A DNA stretch of 45,901 bases from an uncultured bacterium (GTDB lineage Bacteria > Cyanobacteriota > Vampirovibrionia > Gastranaerophilales > Gastranaerophilaceae). Below, in pieces: positions 1-45,901 of this stretch; position 1 is the stretch's first letter, and each line of letters opens with the position of its first letter. The notes beneath the pieces were generated by a model, which was not told the DNA's origin, ran no database searches, and was given only the letters and a program-made list of their open reading frames with translations. Position numbers and translations under genes: made by a program. Location: NCBI GenBank assembly GCA_948433295.1, contig CAOJDT010000007.1, positions 1-45,901 of the forward strand. Direction: 5' to 3'.

Positions 1-959
1 AATTCTTTAATCTGTGCTTCATTAAGCTGTGTGAGTTCAAAAACTATTTCAGGCTTGCAGTTTTTTACAATCAAAAGATTTTTGAAATAATCCAGAAGGT
101 TCGTAAGGATTTGTGTAGGCTCGTTACCCGAATTGTAGATTTTTTCTAGAGTTTCGATTGCCTGCTGCGGGTTTGAAGTTGTAATTCCTTCTGAAAGCGC
201 ATGAAGTGTATCAAAAGAAAGTCTTCCCAGAAGATTATTTATATCTTCCGTTGAAATTGCTTCTTCTCCGTCGAGAATACTTAATTGGTCTAAAAGTGCA
301 ATACTGTCGCGCATTCCGCCTGCCGAATTTTTTGCAATGGTGAAAAGTGCATCGTCGGTGATGTTAATCTTTTCACTGTCGGAAATATATCTCAAATGTT
401 TAACGATATCATCTGTGGTAATTCTTCTGAAATCGAAACGTTGACAGCGGCTTTTTATGGTATCAAGAACCTTGTGAACTTCTGTTGTAGCAAGAATAAA
501 TATTACATTTTTCGGTGGTTCTTCAAGTGTTTTCAAAAGCGCGTTGAATGCCGTATTTGATAACATGTGGACTTCGTCGATTATATAAATTTTGTAACGG
601 CTGTTAACAGGGGCGTACATTACTTTTTCTAAAATGTTTTGAGCATCTTCGACTTTTCTGTTACTTGCCGCATCGATTTCTATTACGTCCATTGGAACCG
701 AATTTGTGATATCAATACAGTTTTCGCACTTTCCGCAAGGGTTAATTGTAGGACCTTCTTTGCAGTTTAAGGATTTTGCAAAAATACGTGCGGTAGATGT
801 TTTACCCGTTCCTCTCGGGCCCGTAAAAAGGTATGCGTGCGAAATTCTGTCCATCGCAATCGCGTTGGTTAAAGCTTTTTTAATGTGTTCCTGTCCGACA
901 ATTTCTTCCAGCTGTTGCGGACGGTACTTTCTGTATAATGGAATATATTTCTCGTTCAT
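1..959 (-). CDS. dnaX: DNA polymerase III gamma/tau subunit, 5' part (truncated by window edge)
   Basis: Clamp-loader ATPase of the replicative polymerase. The reverse-strand frame opens at ATG 959 and stays open to the window edge (319 codons), so only the N-terminal part is present. Visible: the Walker A motif GPRGTGKT (residues 47-54), a zinc knuckle with Cys66, Cys75, Cys78 and Cys81, the Walker B segment IYIIDEVHML near residue 120, and the sensor-1 and arginine-finger regions (ILATTEVHK, SRCQRFDF). The C-terminal tau part lies outside, so a programmed frameshift producing gamma cannot be assessed. It is divergent from ldcA, with only 41 bp between the two start codons, so both promoters must lie in or overlap that gap. 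Confidence 0.96.
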   Translation of the reverse strand, partial: MNEKYIPLYRKYRPQQLEEIVGQEHIKKALTNAIAMDRISHAYLFTGPRGTGKTSTARIFAKSLNCKEGPTINPCGKCENCIDITNSVPMDVIEIDAASNRKVEDAQNILEKVMYAPVNSRYKIYIIDEVHMLSNTAFNALLKTLEEPPKNVIFILATTEVHKVLDTIKSRCQRFDFRRITTDDIVKHLRYISDSEKINITDDALFTIAKNSAGGMRDSIALLDQLSILDGEEAISTEDINNLLGRLSFDTLHALSEGITTSNPQQAIETLEKIYNSGNEPTQILTNLLDYFKNLLIVKNCKPEIVFELTQLNEAQIKE

Positions 960-1000
960 GATAATAATAGTATAACAAAAGTTGTGAAAAAGGATAAAAT

Positions 1001-1882
1001 ATGAACTTAATTAAACCGCCATATTTAAACGAAGGTGATACCGTTGCAATTATAGCACCTGCCGGTGAAGTTATTTACGATGAGATAATAAGGGCGCAGG
1101 CATATCTTGAGCGTCATAATCTTAGCGTAAAATTAGGTAAAAACGTTTTCAAATCCTGCAGATATATGGCAGGAACGGACGAGGAACGTGTTGAAGATTT
1201 GCACGAAACTTTTTTAGATAAATCCGTTAATGCAATAATCTGTGCCCGCGGCGGTTACGGTTCAGTCAGACTTATAAAACACATTGATTTTGATATTATC
1301 CGCAGAAATCCTAAAATCTTTTGCGGTTATTCTGATATTACCGCGTTGTCGCTTATGTTTGCTAAACATTCGGATTTGATTACATTTTCAGGCCCGATGG
1401 CACAGTCGGATTTTAATGACGTAACCGAATTTACGGCAAAATCTTTTTTCAATGTTCTATCGGGCGGTAGCGAGGAATATTTATCAACAATAACTTATTC
1501 TCACGGAAACTCCGAAGGTATTATTTGGGGTGGAAATCTTTCTACAATCGTATCGCTTTGCGGAATTGATTTTATTCCCGATGAGGATTTTATTTTCTTT
1601 GCCGAAGACCTTAACGAGGCTCCGTACAGGATTGACAAAATGCTCAATCAACTCATTAATATGAAAGACTTCCGTAAACACTGTAAGGGAATCGCGTTTG
1701 GCGAATTTCTTGATTGCGGTGACGAAAAATGGCTTGAAGAAATCTTTACCGAAACCGCTCAAATTCTTGATGTTCCTGCGTACGGCGGATTTAAGTTTAC
1801 TCATGCCGCTGATAAACAAACCATTCCGATTGGTGCAAAAGGTTACTTGCAAGACGGAATTTTATCCTATAAAATGAACTAA
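1001..1882 (+). CDS. ldcA: LD-carboxypeptidase (peptidase family S66)
   Basis: Muramoyltetrapeptide LD-carboxypeptidase, which removes the terminal D-alanine from murein tetrapeptides during peptidoglycan recycling. The 293-residue length is normal for family S66. The family triad is present: Ser111 in CGYSDIT, Glu206 in EDLNEAPYR, and His268 in FTHAADKQTIPIG. There is no signal peptide, so it should act in the cytoplasm on imported muropeptides. The ATG at 1001 is preceded by AAGGAT at good spacing. rsmE follows after 11 bp, and the set ldcA-rsmE-CCA enzyme is probably one transcript. Confidence 0.93.
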   Translation: MNLIKPPYLNEGDTVAIIAPAGEVIYDEIIRAQAYLERHNLSVKLGKNVFKSCRYMAGTDEERVEDLHETFLDKSVNAIICARGGYGSVRLIKHIDFDIIRRNPKIFCGYSDITALSLMFAKHSDLITFSGPMAQSDFNDVTEFTAKSFFNVLSGGSEEYLSTITYSHGNSEGIIWGGNLSTIVSLCGIDFIPDEDFIFFAEDLNEAPYRIDKMLNQLINMKDFRKHCKGIAFGEFLDCGDEKWLEEIFTETAQILDVPAYGGFKFTHAADKQTIPIGAKGYLQDGILSYKMN

Positions 1883-1893
1883 GGAGGTTTATA

Positions 1894-2676
1894 GTGCCGC
1901 ACTTTTTTATTAAATCCGAAAATGTTAATAACGGCTATGCAGTTGTAAATGATGAAGAAAATTACAAACATATTGCCAAATCTCTTCGCGCACGTGTCGG
2001 CGAAAAACTTTTATTAATTGACGAAAATAAAAAACAATACGAAACTGTTATTGAACAAATTACAAACAGGGAGATAACAGCGAAAATTGAAAATTCTTAT
2101 AAATCTTCTAGAAACCTTGATTTTAGACTATATCTTGCGCAAAGCCCACTCAGGAGTGACGCGCAGTCTGTCGTTATTGAAAAAGCCGCAGAACTTGGCG
2201 CAGAAGCCGTATATCCTGTTCTTACTGATAATTGCAGCCTTAATAAAAGTGTTATCGAAAAGAAAATAGCAAAATGGCAGCGGATTATGTACGAAGCCTC
2301 CAAACAGTGCGAAAGGGCTGATATTCCAACATGTAAGGAGTTGACGACCATTGAATGTCTTATTAACTCCCGTCATTGCGGGTCAAGCCCGCAATCGCAT
2401 TATGAGGGCAGTGAACTATCCTTCGACAAAATAATAGCATTTTGCGAACGCCGTACACAAAAAACTCTTCACGAGTTTTGCGCTGAAAATCCGATTAAAA
2501 AAGGAGAAAAAGTTCTTGTAATTATAGGACCGGAGGGTGGTTTTTCAGATAGGGAATTTGATTTCTTTGAAAAAAATAACATCCCTATGCTTACGCTAGG
2601 GGATTTGATTTTGAGGGCTGAAACGGCAGTGATTGTGGCATTAGGGAATGTAATTTATGAATATAGAAACAATTAA
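1894..2676 (+). CDS. rsmE: 16S rRNA (uracil1498-N3)-methyltransferase RsmE, with an in-frame palindrome insertion
   Basis: SPOUT-family methyltransferase that modifies U1498 of 16S rRNA. Start is GTG at 1894 behind a perfect AGGAGG. Visible: an N-terminal PUA-like segment, the SAM-binding knot motifs GPEGGFSD (residues 212-219) and LILRAETA (238-245), and the helix KWQRIMYEASKQCERA. At 260 residues it is slightly long; the excess lies around residues 159-177, where the DNA carries a GC-rich palindrome (2375-2395) translated in frame. This insert is low-complexity and sits before the conserved catalytic motifs, so the enzyme is probably still active. The end overlaps the next gene by 20 bp, suggesting translational coupling. 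Confidence 0.93.
   Translation: MPHFFIKSENVNNGYAVVNDEENYKHIAKSLRARVGEKLLLIDENKKQYETVIEQITNREITAKIENSYKSSRNLDFRLYLAQSPLRSDAQSVVIEKAAELGAEAVYPVLTDNCSLNKSVIEKKIAKWQRIMYEASKQCERADIPTCKELTTIECLINSRHCGSSPQSHYEGSELSFDKIIAFCERRTQKTLHEFCAENPIKKGEKVLVIIGPEGGFSDREFDFFEKNNIPMLTLGDLILRAETAVIVALGNVIYEYRNN
2375..2395. repeat. GC-rich palindromic element inside rsmE
   Basis: Perfect inverted repeat ATTGCGGG-TCAAG-CCCGCAAT (8-bp arms, 5-nt loop) inside the rsmE reading frame, coding for about residues 161-167. It is much richer in GC than the surrounding gene. The flank begins GTCATTGCGGG, a form seen in dispersed palindromic elements of several bacteria. I infer a small palindromic repeat that inserted in frame, similar in principle to the Rickettsia palindromic elements. 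Confidence 0.7.
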
Positions 2677-4069
2677 AAACGACAAAATTTTATCTGAAAT
2701 CGTAAAATCCTGTGATAATGAAATTTATCTTGTCGGCGGAACTGTCCGTGATTTGCTGATGGGAAAAGAAAGTTTTGACAGAGATATTATAGTTTGTGGC
2801 GAGGATGCACGCGATTTTGCACTGAAATTTCAGAAAATATTTGATGCGGCATTTGTTCCTCTGGATGAGGTAAACAGAATTTACCGTCTTGTTTTGCCCG
2901 ATAAAATAAATTACATAGATATCACAAATCCTATCGAAGGTTCACTTGAAAAAGACTTAATGCGCCGTGATTTGACGATTAATGCAGTTGCCGTAAATAT
3001 TCGAAACGGAGAAGTTATCGACCTTTGCGGCGGGGTTACGGATATTAAAAATCATACTATTAATCTTATTTCGGAACATAATTTTGAAGATGACCCTTTG
3101 AGGCTTTTGAGGGCTTATCGTTTTCAGTCGGTTCTGGGTTTTGATTTGACTGCGGAAACAATTCAGGCGGTGTGTAAATTCGCAAACTTAATTCAAAAAC
3201 CTGCAGTTGAGCGGATTGTTCATGAATTAATACTTCTTTTCGGCGGAAAATATGCGGATAAAGCATTACTCAATATGGATAAAACCTGGCTTCTGGAAGA
3301 AATTTTTCCTGTAGTTAAGGAGTTGAAACAGGTTCCGCCGAATTCTCACCACCATCTTGATTTGTTTCATCACAGTGTGGAAACAGTAAGGCAAATTCAG
3401 CTAATATATGAAAATTCCACGGATGATGTAAAAGAACACATGGATAGAATTGATTTCGGCGGCGCATCGAGGCTTGCGCATTTGAAACTCGCAGGATTTT
3501 TGCATGATATAGGAAAATTTTCGACCTGGACAATAGAAGAAGACACAGGACGCCACAGGTTTATTAAGCACGATGATGTAGGGTCTAAAATGTCTGTTCC
3601 GCTTTTGAAAAAAATGAGTTTTTCTAACAAACAGATTGAATACATTTCGTCGATGATTAAAAACCACATCTATCCGTCACAGGTAATGTGTGCGCCGGAA
3701 GTTGATTTTTCGACTTTAAACGGGGAAAAAGTTATGATGCGTTACATCAGAAAAATTGATGAGAATGTAATTGACAATATAATTCTGGCACAGGCAGACA
3801 GGCTTTCCGCACGCGGAGTTGATATTACGGATGATATTGTGGAAAAAAATATTTCGGGATTGAATCGTTTGCGTGACTTTTATCTGAAAGTTCGTGATAC
3901 ATTGGAACCTTTGCCGATTTTGTTGAACGGAAACGACGTTATGCAAATTCTGAAAATAAAACCTTCAAAAAAACTGGGTGAGATTATGAATGCCCTTCAC
4001 GAGGCTCAACTTTCTGGCGATGTGATAACAAAAGAACAGGCTCTTGAATTTATTAAAGGATTTTCTTAA
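2657..4069 (+). CDS. CCA-adding tRNA nucleotidyltransferase / poly(A) polymerase family protein with HD domain
   Basis: Class II nucleotidyltransferase of 470 residues. The N-terminal head has GGTVRDLL followed by the metal-binding FDRDI (Asp41, Asp43), then RRDLTINAVA and the DPLRLLRAYRF motif typical of CCA-adding enzymes and bacterial poly(A) polymerases. The C-terminal half has an HD phosphohydrolase domain (HHHLDLFHHS, then FLHDIGK). It most likely matures or repairs tRNA 3' CCA ends; sequence alone does not separate a full CCA enzyme from an A-adding or CC-adding form or PcnB. The ATG at 2657 lies inside the last codons of rsmE. Confidence 0.9.
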   Translation: MNIETIKNDKILSEIVKSCDNEIYLVGGTVRDLLMGKESFDRDIIVCGEDARDFALKFQKIFDAAFVPLDEVNRIYRLVLPDKINYIDITNPIEGSLEKDLMRRDLTINAVAVNIRNGEVIDLCGGVTDIKNHTINLISEHNFEDDPLRLLRAYRFQSVLGFDLTAETIQAVCKFANLIQKPAVERIVHELILLFGGKYADKALLNMDKTWLLEEIFPVVKELKQVPPNSHHHLDLFHHSVETVRQIQLIYENSTDDVKEHMDRIDFGGASRLAHLKLAGFLHDIGKFSTWTIEEDTGRHRFIKHDDVGSKMSVPLLKKMSFSNKQIEYISSMIKNHIYPSQVMCAPEVDFSTLNGEKVMMRYIRKIDENVIDNIILAQADRLSARGVDITDDIVEKNISGLNRLRDFYLKVRDTLEPLPILLNGNDVMQILKIKPSKKLGEIMNALHEAQLSGDVITKEQALEFIKGFS

Positions 4070-4410
4070 ACCCTTATTGGCATGCCTGAAAGTCGTTTTT
4101 TATATACTATGTCTATACTAAAATTTTGATTTTGACTTTATCTTAACAAAATTTTACAAAAAGTTTAAAGTAAAAATTTTGTAAATTTGTGGTTTTTTGT
4201 TATTTTTTTGAAGAAAATTTATTTAAAAATATAAAAAAAGTTTTAAAAATATACTATTTTTAATTAAAAATGCAAAAGGAGTTCTTAATATTCTCTTTAC
4301 AAAACAGCGCAGTCACGCAATTTTTTTTCTGGAGGGCTTTTAATATAATTGTAGTGTTGTTATAATTAAGTGTACATTAGACAACAATAAATTCCAGACT
4401 AAAAGTATTT
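4070..4410. other. 341-bp AT-rich intergenic region
   Basis: Very AT-rich with long A and T runs and no ORF I would support. Two TATAAT hexamers (4344-4349 and 4361-4366) are candidate -10 boxes for the downstream membrane-protein pair, but neither has a convincing -35 box. An 8-bp palindrome GGCATGCC lies just after the upstream stop codon without a clear terminator hairpin. No RNA gene is recognised. Confidence 0.4.
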
Positions 4411-6099
4411 ATGATTGATAAAGTTAGTGTAGTAACAAATAGAAGACAATACGCCCCTAAAAAGGATAATATAAATACTCAAACCCAACCGAGTTTTACA
4501 GGTGTGGGTGACATTTTGATAAGCGGCATTCAGGCTTGCGAAAAAGAGCCAATGCTTAATGTTACTGTGCTTGACCTGGCAACGGCAATTTTGCCGAGAA
4601 CTTTCTTTGAAACTTTTATCGGTTCCAAGAAAAAAGACGAAAACGGTAATGAAAAAAATGAACGTAAATTAAACGTTATGGGCGGTTTTGAAGCATTTCG
4701 CCGTGAATCTTCAGGCTTGTTGATTAACTGTATTATTCCAAGCTTTATTGTCGCAGGAACCGCTGCGTTATTGAAAAATCCGATTATGGGCGATTTGGGC
4801 AAAAACTCAAAACTTGCCTGGTGTTGGGCTAACGGTGATGCGCTTACCAAGATTGAAAAATTCTATTCGGAAGCACATGGCGCAACACATGAAGAACGTG
4901 TATTTAATACTTTGAAAAATACTCTCGATAACATTGAAGGTGTTAGCGGTGATATTGACAAAAACGGTTATAAAAAATTCCGCGATATTTTTGCCGATGA
5001 TGAAGAATATATTACAACCCTGAAAAAATGGGCTAAAAATATTGTATCGAAAGAGCCTGACAAAAAGATTAATGAAAATGCTTATAAAACAATCATTAAT
5101 AAAACAGGAATTTCTGAAAATATAAAATTTGCAGGTGATGAAAAATATTTCTCAAATAACTTGCAGTCAATGTGTGACAGTCTTTCAGGTGTATTACATA
5201 ACGTTGTTAAAGAAAATATTCAGGATGCGGATACTATTTCCAAATACTTCCATAAGGCTCGAAAACTTGTTAACTGGAAGAGTGCGGCAGGACTTGGCGT
5301 GATTATTCCGCTCGCAATTTCGGCTCAACCTATTAACAGATGGATTACGCACAAACTTTCGGGCAAAAAAGGCGCTCCTTTGTACAATGATGACAAGGAA
5401 AGAATCCTTACTCCGGAAGAAAAACATAAACTTACTGCACAAAAATTCTTCGCAGTACCTTTAATGGCAGGTGTAGCAGGCTTGTCAATGTGGTTAGACA
5501 GACCGAGCCTTAAAATGTTTCAGTTTAAAAACCTGTTCCCTACTATGGATCAGGCAAGAGTAATCTCAGCTGCAACATTTTCAAGCCGTCTTGCCGCTGC
5601 TGAAGATTCAAACGAATTAAAAGAAAGTACAATTCGTGATATTGCTACATTCTCAAGCTTCTATTTCTTAGGTGATTATGCGGCAAAAGCTATTGCCACT
5701 TATCTCGACAATCACAGTGAAGGCTCTCAATTACTCACACACTTGAAAAATTCGGATAAGGGTGATAATATGTTTAAGCGCTTGTGGAATTGGGCAAAAC
5801 ATACGACCATTAAGTCTACTGATGAACTCAATGCCATTAAAGATGAAGCTCTAAGGACTAAAAATAAACGATTGAGATCGATTTGCCAACTCGGTAATAT
5901 CGCATTCTCATTAATATCTCTGGGAATATTTATCCCTGTATACACCAGAACTCAGGTAAACAAAAAGGAACGCGAAAAAGTACAGGCTTTGAACGAACAA
6001 AATTTAAAAACAAAAGCCTCAAACGATTCATCTAAGATTCAAAATTCACAGATGAAACCGTTTAAAACTCCTCCGTTTGAAGCGTTTTTCGGTTCTTAA
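4411..6099 (+). CDS. Hypothetical tagged membrane protein, paralogue 1 (562 aa)
   Basis: No known family recognised. The N-terminus has a polar stretch and then PSFTG (residues 28-32), the short tag shared with other hypothetical proteins here. Probable hydrophobic segments: LLINCIIPSFIVAGTAALL near 105-125, AAGLGVIIPLAISAQPIN near 300, FFAVPLMAGVAGLSMWL near 350, a stretch near 415, and NIAFSLISLGIFIPVY near 510. It is clearly homologous to the next gene: both have LDLATAILPRT / MDLSTMVVPRT, F-R-R-E-S-(S/A)-G near residue 100, and a QPIN-x2-T-x-K-(L/K)-(S/T)-G motif. The charged C-terminal tail resembles a cytoplasmic end. ATG at 4411 has no clear Shine-Dalgarno sequence. Function unknown. 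Confidence 0.85.
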   Translation: MIDKVSVVTNRRQYAPKKDNINTQTQPSFTGVGDILISGIQACEKEPMLNVTVLDLATAILPRTFFETFIGSKKKDENGNEKNERKLNVMGGFEAFRRESSGLLINCIIPSFIVAGTAALLKNPIMGDLGKNSKLAWCWANGDALTKIEKFYSEAHGATHEERVFNTLKNTLDNIEGVSGDIDKNGYKKFRDIFADDEEYITTLKKWAKNIVSKEPDKKINENAYKTIINKTGISENIKFAGDEKYFSNNLQSMCDSLSGVLHNVVKENIQDADTISKYFHKARKLVNWKSAAGLGVIIPLAISAQPINRWITHKLSGKKGAPLYNDDKERILTPEEKHKLTAQKFFAVPLMAGVAGLSMWLDRPSLKMFQFKNLFPTMDQARVISAATFSSRLAAAEDSNELKESTIRDIATFSSFYFLGDYAAKAIATYLDNHSEGSQLLTHLKNSDKGDNMFKRLWNWAKHTTIKSTDELNAIKDEALRTKNKRLRSICQLGNIAFSLISLGIFIPVYTRTQVNKKEREKVQALNEQNLKTKASNDSSKIQNSQMKPFKTPPFEAFFGS

Positions 6100-6111
6100 A
6101 GGAAACAGTAA

Positions 6112-7797
6112 ATGAAAGTTCAACAAATAACCCCACAAGTAAATAGCAATAAAAAGAACGATGTAAGATTTAAAGGATTTGTGGATACTGCGGCAATTAC
6201 AGGTTCAACAGCCCTCAGATTCCTTGATGTAAATCAGGCAGTCGGCGCAAATATCATGGATTTGAGTACAATGGTTGTGCCGAGAACCGCCTATGACTTT
6301 GCTCACAGAGGTCCGTCTGCAGGTATAGAAACAGCACGACGTGAATCAGCAGGTACATTTAACCATGCTATGGTCGGGGTATACGGTACTGTTGCCGGTG
6401 CTGCTCTTGCAATAACTTTGAAAAATAAGTTCGGTTTTAATATGAACCATATTTTTGCAGATAACAATACTATTGATATTCTTTCAAATATTCATCACGC
6501 AAACGTTCAGGCAAAAGCGGCTGATCCGTTGAAAGCGTCTTTATCTAAAATTGCCGACAGTATCTATGTAAGAAATACTGATGTAAATCCGGAAAACGGT
6601 TGGGCTTCAATTAAAGACGCAAAAAATGATTTTGTCGAAACTCTTTATGAAAAATTAAAAGATTCAAATATTAAAAAACTCGATAAAGATTCAAAAGAAT
6701 TTATTTATTCTTCTGTAACTTCTGCTGCAGGCGGCGAAAAGAATGTTAAACTCGTCGGCGAAAACGGTAAAGAAGCTCATACAAGCCTTAAAAATTTGAT
6801 TGATAACGTTTATAATATTATGAAATCGTTTGAATCAAAGGATGTTAAAGAAATTTTTGAAACAACACCTGATTTGAAAGCAAATGATTTTATCAAATCA
6901 TTGAAGAAATTCAATCTTAATCGTGCGGCAGCAGGTCTTGGTTTTGCTACTTTATTCGGCATGTCAGTTCAGCCGATTAATATGTATTTGACAAAAAAGA
7001 AAACAGGTCAGGACGGTTTTGTAGGCGTTCCGGGACGTAAAAAAGATAATTCTGCAGGATTTAAAATGCAAAAACTTGCAACTGCATTAGCTTTTTCTAC
7101 TGCGGCGCTTGCAACAATTACGACTAATCCTTCGAAACTTTTATCAAAGGTTCAGTTCCAGGGAATGCTTCCTACCATTAATCAGTTGAAATTGGTTTAC
7201 GGGCTTACAATCGGTTCACGTTTGATATCTGCACGTGATAAAGACGAACTCAGAGAATCTTTGGTTAAGGATACTTTAGGATTCTCAAGCCTTCTTGTTT
7301 TAGGCAGCTTAATCACTAAAGGTACTGCAAAACTTCTCGATAAAAGCGGTTCTTTGATTAACCTTTCTAAAGAAGACGGAAAAGGCTTCTTGAAATGGGT
7401 TGCAAATTCTTCACTGAAAACCCGTGACGAAGTTTTGTATTCTGCGCTTAAAAACCATGGTATTTCGACCGTAAAAGACGGTAAAGCTTTAAAATACAGC
7501 GAGTTGCTAAAACTTTTACCAAAAGAAGATAAAATTACAAGAATAAAATTACGCAACCTTAATATTGCACAAATTGTAGGTTATGCTTACTCTGCACTTG
7601 TTCTGGGTTTATTGATTCCGAAAGTTAACGATGAAATGAGTAAACGCAACGAAGCTAAACGTCTGGCAAAACTTGCTGCAGAAGAAAAAGCTGTTTCTGA
7701 AACCGCTAAGACTGAACAAAATAATCAAATCGAATCAAAGATGAATGTTAATAATTCAAATTCATTCATTGATAAAAGCAAATTTTTAGGCGCGTAA
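6112..7797 (+). CDS. Hypothetical tagged membrane protein, paralogue 2 (561 aa)
   Basis: Second copy of the same family, 12 bp downstream and presumably co-transcribed. It begins MKVQQIT and carries the tag VRFKG near residue 22. Shared with paralogue 1: the PRT and (A/F)RRES(A/S)G motifs near residues 65-85, a hydrophobic segment near 100, RAAAGLGFATLFGMSVQPIN near 285, further hydrophobic stretches near 330, 395 and 490, and a Lys/Glu-rich tail. The level of identity, judged by eye, is low but the segment order is collinear over the full length. It converges on atpG with only 7 bp between the stop codons and no hairpin between them. Function unknown. Confidence 0.85.
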   Translation: MKVQQITPQVNSNKKNDVRFKGFVDTAAITGSTALRFLDVNQAVGANIMDLSTMVVPRTAYDFAHRGPSAGIETARRESAGTFNHAMVGVYGTVAGAALAITLKNKFGFNMNHIFADNNTIDILSNIHHANVQAKAADPLKASLSKIADSIYVRNTDVNPENGWASIKDAKNDFVETLYEKLKDSNIKKLDKDSKEFIYSSVTSAAGGEKNVKLVGENGKEAHTSLKNLIDNVYNIMKSFESKDVKEIFETTPDLKANDFIKSLKKFNLNRAAAGLGFATLFGMSVQPINMYLTKKKTGQDGFVGVPGRKKDNSAGFKMQKLATALAFSTAALATITTNPSKLLSKVQFQGMLPTINQLKLVYGLTIGSRLISARDKDELRESLVKDTLGFSSLLVLGSLITKGTAKLLDKSGSLINLSKEDGKGFLKWVANSSLKTRDEVLYSALKNHGISTVKDGKALKYSELLKLLPKEDKITRIKLRNLNIAQIVGYAYSALVLGLLIPKVNDEMSKRNEAKRLAKLAAEEKAVSETAKTEQNNQIESKMNVNNSNSFIDKSKFLGA

Positions 7798-7804
7798 ATA
7801 ATAA

Positions 7805-8737
7805 TTAATTTATTTGCGAATTTGCACCTGAGACGACTTCAATGATTTCTTGTGTAATAGCAGTCTGTCTTGTCTTGTTGTATTCAATTGAAAGCAAGTT
7901 AATCATTTTTTCAGCATTGCTTGTCGCAGCAGACATTGCAGTCATTCTTGATGCCAGTTCGCTGGCTTGAGCCTCAAGTATCGCTTGATAAATTATGTTT
8001 GTAATGTACATAGGCACAACTTTTTGTAAAATATGGTGCATATCCGGCTCAAATTCCATAAGCGGTTCGGCTATGTTATCGTGAAGTCGTTCGTATTCTT
8101 CCTCTTGATTTTTTAGCGGAAGAATCTCCCAGTCTTCAACAAAATAACTCATCATGTTTTTGAATCTTGTTGTAATAATTTCGATTTTATCGATTTTCTT
8201 ATTAACAAAATATTCTGCCATATCTTCTACAACCATCAGGCATGCACTTCCTGTAGGTTTATTTGCAACATTTATGTAAGTTTTGGCAATATCGCAATCA
8301 AATTTTTCAATTTTTCTTTTAAGTGCCGAAATCCCCTTTTGTCCGATGATGAACAAGGTTACATGAATTCCTTGTTCATTGTATTCTTCGATTTTTTTCA
8401 AAGTTTTGCGCGCGACATTGGCATTGTAAGCTCCGGCAAGTCCTTTATTGGATGTAATAACAAGCATTCCGACAGCTTTTATCGGGCGCAGTTGAAGCAA
8501 TTCTGGATAATTATCGATTGCAGATTTGATTTTTAGTGTTGAAGCACTGTATGTTCCGACTGAATTGAGAAGTTTTTTGAACATTGCATTCAATTCAGCC
8601 GTAAACGGACGCGAAATTTTAACGGTATTTTCTGCTTTTTTTACTTTTGCAGCTGCAACCATTTTCATTGCGCGCGTAATTTTTTTAGTGCTTTCAATAC
8701 TTTTTATTCTGTTTTTAATATTTTTAAGATTGCTCAT
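7805..8737 (-). CDS. atpG: ATP synthase F1 gamma subunit
   Basis: Central rotor shaft of F1. The 310-residue protein has the conserved N-terminal helix (IKNRIKSIESTKKITRAMKMVAAAK) and C-terminal helix (ASELASRMTAMSAATSNAE, then YNKTRQTAITQEIIEVVSGA). I do not see the redox-regulatory insertion with paired cysteines found in chloroplast gamma. Last gene of the operon here; the F1 beta and epsilon genes are not in the window, matching the split arrangement of Cyanobacteria. Start ATG 8737 is 9 bp after the atpA stop, with AAGG upstream. Confidence 0.96.
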   Translation of the reverse strand: MSNLKNIKNRIKSIESTKKITRAMKMVAAAKVKKAENTVKISRPFTAELNAMFKKLLNSVGTYSASTLKIKSAIDNYPELLQLRPIKAVGMLVITSNKGLAGAYNANVARKTLKKIEEYNEQGIHVTLFIIGQKGISALKRKIEKFDCDIAKTYINVANKPTGSACLMVVEDMAEYFVNKKIDKIEIITTRFKNMMSYFVEDWEILPLKNQEEEYERLHDNIAEPLMEFEPDMHHILQKVVPMYITNIIYQAILEAQASELASRMTAMSAATSNAEKMINLLSIEYNKTRQTAITQEIIEVVSGANSQIN

Positions 8738-8746
8738 CGTTATACC

Positions 8747-10258
8747 TTAGAAAGTCTTTTTGAACGTTTCAATACTGTCTTTTAATTGTTTTTTGTCCTC
8801 ATCTGAAAGTGCGCTACCGTCGTTAAGGTTATCTGCAAGTTCTTTCAGGGTTGAATTTAAATGAACGAACCAATCTTTTTTGAATCTTGTTATATCCGTA
8901 TTAGGAATATCATCCAATAAGCCTTCGTTTGCTGCATAAAGGATACTTACCTGTTCAGCAACGCTCAAAGGATTATATTGAGGTTGTTTCAAGATTTCGG
9001 TTAACTTTTCTCCGCGCAGAAGTTGATTTTTGGTTGCCTGATCCAAATCTGACGCGAATTGAGCGAACGCTTCAAGTTCTCTGAACTGAGCAAGGTCGAG
9101 TCTTAATTTACCTGCAACCTGTTTGATTGCTTTAGTCTGAGCGGCACCGCCGACACGAGAAACCGAAATCCCCGCGTTAATCGCAGGACGAACGCCCGAG
9201 TTAAACAGGTTAGTTTCCAAAAATATTTGACCGTCGGTAATAGAGATTACGTTAGTCGGAATATACGCAGATACGTCACCTGCTTGAGTTTCAATAATAG
9301 GCAATGCTGTAATACTTCCGCCTCCGAGTTCGTCGTTTAATTTTACCGCACGTTCAAGGAGTCTTGAGTGAAGATAGAAAACATCTCCCGGATACGCTTC
9401 ACGTCCCGGCGGTCTTTTAAGAAGCAAACTCATAGCACGATATGCCTGAGCGTGTTTACTCAAATCATCGTAAACGATTAAAACATCTTTGCCCTGTTCC
9501 ATAAATTCTTCACCTATTGCGACACCTGCAAACGGTGCAATATATTGAAGCGGAGCCGATTCGTTTGCGGTTGCGGATACGATTATCGAATAATCCATTG
9601 CACCGCGTTCTTCAAGTGTTTTTGCAATTTGCGCAACGGTTGATGCTTTTTGTCCGATTGCAACATAAATACATATTACGTCTTTGCCTTTTTGGTTAAT
9701 AATCGTATCAATTGCAATTGCAGTTTTACCTGTTTGTCTGTCGCCGATGATTAATTCACGCTGACCTCTTCCGATTGGCGTAAGCGCATCAATTGCGGTT
9801 AAACCTGTTTGAAGCGGCTGGTGAACCGATTTTCTTGTAACAATACCCGGTGCAACTCTTTCGATAGGACGGGTTTTTGAGTATTCATAATCACCTTTTC
9901 CGTCGAGCGGTTTACCTGTAGGGTCTATAATTCTTCCTATTAAGTTATCCCCAACGGGTACTGAAGCAATTCTGCCGGTGGTTTTTACGGTCATACCTTC
10001 TTTAATGCGTGTATATTCCCCGAGAACTACAACCCCCACGTTATCTTCTTCAAGGTTCATCGTAATTCCGAGAGTGTCGTGTCCGTCGTCAAATACGATA
10101 AGTTCACTTGCCATAACGTTATTAAGTCCGTAAATTCTGGCGATACCGTCACCTACTTCAATTACGGTACCTGTATTTGCAACTTCCGTTGCTGCTTCGT
10201 AATTTTCTATTTTACTTTTAATAATTGCACTTATTTCGTCCGGTTTAATCAGTACCAT
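8747..10258 (-). CDS. atpA: ATP synthase F1 alpha subunit
   Basis: Non-catalytic nucleotide-binding subunit of F1, 503 residues, full length. Walker A GDRQTGKT sits after GRGQRELII, with the Walker B-like [15 protein letters not shown] and the alpha-type arginine-finger region [18 protein letters not shown] at 10258 follows GAGG. Second-last gene of the minus-strand operon, lying between atpH and atpG. Confidence 0.98.
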
Positions 10259-10276
10259 ATTAACCTCTTATCTGTT

Positions 10277-10834
10277 CTACTTTAACATTAAATCTTTTTT
10301 CAATTTCGCCAATCTGTTTCTAATACTCATATCAATCAGGTTGTCGTCAATGTGAATTACCAGACCTGCTATAATATCAGTATCAAGTTCCCATTCAGGC
10401 TGAACGGTTTTATGTAATTTTTCTTCCAGCTTCTTAATTACCTGTAATTTGTCGTTATCCGAAAGTTCTACTGCAGAGACGACTGTTACCGGTTGGATAT
10501 TATGAATTTCATTCAGCTTTTCAATATATGCGCTGTGAATTTGCGGCAATTCTCCAAATCGTTTTTTATCAATAAGAACTTTTAAAAAATTCATCATTGT
10601 TTCACCAATGTCGTTTTTAAAAATTTCACTGACAATATCTTTTTTTATTTCTGATGTAATTGTAGGATTGTTCAGCACCGATTCCAATTCGGGTGAACTG
10701 TTCAGAATCTCTCTGATATTTTCAAAATCCTTGCTTATCTCTTCAAATGTGGCATTTCTGTTTTCTAAAACGCCTACAAGAGCGTTCGCATAATTTTGTG
10801 CTGATAATGAAATATGTTCTTTAGAATTTTTCAT
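10277..10834 (-). CDS. atpH: ATP synthase F1 delta subunit
   Basis: Peripheral-stalk subunit (OSCP homologue) joining F1 to the b/b' stalk. Length 185 is normal. The N-terminal helical part (YANALVGVLENRNATFEEISKD) and the C-terminal conserved segment (IIAGLVIHIDDNLIDMSIRNRLAKL) are clear. The gene lies in the expected place between the b subunit and alpha, with 3 bp to atpF. Confidence 0.93.
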   Translation of the reverse strand: MKNSKEHISLSAQNYANALVGVLENRNATFEEISKDFENIREILNSSPELESVLNNPTITSEIKKDIVSEIFKNDIGETMMNFLKVLIDKKRFGELPQIHSAYIEKLNEIHNIQPVTVVSAVELSDNDKLQVIKKLEEKLHKTVQPEWELDTDIIAGLVIHIDDNLIDMSIRNRLAKLKKDLMLK

Positions 10835-10837
10835 GGT

Positions 10838-11347
10838 TTAGAATTGAATCCTGTCTAATTCTTGTATGCTTTCATCAATATATTTGCTGTGCAAATTTGG
10901 TCTGTCTTTCAGCGTGTGGATAATATGATTTTTGGCAATAGCTAATGCTGCCTGAGCTGCTTTTTCCGTTAATTTTGCCGAAAGGCTTTTTTCTTCCGAA
11001 GAAATTGATTTAGTCGTATTCTCCTGGATAAGAATAATTCGTTTGTCGGTATTTTCTAAAATCGTGTCACAAATACTTTGTGCCGTTTCTTTTGCACCGT
11101 CAAGTTTAATTCTGATTTCGGCGTCGATATTTTTTACGGAATCCTTTGCTTTTGCCAAATTTTCGGTTGCCGAAATTTTGTTATTTTTTACGCTTTCTAT
11201 TGAATCAATTATATTCAAGCGCAAATTTTCAAGAACTTCTGAAATATTTATTTTTTTTAGTATTACGCAGAATATTGCAACCATCACTACAAAGTTAAAT
11301 GTATTGCTGGTTACAAATAAATTCCACAAATCAGATAAATTATTCAT
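10838..11347 (-). CDS. atpF: ATP synthase F0 b subunit
   Basis: Peripheral-stalk subunit of 169 residues. One membrane helix near residues 17-32 (FNFVVMVAIFCVILKK), followed by a long charged helical region rich in Lys, Glu and Ala. Paired with a distinct b' gene immediately upstream, as in Cyanobacteria and phototrophic Proteobacteria, where b and b' form a heterodimer. Assignment as b rather than b' rests on gene order. Confidence 0.88.
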   Translation of the reverse strand: MNNLSDLWNLFVTSNTFNFVVMVAIFCVILKKINISEVLENLRLNIIDSIESVKNNKISATENLAKAKDSVKNIDAEIRIKLDGAKETAQSICDTILENTDKRIILIQENTTKSISSEEKSLSAKLTEKAAQAALAIAKNHIIHTLKDRPNLHSKYIDESIQELDRIQF

Positions 11348-11348
11348 T

Positions 11349-11819
11349 TTAATTTATTACCTTATTTACCAGTTCATTGTCAATATTATCTATTGACGTG
11401 TATTCCCCGAGAATTTTTTGAGAAATGTTTTCTGCAAGACTTTTAATATCTCCTTTTAAAAGTTCTTTTGTTTGTTCTGCCTGATTGTTTAGTTCGTTTT
11501 TTGCAGAAAGAATTTCGTTGCTGCTTTGTTTTTTAGCCTCATCAGTCATTTCTTTGGATTTTTTATTAGCATTTTCAACAGAATCACTCACGACTTTTTT
11601 AGCGTCGCGGTCTGCATTAGAAAGTTTTTCTACTCTTTCTGTTTCGATTTTTTCAGCCTGACCGTTAAGTTGTTCTGCTTCTTCGTTAGTTTTGTTGATG
11701 AAATCTTCCCTTTCGGCAACTACTTTTCCTATAGGTTCATAGAGGATTTTGTTCATTATTATTATGAACAAAATAAAACTCATCATTGCGACTAAAAATG
11801 TGGCATTAAATTGCAGCAT
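11349..11819 (-). CDS. atpF2: ATP synthase F0 b' subunit
   Basis: Second stalk subunit (156 residues). It begins MLQFNATFLVAMMSFILF, resembling cyanobacterial b' (F-D-A-T then a hydrophobic helix), and continues NKILYEPIGKVVAEREDFI, the conserved b/b' exit from the membrane. The rest is a long polar helix. It lies between c and b; the b gene starts one base after this gene ends. The presence of separate b and b' genes is a lineage clue. Confidence 0.9.
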   Translation of the reverse strand: MLQFNATFLVAMMSFILFIIIMNKILYEPIGKVVAEREDFINKTNEEAEQLNGQAEKIETERVEKLSNADRDAKKVVSDSVENANKKSKEMTDEAKKQSSNEILSAKNELNNQAEQTKELLKGDIKSLAENISQKILGEYTSIDNIDNELVNKVIN

Positions 11820-11839
11820 AATCTTGATTCTCCGCCAAA

Positions 11840-12091
11840 TTATTTAACAAATATCAACAACAATGCTACTAACAATGCGTAAATAGCGGTTGCTTCCGCA
11901 AGACCTGCACCGATAATGAAGTTTTTGAACGCTTCATCTTTCATTTCAGGTTGTCTTGCAATAGCTTCAAGCACACCTTTTGTTGCAATACCAAGTCCTA
12001 AGCCTCCGCCGATTGCACCAAAACCGATAGCGATACCTGCACCGAGTTTTGCTAAATCTAAAGATGCTGTTGCGATTTGTTCAATTGCCAT
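11840..12091 (-). CDS. atpE: ATP synthase F0 c subunit
   Basis: Rotor-ring proteolipid, 83 residues, two membrane helices with the ARQPE loop at 45-49. The ion carrier is Glu66 in LAEATAIY. In the Ilyobacter-type Na+ ring the corresponding positions need a Gln in helix 1 and a Ser directly after the Glu; here these are Leu33 and Ala67, so a H+-type ring is more likely. This matters because a Na+-pumping decarboxylase is encoded nearby. Confidence 0.96.
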   Translation of the reverse strand: MAIEQIATASLDLAKLGAGIAIGFGAIGGGLGLGIATKGVLEAIARQPEMKDEAFKNFIIGAGLAEATAIYALLVALLLIFVK

Positions 12092-12115
12092 AATTTTTCT
12101 CCTTTTAATTATCTG

Positions 12116-12814
12116 TTATTCTGATTTTTCTTCATTAATTGCCATTGATATATAGGTTGTTGAAAGCAGCGTAAACACAAGAGCTTGTATTAACGCAACA
12201 AATATTTCAAAGAACATGAACGGAAGCGGTGCAATGTATGCAACGATTCCGACCATTGTAAACACCAAAACTTCTCCGGCAAAAATGTTTGCAAAAAGTC
12301 GCAGTGCCAGTGAAAAAGGTCTTACAAAAAGTTCCAGAGTATCGACAAGCGTAATAATAATACCGTCTACGCCACCGCCATGGAAAAAGAAATGGAATCC
12401 TTTTTTCTTCACTCCGTAATAAATATAATATAGCGAAACAACGATTGCCATTGCCGCAGTCATGTTAATATCGTTATTCGGGGAGGCAAATTCACCGGTA
12501 TGCAGGTGAATCAAGTGCCACGGAAGCTGACCCACAAGGTTTGCCGTTAAAATAAACATAAATAAAGTTAAAATCAAAGGCAAATGTCTTTGAGCCTCGG
12601 TTTTTCCCATGCTTGATTCCGTAATTTGGGTGAAATATTTAATAATACCTTCATTAATTAATTGTAATTTGCCCGGTATTATTGAAGTTTTTCTGGTTGA
12701 AACAAATGCAAGAATTATTAAAAGCAGCATTGAAAGCCACATGGTTATCAATGTATCCATGTTAAGAGAAACACTGTGTCCTGCAAGATTTAATGTATAA
12801 ATCCAATGCTCCAT
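12116..12814 (-). CDS. atpB: ATP synthase F0 a subunit
   Basis: Stator channel subunit, 232 residues with five to six hydrophobic segments. The essential arginine is in the conserved helix RPFSLALRLFANIFAGEV, and the C-terminal helix LIQALVFTLLSTTYISMA is typical. It is the first gene of the operon. No atpI precedes it; upstream, beyond 113 bp, lies divergent birA, so the operon promoter should be in 12815-12927. Confidence 0.96.
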   Translation of the reverse strand: MEHWIYTLNLAGHSVSLNMDTLITMWLSMLLLIILAFVSTRKTSIIPGKLQLINEGIIKYFTQITESSMGKTEAQRHLPLILTLFMFILTANLVGQLPWHLIHLHTGEFASPNNDINMTAAMAIVVSLYYIYYGVKKKGFHFFFHGGGVDGIIITLVDTLELFVRPFSLALRLFANIFAGEVLVFTMVGIVAYIAPLPFMFFEIFVALIQALVFTLLSTTYISMAINEEKSE

Positions 12815-12927
12815 ATTATTTTCCTCTCCCTTTTCAAAATTTATTTTAACTCGTAAAAAAAAAATCGCAAATTTTTTTTGTTTGCGTTAGAATTGTTATA
12901 TATGAAAAATTAATTTAGAGGGGAGCA

Positions 12928-13647
12928 ATGGAAACGATTAGCCTGAAAAAGGTTAAATCTACTAACTTATACGCGAAAGAACATCTTGCGGAATTGTCCG
13001 ACAAGTCTGTTGTGCATGCTGTTCGCCAGGATGAGGGAAGAGGTCGTCTTCAGCGTAAATGGGTAGATTTGGGCGAGGGTAATCTTTTCATGTCTTTTGT
13101 TTTGAAACCTTCTGATTCTTTTGATGAAATTTATTCAAATCTTACACAATATCTTTCGGTTAAACTTTGCAAAATCCTCGAAACTTACGGTCTTGAACCG
13201 CAAATAAAATGGCCGAACGATGTATTGATTCACGGTAAAAAAATTGCGGGGATTCTCTCCGAAACTGTCATGCAGGGAGCCAATTTTAAAGGGCTTGTTC
13301 TCGGCATAGGAGTGAATCTTAATGCAACGGAAGATTCCGTGAAAGAAATAATCGACAAAGATGTTACGGCTCTTAATCTTGAAATCGGCAATGCTGTTGA
13401 CAGTGAAAGTTTCAGAACCGCGTTATGCGAAGAATTTTTTAAAGATTATGATGAATTTTTGGAAAAAGGTTTTGAATTTATAAAATCCGATTATATTAAT
13501 AAAGCATGTTTCTTGGATAAAGAAGTTTGCGTAAAAGTTTTTGATAAAGAAAGAAAAGGTGTCGCAAAATCAGTTACGGATAAAGGCGAACTTGTTCTTT
13601 CAGAAAATAATGAAGATTTCGTACTTACAATAGGAGATATATTATGA
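12928..13647 (+). CDS. birA: Biotin--[acetyl-CoA-carboxylase] ligase, short form without HTH
   Basis: Joins biotin to the conserved lysine of biotin carrier domains through biotinyl-5'-AMP. The 239-residue protein has the catalytic GRGRLQRKW motif, KWPNDVLIHGKKIAGIL, and the small C-terminal domain. It lacks the N-terminal DNA-binding domain of E. coli BirA, so it is a ligase only. Strong ribosome site GGGGAG upstream of ATG 12928. The stop overlaps the oadG start (ATGA), placing the ligase in the same operon as its likely substrate, the biotin domain of OadA. Confidence 0.95.
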   Translation: METISLKKVKSTNLYAKEHLAELSDKSVVHAVRQDEGRGRLQRKWVDLGEGNLFMSFVLKPSDSFDEIYSNLTQYLSVKLCKILETYGLEPQIKWPNDVLIHGKKIAGILSETVMQGANFKGLVLGIGVNLNATEDSVKEIIDKDVTALNLEIGNAVDSESFRTALCEEFFKDYDEFLEKGFEFIKSDYINKACFLDKEVCVKVFDKERKGVAKSVTDKGELVLSENNEDFVLTIGDIL

Positions 13648-13889
13648 TGGAACAATTTACTCTACATTTACAGGAAGGGTTAGTGCTGCTTGGCATTGGT
13701 ATGGCTGTAGTATTATCTTTTCTTTGTATTCTTGTGTTTTCAATGGGAGCTATGTCGGCTTTCGTGAAATGGATTAACAAATTCTTCCCTGAAGAAGTGG
13801 AAGTTGTTGAGAAAAAAGGCGCTAAGAAAAACGTGTCCGAAGACGAAGCTATTGCGATTGCAATCGCTGTTGCAAGAGCGCAGGGATAA
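13644..13889 (+). CDS. oadG: Oxaloacetate decarboxylase gamma chain (OadG-like)
   Basis: Small single-pass membrane subunit that joins the alpha and beta chains of the Na+ pump. 81 residues, one N-terminal helix near 12-35 (EGLVLLGIGMAVVLSFLCILVF), then a charged linker and a C-terminal Ala-rich helix (DEAIAIAIAVARA) typical of OadG/MmdD. Recognition rests on shape plus context between birA and oadA-oadB. A second ATG three bases downstream is possible. Confidence 0.88.
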   Translation: MMEQFTLHLQEGLVLLGIGMAVVLSFLCILVFSMGAMSAFVKWINKFFPEEVEVVEKKGAKKNVSEDEAIAIAIAVARAQG

Positions 13890-13956
13890 TTTTTACAAAC
13901 TCCGCCATGACGGCGCAGTTATTAAAAAAGTAATTAGTTACGAAAGGATATAAATT

Positions 13957-15747
13957 ATGGGAAAAAAACTTATTAAAGTTATGGATACCTCTTTCAGAGA
14001 CGGTTTCCAATCAGTTTACGGGGCAAGAGTATTTGTCGATGACTTTATTCCTGCTTTGCAATCTGCTGTTAATGCAGGTTTGAAACACTTTGAAGTTGCA
14101 GGCGGTGCACGTTTCCAATCACCTATTTTCTACTGCAACGAAAATGCATTTGAAACAATGGATAAAATCAGAGCCGCTGTCGGTCCTGACATTAACCTTC
14201 AATCACTCGCAAGAGGCGTAAACGTTGTAGGTCTTGATTCTCAACCTAGAGATATCATCAACCTTCACGCAAAAATGTTCAAAAAACACGGCGTTACTAC
14301 AGTTAGAAACTTTGACGCTTTAAACGATGTTAACAACTTAATTTACTCAGGTCAATGTATCAGAGATAACGGTTTGAAACACGAAGTTACAATCACAATG
14401 ATGGAACTTCCTATCGGTTGTCAGGGCGCTCATGACGTTGACTTCTACGAAAGAGTATTAAGAAATATTCTCGATGCTGGAATTCCGTTTGACAGCTTAG
14501 CATTCAAAGATGCTTCAGGTACTTCAAACCCTAGAAAAGTTTACGAAACCGTTAAACGTACAAGAGAAATCCTCGGTCCTGATGCTCATATCAGATTCCA
14601 CTCTCACGAAACCGCAGGTACAGGTCTTGCTGCTTACCTCGCTGCTCTTGACGGTGGTGCTGACGGTATCGACCTTTCTATGAAACCTGTTTCAGGCGGA
14701 ACCGCTCAACCTGATATCGTTTCTATGTGGCATGCTCTTAAAGGCACCGAATACGATTTGGGTCTTGACGTTGAAAAAATCCTTGAAACAGAAGAAATCT
14801 TCAAAGAATGTATGAAAGATTACTTCCTTCCACCGGAAGCATTGGCAGTTAACCCTATGATTATTCAATCACCACTTCCGGGCGGAGCTTTGACTGCTAA
14901 TACTCAAATGCTTCGTGACAACAACCTGATGGATAAATATCCTGAAGTCGTTGCAGCTATGAAAGAAGTTGTTGAAAAAGGCGGTTTCGGTACTTCTGTA
15001 ACTCCTGTTTCACAATTCTATTTCCAACAAGCATTCAATAACGTAATGTTCGGACCTTGGAAAAAAATTGCGGAAGGTTACGGAAAAATGGTTCTCGGTT
15101 ACTTCGGTAAAACACCTTGCGAACCTGATGGTGAAGTAGTAAGAATCGCTGCTGAACAGTTGAACTTACAGCCTACAACCGAAAAAGTAGTTGATATTAA
15201 CGATAAAGATGAAACAAAAGGTATCGCAGCAGCTACAAAACGTCTTGAAGATGCAGGACTCCCTGTTAACGACGAAAACATTTTCATCTCCGCAGCTTGT
15301 AAAGAAAAAGGTATTTTATTCCTTGAAGGTAAAGCTACAATCGGCGTAAGAAAATGTGAAAAAGGTGAAAAAGAACCTAAAGTTGATGAAGCTAACAACG
15401 GTTACACCGTTACTGTTAACGGTAAAAAATATGCCGTTGCTCTTGAAGGTAAAAAAGCTACCGTCAACGGCAAACTTTACGATATCGACGTTAAAGCGGG
15501 TATTGAAGCAAATACTAACGCAGGAAGCGGAGAAGGTACTCCTGTTAAAGCCGCACTTCCGGGCAACGTATTGAAAGTTCTCGTTTCTAACGGTGACAGC
15601 ATTTCAGAAGGCGATGTAATCGCAGTTGTTGAAGCTATGAAAATGGAAACTGAAATTAAATCACCTGTAACAGGTACGGTTCAATCAGTTGAAATCGAAG
15701 TTGGAAGTAAAGTTAAAACAGGTGACGTACTCGTTACTATCGGCTAG
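13957..15747 (+). CDS. oadA: Oxaloacetate decarboxylase alpha chain with C-terminal biotin carrier domain
   Basis: Carboxyltransferase subunit that moves CO2 from oxaloacetate to biotin, leaving pyruvate. The N-terminal HMGL-like barrel has the RDGFQS motif (residues 14-19), carbamylation lysine Lys184 in AFKDASG, and metal-binding HSH (215-217). A PYC/OadA domain follows, then a biotinyl domain with EAMKMETE, where Lys562 is the biotinylated residue, 34 residues from the C-terminus. 596 residues is the usual length. The RDGFQSVYGARV form resembles the proteins called PycB or 'biotin attachment protein' in Campylobacterota; the presence of OadG and OadB argues for a Na+ pump. AAGGA ribosome site upstream. 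Confidence 0.93.
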   Translation: MGKKLIKVMDTSFRDGFQSVYGARVFVDDFIPALQSAVNAGLKHFEVAGGARFQSPIFYCNENAFETMDKIRAAVGPDINLQSLARGVNVVGLDSQPRDIINLHAKMFKKHGVTTVRNFDALNDVNNLIYSGQCIRDNGLKHEVTITMMELPIGCQGAHDVDFYERVLRNILDAGIPFDSLAFKDASGTSNPRKVYETVKRTREILGPDAHIRFHSHETAGTGLAAYLAALDGGADGIDLSMKPVSGGTAQPDIVSMWHALKGTEYDLGLDVEKILETEEIFKECMKDYFLPPEALAVNPMIIQSPLPGGALTANTQMLRDNNLMDKYPEVVAAMKEVVEKGGFGTSVTPVSQFYFQQAFNNVMFGPWKKIAEGYGKMVLGYFGKTPCEPDGEVVRIAAEQLNLQPTTEKVVDINDKDETKGIAAATKRLEDAGLPVNDENIFISAACKEKGILFLEGKATIGVRKCEKGEKEPKVDEANNGYTVTVNGKKYAVALEGKKATVNGKLYDIDVKAGIEANTNAGSGEGTPVKAALPGNVLKVLVSNGDSISEGDVIAVVEAMKMETEIKSPVTGTVQSVEIEVGSKVKTGDVLVTIG

Positions 15748-15775
15748 GTAAACATAATTTGAAAAGGATAGAAAA

Positions 15776-16951
15776 ATGAATTTACAAGAAAGTTTAATGA
15801 AATTATGGGAATCTACCGGTATCGCTAACTTTGTACAACCGGTTGACCCTTCTATCACAAGCGGATTTGAGCAATTCTTGCATCAATTCGGTTCTCCGAT
15901 TATGCTTGTAATTTGCTGTTTCCTTTTGTGGTTAGGTATAAAAAAACAATATGAACCGCTTCTTCTGGTTCCTATCGCATTCGGCGGATTGTTGTCAAAC
16001 ATTCCTGTTGCTGATATTGCGGGTCCTCACGGATTTTTGGGAATTATCTACGAAGCAGGTATTCATCAGGGCTTGTTCCCGTTGATAATATTCATGGGCG
16101 TTGGTGCTATGACAGACTTCGGTCCGTTAATTGCTAACCCTAAAACCGCACTTCTTGGAGGTGCTGCTCAGTTCGGTATCTTTGGAGCATTGCTTCTTGC
16201 ACTTTGCTGTTTCGGATTTACACTTCCGCAATCAGGTGCAATCGGTATCATCGGTGGTGCTGACGGTCCGACTTCAATTTACGTAACTTCAAAACTTGCT
16301 CCGGAATTACTCGGTGCAATCGCAGTTGCGGCTTATTCTTATATGGCATTGGTTCCAGTAATTCAACCGCCAATTATGAGATTATTGACTTCAAAAGAAG
16401 AACGTAAAATTGAAATGAAACAGTTGAGAGAAGTTACAAAACGTGAAAAAATCGTTTTCCCTCTCGTTGTACTGGGTCTTTGCATAATCTTCTTACCTGA
16501 TGCATGCCCTCTTATCGGTGCACTTACTTTCGGTAACTTATGTAAAGAATGCGGAGTTGTTGACAGACTTTCAGATACAATGCAGAATGCGTTAATCAAT
16601 ATCGTAACAATTTTCCTCGGTTTATCTGTAGGTTCAAAATTGTCTGCTGATCAGTTCTTGACAACTCAAACATTATTCATTTTGATTTTGGGTATCATAG
16701 CATTCTCATTTGCAACAGGTGCAGGTGTTTTATGTGCTAAGCTTATGAACGTATTCTCAAAAGAAAAAATCAATCCGCTTATCGGTGCGGCAGGTGTTTC
16801 TGCAGTTCCGATGGCAGCCCGTGTTGCTAACAAAGTAGGTTTAGAGGAAAATCCTCAAAACTTCCTTCTTATGCACGCAATGGGACCGAACGTTGCAGGT
16901 GTAATCGGTTCTGGTGTAGCGGCAGGTATCCTGCTTGCACTTTGCCAGTAA
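15776..16951 (+). CDS. oadB: Na+-transporting decarboxylase beta chain
   Basis: Membrane subunit that decarboxylates carboxybiotin and exports Na+. 391 residues, about nine hydrophobic segments. The signature [20 protein letters not shown], which contains the essential Asp, and [17 protein letters not shown] are both present. The length fits the GcdB/MmdB/OadB family. It ends the operon, and a strong bidirectional terminator follows. Together with OadA and OadG it couples fermentation of oxaloacetate to a sodium gradient. Confidence 0.96.
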
Positions 16952-16965
16952 GATTTGTAATAATT

Positions 16966-17000
16966 AAAAAAAAGACCGTCGGAAAGACGGTCTTTTTTTT
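16966..17000. terminator. Bidirectional rho-independent terminator
   Basis: Stem GACCGTC (16974-16980), loop GGAAA, stem GACGGTC (16986-16992), followed by eight T and preceded by eight A, so it can end both oadB (plus) and the convergent gene at 16999 (minus), whose stop codon lies in the T run. Confidence 0.93.
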
Positions 17001-17367
17001 ATGGTCTTTTGCTTTTTGGGACACGTTTTAATTCAAGCTCGTTTCCCAGATTTCTTTTTGCAACATAGACGATATCGTTGTGATAATCCTTAGGTAAATG
17101 ATTTAATTTATCAATATACTGTTTTAATTCAGGAAAAGATTCAATAATATAGTTGCGTAATTCAGTGAGATATTTATTTAGCAACTTGTCATTTCTTATC
17201 ATTTCATAAAAGTCACGTTTTAAAGGTTTATATATGTCGTGAATGAGGTTTAATTCTTCGCTTCGTCTGGCAAGCGGAGGTTCACAGGCGCAATTCATTA
17301 ATAATTTTATCGGATATTTTTCGCGAAATGCGATATTGCTGTTTGTGTTTCTGGTATTAATTTGCAT
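16999..17367 (-). CDS. Hypothetical protein with N-terminal IAFRE tag (122 aa)
   Basis: Not recognised. Starts MQINTRNTNSNIAFREKYP; the IAFRE segment matches the position and shape of the short Phe-containing tag seen at the N-terminus of four other hypothetical proteins in this window. The rest is polar and probably helical, rich in Lys, Tyr and Leu, with no membrane segment. Clear AAGGAG ribosome site. It lies downstream of the small AbrB-like gene on the same strand, so the two may be co-transcribed, but it does not look like a MazF or other known toxin. Confidence 0.75.
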   Translation of the reverse strand: MQINTRNTNSNIAFREKYPIKLLMNCACEPPLARRSEELNLIHDIYKPLKRDFYEMIRNDKLLNKYLTELRNYIIESFPELKQYIDKLNHLPKDYHNDIVYVAKRNLGNELELKRVPKSKRP

Positions 17368-17433
17368 ATATTCTCCTTGTTTTGTTTGTATGAAAACTTG
17401 AAGAAAATATTTTTTGCTAATAAAAATTCCGGA

Positions 17434-17583
17434 TTAACTTTTTACTTTTTTTATTACAATGTAATCTTTTTCCACTGAGAAATCCAATTTATCGGTGACA
17501 GGATTAATTTTTAGTAATTGTAATATCGGAAGCGGAATAATCACGCCCCAGCTGTTCCCGATTTGTATAATTTTTCTAATCAT
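17434..17583 (-). CDS. AbrB/MazE-like small DNA-binding protein (49 aa)
   Basis: Short reverse-strand ORF, ATG 17583 to TAA 17434, with AAGG upstream. It begins MIRKIIQIGNSWGVIIPLPI, continues LQLLKINP and ends IVIKKVKS. The K-x-G-N-S-W-G-V-I-I-P pattern, hydrophobic ILxLLxI and a final KxxxIVI strand are the SpoVT/AbrB (MazE antitoxin) swapped-hairpin fold. Such proteins bind DNA as dimers, often at their own promoter. No recognisable toxin partner is adjacent. It is divergent from a pseudopilin gene across 95 bp that hold two GTTATAAC palindromes, a candidate binding site. Confidence 0.82.
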   Translation of the reverse strand: MIRKIIQIGNSWGVIIPLPILQLLKINPVTDKLDFSVEKDYIVIKKVKS

Positions 17584-17612
17584 ATAACCTTCATGTGTAA
17601 TATTGTAACAAT

Positions 17613-17666
17613 GTTATAACTATAATTGCATATTATTCTATTAATTGGTTATAATAATGTTATAAC
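17613..17666. promoter_or_regulatory. Paired GTTATAAC palindromes, candidate operator
   Basis: The 8-bp palindrome GTTATAAC occurs at 17613-17620 and 17659-17666, each within the repeated AATGTTATAAC, 46 bp apart. They lie between the divergent AbrB-like gene and the pseudopilin gene; the second overlaps the region just upstream of the AGGAGGG ribosome site. The spacing is about four helical turns. Binding by the AbrB-like protein is inference. Confidence 0.45.
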
Positions 17667-17678
17667 AAGGAGGGAACG

Positions 17679-18455
17679 ATGTACTTTTGGGATAAACGTA
17701 AAACAGGATTTACACTGGCTGAGGTATTGATAACATTAGGGATAATCGGGGTTGTTGCAGCGATGACTCTGCCTGCGCTTATACAAAAACAGCAGGAGAA
17801 AGCAACGGTTGTCAGACTAAAAAAAGCCTATTCAATACTTTCTCAGGCTTATATGTTTGCGGTGCAAGAATACGGTACGCCGGATACATGGGGAATGAGC
17901 GGGAAACAACCAATTTACGATGATAAAGGTCAAATTACCGGGTATGATTCGTCAGGAATTGAACTTGAAAGAGCTATTTTGACAAAATTTATGAAGGGGC
18001 AAAAATGCAATTCTGTATTTGAATGTTTTTCCGGTAATGTAACAGTTATGAATTTAGCAAAAACTGTCGATAATAAGAAATTGGACTTAAAAGCACATCC
18101 TGTTTTCGCATTAAACGATGGCACCGTTATTCTGTTTGGAAGTGTATTCTCTCCAAATTGTACCAGAATGGATTTAAAACCGAATGCTTGCTCTGATATA
18201 TTGGTTCTCTGGCCTGATAAAAAGGGGCAGATAATACGCGGGATTAATGATTTTATGTTTTTTCTGACAAAAGACGGTATAGTACCGCATGGGAGAGAAG
18301 CTTCTCCTGTATTTCCGTTTGAGACACACTGTAGTCTAACCTCAACCAATAGAAATAATGGTCATGGGTGCACTGCATGGGTACTCTACAACGGAAATAT
18401 GGATTATCTGCATTGCAGCGGATTGTCTTGGAACGGTAAGAAAAAGTGTAAATAA
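17679..18455 (+). CDS. Pseudopilin-like protein with N-terminal methylation motif (copy A)
   Basis: Type IV pilin/type II secretion pseudopilin family. The leader MYFWDKRKTG ends in the prepilin peptidase site G|FTLAEV, followed by the hydrophobic helix LITLGIIGVVAAMTLPALI and a globular domain with six or so cysteines. 258 residues. The mature N-terminus is nearly identical to three other pseudopilins in the window, but the C-terminal part is different: it lacks their shared C-T-x-L-I ... YP-x-K ending. No assembly ATPase or prepilin peptidase is nearby. ATG 17679 follows AAGGAGGG. Confidence 0.9.
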   Translation: MYFWDKRKTGFTLAEVLITLGIIGVVAAMTLPALIQKQQEKATVVRLKKAYSILSQAYMFAVQEYGTPDTWGMSGKQPIYDDKGQITGYDSSGIELERAILTKFMKGQKCNSVFECFSGNVTVMNLAKTVDNKKLDLKAHPVFALNDGTVILFGSVFSPNCTRMDLKPNACSDILVLWPDKKGQIIRGINDFMFFLTKDGIVPHGREASPVFPFETHCSLTSTNRNNGHGCTAWVLYNGNMDYLHCSGLSWNGKKKCK

Positions 18456-18478
18456 ATTTAACATAGTGCAAAATTTTT

Positions 18479-18502
18479 GTGACTGATATATAATAAAGTC
18501 AC
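18479..18502 (+). promoter_or_regulatory. glgC -10 box inside an inverted repeat
   Basis: Inverted repeat GTGACT-N12-AGTCAC whose spacer contains TATAAT (18489-18494), a good -10 for glgC, whose ATG is 35 bp downstream. No good -35 box is seen. The layout suggests that a dimeric repressor could cover the -10, or that the promoter needs an activator. Confidence 0.5.
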
Positions 18503-18528
18503 GAGGTTTATTATATAAAGGAGAAAAA

Positions 18529-19764
18529 ATGTCCATAGATGATGCACTTGTTATGATTTTGGCAGGCGGAGAAGGAAAAAGATTGCTTCCGTTAACTCAG
18601 GATAGAGCAAAACCTGCTGTTCCTTTTGGCGGAAGATATAGAATTATAGACTTTGTTTTGAATAATTTTATTAACTCGGGATTTTTCAAAATAAAAGTTT
18701 TGACTCAATATAAATCAGACTCGCTAAATAAACATATTACGCGCGGTTGGGCATTGTCGCCTTTCTTAAATCAATTTGTTGATTTGGCTCCTGCGCAGAT
18801 GAGAACAGGACTTGATTGGTATAGAGGAACTGCGGACGCGATTTATCAGAATGTTTTCCATATTAAAGATGAAGATCCAGATTATGTTTGCATTTTTGGC
18901 GGAGACCATGTTTATAAAATGGATGTTTCACAAATGTTGAATTACCATAAATTAAAAGGTGCAGATTTAACTATCTCGGCGATTCCTATTCCGATAGAAG
19001 AGGCTTCAGAGTTCGGTATTATTGAAGTTGATGATAATTGGAAACTCATTAATTTTGTAGAAAAACCACAAAATAAACCTAAATCAATCCCGGGACATCC
19101 TGACAAATGTCTTGCTTCAATGGGTAATTATATTTTTAATAAAGATATACTTTTAGATGCGTTGGATGAAGATGAAAAAATTGAAAAATCCAGTCACGAT
19201 TTCGGGAAAAATGTTATTCCTATGCTTTTGAATGAAGGCAAATCCATTTATATCTATAATTTTGCCGATAATGAATTCCCAGGAATTACAGACGCCGAAC
19301 GCGGATACTGGAGAGATGTGGGAAGTATTGATGCATATTGGCAGGCAAATATGGATTTGTTGGATTCAAATCCTGAACTGAATCTTTATTCAAAAGATTG
19401 GCCTATCAGAACATTTAATTACAACTACCCGCCTGCAAAATTTATCTGGCAGGAAGGTGACAGAGTCGGTATGGCTACAAATTCTATGGTCTCTGAAGGC
19501 TGCGTTGTATCAGGCGGAAGTATTTCTAAATGTATTCTTTCGCCAAAAGTGCGTATAAACAGTTATTCTCAGGTTTACGAATCCATATTGATGGAAAATG
19601 TTGATGTAGGACGTTATTCAAGAATTAAGCGTGCCATTATTGACAAGAATGTGAAGATACCGCCTAATACAAGAATAGGCTACGACAGAGAAGAAGACCT
19701 TCGCCGCGGCTTCCATGTTTCTCCGAATGGGGTAACTGTTGTGCCTAAGGGAGCTATTCTTTAA
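18529..19764 (+). CDS. glgC: Glucose-1-phosphate adenylyltransferase
   Basis: Makes ADP-glucose from glucose-1-phosphate and ATP, the committed step of bacterial glycogen synthesis. 411 residues. The nucleotidyltransferase loop [24 protein letters not shown] appears at the N-terminus (in two parts, about residues 13-36), then [23 protein letters not shown], and the sugar-phosphate region FGIIEVDD...FVEKP. The C-terminal left-handed beta helix carries the allosteric site; effector type cannot be judged by eye. No other glycogen gene is adjacent. AAAGGAG ribosome site. Confidence 0.96.
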
Positions 19765-19812
19765 AATTTGTTTGATGTAGTATTACTTATGCAAAAGATT
19801 ATGTAAATATTT

Positions 19813-19845
19813 CTTAAAATTACCGTTTTTTTCGGCAATTTTAAG
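19813..19845. repeat. Hairpin between glgC and the next gene
   Basis: Thirteen-base arms CTTAAAATTACCG and CGGCAATTTTAAG (one A-C mismatch) around a loop of seven T. It lies 48 bp after the glgC stop. There is no T run after the 3' arm, so it is a weak terminator candidate at best; mRNA 3'-end stabilisation is another possibility. Confidence 0.5.
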
Positions 19846-19877
19846 CCTTCATACTCTTTATTGATTTGGGTAGTAAT

Positions 19878-20411
19878 ATGGTGTCAACAAATCTAATATC
19901 ACAAATATCTTTTGGAAATTCGTTTGCCTCAAAAGCAAGTTCTATTGGTAAACGTATATATGATGCCATACCTAATTTTAATCCTATTGCGAATGAGAAG
20001 ACTATAGAACGTATAGCCAAATTCGGTAAAAAATGTTCATCCGCAGAACAAAGACTGATTTTGGGTGCGACAGCTATTGTAATGCAGCCTGCCATTGACG
20101 CCCGTAACAAAAGTGTTGACGAAAAAACCCGAAAAGTTTCTGTTGCAAGAACTATAGCTAAGGTTATTGCAGGTACATTAACCGGTTTTGCCATAAGAAA
20201 GGCCTGTATTAAAGCTATGGATTTGAAGATGTTTAAACCTTCAAATTACACAAAAGTAACCAAGGACGCATTTGATCAGTATAAAAACGCAATGGGAACC
20301 ATTGTTGCCCTGGTCGTTATGATGTTTACAAACTTTCTTATAGACGCACCGTTTACCAAATTTCTTACAAACCTAATGATTGACGAAGGTTCGGGAGGTA
20401 AAAAGAAATGA
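19878..20411 (+). CDS. Hypothetical membrane protein with ISFG tag (177 aa)
   Basis: Not a recognised family. I prefer ATG 19878 over the upstream TTG 19866: neither has a strong ribosome site, but ATG gives the start MVSTNLISQISFGNS, placing the ISFG tag at residues 10-13, the usual location in the tagged set. Hydrophobic segments: LILGATAIVMQPAID near 60-75, a weaker one near 92-108, and IVALVVMMFTNFLIDAPF near 142-158. The motif MQPAIDARNKSVDE resembles in position the QPIN motif of the 562/561-residue paralogues. Overlaps the next gene by 4 bp (ATGA). Confidence 0.78.
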   Translation: MVSTNLISQISFGNSFASKASSIGKRIYDAIPNFNPIANEKTIERIAKFGKKCSSAEQRLILGATAIVMQPAIDARNKSVDEKTRKVSVARTIAKVIAGTLTGFAIRKACIKAMDLKMFKPSNYTKVTKDAFDQYKNAMGTIVALVVMMFTNFLIDAPFTKFLTNLMIDEGSGGKKK

Positions 20412-21088
20412 AAACTCCCGATTTGATGAAAAATTTTGGTCAAGTTACAGCGAAGAAGTTTGGCGCGTTCAAAAACGTCATACTTGAAAAATATGGTGAA
20501 CAACCTGGGACCATGCTTGTTCATACAGGAGTTCTGGGTTGGATTCTTTCGTCATTGGCGCAGGTTGGTGCGGTTGTTGTGAATGACAAAATTCCATCTG
20601 AACAAAAAGCTTTTTTAATTCCGCAAGAAATTGCCGATGCTGCTATTAATATTGTTTCTTTTTACGTTGTGACCAATTCTGTTAAAAGCCTTGCTTCAAA
20701 ACTGGTAAAAAGCGGAAAGCTTACAACTCCTAAGATAATGGAGCATTTGAAAAAAACAGGTTTGAAATTACCTAAAAAAGGCGAAAATGTTTCACCTGTA
20801 GGAAAATGGGATTTCGATATAACTAAACTTGCGAATTATGATGAAATTTCAGACCATTTTAAGTCTTTTAAAAACGGAGTGGACGTTGGTGCGAGTCTTT
20901 TAGGCTCAATCGCCTCTTGCAATCTTATTACACCTGTTTTGCGGAATGAATATGCTTCTAAACAACAAAAAAATGCTATATCAAGAATGCACAATAAGCA
21001 GCTTCAAAATCTTGAGGCACCATGCGGCATATCTATGGCAGAATTTCAGAATAGAGCTTATTCAAAAAGCTTTGGATTAAAAATTTAG
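20408..21088 (+). CDS. Hypothetical membrane-associated protein (226 aa)
   Basis: Not recognised. Coupled by an ATGA overlap to the tagged protein upstream, so the two are probably co-expressed and may act together. Hydrophobic segments: MLVHTGVLGWILSSLAQVGAVV near 37-58, INIVSFYVVTNSV near 80-95, and GASLLGSIASCNLITPVL near 160-178. Between them is a Lys-rich region. Its stop overlaps the convergent anti-sigma gene by 12 bp, so no terminator separates them. Confidence 0.8.
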   Translation: MKTPDLMKNFGQVTAKKFGAFKNVILEKYGEQPGTMLVHTGVLGWILSSLAQVGAVVVNDKIPSEQKAFLIPQEIADAAINIVSFYVVTNSVKSLASKLVKSGKLTTPKIMEHLKKTGLKLPKKGENVSPVGKWDFDITKLANYDEISDHFKSFKNGVDVGASLLGSIASCNLITPVLRNEYASKQQKNAISRMHNKQLQNLEAPCGISMAEFQNRAYSKSFGLKI

Positions 21089-21628
21089 TAAGTTAATTAT
21101 TCCTATAAGCATAAAAATCATGATACATGCAAAAATTCCTACAAGTTTATGAAAAGCATGTTTATCTGTTTTGTTCATATTTGTATCTAATTTTTCCATT
21201 GTTTTTTTTGCGAAGTCGAATTTTAAATCATTTTTTGTTCTGTTGAATGATGAGTACAAAAGTTGTTTGAACGCGAAAACTTCTTCAAGATCTTTTCTTG
21301 CAAGCGGATTTGAAATTGCTATTTTTTTTATTTTGATATTTTCGTTGTCGCTTAATTCATTATCAATATATGCTGACAAATTCGCTTTGAATTTTTCATA
21401 TTGCGGCGTTTTGTATTCGTTGATGTCAGCGGGTTCTGATTCATTTATTTTATTTGTAATTTCTGAAAAGTTTTCTAAAATTCGTTTTAATTTTAGATAT
21501 TTATCCTGACATTTCGGACAGGAGTTTAAATGTTCACGAACACCAATACTGAGCTTTTTATCCAATTTATTTTCTATATAAAAGGTCAATAGAGTGATGA
21601 CCTGATTACAAGTTAATTCGTATTGCAT
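21077..21628 (-). CDS. Anti-sigma factor with zinc-finger-like domain and C-terminal membrane anchor
   Basis: 183 residues from ATG 21628, which has GGAGATAAA directly upstream; an earlier TTG (21643) overlaps the ribosome site and is unlikely. The N-terminal part has Cys7 and the H-x3-C-x2-C motif HLNSCPKC (His33, Cys37, Cys40) of zinc-finger anti-sigma proteins. A second similar helical module without cysteines follows (near residues 75-130), then a single C-terminal helix LVGIFACIMIFMLIGIINLL. It lies directly downstream of the sigma gene, its probable target; the topology suggests an inner-membrane anchor with the binding domain in the cytoplasm. Confidence 0.85.
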   Translation of the reverse strand: MQYELTCNQVITLLTFYIENKLDKKLSIGVREHLNSCPKCQDKYLKLKRILENFSEITNKINESEPADINEYKTPQYEKFKANLSAYIDNELSDNENIKIKKIAISNPLARKDLEEVFAFKQLLYSSFNRTKNDLKFDFAKKTMEKLDTNMNKTDKHAFHKLVGIFACIMIFMLIGIINLLNF

Positions 21629-21639
21629 TTTATCTCCTT

Positions 21640-22239
21640 TCAAATATATGATTTTAAACCGTCTTGCAGTTTTAATCTTGCACGTGAAATTCTGGACTTT
21701 ACCGTACCGACGCTTGAATTTGTAGCTTCTGCAATTTCTTCGTAAGTTAGCCCCTGCAGTTCCCTTAGTACAATTGCAATTCTAAATTGTTCGGGGAGTT
21801 CTCTTATAGCGTCTTTGATAATTTTTTCCAATTCTGCAGATATGCACCGTTCGGAAGGTTTGCATTTTTTATCGGGAATAATTGATTTCAACGAAAAATT
21901 ATTATCATCATTAGTTTCTTCATCCATAGAAACCATATCCGGTTTACGTGCGTTTTTTCTCAGTTCATCGTAAAACAGATTTGTAACGATATGATTAAGC
22001 CAGCTTTTAAAGTGTTTAGGGTTCTTTAGTGTATGAATATTTTTTGCTACACGAAGTAGAGCTTCCTGCGTTAAGTCTGCAACATTCTCTCTCTTTTTCG
22101 TGAGATAGGAAAATGTTGCAAATACATTTTTTTGTTCGCGCCTGATTAATTCTTCAAGCGCTTTAAAATCATTTTGTTGTGATAAAACGACCAGTTCTTC
22201 AAGGGTCATTTTTCGGTATTGAAGCTTATTGGCAGGCAT
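21640..22239 (-). CDS. RNA polymerase sigma-70 family factor, ECF-like
   Basis: 199 residues from ATG 22239 (GTG one codon upstream is also possible). Region 2: LIRREQKNVFATFSYL, ADLTQEALLRVAKNI and HFKSWLNHIVTNLFYDELRK. Region 4: AIRELPEQFRIAIVLREL and LTYEEIAEATNSSVGTVKSR with the helix-turn-helix. No region 3 is evident, as in ECF factors. It is followed directly by its anti-sigma factor. The leader has a small hairpin (22251-22267) that includes part of the AAGGAG ribosome site. Target promoters cannot be stated. Confidence 0.93.
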   Translation of the reverse strand: MPANKLQYRKMTLEELVVLSQQNDFKALEELIRREQKNVFATFSYLTKKRENVADLTQEALLRVAKNIHTLKNPKHFKSWLNHIVTNLFYDELRKNARKPDMVSMDEETNDDNNFSLKSIIPDKKCKPSERCISAELEKIIKDAIRELPEQFRIAIVLRELQGLTYEEIAEATNSSVGTVKSRISRARLKLQDGLKSYI

Positions 22240-22250
22240 CACAAAATCTC

Positions 22251-22267
22251 CTTACTCAAATAGTAAG
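22251..22267 (-). promoter_or_regulatory. Leader hairpin overlapping the sigma-factor ribosome binding site
   Basis: Inverted repeat CTTACT-CAAAT-AGTAAG. On the transcript strand the 3' arm AGTAAG runs straight into GAG, so the AAG of AAGGAG would be paired. A 10-bp palindrome CCTTATAAGG lies further upstream at 22303-22312. Either could tune expression; both are inference from sequence only. Confidence 0.35.
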
Positions 22268-22339
22268 AAATATTTTGTACTAATTGCTCACGCTAAAATA
22301 TACCTTATAAGGGTTATCTTATTTTGTGAAAGATTAGAA

Positions 22340-23581
22340 TTACTCGGCGCTAATGTATCCTCGAAGAGCCGTATGTGCCGCAACATAAGGGGAAGCAAGA
22401 TATATGAATCCGTTTACATTGCCCATTCTACCCTGAAAGTTTCTGTTTTGAGTTGCAAGACAAACTTCTCCGTCAGCCAGAGTACCTGCGTGAACACCAA
22501 CGCAAGGTCCGCAGCCCGGTGGAAGTATTGTTGCGTTAGCTTCTACAAATGTTTTAATAAGTCCTTCTTCAAGCGCTTGAATATAAACATCTTTTGACGC
22601 CGGACAGATAAGCATTCTTACATCAGGGTTTACGGTTTTTCCTTTAAGAATATCTGCAACAATACGTAAATCTTCAATTCTGCCGTTTGTACATGTTCCG
22701 ACAAAAACCTGATTAACTTTTACATCCTTTAATTCGGAAGCAAGCTTTGTGTTATCTACCGTATGTGGGCAAGATACCGTATGGTCTATATCTTCAGCAT
22801 TAATTTTAATTATACGTTCGTAAACCGCGTCGCTGTCAGGTTTGAGAGAACGGAATTTATCCTCACGACCGCGAGATTTTAAGAATTCTTTTGTCTTTTC
22901 ATCTGCAACAAATAGTCCTGCCTTAGCACCGGCTTCAACAGCCATATTTGCAAGTGTAAAACGTTCTGACATAGACATGTTTTCGATTGTATCTCCGCAG
23001 AATTCAAGTGCTTTATAAGTTGCGCCGTCTGCACCTATCATGCCAATCAAATGTAACATCAAATCTTTAGAACAAATTCCTTTTTTGAATTTACCTGTTA
23101 CTTCAACTTTAAAAGTTGCGGGAACTTTTAACCATGTTTTACCAAGAGCCATCGCAACCGCAATATCAGTTGAGCCCATGCCTGTTGCAAAAGCACTGAG
23201 GGCGCCTGATGTACAGGTATGTGAGTCTGCGCCGACAAGAATTTCGCATGGATTTACGAAAGTTTCGATTAATCTCTGGTGGCAGACACCTGCTCCTACA
23301 TCAGATAAAATTGCTCCGTATTCTTTTGAAAATTCTCTTAATACAGTGTGTGTATTTGATAATTCTTTTCTTGGGCTCGGTGAAGCATGGTCAATAAATA
23401 AAATACTTCTTTCAGGATTTTTTAATTTGGGAATTCCTAACTTTTTGAACTCCTGAACGGTTAAAGGTCCTGTTCCATCCTGAACTGCTGCTACATCAAC
23501 GTTTGCAATAACCAGTTCTCCTGCGTGAACTTCTTTACCTGCGTGTTCTGAAATTATTTTTTCCGCTAAAGTCATTCCCAT
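22340..23581 (-). CDS. leuC: 3-isopropylmalate dehydratase large subunit (LeuC/HacA type)
   Basis: Aconitase-family dehydratase large subunit, 413 residues, the short form shared by prokaryotic LeuC2 and homoaconitase. The 4Fe-4S ligands are Cys297 in VGTCTNGR and Cys357, Cys360 in PPGCGPCVG. Substrate-site motifs GADSHTCTSGALSAFATGMGSTD are present. The small subunit (LeuD) and LeuB are not in the window; a synthase of the isopropylmalate/homocitrate family lies 1 kb away on the same strand. Substrate could be isopropylmalate, citramalate or homocitrate. ATG 23581 has GGAG upstream. Confidence 0.88.
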   Translation of the reverse strand: MGMTLAEKIISEHAGKEVHAGELVIANVDVAAVQDGTGPLTVQEFKKLGIPKLKNPERSILFIDHASPSPRKELSNTHTVLREFSKEYGAILSDVGAGVCHQRLIETFVNPCEILVGADSHTCTSGALSAFATGMGSTDIAVAMALGKTWLKVPATFKVEVTGKFKKGICSKDLMLHLIGMIGADGATYKALEFCGDTIENMSMSERFTLANMAVEAGAKAGLFVADEKTKEFLKSRGREDKFRSLKPDSDAVYERIIKINAEDIDHTVSCPHTVDNTKLASELKDVKVNQVFVGTCTNGRIEDLRIVADILKGKTVNPDVRMLICPASKDVYIQALEEGLIKTFVEANATILPPGCGPCVGVHAGTLADGEVCLATQNRNFQGRMGNVNGFIYLASPYVAAHTALRGYISAE

Positions 23582-23621
23582 ATAAATATCTCCTTTTTCT
23601 TTATAATATCACAAAAAGAGA

Positions 23622-24296
23622 TTATAATTTATGCGGATAATCTTTTTTGAATTCAAAACCGTCTTTCATAATAAGTGATGTACAATACTGTGGTGAATTC
23701 ATGCAACGTCTGCGAGCCTGTTCACGGTCATCGATTGAGACGTATCCCCACGGGCAAAGTTTTTGGTTTTGCGATAAACAATGTGTTCTATAAGTAGCAG
23801 GACATATCAAAAAACTAAAAATGTCTCGGCCGTGCGAATTCGGTTGTTTATGTCCGTTTGTATCATAAAGAAAATGTGCACAATTTCCGTTATCAAAGTA
23901 AAACGTTGAGCCGTCTGCCAGATAGACTTCAATCTGATCTGCCTGTCCGTTTTCATCTTGAGATTCTTTAGGATTTTTGTCGATTTTGGTGTATTTAATA
24001 TACGGCTCTATGTATCTGTTAAAATATTCCAGAGCTAATTTATTTTGTTCATCTGCGATAATAATATTATCCTCATCTAAAGCCATATCTTTTTTATCCC
24101 AATCAACAGAGGGACCGTTATCATTTTCGGAAAATAATATTGCTTGGCTCATCATACTGTAGAATTTTTTTAATCTTGATGAAGCTTCATGTTTTTTGTA
24201 ATTCTGTATCAGCGCGGGCATAGTTAATGCTGCAACAATACCGATGATGCCTAGTGTAACTAAGACTTCTGCGAGAGTAAAGCCAAAATTTTTCAT
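23622..24296 (-). CDS. Pseudopilin-like protein (copy B)
   Basis: 224 residues. Very short leader MKNFG then FTLAEVLVTLGIIGIVAALT, the prepilin peptidase site plus hydrophobic helix. The soluble part has six cysteines and ends CTSLIMKDGFEFKKDYPHKL, related to the endings of copies C and D. AGGAGG ribosome site. Divergent from a small XRE regulator; a 21-bp palindrome lies between them. No poly-G cassette precedes this copy. Confidence 0.9.
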   Translation of the reverse strand: MKNFGFTLAEVLVTLGIIGIVAALTMPALIQNYKKHEASSRLKKFYSMMSQAILFSENDNGPSVDWDKKDMALDEDNIIIADEQNKLALEYFNRYIEPYIKYTKIDKNPKESQDENGQADQIEVYLADGSTFYFDNGNCAHFLYDTNGHKQPNSHGRDIFSFLICPATYRTHCLSQNQKLCPWGYVSIDDREQARRRCMNSPQYCTSLIMKDGFEFKKDYPHKL

Positions 24297-24313
24297 ATAC
24301 CTCCTTTGTATTA

Positions 24314-24334
24314 ATGTAAGGTGATATCTTACAT
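24314..24334. promoter_or_regulatory. 21-bp palindrome between pseudopilin B and the XRE regulator
   Basis: Perfect inverted repeat ATGTAAG-GTGATAT-CTTACAT. It sits 18 bp upstream of the pseudopilin start and 33 bp upstream of the XRE gene, the place expected for an operator of a dimeric helix-turn-helix repressor. Binding by the XRE protein is inference. Confidence 0.55.
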
Positions 24335-24366
24335 ATTTAATTATATTATTGTTGCAAAATATAAAT

Positions 24367-24576
24367 ATGTCAAGACTTATATTTCTGGGACAAAATATAA
24401 AAAAATACCGTAAGGCAAAAAAACTTTCTCAAAATAAATTAGCCGAGATGATTGATTTGTCCAGAGAACATCTTGCCTGTATCGAGACAGGCAAGGAATA
24501 TATAAGCTTAAGGAAACTTTTTTTGATTGCAGATGTTCTTGAAGTTTCTTTAAAAGATTTTATAGATTTTGATTAA
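24367..24576 (+). CDS. Small XRE-family helix-turn-helix regulator (69 aa)
   Basis: Single HTH domain of the Cro/CI type: LGQNIKKYRKAKKLSQNKLAE, then MIDLSREHLACIETGKEYIS and LRKLFLIADVLEVSLKDFID. ATG 24367 chosen; a TTG at 24349 would add six residues. There is no obvious ribosome site. It is divergent from pseudopilin B and converges on the synthase gene. Probably a DNA-binding repressor of its own and/or the pilin promoter. Confidence 0.87.
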   Translation: MSRLIFLGQNIKKYRKAKKLSQNKLAEMIDLSREHLACIETGKEYISLRKLFLIADVLEVSLKDFIDFD

Positions 24577-24600
24577 CAGGATAAATTTATATAATCCTGT
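24576..24600. repeat. Inverted repeat between convergent genes
   Basis: ACAGGAT-N11-ATCCTGT, perfect 7-bp arms, spanning the gap between the XRE stop and the stop codon of the convergent synthase gene. No T run follows either arm, so it is not a standard terminator, though it could end or stabilise both transcripts. Confidence 0.4.
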
Positions 24601-25897
24601 GTGGTTTCGTAAGAACTTTTGCGTCAACGCGTTCTTTTATTGCACCCTGAGGTTCGTAGTAAGGTGAAACCGTCATGATTTTTGCAGCAATGTCAGGATA
24701 GTAATAAATAAATCTCAATTCGCTGGATGTCAATGGTTTTTGAGTATGAACGTTTGCGTAGCGTACGAGTTCAAGAATATTTCTGGCTTCATGTTCGTCT
24801 TTGAATTCCAGTTCAAGGTTATCGTATACGTTTCTGAAACCTTTGATTCCGCCGTATTCGCCTGTTGTAATCATTCTTCCTGTTTCGATAATTTCAGGTT
24901 CACCGCGTCCGAGTTCTTCATAATCGTAAAGTTCATAGTTTCTGCGGTCTTTTAATGCTCCGTCTGCGTGGATTCCTGATTCGTGCGCAAAAGCATTATC
25001 CCCAACTGCAGGCTGATTCATAGGAATCGGTACTCCGAATGCATAAGAAGTGTATTTTGCAAGCTGCCATGTTTTGCTTAAATCAATATTCGGATCGATA
25101 TGGTATTCGTTTCTAAATCCTGCGGATTTTGTTATTGCAAGGAGGCACGAAACCAAATCTGCGTTACCTGCACGTTCACCCATTCCGTTTATTGCGGTGT
25201 TAATATATGCATCAACTCCGGCGTCAATTGCGGCTTTCGCTCCCATTACGGAACACGCCGTTGCCATGCCTAAATCATTATGGTAGTGAAGTTCTATTGA
25301 CATGCCTGTTTCTTTTGCAATTTTATAAATTCTGTCATAAGCAGTTTTAGGATCTTCAAAACCAAGGGTATCGCAGTAGCGGAATCTTTGAGCGCCTGCT
25401 TTTTTTGCTTCTTTGGCAAATTTTATCAAATAATCAATATCACTTCTTGAGGCATCTTCTGCGTTAACCCCGATTCTTTCTGCTCCTTTTGAAACAGCGC
25501 ATCTTACGGCATCAGCGGTCATCGCAATTAAATCATTTGCAGATTTTTTGCCCTGATATTTTCCGTGAATCATTTGTTCCGAAGTTGATTGTGACAGATT
25601 GACGTTTTTTAGTTTAGGAACATTTTTGAAAGAAAGTTCAACGTCGCTGGCGATAGCACGCATCCAACCCGAAAGTTTTGTTGTTGAAATTACATTTCTT
25701 TCAACAAGTTCAAGGTTTCCGTTGAGGTAATTTATTTCGTGGGTGGTAGCCGGAAAACCGAATTCCGATTGTGAAATCCCCATTTCATCAAGCATGAGGT
25801 TAATGATTGTTTTTTGAAGTTTTGCCAGCCCGAGACGTGAAGTTTGCACACCGTCTCTGTTTGTTACATCCACAAAGTAAATTTTGTTTTCTTTCAT
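24587..25897 (-). CDS. Isopropylmalate/homocitrate/Re-citrate synthase family enzyme
   Basis: HMGL-like acyltransferase of 436 residues. The N-terminus FVDVTNRDGVQTS replaces the usual DTTLRDGEQ. The metal-binding HYHNDLGMA is present, as are GMGERAGNADL and the glycine-rich active-site loop region AFAHESGIHADG. It adds acetyl-CoA to a 2-oxo acid. The length and the HESGIHADG segment are those of NifV-like homocitrate synthases and Re-citrate synthases more than full-length LeuA, since the regulatory domain is missing. With leuC nearby it may serve leucine synthesis, or a route from oxaloacetate or 2-oxoglutarate. Which cannot be decided by eye. Confidence 0.85.
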   Translation of the reverse strand: MKENKIYFVDVTNRDGVQTSRLGLAKLQKTIINLMLDEMGISQSEFGFPATTHEINYLNGNLELVERNVISTTKLSGWMRAIASDVELSFKNVPKLKNVNLSQSTSEQMIHGKYQGKKSANDLIAMTADAVRCAVSKGAERIGVNAEDASRSDIDYLIKFAKEAKKAGAQRFRYCDTLGFEDPKTAYDRIYKIAKETGMSIELHYHNDLGMATACSVMGAKAAIDAGVDAYINTAINGMGERAGNADLVSCLLAITKSAGFRNEYHIDPNIDLSKTWQLAKYTSYAFGVPIPMNQPAVGDNAFAHESGIHADGALKDRRNYELYDYEELGRGEPEIIETGRMITTGEYGGIKGFRNVYDNLELEFKDEHEARNILELVRYANVHTQKPLTSSELRFIYYYPDIAAKIMTVSPYYEPQGAIKERVDAKVLTKPHRII

Positions 25898-25947
25898 TGT
25901 TGCTCCTTAGAATATCTGCGGTTTGCAGAATTTATGCAAAGTAATAT

Positions 25948-25980
25948 TAAATAACTTGCTTTTTTATATAAAGTTATTTA
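25948..25980. repeat. 10-bp-arm inverted repeat in a divergent promoter region
   Basis: TAAATAACTT (25948-25957), 13-nt spacer, AAGTTATTTA (25971-25980), perfect. It lies between the divergent synthase gene (minus) and TPR gene (plus). Could be an operator or an RNA hairpin in the leader of either gene. Confidence 0.45.
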
Positions 25981-26033
25981 CAATGTCTAGTATGAATATT
26001 TTCGGATAAAATGTCAAGAATTTAAGAATAATT

Positions 26034-27626
26034 ATGAATAATACTAAACAGTTAGAGAAGAAGATTAATAGAGAGTATAAAACAGGCAACGTAAGATGTG
26101 CCATTGAACTTTGTCAGATTGGTTTGCAGGAAGATCCGACAAATGCTGATTTACATGTGCGTTTGGGAGATTTGTATCTCGCATGGCATTTGGATATTTA
26201 CAATTCATGCCAATATATTGATGAGGCTATCACGGAATATCAGCGCGCATTAGAATCTTATATCGATAGTGCAGAAATTTATTTTAAAATAGGTCAGGCT
26301 CATTACTACAAGGGAGATTTGGATAAGGCTGTAAATTATTTTGATATGGCTATTTCTAAAAATCCTAAACTTGCAAAAGCATATTATCTTCTTGCTGAAA
26401 CTTATACTAAAAAATCCAGATTTTTGGAAGCCGCGCTTAATGCAAAAAAAGCTATCCAATATAAACCTTTTGCAAATTCTTGTGCGCACTTTTTGCTTTC
26501 AAATCTTTATAATGTTTCATCCGTTAAATCGTTCAAAATGAAATGTAAAGCAAATTTTGAGTATCTGCTTTCTCTCTTGACGCTGCCTTTTGACGTTCAA
26601 GGGTTGAAAAACGTTTGCAAATTCTTATCATATTTGAAGTTTTTCCCGATGCTTGTTAAATGTATGTACCTTGTGCAGGCAAAAAAGTTTGAAAAGGCGA
26701 TAGAAACTTACGCCGCTGCAATTGAGAAAGCTCCGGGATTTGTGCCTTTGTATTCATTGCTTGGAGACGTTTATTGTGCAATCGGTCGTTATGATGACGC
26801 GATTACCGAATACAAAATGGCTATTTGGCTCGATTGTTTGAATATTGAAGCTTATCGTCATCTTTGTCAGGCTTACGAAGAAATCGGCGATTATGACAAC
26901 GCTGTTGAAATTTATCAGAAGCTTGTTCAAATTATGCCGAATATGCCTGATGTTCATTCAAACCTTGCAAATATTCTTTTTGTTAAAGGGGACGTAGACG
27001 GCGCTATTTCTCACTTCCAGACAGCGGTTACGCTTAATCCTAAAAAGCAATGGACGAGTGTAATTAATCAGACTCTCGGATTTGTTTACCAGGAATCTAA
27101 GAAAGATTTGGATGCGGCGATTACTTCTTACCAGAGTGCTTATTTACAAACTCCTGATGATATTGATATATATATCAATTTGGGAAGCGCATTTTATGAC
27201 AAAGAAGATTTTAATAACGCTCTGACAGTTTATCGCAACGCTCTGGATTTGGATCCGTATAATGCAAAAATTCACTGTAACCTCGGATTTTTGTATTGGG
27301 GCAACGGTGATTTGGATGAGGCTATCAAAGAATACGAACTCGCTATTGAATATGATGTAAATTATGATATTGCTTACAATAATCTCGGTGTAATTTATCT
27401 TGACGATTTGGGAAGGGTTCAAAAATCAATCGAACTTTTCAAAAAATCAATCGAATGCAATCCGAATTATGCACTTGCACATTTTAATCTTGCGCGTGCA
27501 ATTACAATTACGGGGGACAAAATTGAGGCAGCTAAGCTTTATCAGATTTCTCAAGATATAAATAAAGTTACGAACGAAATTGAGCCGCAGGAAATTATTG
27601 ATAAAATTAACGCGCTTTTCAGTTAA
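26034..27626 (+). CDS. Tetratricopeptide repeat protein (530 aa)
   Basis: Built almost wholly of 34-residue TPR units (roughly ten to twelve), for example AEIYFKIGQAHYYKGDLDKA, VPLYSLLGDVYCAIGRYDDA, IYINLGSAFYDKEDFNNALT and IAYNNLGVIYLDDLGRVQKS. No signal peptide or membrane helix is evident, although the linker near residues 160-200 is hydrophobic and non-TPR. TPR proteins are protein-protein scaffolds; the partner is unknown. No ribosome site is visible before ATG 26034. A terminator follows. Confidence 0.9.
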   Translation: MNNTKQLEKKINREYKTGNVRCAIELCQIGLQEDPTNADLHVRLGDLYLAWHLDIYNSCQYIDEAITEYQRALESYIDSAEIYFKIGQAHYYKGDLDKAVNYFDMAISKNPKLAKAYYLLAETYTKKSRFLEAALNAKKAIQYKPFANSCAHFLLSNLYNVSSVKSFKMKCKANFEYLLSLLTLPFDVQGLKNVCKFLSYLKFFPMLVKCMYLVQAKKFEKAIETYAAAIEKAPGFVPLYSLLGDVYCAIGRYDDAITEYKMAIWLDCLNIEAYRHLCQAYEEIGDYDNAVEIYQKLVQIMPNMPDVHSNLANILFVKGDVDGAISHFQTAVTLNPKKQWTSVINQTLGFVYQESKKDLDAAITSYQSAYLQTPDDIDIYINLGSAFYDKEDFNNALTVYRNALDLDPYNAKIHCNLGFLYWGNGDLDEAIKEYELAIEYDVNYDIAYNNLGVIYLDDLGRVQKSIELFKKSIECNPNYALAHFNLARAITITGDKIEAAKLYQISQDINKVTNEIEPQEIIDKINALFS

Positions 27627-27654
27627 GTTCAGTGAGACGCAAACAGACATTTTT

Positions 27655-27690
27655 AAACTCTACGTAAAAGTACTTACGTAGAGTTTTTGT
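27655..27690 (+). terminator. Rho-independent terminator after the TPR gene
   Basis: Perfect 13-bp stem AAACTCTACGTAA / TTACGTAGAGTTT with a 6-nt loop AAGTAC, followed by TT and GT. The T run (five) overlaps the end of the stem. Convergent with the histidine kinase gene, for which the hairpin has no T run on the other side. Confidence 0.8.
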
Positions 27691-27706
27691 ATATTTAAAA
27701 TTTCGT

Positions 27707-29491
27707 TTAAATATTTGCAGTTTCTTCAACTATAACAGTTGGAAGGATAAATCCGAAGGTTGAACCGTGTCCGACTTGAGAATGCACGAAAACTCTGCCA
27801 CCGTGATGTTTTTCTATTGTTGTTTTCACAAGGTTCAGACCTAAACCTGTACCTTTAATAGTGTGAGTATCGTTTTCTACGCGGTAGAATCTGTCGAAAA
27901 TTTTCTTTTGATGTTCCGGAGAAATACCGCAGCCTTCATCCGATACTGCCACTTCAACTTCATCTTTATCTTTTGAATAGTTAAGTATGATTTTTATTTC
28001 ACCGTTGTCCGGAGAATACTTTATAGCGTTTGAAAGATAATTGGTCAATGCACGTTCTATACTGTTGTAATTGAACATAAATTCGGGCGGAGTTGAAATT
28101 TTATTTACGGATATGCGAAGGTTACGTTCTTTGGTCAAAACATCTACCTGTTTTGCGCATTCTTCGATTAACGTTTCAATATTATTTTGTTCTTTTTCAA
28201 GTTCTGTATTTGCCTCTAATCTTGAAAAGTCAAGAATATCGTTAACCATACGGTTAAGTCGGATGATTTCCTGATTAATTGTTCCGATGAATTCTTTTTT
28301 CGTCGGTTCGTCAAATTCATCGCCGTAGTTATGAAGTGTGTCTATGTAGCTTCTCAAAACCGTAACAGGAGTTCTGAGTTCGTGAGATACGTTTGAAATA
28401 AAGCCTGCGCGAAGTTTATCCATTTCGGCTTCCTTGGTCATATCAATAAGAACGATGATATATCCCACATAATCCTTATTACGGGTGAACATTGGAGAAA
28501 TAATTGATTTTATAACTCTGTTGTCAACCGTAATATTGAATTCAATCGGTTTCTTTTCAATGATATCAAGCGGAGTATCTTTAAACTGTTCGATTTTATC
28601 CTTAAAGCATTCATTGCCTGAAGTATCAATATATTGTTGAATTTGGGTGTTTAAAAATTGACTTTCCGTTACTTCAAGTAAATTTTGAGCATTACTGTTG
28701 ATGAGTACGACATTATCGTTGTCGTCACAAACTACAACTCCGTTTGCAATACTCATTAATACCGATTCGAATTTGTTTCTTTCCAGCATAATTCTGTCAA
28801 TATTTTGTTCTTCATAAATATGCAAACGGGCAGACATGTCATTAAATGCGTTAAAAAGTTCTTCAATTTCGCTGCTTACGTCTTTTGTTTCGATTTTATA
28901 TCCGAATTCGCCTGTGGAAATCTTTTTAACACCGTGCTGAAGAATTCTGAGTTCGCGAGTTATGAGGTAGGTATTAATAAGGATTACGAACGCAAACACA
29001 AGCCATGCAACCGCAAATACAAAAAGTAATGACGCTCTTGTTGTACTTGAAATTTGGCTGATAATGCTTCCCGAAAGACCTACCGTAACAGAACCTATCG
29101 GATTGGTTTCACCTATCGCGGTTAACGGCGATGTTACCCTAATGTTAGTTTTATTCATTGACGCCAGTTGGTTTTTACCTGAATAAATTATGTTGCCGTC
29201 GGCGTCTCTAAATTCAATGAACACAATATCATTATGGCTTTTCAAAATGCTTTCGGAGTGTTTTTTAAGAGTTTCCTGCATTTTGTTTGCAGGAAGATTT
29301 TTGGTAATCTCAACACTTTCAATAGCAAGAGTTTTTGATATTACCTGTCCGAAGTTATGATAGCCTTCGTTTAATTTTTTCTGAATATTAAATATAGCAA
29401 AAATCGCGATTGCAATGATTAAAACGGTACTCAAAAGCAGACCGAAAATAATCAGTCGATTTTGCGTTGTTAAACTAACTTTATTACTCAT
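27707..29491 (-). CDS. Membrane sensor histidine kinase (HAMP-PAS-HisKA-HATPase)
   Basis: 594 residues. Membrane helices near 13-35 and 154-175 flank a sensor domain of about 115 residues. Then HAMP (about 177-228), a PAS domain (about 238-350), HisKA with the phospho-acceptor His370 in SNVSHELRTP, and HATPase_c with the N box NYLSNAIKYS, DEGCGIS and GTGLGLNL. The architecture matches WalK/VicK and cyanobacterial NblS-type kinases, which respond to envelope or general stress. It is an orphan here: no response regulator is adjacent. The signal sensed is unknown. Confidence 0.95.
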   Translation of the reverse strand: MSNKVSLTTQNRLIIFGLLLSTVLIIAIAIFAIFNIQKKLNEGYHNFGQVISKTLAIESVEITKNLPANKMQETLKKHSESILKSHNDIVFIEFRDADGNIIYSGKNQLASMNKTNIRVTSPLTAIGETNPIGSVTVGLSGSIISQISSTTRASLLFVFAVAWLVFAFVILINTYLITRELRILQHGVKKISTGEFGYKIETKDVSSEIEELFNAFNDMSARLHIYEEQNIDRIMLERNKFESVLMSIANGVVVCDDNDNVVLINSNAQNLLEVTESQFLNTQIQQYIDTSGNECFKDKIEQFKDTPLDIIEKKPIEFNITVDNRVIKSIISPMFTRNKDYVGYIIVLIDMTKEAEMDKLRAGFISNVSHELRTPVTVLRSYIDTLHNYGDEFDEPTKKEFIGTINQEIIRLNRMVNDILDFSRLEANTELEKEQNNIETLIEECAKQVDVLTKERNLRISVNKISTPPEFMFNYNSIERALTNYLSNAIKYSPDNGEIKIILNYSKDKDEVEVAVSDEGCGISPEHQKKIFDRFYRVENDTHTIKGTGLGLNLVKTTIEKHHGGRVFVHSQVGHGSTFGFILPTVIVEETANI

Positions 29492-29513
29492 GATTAAATT
29501 ATATCACTTAAAA

Positions 29514-30887
29514 CTATCTGGAGCAAATTGTTCTTGCTACGTGAACGCCTGATGCCGAAGCTTGAATTAAGCCTCTTGTTACGCCTGCGCCGTCACCGAT
29601 AGTGAAGAGGTTTTTAACGCCTTCAGTTTCAAGTTCGTTTGTTAATTTTACTCTTGCAGAGTAGAATTTAACCTCAATACCGTAAAGCAGCGTATATCTT
29701 GAAGCGGTTCCAGGACAAATTTTATCAAGCGCATAAAGCATTTCTATAATACTTGTCATTTGTCTGTAAGGAATAACAAGGCTCAAATCTCCCGGAGTTG
29801 CACAGGTCAAGGTTGGAGTAAGAACGCTTGATTTGATTCTGTCAGGTGTGGAACGTCTTCCGTCAAGAAGGTCTCCGAATCTTTGTACAAGAATTCCGCC
29901 CCCGAGCATATTTGCTAATCTTGCGATATGTTGACCGTATTGAATAGGTTCTTTGAACGGTTCCGTGAATTTTTCGCTTACAAGGAGTGCGAAGTTTGTA
30001 TTATTTGTTGTTTTTTCTGCGTAACTGTGACCGTTTACGGTTGAAATCCCGTTGTAATTTTCCTGAACAACTTCACCGTTCGGGTTCATACAGAATGTTC
30101 TTACTTCATCGCCAAATGTAGGAGAATTGTAGATTAATTTTGATTCGTATAACTTATCGGTCAACGGTTCAAATACAGGTGCAGGAAGTTCAACGCGAAC
30201 ACCTACGTCAACTGCGTTGTTTACCATTCCGATTTTGTTTTTGGCAAATTCCTGAGTAAGCCAGTCTGCGCCTTCTCTTCCCGGAGCAATAATTGTGTAT
30301 TCCGCAGTAATTGTTTCGCCATTATCAAGCACAATTCCTTTTACCTGTTCGCATTCAACAATTAAGCTTTTTGCCGATACGTTATTCAAAATAGTAATTT
30401 TTTCGGCGAGATAATCTTGCATGTTTTTCAAAACATCAAGGCTTCTTTCAGTACCGAGGTGTCTGACAGGTGAATAAACCAGTTTGAGTTCTGCAAGCAC
30501 GGCTTCTCTTTCAAGTTCTCTGTATGTTTTTAAATCTGTACCGAAAACTTCTTCTGTTGCACCAAAATCCAGATATAATTGGTCTGAATAAGCGATTAAA
30601 TCTTCAACTTTATCTCTTGACATATAATCAACGAGGTGACCGCCAACGTCAGGAGTAAGTGTAAGTTTTCCGTCAGAAAATGCACCTGCACCGCCCCAAC
30701 CGCATAATAAACCGCATTTTTTGCAGGTAGGACATTTTTTATAGCCTTCTCTCAAAAGGCATTTTCTGTCTTCTATTTTGTCGCCTTTTTCAATTAAAAT
30801 AACCTTCCAATCAGGTTTTAATTTCATAATTTCAAGAGCCGCAAAAATTCCTGCAGGACCGGCACCTATTATTGCAACATTGTACAT
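29514..30887 (-). CDS. FAD-dependent oxidoreductase (COG2509-like)
   Basis: 457 residues. The N-terminal dinucleotide-binding motif IGAGPAGIFAALE (residues 6-18) is clear, and TIGDGAGVTRGLIQASASGVHVA near the C-terminus is the second flavin-binding motif. A cysteine cluster CPTCKKCGLLC near residues 52-62, followed by GWGGAGAFSDGKL, is typical of the uncharacterised FAD dehydrogenases grouped with COG2509; the cysteines may bind a metal or a cluster. No membrane segment. Substrate unknown, and neighbours do not suggest one. Confidence 0.85.
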   Translation of the reverse strand: MYNVAIIGAGPAGIFAALEIMKLKPDWKVILIEKGDKIEDRKCLLREGYKKCPTCKKCGLLCGWGGAGAFSDGKLTLTPDVGGHLVDYMSRDKVEDLIAYSDQLYLDFGATEEVFGTDLKTYRELEREAVLAELKLVYSPVRHLGTERSLDVLKNMQDYLAEKITILNNVSAKSLIVECEQVKGIVLDNGETITAEYTIIAPGREGADWLTQEFAKNKIGMVNNAVDVGVRVELPAPVFEPLTDKLYESKLIYNSPTFGDEVRTFCMNPNGEVVQENYNGISTVNGHSYAEKTTNNTNFALLVSEKFTEPFKEPIQYGQHIARLANMLGGGILVQRFGDLLDGRRSTPDRIKSSVLTPTLTCATPGDLSLVIPYRQMTSIIEMLYALDKICPGTASRYTLLYGIEVKFYSARVKLTNELETEGVKNLFTIGDGAGVTRGLIQASASGVHVARTICSR

Positions 30888-30975
30888 TTTGTTTCCTCAT
30901 TATTAATACTGCCAACTTATTAAACATATTATAAAAGTGATTTAAATAAAAGGCTTTGTGAAGTATTTGTTAAGT

Positions 30976-32304
30976 TTATTCTGATATCAATCCGTCTTTA
31001 AAGGGCTTTTTTTTTGTGCCAATGGAATGTTCTATATTGCTTATTAAATCTGCAACCGCGTCGTCATTATGGATTCCTTGTGCAAGACGTGCATATTTCA
31101 AGGATTCGGACAGGTTATTTGTATTTAAATGAATTACTGCAATATTGTAATAAACTACATATTTATCCTGGTCTGTCACCGAGAGGGTTAAGGCTTTTTC
31201 AAGTGCTTCGAGTGCATTTTTGTTTTTCCCGAGGTTTGAATATGCAATTGCAAGGTCAATGTAACCTCCGGGCATATTAGGTGCATTTTTTATATATGAT
31301 TTTGCTTCTGCAACTTTTTTATCTGAAATTTCTTCGCTGCTTCCAAGAATCAAAGGTGCATAAATCATTTTTTCTTTATCCGCTTGATTTTTGCTTACAT
31401 TGGTTATGTCTGGATAAAAGTTATAAAGCAATTTAATTGTATTGATATCTTTGGGAGATATATATTGGAAGCTGCTGCGGTATCTTGTGTAAATGCTGTG
31501 ATTATTTTCGTTTGACATATACATCAAATCGTCAGTGCTGTAGCTGTGTCCCATAATTCCCAATGCGTGGCCGATTTCATGAAGAATCGTGTTATACAAT
31601 TCTTTGTCGGAAAAATAGCTTCCGCCGGCATCTTTGTCGTAAAGGGTTATAGTCATTTTTTTTAGTACATCGTTTTTAATTTCCGGTTCTGTGTATGCTA
31701 TTACATATTTATCCGAATTGGCGTTATTCATGTTTTCAGGCAAAGGATTAATTTTTACAATAATTTGTGCATCTGATTTATTATTAACAAAATTGAAAGT
31801 CAAAAATCCTGTTGATTGCTGCCATTGATAAAATGCTTTTGTTATTTCTGCTCTGTAATACTGCGGAAGATTTTCATTTACCGGGTAATCAATACATACC
31901 TTGAGAGGAAATGACGAGATACTCCAGCGTAAAATTCTGTTATCAAAAGGGGTTTGTTCTATGTAATTGTGACCGTATTTATTTAATAATTTGTTTTTCC
32001 ACTGGTTGACGTTAACTTTAGCCAATTGAGTTGCGCTGTCTTCATTATTTTTGTGAGCGAGTTCAAACATTTCTTTTTGAACGCTGTAAGTCGGACGGCG
32101 GTTTGCAAGCGCAAGAACATAATTATAACAAAATTCTTTGTTATTAGGCTGAACTTTTTTGGCAAATCCGTAATATTTATATGCCGCATCAAAATTTTTG
32201 TGGCGGAATTGATTTAATCCTATATTAAATGCAATATTCGGGACTGCAAAATATACAGCAATTACTGCTGCCAAAATACAAAATAACCGGATTTTTCTAC
32301 GCAT
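30976..32304 (-). CDS. Membrane-anchored or secreted matrixin-like zinc protease with TPR
   Basis: 442 residues from ATG 32304, which overlaps the scpB stop by 8 nt; an upstream TTG (32325) is less likely. N-terminal hydrophobic segment (residues 7-29, signal peptide or anchor), a TPR-like stretch, then a metzincin domain with HEIGHALGIMGH (His242, Glu243, His246, His253) and a DDLMYM Met-turn. Compared with HExxHxxGxxH there is one extra residue before the third His, a variant I believe is common in bacterial matrixin-like proteins. A C-terminal TPR region (ALEALEKALTLS) follows. Probably a cell-envelope peptidase; substrate unknown. Its place after scpB is unusual. Confidence 0.85.
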   Translation of the reverse strand: MRRKIRLFCILAAVIAVYFAVPNIAFNIGLNQFRHKNFDAAYKYYGFAKKVQPNNKEFCYNYVLALANRRPTYSVQKEMFELAHKNNEDSATQLAKVNVNQWKNKLLNKYGHNYIEQTPFDNRILRWSISSFPLKVCIDYPVNENLPQYYRAEITKAFYQWQQSTGFLTFNFVNNKSDAQIIVKINPLPENMNNANSDKYVIAYTEPEIKNDVLKKMTITLYDKDAGGSYFSDKELYNTILHEIGHALGIMGHSYSTDDLMYMSNENNHSIYTRYRSSFQYISPKDINTIKLLYNFYPDITNVSKNQADKEKMIYAPLILGSSEEISDKKVAEAKSYIKNAPNMPGGYIDLAIAYSNLGKNKNALEALEKALTLSVTDQDKYVVYYNIAVIHLNTNNLSESLKYARLAQGIHNDDAVADLISNIEHSIGTKKKPFKDGLISE

Positions 32305-32812
32305 TTTCTTTAATACCTTTATCAACTTCCAGTAATTTGGCTAAAGAACGGGTATCGCCTTTGAGTTTAAAATATTCTGCAAACTTAGGCGTTGTTTTGA
32401 GATTGTAGCTTCTGCCGTTTTTATCACGGTTACGTGCAATCAGACCTTTTTCAAGAAGTTCCTGTACGTGTTCGTAAGCCGTTGAGCCGCGAAGTTCTTT
32501 CAAATCAGACTGACGTATTGGTTCTTTCAGTGCGATTACTGAAAGTGTTCGCAAAACAGCCGGTTTTAATTCTACGGGACAAAGCTTTTCAACAATATCC
32601 ATGTGTTCTTCTTTAACCTGGAGTATGTATCCGTTTTCGTCGTCTATTTCAAGAGCGCCTTCTCGTGATGCATAGTCCATAATTAATTCTAACATGGATT
32701 CTTCTACTTTTTCCACATCTTCTTCATTTAAAATTTCCGCTATTTCTTTAATTGAAAGAGCTTGTGCTGTTGTGAATAAAACAGCCTCAATCCGCGTTTT
32801 CAACTGTTCCAT
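32297..32812 (-). CDS. scpB: Segregation and condensation protein B
   Basis: Winged-helix kleisin-associated subunit (KITE) of the SMC-ScpAB condensin. 171 residues from ATG 32812, which has AGAGG upstream; GTG 32818 would add two residues. Recognisable: TRIEAVLFTTAQALSIKEIAE, LRTLSVIALKEPIRQSDLKELRG and KGLIARNRDKNGRSYNLKTTPKFAEYF. Overlaps scpA by 26 bp. Confidence 0.95.
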   Translation of the reverse strand: MEQLKTRIEAVLFTTAQALSIKEIAEILNEEDVEKVEESMLELIMDYASREGALEIDDENGYILQVKEEHMDIVEKLCPVELKPAVLRTLSVIALKEPIRQSDLKELRGSTAYEHVQELLEKGLIARNRDKNGRSYNLKTTPKFAEYFKLKGDTRSLAKLLEVDKGIKENA

Positions 32813-33602
32813 TTTCACCTCTTACTACATATAAATCAGAATAAAATTCATCCTGAACGAGTTCGTAATCACTTTCGGCGGATAAGAATAACAGGGCAAT
32901 ATAGGCGCTGATTTTATCCATTCCCAAAAGCGTAAGTTCGTTTAATTCAATTTTGTCCTGACTGTCAAATATTTGTGCCAGATTTTCTTTTAATCTTAAA
33001 ACACAATCTTCAATATACTCTTCATGCGCAAGATTGATGATATCATCAGGCGTAAATCTTGCATAAGAACGGACTCTGTTTTTGGCACGTTCATGGGCTT
33101 GTTTTAAAGATTGTTTTTTCTCGAGTTTTTCGTAAAATTCCAACTGACGAATCAAGTCTCGCAATGTGACAACACGGTTTCTGTTAAGTCTAACGCTTGT
33201 GCGGCGCTGCAAAACATCATCAATTGTCATTGCGTTTGCTGTCGGAATATAATCTTCTTCAGGATATTCCACTAAAAATCCGTCGTCATCAAATTCAAGA
33301 TTGTTTTCCGGTTCGTCCTGAAACTGTAAAACATCAACCCCGTCAAGAACTTTTGATTTCATATTCAAAAGCACTGACGCAAACAAAAGCGCACGTCCCG
33401 TTAATCTAAGGTTTTGAGATTTCATTTCGCAAAGGTGTGCGAGGTATTTATCCGTGATATCTACAATGTTAATGTTCCACGGGTCAATTTTTCCCGCCTT
33501 TGCCATATTTACGAGAAAACCTATGCCTTCGTTATCGACGTGTTTTTCGATTTCAGGCAAGTCATTTTGATTATAGCTTAATATTAACGCTTCACTGCTC
33601 AT
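32787..33602 (-). CDS. scpA: Segregation and condensation protein A
   Basis: Kleisin bridging the SMC heads. 271 residues. The N-terminal part has GIGFLVNMAKAGKIDPWNINIVDITDKYL, and the C-terminal winged helix has TLLGMDKISAYIALLFLSAE. A linker rich in acidic residues (near 95-120) is typical. The start codon overlaps the smc stop (TGATG), so the two genes are translationally coupled. Confidence 0.95.
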   Translation of the reverse strand: MSSEALILSYNQNDLPEIEKHVDNEGIGFLVNMAKAGKIDPWNINIVDITDKYLAHLCEMKSQNLRLTGRALLFASVLLNMKSKVLDGVDVLQFQDEPENNLEFDDDGFLVEYPEEDYIPTANAMTIDDVLQRRTSVRLNRNRVVTLRDLIRQLEFYEKLEKKQSLKQAHERAKNRVRSYARFTPDDIINLAHEEYIEDCVLRLKENLAQIFDSQDKIELNELTLLGMDKISAYIALLFLSAESDYELVQDEFYSDLYVVRGENGTVENAD

Positions 33603-36600
33603 CAGTCTCTCAATTTAACTCCCGTTACTCTTGTGATACCTTTTTCTTTTTGGGTTACGCCGATTGTTCTGTTAGCTGATTCTATCATAGGTTTTCTATG
33701 GCTAACTACTATAAATTGCGTATCTTTTGATTGATTTTGCACCATTTGTGCGATACGTTCAACGTTCATAGTGTCCAAACTTGCGTCAACTTCATCAAAC
33801 GCGTAGAACGGTGACGGCATATAACGCTGAATTGCAAACACGAAAGCAAGTGCAGTGAGGGCTTTTTCTCCGCCTGACATACTTTCAAGACGCTGCAATT
33901 TCTTATCGCGCGGCTGGGCTTCAATCGTAAGTCCGCCGTTAAGAGGATCGTCAGGAAATTCGAGTTTTAATTCGCCTTCACCTTCGGAAAGTTGATGGAA
34001 CACGGCTTTAAAGTTTTCGTTTATGTTGTTATATGTTTTCATAAACGTTTCTTTTTTGAGTTGTTCGTAGCCGTGCATTCTTTCTAAGATTTCTTTGCGT
34101 TCTTTTGTGAGAATTTCAATTTGTTCTTTAATTTCCTGTTGGCGTGCAAGTTTTTCGTCGTAAGTCGTTAAGGCGCGCATATTGACATCGCCGAGCTCCT
34201 GCATTTTCTTATCAAGGCGCTGGATTTTTGATGTAATCTCATCAATCGACATTTCTACAGGTTCAAGCTTGTTAACCTCAACGCCGGTATCTTCAAGTTC
34301 CTGTTTTGCGGTTTGAAGCTGAGGCTCAAGTTCGCGGCGGCGGGCTTTGAAAGATTCTATTTGCTCCCCTATGCGTTCAATATCGCTCATTCTGATGTGT
34401 TTTTGTTTTTCCATCTCTATGAGTTCCGCGTTAATCTCGTCGCGCTGTTTAAGAAGTTCTCCGAGTTTTTCTTCAATTACTGCGATTTCTTCTTTCAATA
34501 CTTCTGTTTTTTTGTGTAAGTCGTCGATTTCTTTTTTGAAAGTTTCTTTGTCCTGTTCAAGTTTAACGTTTGCGTCATTTTTCGCAGTAATCTCTTCTTC
34601 TTTTGTATTGATTAAACTTAAATTAAACGCAATTTCACGTTCAAATTCGCTCTTATCGTTTTGAGTCTGCATTAATTGAGCTTCAAGACGTTTAATTTCG
34701 TGTTCGACTCCTTCTGTTTTTTCTTTCAAATCTTTCAAATCCTGGTCATTGATTAATTTTTCGATTTCTTCGATTTCTTCTTTAGTTTTAAGAATTTTGT
34801 CGTAAACTTCGACATTTTTTTCTTCGAGTTTGTCGAGTTTTTTATTCAATTCTTCAATTTTAGGCTCTGAATTTTTTATAAAATCAGCTTTTTCTTTCAA
34901 AATAACTTCGCTGTTTTCGTAATTTTTTTGCATATTGTCGAGTTCGACTTTTGCTTTTGAATGTTCGCTCACAGCGTCGCTGTAGTTTTGACGGATTGTT
35001 TGTAATTTTGTTTCAAGAATTGATTTTTTATTTTCAAGTGAAGCGAGTTTTTGTTCAAGTTCTTTAACTTTTGACTTAAATTCTTCAAGCTGTGCGTCGT
35101 CGTTTTGAGAGAAGCTTAAACCGCTTTTTCTCATTGAACCGCCCGTAATCGCACCTGATTTTTCGAATAACTCACCTGCAAGTGTAACCATTCTGTAACG
35201 GCCGATTAATTTTTTTGCGCAATCCATATCTTCAACGACGATAGTGTCGCCGACTGCGTAGTAGAATGCGTTTATGTATTCATCATCGAAATCCACAAGG
35301 TTAATGGCAAAATCAATAACCCCTTTGTCTTTCGGTAGAGAAAGACGCGTCGGCGCTTTTTGAACTTTGTTCAAAGGAATAAAAGTAGTTCTGCCGCCGC
35401 CTGAGGATTTAAGGATTTCAATTGCGGTGGATGCAACGTGTTCGTCATCTACTACGATGTGCGCCATACGTCCGCCGAACGCAACTTCCATTGCTGTCGA
35501 ATACTCTTTGTCAACTGTTCCGAGTTTTACAAGCGGTGCGTGAACCCCGCGGAGTTTGGCATTCATAACCGTATCAATCGCATTGCCCATGCTTGATTGA
35601 GCCATTTGTTTGGTTACTTCCATACGGTTCAGTTTGTTTTGCGCCATACGGATATCGTAATTAAGATTGTTTATATCGTTATTTGTCGTATCCAGGTCGT
35701 GGAGCGTATTTTGTTGAATAGATTTAAAATCGTTCAATTCTTTGTTTAATTCTTCAACCTGTTGTTTTTTGAGGTCAAAGTTTGAATTGAAATTAGCTTT
35801 TAATTCTTCAAGTTCGGCGAGTTTTGTTTTCGCAATCGAAAGTTGTTCCGTGAGAAGTTTCAATTCATTCTCCATCGGAATTTTTTCTTTTAAAAGTGAT
35901 GTTTCTTTATCCTGAAGATTTTCAAGCTCTTTTCGCAATTTATTACGGCGTTCAATATGCTGTTCTGCCGTACTGTTTAAACCTGTCATATCTTCAAGAA
36001 TTTTCTTTAATTCGTTGCGTTTTGCAACGATATCAAGTTCGATTTTTGCGATGTTTTCTTCTTTTAACTTGATATTTAATTTAGTATTTTCAATTTTTTG
36101 CTTAAAGTTTTCAATCCCGTTTTTTGCATTTTCAACGGTTTTCATGTTTTCAAGGATTTGTTTGTCGGCAAAGTTAAGCGCATTTTGCTTGCGGTCGATT
36201 TCACCTTTTAAGGCTTCTTCCTGACGTTTTAATTCAAGCTGCTGCGCTTCTCCTTTTTCTTTTACAAGTTCTGATATTTCCTGATACTTTGATTTTATTA
36301 GCGTGAGGCGTTCGTCCAAATCCTTGTTTTTAACTTCTTCTTCCTTTTTCTTTTTTGTAAATTCAAGGATGTTTTCGTGCGCCTGTTCAAGGTTTCTTTT
36401 CAGGTCAAAGAAGCGGACTTTTGTAATCTGGCTTTCGAGTCCTGTTTTTTCTTCGCGTAATTTTTGATATTTAATTGCGACTTCACGTTCTTCTTTTAAT
36501 TGTTCAAGCATGGAGTCGATTTCGTTTAAGATTACCGAGGAACGTTCAACGCGCTGTTCCACATCTGCAAGTTCACCGGTTGCCTGGTCTATTCTTCTGT

Positions 36601-37093
36601 CAAAATCTGCAATACCTGCGATTTCGTCGATAATTTTGCGTCTGTTTTTCGGGGTGCAGTTCGTAATCCCCTGAACATCACCCTGCATCATTACATTGTA
36701 GCTGTTCGGAGTTACGTTGTATTTTTCGAGAATTGCATGGACATTTGTAAGCGTTGTTACACTGTCGTTCACGTAGTAGGTACTTGCATAACCCTGTGTG
36801 GATTTTCTTATACGCCTTGCAATGCTTAAATCCTGACCGTCTTCCATGTCACCGAATGTTACTTTTACAAAGGCTTCGTTTCTTTTTGTGTAAGTAGAGA
36901 TAAAGTGAGAAAGATTTTCTGCGCGAAGTTCTCCTGCATTAGCAAGCCCCAGCGCAAAAAGAACACTGTCTATAATGTTACTTTTTCCCGAACCGTTTGG
37001 TCCCGAAACTGTCGTGAATCCCTTTAACATAGGAATTTCCGAACGGTTGGCAAATGATTTAAAATTATCTATCTCTAATTGTTTTATGTACAT
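33602..37093 (-). CDS. smc: Chromosome segregation SMC protein
   Basis: Full-length condensin ATPase, 1163 residues. Walker A GPNGSGKS at 31-38, long coiled coil, hinge domain about 510-640 (GVHAPLVKLGTVDKEYSTAMEVAFG within it), second coiled coil, then the ABC signature SMSGGEKALTALAF and Walker B FYAFDEVDASLD near the C-terminus. It heads an smc-scpA-scpB-protease operon. Compacts and segregates the chromosome with ScpA and ScpB. Confidence 0.98.
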   Translation of the reverse strand: MYIKQLEIDNFKSFANRSEIPMLKGFTTVSGPNGSGKSNIIDSVLFALGLANAGELRAENLSHFISTYTKRNEAFVKVTFGDMEDGQDLSIARRIRKSTQGYASTYYVNDSVTTLTNVHAILEKYNVTPNSYNVMMQGDVQGITNCTPKNRRKIIDEIAGIADFDRRIDQATGELADVEQRVERSSVILNEIDSMLEQLKEEREVAIKYQKLREEKTGLESQITKVRFFDLKRNLEQAHENILEFTKKKKEEEVKNKDLDERLTLIKSKYQEISELVKEKGEAQQLELKRQEEALKGEIDRKQNALNFADKQILENMKTVENAKNGIENFKQKIENTKLNIKLKEENIAKIELDIVAKRNELKKILEDMTGLNSTAEQHIERRNKLRKELENLQDKETSLLKEKIPMENELKLLTEQLSIAKTKLAELEELKANFNSNFDLKKQQVEELNKELNDFKSIQQNTLHDLDTTNNDINNLNYDIRMAQNKLNRMEVTKQMAQSSMGNAIDTVMNAKLRGVHAPLVKLGTVDKEYSTAMEVAFGGRMAHIVVDDEHVASTAIEILKSSGGGRTTFIPLNKVQKAPTRLSLPKDKGVIDFAINLVDFDDEYINAFYYAVGDTIVVEDMDCAKKLIGRYRMVTLAGELFEKSGAITGGSMRKSGLSFSQNDDAQLEEFKSKVKELEQKLASLENKKSILETKLQTIRQNYSDAVSEHSKAKVELDNMQKNYENSEVILKEKADFIKNSEPKIEELNKKLDKLEEKNVEVYDKILKTKEEIEEIEKLINDQDLKDLKEKTEGVEHEIKRLEAQLMQTQNDKSEFEREIAFNLSLINTKEEEITAKNDANVKLEQDKETFKKEIDDLHKKTEVLKEEIAVIEEKLGELLKQRDEINAELIEMEKQKHIRMSDIERIGEQIESFKARRRELEPQLQTAKQELEDTGVEVNKLEPVEMSIDEITSKIQRLDKKMQELGDVNMRALTTYDEKLARQQEIKEQIEILTKERKEILERMHGYEQLKKETFMKTYNNINENFKAVFHQLSEGEGELKLEFPDDPLNGGLTIEAQPRDKKLQRLESMSGGEKALTALAFVFAIQRYMPSPFYAFDEVDASLDTMNVERIAQMVQNQSKDTQFIVVSHRKPMIESANRTIGVTQKEKGITRVTGVKLRD

Positions 37094-37238
37094 AGTTATC
37101 CCTAATTCGCGGCAAATACCACATTTCTATTATTCTATATTTATAAATTCTTGTCAAAATGTTAAAAGCTTCTTAATATAATCTTTCTGACGGATTGAGA
37201 CTGAGGCGAAAAATATTCTTTCGGGAAATCGTAATTCT

Positions 37239-37949
37239 ATGAAGAGATTATTGTTATTACTGAGTTTAATTTGTTTACCCGTGGCGGCTTCGGATTACGG
37301 AGTATATAGACCTGATAATTACCGGTATTCCGCTGATGAAGGAGAAATGACGCTTTTTATTCTGGATTTTTCAAACAGCATGACGGAGTATCTTGACGGT
37401 GAAACAAAACTTGATTTAATGCTTCAGACCATGCGTAGAATTCTGCCTACACTTCCAAAAAACAGCAGGGTGGGGCTGAGAGTTTACGGGCACAGAATGG
37501 GGTTTACCCCTATGGAAGCCTGTCGTGCGTCATCTCTTATAGTCCCGATATCGGGGGCAAATAATTACAATGTCATGGGCGCTCTCGGTTCTGTAAGACC
37601 AAAAGGTATGACGCCTATAACTTATTCTCTTAAACAGGCGATAAAAAACGATTTTGTAGGTTTTACGGGCAAAAAGCATATAATTCTTCTTACTGACGGC
37701 GGTGAAAACTGCGATGAAAGCCCGTGTAAATATGTTATGGAACTTATAAAAATCAGAAAAGACGTTTCTATAGACGTAATAGCTTTTAACATAGATGATG
37801 CGGATGATCTTGCGCAGCTTGAATGCACGGCTCTTGTTACAAGCGGCAAGTTCTACAGCGCAAATACAGCCGCAGAACTCGCCAGAAGTTTAAATAATTC
37901 TCTCAACGTTCAAAAAGAAGTCGAGGCAAAGATTATTCCAAATCCTTAG
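37239..37949 (+). CDS. Secreted von Willebrand factor A domain protein
   Basis: 236 residues. Signal peptide MKRLLLLLSLICLPVAA with cleavage near residue 17. The VWA domain has the MIDAS motif DFSNS (Asp43, Ser45, Ser47), a Thr in GMTPITYSL, and LTDGGENCD. Binds a divalent metal and probably a protein ligand in the periplasm or outside the cell. Four or more cysteines may form disulfides. Tail to tail with pseudopilin C: the stop codons are adjacent (37949/37950), with no terminator. No clear ribosome site; divergent from smc. Confidence 0.88.
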   Translation: MKRLLLLLSLICLPVAASDYGVYRPDNYRYSADEGEMTLFILDFSNSMTEYLDGETKLDLMLQTMRRILPTLPKNSRVGLRVYGHRMGFTPMEACRASSLIVPISGANNYNVMGALGSVRPKGMTPITYSLKQAIKNDFVGFTGKKHIILLTDGGENCDESPCKYVMELIKIRKDVSIDVIAFNIDDADDLAQLECTALVTSGKFYSANTAAELARSLNNSLNVQKEVEAKIIPNP

Positions 37950-38600
37950 TTAAAATTTAATCGGATAATTGTCAGGTATTTTCCAGTTATGATACTGAAT
38001 CAGTGCAGTACAAAAATCTGATTGTCTACCATTGTAGGATATATTTTTATTACATCCTATCCAGCCATTGTACAAGTCTTCTTCCGTACCGTTCCAATCA
38101 TATTTGTATGATTCAAAGCCCCGATTTTGATGGTATTTATTTTTTGAAGACAGGTCATTAGGCGCAAACCTGAAAGAAAATACATCCTTGCCTAAGAGTA
38201 AAGTTGTTTTATTCTGTTTGTATTTTTTGTAATCAATAAAAAAATTATAATCGCGACCCTGTCTGTAGGATTTCAATACAGATCCGTCTGCAAAATATAT
38301 TAATATTCCGTCATCTTCACTTTCGCCCAGTTCTTCAATTCCTGTTACTTTAAGATAATTTTTGTAATATTTATTATAAAATTCTATTGGTCTTAAGGTC
38401 ATTGGCCAGTATTTTGCATCTCCGTTATCAACCTCTGACAATTTTATAGCCTGATTCATAACAGAATAAACGCGTTTTAATTTAGTTTCAATAACCTGTT
38501 TTTGATAGTTACCGATTAATACAGGCATTGTCATTGCTGCAACAATACCGATAATGCCTAAGGTGATTAAAACTTCAGCTAAAGTAAAGGCTTTTTTCAT
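37950..38600 (-). CDS. Pseudopilin-like protein (copy C), downstream of poly-G cassette 1
   Basis: 216 residues from ATG 38600, which has GGAGG four bases upstream. Leader MKKA then FTLAEVLITLGIIGIVAAMT; the residue before Phe is Ala rather than Gly, still acceptable to some prepilin peptidases. It ends FCTALIQYHNWKIPDNYPIKF, closely matching copy D. The reading frame stays open upstream for 60 more codons into the G9 run of cassette 1; with 8 or 11 G the cassette ATG (38781) would be in frame and give a 276-residue protein. It also has its own promoter (38629-38657), so expression need not depend on the cassette. Confidence 0.88.
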   Translation of the reverse strand: MKKAFTLAEVLITLGIIGIVAAMTMPVLIGNYQKQVIETKLKRVYSVMNQAIKLSEVDNGDAKYWPMTLRPIEFYNKYYKNYLKVTGIEELGESEDDGILIYFADGSVLKSYRQGRDYNFFIDYKKYKQNKTTLLLGKDVFSFRFAPNDLSSKNKYHQNRGFESYKYDWNGTEEDLYNGWIGCNKNISYNGRQSDFCTALIQYHNWKIPDNYPIKF

Positions 38601-38628
38601 ACATCCTCCAAATTCTATACTATTTTTT

Positions 38629-38657
38629 ATTATAACATGTCGCAACAACACTGTCAT
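38629..38657 (-). promoter_or_regulatory. Promoter of pseudopilin C with -35 in a palindrome
   Basis: On the reverse strand: -35 ATGACA (38657-38652), exact 17-bp spacer, -10 TATAAT (38634-38629), then GGAGG and ATG 38600. The -35 box is part of one arm of the long palindrome at 38647-38684, which could be the operator of a regulator. Confidence 0.6.
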
Positions 38658-38684
38658 CGTGACAATAGTCACAATGACAGTGTT
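38647..38684. repeat. Long palindrome between cassette 1 and pseudopilin C
   Basis: Arms of 17 bases around AATA: AACACTGTCATCGTGAC and GTCACAATGACAGTGTT, one mismatch. It is wholly within the open upstream frame of pseudopilin C and covers its -35 box. It may be an operator or an inserted palindromic element; the GTCATTG start on the reverse strand resembles the flank of the element in rsmE. Confidence 0.7.
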
Positions 38685-38727
38685 AAAAAATATAGTGTCT
38701 AAAACGCCTTCAGCAGGCGGTTTTCGC

Positions 38728-38781
38728 CTAGAGAAGCCCCCCCCCTTTTTTAAGTTTTGAAGCTATAAGTGACGTTTTCAT
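38728..38781 (-). CDS. Cassette 1: 17-residue ORF ending in a G9 tract
   Basis: Reverse-strand ORF MKTSLIASKLKKGGGLL, from ATG 38781 to TAG. It has AGAGG upstream and a strong promoter, so it should be translated. Its glycines are coded by nine consecutive G. Loss of one G (or gain of two) removes the stop and joins this start to pseudopilin C. As it stands it is either an OFF-phase leader or a genuine 17-residue peptide; it differs only in the last residue from cassette 2. Confidence 0.6.
   Translation of the reverse strand: MKTSLIASKLKKGGGLL
38735..38781 (-). repeat. 47-bp cassette repeat, copy 1 (contains G9 run)
   Basis: Identical over 47 bp to 45359-45405. It runs from the ATG through twelve codons to the G9 tract (plus-strand C9 at 38737-38745) and two more bases. 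Identity stops immediately on both sides, although both copies have an equivalent promoter and ribosome site upstream. Confidence 0.95.
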
Positions 38782-38798
38782 AAATTTCCTCTTTAACT

Positions 38799-38827
38799 AT
38801 TATAACTTTATTTTAAAATTTTTGCAA
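38799..38827 (-). promoter_or_regulatory. Promoter of cassette 1
   Basis: Reverse strand: -35 TTGCAA (38827-38822), 17-bp spacer, -10 TATAAT (38804-38799), 17 bases before ATG 38781, with AGAGG between. The predicted start falls at the ribosome site, giving a leader of only about 11 nt. Same geometry as cassette 2. Confidence 0.8.
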
Positions 38828-38834
38828 CATTTTT

Positions 38835-40610
38835 TCAGCGGCAGCCTTCGTCTTCTGAGTCAATTTTTCCGTCAAAATCGTTATCTACACCGTCAGAGCA
38901 AGAGCCGATTGAGTATTTACTTTCGGCAGGCGGATTGAATTTTAAATATTTGTCAGGAATTTTTGACCACAAATATAAAAAGAAATCTTTGTAAAACTTT
39001 GCGATTCTTGGATTTTCGATTATCAGCATGTTTTCGTCGTTTTTATTTTCTCCGCTGTTTGAAAAGTTGGTTGAGCCTGTTATTACATATTTGTCGTCAA
39101 TAATCATAACTTTTGAGTGCATTTTTCCTGCATAGTTTTCTGCTTTTAACGGGATTCCCGCTGCGCGAAGGGTCAGTACCGAGGAATTCCTTGTATGAAT
39201 ATTTGCCGCATCAATAATAAGTCTGACGTCAACTCCGCGTTTGTATGCTTCCGTTAATGAATTTGTCAAAGCTTTATGTGTTATAAGGAATGCGGGAATA
39301 TAAATATATGTTTTTGCGGAATTTACAAGCGGAACGACTCTTGTCGTAATTCCTTTGTCCTGTGGTGAAAATAGTATGGAAATCTTGCTTCCGTCCGAAA
39401 GTGTCAGGTTGTTAGATTCTGTTTTTATTTTCAGAGTATGAAACTTTCCGCCGTACATTTGTTCGAATTCTTTTTCATAGATTTTTGCTGCGGCAGGTGA
39501 GTCAATGATTACTATATTGTTTTGATTGAACCCCGACAGTCCCGTTTCCGAGAAGTTCATCGAACCTGTAAAAACTTTTTTGTTATCTGATATTACAAAT
39601 TTGTTATGCATAAGAAAGTTTGTAAGTTTTGCATTGTTTTCAATCCTGTCGGAACGTCTGTTTTCTATTTGTTTCACAAACGATTCCGTATCGGGATAAT
39701 AATTTTCTCCGTAGGTTTTTGTATCGTAAACCACACGGATTTTTACACCGCGTGATTTTGCGTTTTCTACTGCCTGTTTTACACGGGGAACGTTAGTCCA
39801 TCCGTATAGGGCAATATCTATTGATTTTGTTGACGAATCTATCAGTGAAACTAATTCCCGACAGACTGCGTGTGAACAGTTTTTGTCCGGTTTCAGGATT
39901 TTTGTAAAATCAGTAAAAATTATTTTTAAATTTCCGTTTGTAATTATATTCGGTGAACCTGGCAATTGTGGTGCCGATGCATCTGTTTCTTTTGGTTTTA
40001 CATGACAGAATTTGCAAGAATCAGAGGTGTCCGGCAAATCTTTACGAAGAAGAACAACAGCGTCGTGTGCAATTTGACCGTATTTGCAGGTCGGTTTATG
40101 AAATTTGCCGCTGCTGTGATTGTATATAACGAGATTAAGTTTTTCTGCGTCTGAGTTTATCTTATCGAACTTCTCTTTATTCGCGGCTTTGCCGTCAATT
40201 ATTGCAAAGCCCGAGTCAGCGAAAATTTTTGAATAGGCACCTTTTTCCGTATAAATTTCCGCAAATCTGCATTGAGAATTCTGTTCGCCTGTAAATTTTA
40301 TTTTAATATCTTTTCCGTCAAGATGTTTGTGTGCAAATTCGTCAGCAAGATATCCGATTCCGATGCCTTTTTCAAAAGGTATTCCTTTTATTTCTTCACT
40401 GTATGCGGAGAGATTTGATGTAAAGGCAGTAATTTTCGGTATACATATTGTTTCGTTATCGTCGACAATGTGATTATTGTTTAAATCTATCTGAAACATT
40501 ACAGGCGTAATGATGTTCAAGACGGTTTTTCTGTTTGTCGTGATTATATGGAATGCCGAAAATGCGGCAAACAGAATTATTATAAAAAACGCTGTCAGTT
40601 TTTCTTTCAT
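38835..40610 (-). CDS. Secreted phospholipase-D superfamily protein, multi-domain (591 aa)
   Basis: N-terminal hydrophobic segment (residues 5-22), then an EF-hand/dockerin-like loop DLNNNHIVDDNE (42-53), a region with some likeness to secreted nucleases, and a zinc-knuckle-like segment (Cys175, Cys199, Cys202: SGKFHKPTC ... CKFC). Two PLD domains follow with HKD motifs HNKFVISD (then GSMNFSETG) and HSKVMIID (then GSTNFSNSG). The C-terminus DGVDNDFDGKIDSEDEGC is another Ca-binding-like DxDxD motif. Two HKD motifs suggest an active nuclease or phospholipase acting outside the cytoplasm. It lies one base downstream of the YdjC-like gene on the same strand. Confidence 0.88.
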   Translation of the reverse strand: MKEKLTAFFIIILFAAFSAFHIITTNRKTVLNIITPVMFQIDLNNNHIVDDNETICIPKITAFTSNLSAYSEEIKGIPFEKGIGIGYLADEFAHKHLDGKDIKIKFTGEQNSQCRFAEIYTEKGAYSKIFADSGFAIIDGKAANKEKFDKINSDAEKLNLVIYNHSSGKFHKPTCKYGQIAHDAVVLLRKDLPDTSDSCKFCHVKPKETDASAPQLPGSPNIITNGNLKIIFTDFTKILKPDKNCSHAVCRELVSLIDSSTKSIDIALYGWTNVPRVKQAVENAKSRGVKIRVVYDTKTYGENYYPDTESFVKQIENRRSDRIENNAKLTNFLMHNKFVISDNKKVFTGSMNFSETGLSGFNQNNIVIIDSPAAAKIYEKEFEQMYGGKFHTLKIKTESNNLTLSDGSKISILFSPQDKGITTRVVPLVNSAKTYIYIPAFLITHKALTNSLTEAYKRGVDVRLIIDAANIHTRNSSVLTLRAAGIPLKAENYAGKMHSKVMIIDDKYVITGSTNFSNSGENKNDENMLIIENPRIAKFYKDFFLYLWSKIPDKYLKFNPPAESKYSIGSCSDGVDNDFDGKIDSEDEGCR

Positions 40611-40611
40611 A

Positions 40612-41454
40612 TTAAATATTCTTATGACTTGTTATTTCAAATCCCATTTTGTAAATGCTGTTTTGCAGAAGTTTATCTTGTGAAAGTTTGAATTCTTCCG
40701 TATGCGAATCTGTTTTTGGCGAACTGTATTTGCAAGGATGAATCAAACTTTCAGCCACCATATTGGAATCTTCAAGCGCTTTAAGCCCGTATTCAAGCGT
40801 TGCACTCTCCATCATCCCCGTATAGCCAACCCCTATCAGATAATCGTTTGTTTTTAGGCTAAATTCCTTTACGGTCTTTTTATTTTTTGTCGTGAACGTG
40901 TTCAAAAGCATTATTTTTATTAAATTAATCGGATATGCGAAGTTAAGATGTTTTTTATTATCTGGAACCATATAAAACTCTTCATGCTGGGTTCTGATAT
41001 ACGGAATTCCGTATTCTTTTGCAAGTCTTGCGGTTAACCTGAATATCTGCGGGATTGCATGAACATGAACATGTGAATCTATATGGTCTGCTTTTGCAAC
41101 ACTCAAAACCTTTTCGATTTGCGCACGGAATTCTTTTTCAATAACATTAATAACTTCTTTTTTGCCTGAATTAAGCATAAACCACAAATAGCCTTTGTTG
41201 AAAATTCCGTTATCGTTTGTAAGCACAGGTGCATGTGTTAAGGATTTGCCCTCAATGATGTTAAGGTGTATGCCTAAACTTAATTCGGGACATTCCGGTA
41301 AAATCTCGTTAATAGCGCTATCAAAAGCTTTTCCGTTTGCACAAATACTGGCGCTTCGTAAAAAACCGTTGTTGCAGCCTTCCAACACGGCTCTGTTAAA
41401 ATCTTGAGTCATTCCGAAGTCATCTGCGTTTAGTATAAAAAATTTTTTGTTCAT
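40612..41454 (-). CDS. YdjC/ChbG/HpnK-family carbohydrate deacetylase
   Basis: 280 residues. NADDFG (residues 9-14), GIHLN (His63) and DHIDSHVHVH (123-132) are the family's metal and catalytic motifs, with Asp12, His63 and His128 as likely metal ligands. Members remove N-acetyl groups from sugars such as chitobiose or hopanoid-linked GlcNAc. It is divergent from a GT2 glycosyltransferase of the dolichol-phosphate-mannose-synthase type, a pairing that suggests lipid-linked sugar modification of the envelope. Confidence 0.9.
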   Translation of the reverse strand: MNKKFFILNADDFGMTQDFNRAVLEGCNNGFLRSASICANGKAFDSAINEILPECPELSLGIHLNIIEGKSLTHAPVLTNDNGIFNKGYLWFMLNSGKKEVINVIEKEFRAQIEKVLSVAKADHIDSHVHVHAIPQIFRLTARLAKEYGIPYIRTQHEEFYMVPDNKKHLNFAYPINLIKIMLLNTFTTKNKKTVKEFSLKTNDYLIGVGYTGMMESATLEYGLKALEDSNMVAESLIHPCKYSSPKTDSHTEEFKLSQDKLLQNSIYKMGFEITSHKNI

Positions 41455-41538
41455 TTTAAATTATTCTTGCACTCCAATCTGAATTATTATATTATAAAAC
41501 TGTCCGTTCGGGCAATTTGTTACAGAATCGAGGTTGTG

Positions 41539-42492
41539 ATGGAAAAGCCTTTGCTTGCAGTTATTATTCCGTGTTTTAATGAAGAGCTATGTATTAGAAA
41601 AACTGTTGAACAGCTTTTTGTTGTTTTTAAATCACTTATTGAAAAAAATAAAATTCAACCTGAAAGTTATATCTATCTTATTGATGATGGTTCTGTTGAT
41701 TCGACATGGGATATAATCAGAGAACTTCATAATGAAAATCCGCTTGTAAAAGGACAAAAATTTATAAGGAATTATGGCAATCAAAAGGCTTTAATCGCGG
41801 GGCTGGAAGGAGTTCAAGTATTAGGCTGCGACTGCGTTGTTTCAATTGATGCCGATTTACAGCAGGATGAGTGGGCTATAGAAAAATTTGTCGACGAATA
41901 CATGAACGGCTATGATATTGTTTCGGGTATAAGGAATGACAGACGCACCGATTCTTTCTTAAAAAAATCAACGGCAATCGCATTTTATAAATTAATGAAT
42001 CTTCTCGGTGCAAAGATTCCTGTGAACCACTCGGACTACAGGTTAGTCAGCAGACGCGCTCTGGAGGTTATGGCTAAATATCCCGAAACAGGACTTTTCT
42101 TACGCGGATTTTTCCATGAACTCGGCTTAAAGACAGCTTATGTTAAATTTGACGTAAAACCCCGTATGGCAGGTGAATCGAAATTTAATTTTATAAAACT
42201 TTTGGAATTATCTTTAACGGGTATTACCTCTTTCAGTATCGTTCCTCTTAGAATTATTGCCATGCTTGGATTTTTAATGGCTTTGTTCGGGTTTATAGTC
42301 GGCATAGAGGCAGTTTTTGAAAAAATATTTTTTAATGACGCGCCAAACGGAATGATGACAACCATTATTCTCTTATGCGTTTTTGGCGGAATCCAGCTTT
42401 TCTGCGTTGGTATAATCGGAGAATACGTAGGACAAATTTTCAGAGAAGTAAAAGACCGTCCGAGATATATTAAAGATGAAGAGTTAAAATAA
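41539..42492 (+). CDS. GT2 glycosyltransferase, polyprenyl-phosphate sugar transferase type
   Basis: 317 residues from ATG 41539, which has GAGG at good spacing; an upstream TTG 41467 would overlap the promoter region. The GT-A domain has LAVIIPCFNEE, YLIDDGSVDSTW, DADLQQDE and SDYRLVSRRALEVM. Two C-terminal membrane helices (IIAMLGFLMALFGFIVGIEAV and MMTTIILLCVFGGIQLFCVG) end in GEYVGQIFREVKDRPRYI, as in GtrB/DPM1-like enzymes. It transfers a sugar to undecaprenyl phosphate. Sugar unknown. Confidence 0.94.
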   Translation: MEKPLLAVIIPCFNEELCIRKTVEQLFVVFKSLIEKNKIQPESYIYLIDDGSVDSTWDIIRELHNENPLVKGQKFIRNYGNQKALIAGLEGVQVLGCDCVVSIDADLQQDEWAIEKFVDEYMNGYDIVSGIRNDRRTDSFLKKSTAIAFYKLMNLLGAKIPVNHSDYRLVSRRALEVMAKYPETGLFLRGFFHELGLKTAYVKFDVKPRMAGESKFNFIKLLELSLTGITSFSIVPLRIIAMLGFLMALFGFIVGIEAVFEKIFFNDAPNGMMTTIILLCVFGGIQLFCVGIIGEYVGQIFREVKDRPRYIKDEELK

Positions 42493-42753
42493 AAAAGCCG
42501 TGCGTTCTGTCTATCGAATCAGACAGATAACACTTACGATTAAAATATCTCTTTCCAAAATCAAAACACCCGCAAGGATTGCCTTAGTGCTGCTGTGTTT
42601 CCACCCTGACACGGTTCGACAGCTTACGCCGCTCTGACCTTGAACGTCAACGATAATTTAATTTTCAATATTATCCGCCAAACCCTCACGACAGGCTCTG
42701 CACCCCGCATAAACTTCGGGTCAAGAGATTGCAATTCCCCGTGGAGCACGGCT
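42491..42753 (-). ncRNA. ffs: Signal recognition particle RNA, large type
   Basis: The reverse strand has the SRP domain-IV signature: GTGTCAGG, GT-GGAA-AC, then ACAGCAGCACTAAGG (plus strand 42586-42614). The 5' end GCCGTGC (42752-42746) pairs with the 3' GCACGGC (42503-42497), which is followed by six T acting as terminator. The span of about 257 nt matches the long bacterial form with an Alu domain rather than the 4.5S form. The helix next to the GGAA tetraloop is closed by G-U/A-C pairs instead of the usual C-rich pairs. It binds Ffh for membrane protein targeting. Confidence 0.88.
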
Positions 42754-42780
42754 GAATTCAGTTTAACATGAAATTCTTTT

Positions 42781-43509
42781 TTAGTCCACAAGTTTTGTGA
42801 CTAATACAGGAAGGTTATTATAATACATAGGAATTGATTTTGTATTATTTGTCCATCCTGTCCAGACTATTCCCGAATATACGTTTTTGTTTATTTCTAT
42901 TAATTTTTCTTCTATTGCACTGTTTTTTGCTTTTACTATTTTTAAATCTATGAGATTGTCGATGTTATCAATATTGATTATAGTAAATTTTCCGCTCGAT
43001 TTGTATTCTTTTTGCGCAGTTTCTATTTCGTTAAATACCCATCTGCGTCTGGCAGCTTTATTTAAATTATCGGGAATTGTTACGGTTTTAATGCCTATTT
43101 TATCCGCGTGTTCACAAAATGCCGCAAGAATATCTTTAAGCGGCTTATCTTTTGTATCGGAAAGAATTAATCCTGATTTAAAGTTTTTTGAATCACCTGT
43201 TGAACCTGTTTTTATTGGATATAAAATTTTCTTTTTTAATTCCAATGCTGTTCTTCTAAAGTTGATTTTATTAAGTCCTGCTTCCGTACCCGCAATATCA
43301 ACAATACTCAGCGGCACTTTATTACGCTTCAGGTTAAATAGTGTAATCCCTACTGCGCCTGCTGCCAATGCACCTAATACTTTAAGGAAATTCATCGTGT
43401 TATGATTTTCTTTAGGCTTTGGATAATACAAAAATTCCGACCGTGACGTATTCGTAGGTGTTTGTTGTATTTGCGATTTTGAACCAAAAGTAATGCGTTG
43501 AACTTTCAT
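42781..43509 (-). CDS. Hypothetical protein with ITFG tag and degenerate AAA-like domain (242 aa)
   Basis: Starts MKVQRITFGSKSQ, with the ITFG tag at residues 6-9. One membrane helix follows near residues 42-62 (LGALAAGAVGITLFNL). The remaining 180 residues resemble an AAA ATPase core: a strand KSGLILSD where the P-loop would be but without G-x4-GK-[ST], a Walker-B-like strand FTIINIDNIDNL, and a sensor-1-like WTGWTNNTKSIP. The missing P-loop suggests that it cannot hydrolyse ATP. The AAA relation is by eye and moderate. The SRP RNA lies immediately downstream on the same strand. Confidence 0.72.
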   Translation of the reverse strand: MKVQRITFGSKSQIQQTPTNTSRSEFLYYPKPKENHNTMNFLKVLGALAAGAVGITLFNLKRNKVPLSIVDIAGTEAGLNKINFRRTALELKKKILYPIKTGSTGDSKNFKSGLILSDTKDKPLKDILAAFCEHADKIGIKTVTIPDNLNKAARRRWVFNEIETAQKEYKSSGKFTIINIDNIDNLIDLKIVKAKNSAIEEKLIEINKNVYSGIVWTGWTNNTKSIPMYYNNLPVLVTKLVD

Positions 43510-43626
43510 AATAGTATTTTAAGATTAAAAATAAAAAATTTTGCGCTTATGTAAAGATATATTACCGAACAGGGGAATGTTTTTATTTGCCATGCAGGAT
43601 ATTCTTTTTTTGTAAAGGAGAAAACG

Positions 43627-44019
43627 ATGACAGAAAGATTACAAATGTATCGTTGCGAAATCTGTGGAAATTTGGTTCAGGTTATTCTGGAAGGAGAAGG
43701 TGAACTTGTTTGTTGCGGGCAGCCTATGACTTTGATGAAGCCTGATACTATGGAGAACGTCGCTCTTGAAAAACATATACCTGTTTACATTCAAAAAGAT
43801 AACGGGGTAGAAATTCAGGTGGGTTCGGTTCTGCATCCGATGAACGACGACCATTACATCATGTTTATTGAATCAATTTCTGAAGACAGAAATCGTGTGA
43901 AACTACAATATTTACATCCGGGTCAGGAAGCAAAAATGCTTTTGGAACAAAAATTAGGCAAAGAAAAAGCGCTTGAATTTTGCAATCTGCACGGATTATG
44001 GGAGGGCGAAAGTGATTAA
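43627..44019 (+). CDS. dfx: Superoxide reductase (desulfoferrodoxin, 2Fe class)
   Basis: Reduces superoxide to peroxide without releasing O2, typical of anaerobes. 130 residues. The desulforedoxin domain has Cys10, Cys13, Cys29 and Cys30. The catalytic Fe(His4Cys) centre is complete: His50 with Glu48-Lys49 (EKHIP), His70 in VLHPM, His76 in DDHYI, and Cys119 and His122 in CNLHG. AAAGGAG ribosome site. Its last codons overlap the ferritin start. Confidence 0.96.
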   Translation: MTERLQMYRCEICGNLVQVILEGEGELVCCGQPMTLMKPDTMENVALEKHIPVYIQKDNGVEIQVGSVLHPMNDDHYIMFIESISEDRNRVKLQYLHPGQEAKMLLEQKLGKEKALEFCNLHGLWEGESD

Positions 44020-44521
44020 TAAAAAAATCGAGGAAATCTTAAATGCGCAAATTAATAAGGAATTTTATTCAGCTTATTTATATCTTGCTATGTCTGCTTA
44101 TTTTGACGAAGTGGGTCTACAGGGATTTTCTAATTGGACAAAAGTACAGGCTCGTGAAGAGGTAGATCATGGTATGATTTTGTTTGATTATATTATTGCA
44201 CGTAACGGTAATGTAGAATTTAAACAAATCGAGGCACCTACAGGTGATTTTCATGAACCGTTGCAGGTGTTTGAAATGATTTACGAACACGAAAAATCGG
44301 TTACTGCAAGCATTGACGTTGTTGCGGGAATGACCGAGGATGAATGTGACCTTGCTACCAGAAACTTTATTGACTGGTATATTGCAGAACAGGTTGAAGA
44401 AGAAAAGAACGTTTACGAAATTATCAAAAAAATGAAAATGTTCGGCTCTGAAAAATCAGTACTTTACCATCTTGATTTGGAACTTGCAAAACGCGAGTAC
44501 AGACAGCATAAATATTCATAA
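44012..44521 (+). CDS. ftnA: Ferritin
   Basis: Non-haem iron storage protein, 169 residues. Start GTG 44012, chosen because GGAGGG lies five bases upstream; it overlaps the superoxide reductase stop by 8 nt. Ferroxidase ligands Glu17 (NKEFYSAYLY), Glu50 and His53 (REEVDHG) are present, as is AEQVEEEKNV. Coupling to the reductase makes sense: the pair removes superoxide and stores the iron that would otherwise react with the resulting peroxide. Confidence 0.96.
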   Translation: MINKKIEEILNAQINKEFYSAYLYLAMSAYFDEVGLQGFSNWTKVQAREEVDHGMILFDYIIARNGNVEFKQIEAPTGDFHEPLQVFEMIYEHEKSVTASIDVVAGMTEDECDLATRNFIDWYIAEQVEEEKNVYEIIKKMKMFGSEKSVLYHLDLELAKREYRQHKYS

Positions 44522-44533
44522 ATTTATAGAAGC

Positions 44534-44562
44534 AGCCCTCATAAAATGGAGGGCTCTTTTTT
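44534..44562 (+). terminator. Rho-independent terminator after ferritin
   Basis: AGCCCTC (44534-44540), 8-nt loop, GAGGGCT (44549-44555), then C and six T. Ends the superoxide reductase-ferritin transcript. Confidence 0.92.
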
Positions 44563-44585
44563 GTTTAAATATATATAAAAATTTG

Positions 44586-45245
44586 TTAATAAATTATCTT
44601 ATGAGGATAATCTTTGGGAATTTTCCAGTTGTGCAGTTGTATCAGTGTAGTACAGAAATATCGCTTCTGGGTTTCTTGAGTAAAACATTTTGACTTTGCT
44701 TCGTCAATAGTTCCGTTCCATGCGTATTTCCAAGGTTCAAAACCTTTATTATACAGATATGACCAGTCAGAGTGAGCGCATCGTGGACAGAGTTGAAAAG
44801 AAAATCTGCAAACCCCTTCGATTTTTGTTCCGTTTTGTTCATATTGCCTGCATCTTTTTGAACCATTCGGATAAAAATACCAGTCACGCGTGTTGCCCGG
44901 TTTACTTTGTAAAGAACTTCCGTCAGGGAAATCAACGTAAAAATATTCGTTTGAGGTAGGTCTTATTTCTACAATTTTCAAATTTGGCGCGAGATATTTT
45001 TTGAACCACTCTAACTGAGGCTCACCACCGGGAATATCTTCCCACCAGATTTTTTTGTCTCCATATTCAACTTCCGCGAGCATTACAGCTTGATTTATTG
45101 CAGAATAGAATTTTTTTAAACGTGTTTCAACTACCTGTTTACGATGATGTTGAATCAGCGCAGGCATGGTCATTGCTGCTACAATCCCAATAATACCTAA
45201 AGTAATTAAAACTTCGGCTAAAGTAAAACCGTGTGTTCGGGTCAA
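44586..45245 (-). CDS. Pseudopilin-like protein (copy D), dependent on poly-G cassette 2
   Basis: 219 residues counted from the TTG at 45245, an unlikely start: GGGGG touches the codon and there is no other in-frame ATG, GTG or TTG nearby. LTRTHG|FTLAEVLITLG is the processing site and helix; the end CTTLIQLHNWKIPKDYPHK matches copies B and C. The frame is open from the stop back through 53 codons to the G9 run of cassette 2. With 8 or 11 G, ATG 45405 would give a 272-residue protein with a 58-residue leader. As read here, the pilin appears out of phase (OFF) or is made only after slippage. Confidence 0.85.
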   Translation of the reverse strand: MTRTHGFTLAEVLITLGIIGIVAAMTMPALIQHHRKQVVETRLKKFYSAINQAVMLAEVEYGDKKIWWEDIPGGEPQLEWFKKYLAPNLKIVEIRPTSNEYFYVDFPDGSSLQSKPGNTRDWYFYPNGSKRCRQYEQNGTKIEGVCRFSFQLCPRCAHSDWSYLYNKGFEPWKYAWNGTIDEAKSKCFTQETQKRYFCTTLIQLHNWKIPKDYPHKIIY

Positions 45246-45320
45246 CCCCCAAAAAGCATTTCGCTTTAAAAACGCCTTTAAATTTCTCGTGCGATTTGTA
45301 ATTCTCGTGTTAAGTGATTT

Positions 45321-45351
45321 GTCAAAACTCGCTCCAGAGTAGTGTTTTGAC
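45321..45351. repeat. Inverted repeat just downstream of cassette 2
   Basis: GTCAAAAC (45321-45328), 15-nt spacer, GTTTTGAC (45344-45351), perfect. It lies within the open frame leading to pseudopilin D. It could form an mRNA hairpin right after the G tract, a position that might affect slippage. Confidence 0.6.
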
Positions 45352-45405
45352 TCAAACGAGCCCCCCCCCTTTTTTAAGTTTTGAAGCTATAAGTGACGTT
45401 TTCAT
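45352..45405 (-). CDS. Cassette 2: 17-residue ORF ending in a G9 tract
   Basis: Reverse-strand ORF MKTSLIASKLKKGGGLV, ATG 45405 to TGA, with a strong AAAGGAGG ribosome site and a promoter. Same first 16 residues as cassette 1. Nine G encode the glycines. It is one base out of frame with pseudopilin D, in the same sense as in cassette 1. Confidence 0.62.
   Translation of the reverse strand: MKTSLIASKLKKGGGLV
45359..45405 (-). repeat. 47-bp cassette repeat, copy 2 (contains G9 run)
   Basis: Identical to 38735-38781. The plus-strand C9 run is at 45361-45369. The two copies lie about 6.6 kb apart in the same orientation. Confidence 0.95.
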
Positions 45406-45423
45406 GTGTATACCTCCTTTATT

Positions 45424-45452
45424 ATTATAAACTTTTAGGGTGTGATTTGCAA
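45424..45452 (-). promoter_or_regulatory. Promoter of cassette 2 / pseudopilin D
   Basis: Reverse strand: -35 TTGCAA (45452-45447), exact 17-bp spacer, -10 TATAAT (45429-45424), 18 bases before ATG 45405, with GGAGG between. Same boxes and geometry as cassette 1 although the intervening sequence differs, which supports real function. Confidence 0.82.
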
Positions 45453-45480
45453 CCTTTTATATTGCGAATTTGTAAACAAT

Positions 45481-45509
45481 TTGTCCGAAATTCATAAATA
45501 ACGTATTAT
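45481..45509 (+). promoter_or_regulatory. Promoter of the response regulator gene, possibly leaderless
   Basis: TTGTCC, 17-bp spacer, TATTAT at 45504-45509. Transcription would start about at the ATG (45516), and no ribosome site is visible, so the mRNA could be leaderless. Confidence 0.45.
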
Positions 45510-45515
45510 GTAGTT

Positions 45516-45901
45516 ATGATTATGGGTAAAATTGTAATTTTAGACGATGAAAAAATGGTTACCTCATCTTTTAAGACTTTACTAAAGGTTGAGGGTTTTT
45601 CTGATGTGAACTGTTTTAACAGTCCGTTTGAAGCTGTTGAATTTTTAAAAAATAATACACCTGATATAATTATTTCGGATTTTATGATGCCTGAGATGAA
45701 CGGGCTTGAATTTCTTACCGAGGCTAAAAAACTTCACCCTGAAGTAAGTATGATTCTTTTAACCGGTTATGCGGATAAGGAGAATGCAATTAAAGCAATA
45801 AATGAAATAGGGCTTTACAAATATATCGAAAAACCGTGGGACAATGATGATTTATTGTTTAATATCAGAAACGGTATAGAAAGAAGTCATTTGTTGAGCG
45901 A
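45516..45901 (+). CDS. Response regulator receiver domain, 5' part (truncated by window edge)
   Basis: Open from ATG 45516 to the window end (128 codons); a second ATG lies at 45522. CheY-like receiver: acidic pair Asp10-Asp11 (LDDE), phospho-acceptor Asp55 in ISDFMMPEMNG, LLTGYAD, and the lysine of YIEKPWDNDDLL. This wording is typical of RpfG-like and related regulators; the output domain is outside the window. Its relation to the orphan kinase at 27707-29491 is unknown. Confidence 0.93.
   Translation, partial: MIMGKIVILDDEKMVTSSFKTLLKVEGFSDVNCFNSPFEAVEFLKNNTPDIIISDFMMPEMNGLEFLTEAKKLHPEVSMILLTGYADKENAIKAINEIGLYKYIEKPWDNDDLLFNIRNGIERSHLLS

Follow-up and report, generated by a model that had tools for sequence, protein, structure and literature searches.

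Two copies of a short cassette lie on the reverse strand of the window, the 45,901-nucleotide stretch of DNA analysed here (contig C7 of a 1.96 Mb genome in 131 contigs), each in front of a type IV pilin-like gene. The 47 bases at 38735-38781 recur exactly at 45359-45405, as the initial annotation had reported, and the adjoining bases mismatch at both ends. On the reverse strand the repeat reads ATGAAAACGTCACTTATAGCTTCAAAACTTAAAAAA, nine G and CT. The elements described for each copy, namely a promoter-like TTGCAA-17-TATAAT, a ribosome site, an ATG, a leader of twelve codons and the G9 tract, are all present on this strand (Table 1). Both pilins match DUF6613 in Pfam and have an N_methyl-type start. 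The two cassette tracts are the only G/C runs of at least six in the 45.9 kb window, and runs of at least nine did not occur in 40 simulated windows of the same dinucleotide content. No known RNA family matched at the cassettes, the sole match in the window being a bacterial small SRP RNA (RF00169, 56.9 bits) at 42550-42645 on the reverse strand.

Table 1. Features of the two cassette loci (positions in the window)
Feature	Position	Strand	Basis
G9 tract, cassette copy 1	38737..38745	-	sequence
Leader copy 1, ATG and eleven more codons, MKTSLIASKLKK	38746..38781	-	sequence
Ribosome site AAAGAGG, copy 1	38788..38794	-	sequence
Promoter-like TTGCAA-17-TATAAT, copy 1	38799..38827 (TTGCAA 38822-38827, TATAAT 38799-38804)	-	consensus match only
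Spacer copy 1, pilin frame open, 49 codons up to the FTLAEV motif	38589..38736	-	
Own ribosome site GGAGG (38605-38609) and ATG (38598-38600) of pilin 1, in the pilin frame	38598..38609	-	sequence; own-site score 5.5
Pilin 1, type IV pilin-like (N_methyl-like start, DUF6613), from its own ATG	37950..38600	-	
G9 tract, cassette copy 2	45361..45369	-	sequence
Leader copy 2, same sequence as copy 1	45370..45405	-	
Ribosome site AAGGAGG, copy 2	45413..45419	-	sequence
Promoter-like TTGCAA-17-TATAAT, copy 2	45424..45452 (TTGCAA 45447-45452, TATAAT 45424-45429)	-	consensus match only
Spacer copy 2, pilin frame open, 44 codons up to the FTLAEV motif, without own ribosome site	45228..45360	-	own-site score 0
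Pilin 2 (N_methyl, DUF6613); TTG at 45245 is a mechanical start without ribosome site	44586..45245	-	

As assembled, the peptide of either cassette copy terminates after 17 residues. The pilin frame is free of stops back to the G run at both loci and is opened by G8 or G11 instead of G9; removal of one G reproduces the fused frames of 276 (locus 1) and 272 (locus 2) residues that had been given at the outset, both with the FTLAEV motif inside. The accompanying argument that two independent loci are off by the same base falls away, because both loci carry copies of one module. A switch had been proposed for both window pilins, and this is retained for one of them. Locus 2 is a typical gated pilin in its predicted organisation and, of the two window loci, would be the only one to depend on the gate. 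Pilin 1 may not need the cassette since a GGAGG and an ATG belonging to the pilin itself lie in frame; it is possibly made without the cassette, and tract control of locus 1 is doubtful.

Similar cassettes are numerous in the same genome. In 402 kb there are seven runs of six G, none of seven or eight and 28 of at least nine, and nearly all of these 28 lie behind a ribosome site, an ATG or GTG and a short leader. Over 775 kb there are 35 cassettes, and of those that precede a long frame 24 have one G in excess, two are in frame and two are at -1. The leaders fall into unrelated families (MK.IDMT.FA, MKN.AILEKT, MKTSLIASKLKK, MKTQTMKGFPT, MSNAVISTIS and others), and the spacers, which range from 7 to 103 codons and in some cases contain dispersed repeats, are open in the pilin frame. 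At L013, L016 and L006 such repeats lie in frame between the G tract and the pilin and translate as STLTLKSDEARE, CHPELDSGS and VIAGLTRN.

Within the family, 101 of 288 genomes, from 22 of the 41 genera sampled, contained the pattern of a ribosome site and a G tract, which was essentially absent from the other families of the order. Leaders are wholly different between genera (MKNLFTR and MNNFLTR in G015, MNKIVSI in G021, K/R-rich in G048); those of G250 are short and variable and consist of whole codons before G9, and one cassette is common to G002 and Candidatus Scatousia excrementigallinarum, on the strength of which the window's genus is probably Candidatus Scatousia. Public species genomes were scanned for nine G shortly upstream of an FTLAEVL pilin. 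Among the matches listed, the informative names were Candidatus Gastranaerophilales, Melainabacteria, Scatousia, 'Cyanobacteria bacterium SIG30/SIG32' and 'Fusobacterium sp. CAG:439'; these are of Gastranaerophilales or Melainabacteria type, with SIG30/SIG32 and CAG:439 probably to be placed there too. The cassette-plus-pilin pattern had no match on viral contigs, some of which matched a looser pattern. Orthologous loci do not lend themselves to comparison across species, since identity to the nearest genomes is no more than about 66-75% in this region.

Stops in the fused frame of relatives, which the initial annotation had named as grounds for giving up the switch, are not the rule: of 195 pilin loci from 31 genome groups that lack a ribosome site of their own, 189 are open from the G run to the pilin. 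At loci that do have their own ribosome site, 18 of 31 spacers are closed by stops; at the other 13 the pilin has its own start and the frame is open. Of 258 open loci in a broader set, 181 lack any ATG, GTG or TTG in the pilin frame upstream of the motif, and about 394 stops would be expected if the spacers of this set were shuffled; because the set was defined as open, 189/195 is taken as the unbiased figure. From these reading frames the fused frame is predicted to be really used.

It could be argued instead that the cassette serves chiefly as a leader peptide or regulatory RNA unit, with the fused frame as a by-product and the pilins starting elsewhere. The frame as assembled usually stops 5-11 bases past the tract (in several genera the third frame, too, is closed within a few further bases), window locus 1 has its own start, and at about 18 loci, mostly in G003 and G012, the cassette keeps G11 and is separated by stops and a terminator-like hairpin from a pilin that has a ribosome site to itself. 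Most loci, however, have neither a start codon nor a ribosome site past the tract in the pilin frame and are stop-free all the same, and this explanation is considered improbable for the cassettes at large. The stand-alone cassettes of G003 and G012 (L120, L121, L123, L127 and similar), present in dozens of copies per genome, encode the leader MQKxxIDRIS and almost always carry G11. They have a conserved hairpin region with CCTCCG, which complements the ribosome site of the pilin that follows, and a terminator-like hairpin, GCCGTG...CACGG, after which comes the pilin with its own ribosome site. Such a cassette could be a leader peptide or a small RNA. Its G11 is found in nearly all copies with flanks diverged by 10-20%, and this constancy does not look like that of a hypermutable tract.

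The other ground that the initial annotation had named was a fixed G count, in all reads and strains, that never unites the frames. Among assembled loci the number of G does differ, and leader and pilin are joined in frame at 26 of the 189 open loci against 63 expected (P about 7e-10 against one third), and 144 of the 163 closed loci have the majority sign of their own genome, where 106 were expected and 122 was the maximum in 20000 simulations; the loci share descent, so that P values on the offsets overstate their independence. In the window's genus 55 of 69 loci are at +1, 10 at -1 and four in frame, and the ratio of +1 to -1 is 6:2, 39:5 and 10:3 for in-frame length residues 0, 1 and 2. 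The opposite sign prevails in G250, G277, G197 and G048 (40 loci at -1 versus one at +1), and G083, G210 and G145 have mixed signs. The sign is kept over tract lengths of 9-13, and tracts are hardly ever shorter than nine. Loci with their own ribosome site and a closed spacer served as a control and are unbiased (-1:10, 0:5, +1:3), versus +1:56, -1:9 and 0:6 for open loci without their own site. The offset pattern is believed because three residue classes, unrelated leaders and several genera agree.

Several simple accounts of this pattern were rejected. Random phase variation with independent frames is dismissed for the window's genus by the offset counts in the three residue classes. A mutational equilibrium length is likewise dismissed, because tracts in this genus have the length required for the reading frame with one G added (9, 10, 11 or 12), and no length is favoured. 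Loss of mismatch repair was discarded as a cause, with MutS1 and MutL present in nearly all cassette genomes checked and mismatch-repair genes not separating the lineages. MutL was not found in G145 (96% complete genome), in which tract lengths are mixed.

The counts themselves could be wrong, if assembly or sequencing errors at G homopolymers concealed true lengths that are in frame. They come mostly from short-read MAGs with one genome per species, and lengths of G tracts from short reads are prone to error, so that assembled counts may err (PMC9187656). Yet MAGs that are named as a single series (BRZ_) have +1 in BRZ_GQ (G011) and -1 in BRZ_E (G048), the sign persists at lengths 9-13 and loci with their own start show no bias, which leaves error as a very improbable source of the offset.

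A serious rival to a heritable switch is programmed recoding, a non-heritable process in which the DNA length would be selected to be one base off and RNA polymerase or the ribosome would slip on the G run, with one G skipped or two added in the window's genus and the reverse in other genera. It stays serious because the near-constant offset of the window's genus is unlike the prediction of free switching, which is that closed alleles occupy both closed frames. Recoding accounts more directly for a selected, fixed offset than phase variation does. In its favour, the offset is nearly constant per lineage regardless of in-frame length, bias is confined to loci whose pilin has to be translated across the tract, and the tracts are hardly ever below nine. 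The site is conserved; the direction of the frame change hardly varies per lineage and is reversed from some lineages to others. The tRNA-Gly complement, UCC and GCC only, also agrees with it; no CCC was identified, although the anticodon of one tRNA gene was not read, and GGG may therefore be read by wobble in the window's genome. On the other side, the productive direction would need to differ between genera, lengths of 9-12 coexist within some genomes, non-pilin targets are frequently in frame and in-frame alleles of the same construct exist. Recoding is held to be possible, if rather unlikely. The same holds, on the unlikely side, for its broadest form, in which most of a large pilin family in an order of gut bacteria would be made only via a non-heritable slip at a poly-G of selected, fixed length that is always one base off, in a direction differing by genus. 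A tRNA-Gly CCC with an enlarged loop was also dismissed, no CCC tRNA having been identified; 41 tRNA genes were found in the window's genome (G000).

In some relatives tract length changes where the surrounding sequence hardly does. Among cassette pairs with at least 90% identical flanks, tracts are of equal length in 0 of 6 pairs in G083, 2 of 5 in SIG30 (SUTW) and 3 of 8 in G015, and near-identical cassettes of G083 have 9, 10, 11 and 12 G. The tract is more variable than the flanks among paralogous cassettes in these three genomes and in G210; this is not so in G003, G012 and G197.

Genes other than pilins also stand behind such tracts. Three tandem Acyl_transf_3 genes (L255:4857, 6060 and 7253) each have their own leader and G12, with offsets of +1, 0 and 0, and further targets are an RgpF-type rhamnan protein, a putative glycosyltransferase and a putative methyltransferase; in a GDP-mannose dehydratase/epimerase-like gene the tract lies within the gene's own glycine-rich start. 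By family name the surface-type products are the pilins (N_methyl, DUF6613), Acyl_transf_3 and RgpF. The non-pilin targets are often in frame and fit those typical of phase variation. At L161:1532 and L162:1525, tracts of G11 and G12 stand at the start of, respectively, a GDP-mannose dehydratase/epimerase-like gene and a gene for what may be a polysaccharide deacetylase (FDDGY motif); neither has a pilin-type leader, and both are one base off frame as assembled.

Classically, slipped-strand phase variation relies on a run of 9-13 G within the 5' region of a surface gene. At the level of sequence the cassettes conform to this design, with a homopolymer tract in the 5' coding part and a change of plus or minus one base that toggles full-length translation. 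It is proposed, with moderate confidence, that they are portable start modules at which heritable slipped-strand phase variation gates the translation of mostly pilins. The promoter, ribosome site, ATG and leader of about 6-15 codons would give rise to a default message that stops soon after the tract, and the gene behind it, usually type IV pilin-like, would sit one G out of frame until a one-base slip opens it, most often through a heritable change in tract length during replication. Prepilin peptidase would then cleave the N-terminal extension and leave the mature start F-T-L-A-E-V. Most cells would have a given pilin OFF and a minority would have it ON, and the population would sample a large pilin repertoire. 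Heritable phase variation is regarded as likeliest because the tracts of near-identical cassettes range from 9 to 12 G in some relatives and the same tract is carried by surface-sugar enzymes, and it is put first on account of the classical tract design, the fitting further targets and the pilus switch of Bifidobacterium breve. The one-sided offset and the few in-frame alleles speak against free switching, and to explain the near-fixed offset, rare open alleles and stable G11 phase variation has to be supplemented, for instance by slippage that is biased in direction and often passes through ON, or by strong selection for OFF. The shared contingency switch first suggested for the window therefore stands as a G-tract gate on a common pilin set far beyond two loci, whereas its simple form is at odds with these three features.

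In the literature searched, no paper was found on phase variation or G tracts in pilins of Gastranaerophilales or Melainabacteria. The cassettes would be the first described contingency system of the Gastranaerophilales (Melainabacteria), which are widespread and largely uncultured gut bacteria, and would rank among the largest known sets of homopolymer-gated pilins. They predict that most of the pilin repertoire is misannotated as truncated or late-starting genes and that single-base slippage decides pilus expression in the gut. The constant offset sharpens the question of whether the poly-G is a heritable switch or a per-molecule recoding site.

Slippage is not known to us from settings other than runs of A/T or short slippery sites, each in one gene. 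Homopolymer transcriptional slippage and programmed frameshifting (for example Shigella mxiE and dnaX; discussed in PMC3711429) resemble the cassettes in that a fixed, one-base-off frame is bridged at a homopolymer with constant offset. Unlike mxiE and dnaX, the tract here is G9-G13 and the sign differs between genera, and slippage is here a candidate only. To our knowledge, no single module of start, leader and tract has been copied in front of a gene family in Campylobacter jejuni or Neisseria meningitidis, nor is a near-constant offset known there. The poly-G phasomes of these species are alike in that G tracts of similar length lie towards the 5' end of surface genes, each genome has many such loci and glycan enzymes are among the targets (PMC11868660, PMC5084427). 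In the gut commensal B. breve, slippage between G11 and G12 near the start of pilin genes (bbr_0113, bbr_1889) switches sortase-dependent pili, and the in-frame length is enriched in mice (PMC9187656). There, too, two ORFs are joined only by a one-base change and the out-of-frame state is common (PMC9187656). The B. breve system comprises two loci of the Gram-positive sortase type, whereas here dozens of type IV pilin-like genes per genome stand behind cassettes that, unlike those of B. breve, form a shared, portable leader module with a uniform one-base offset.
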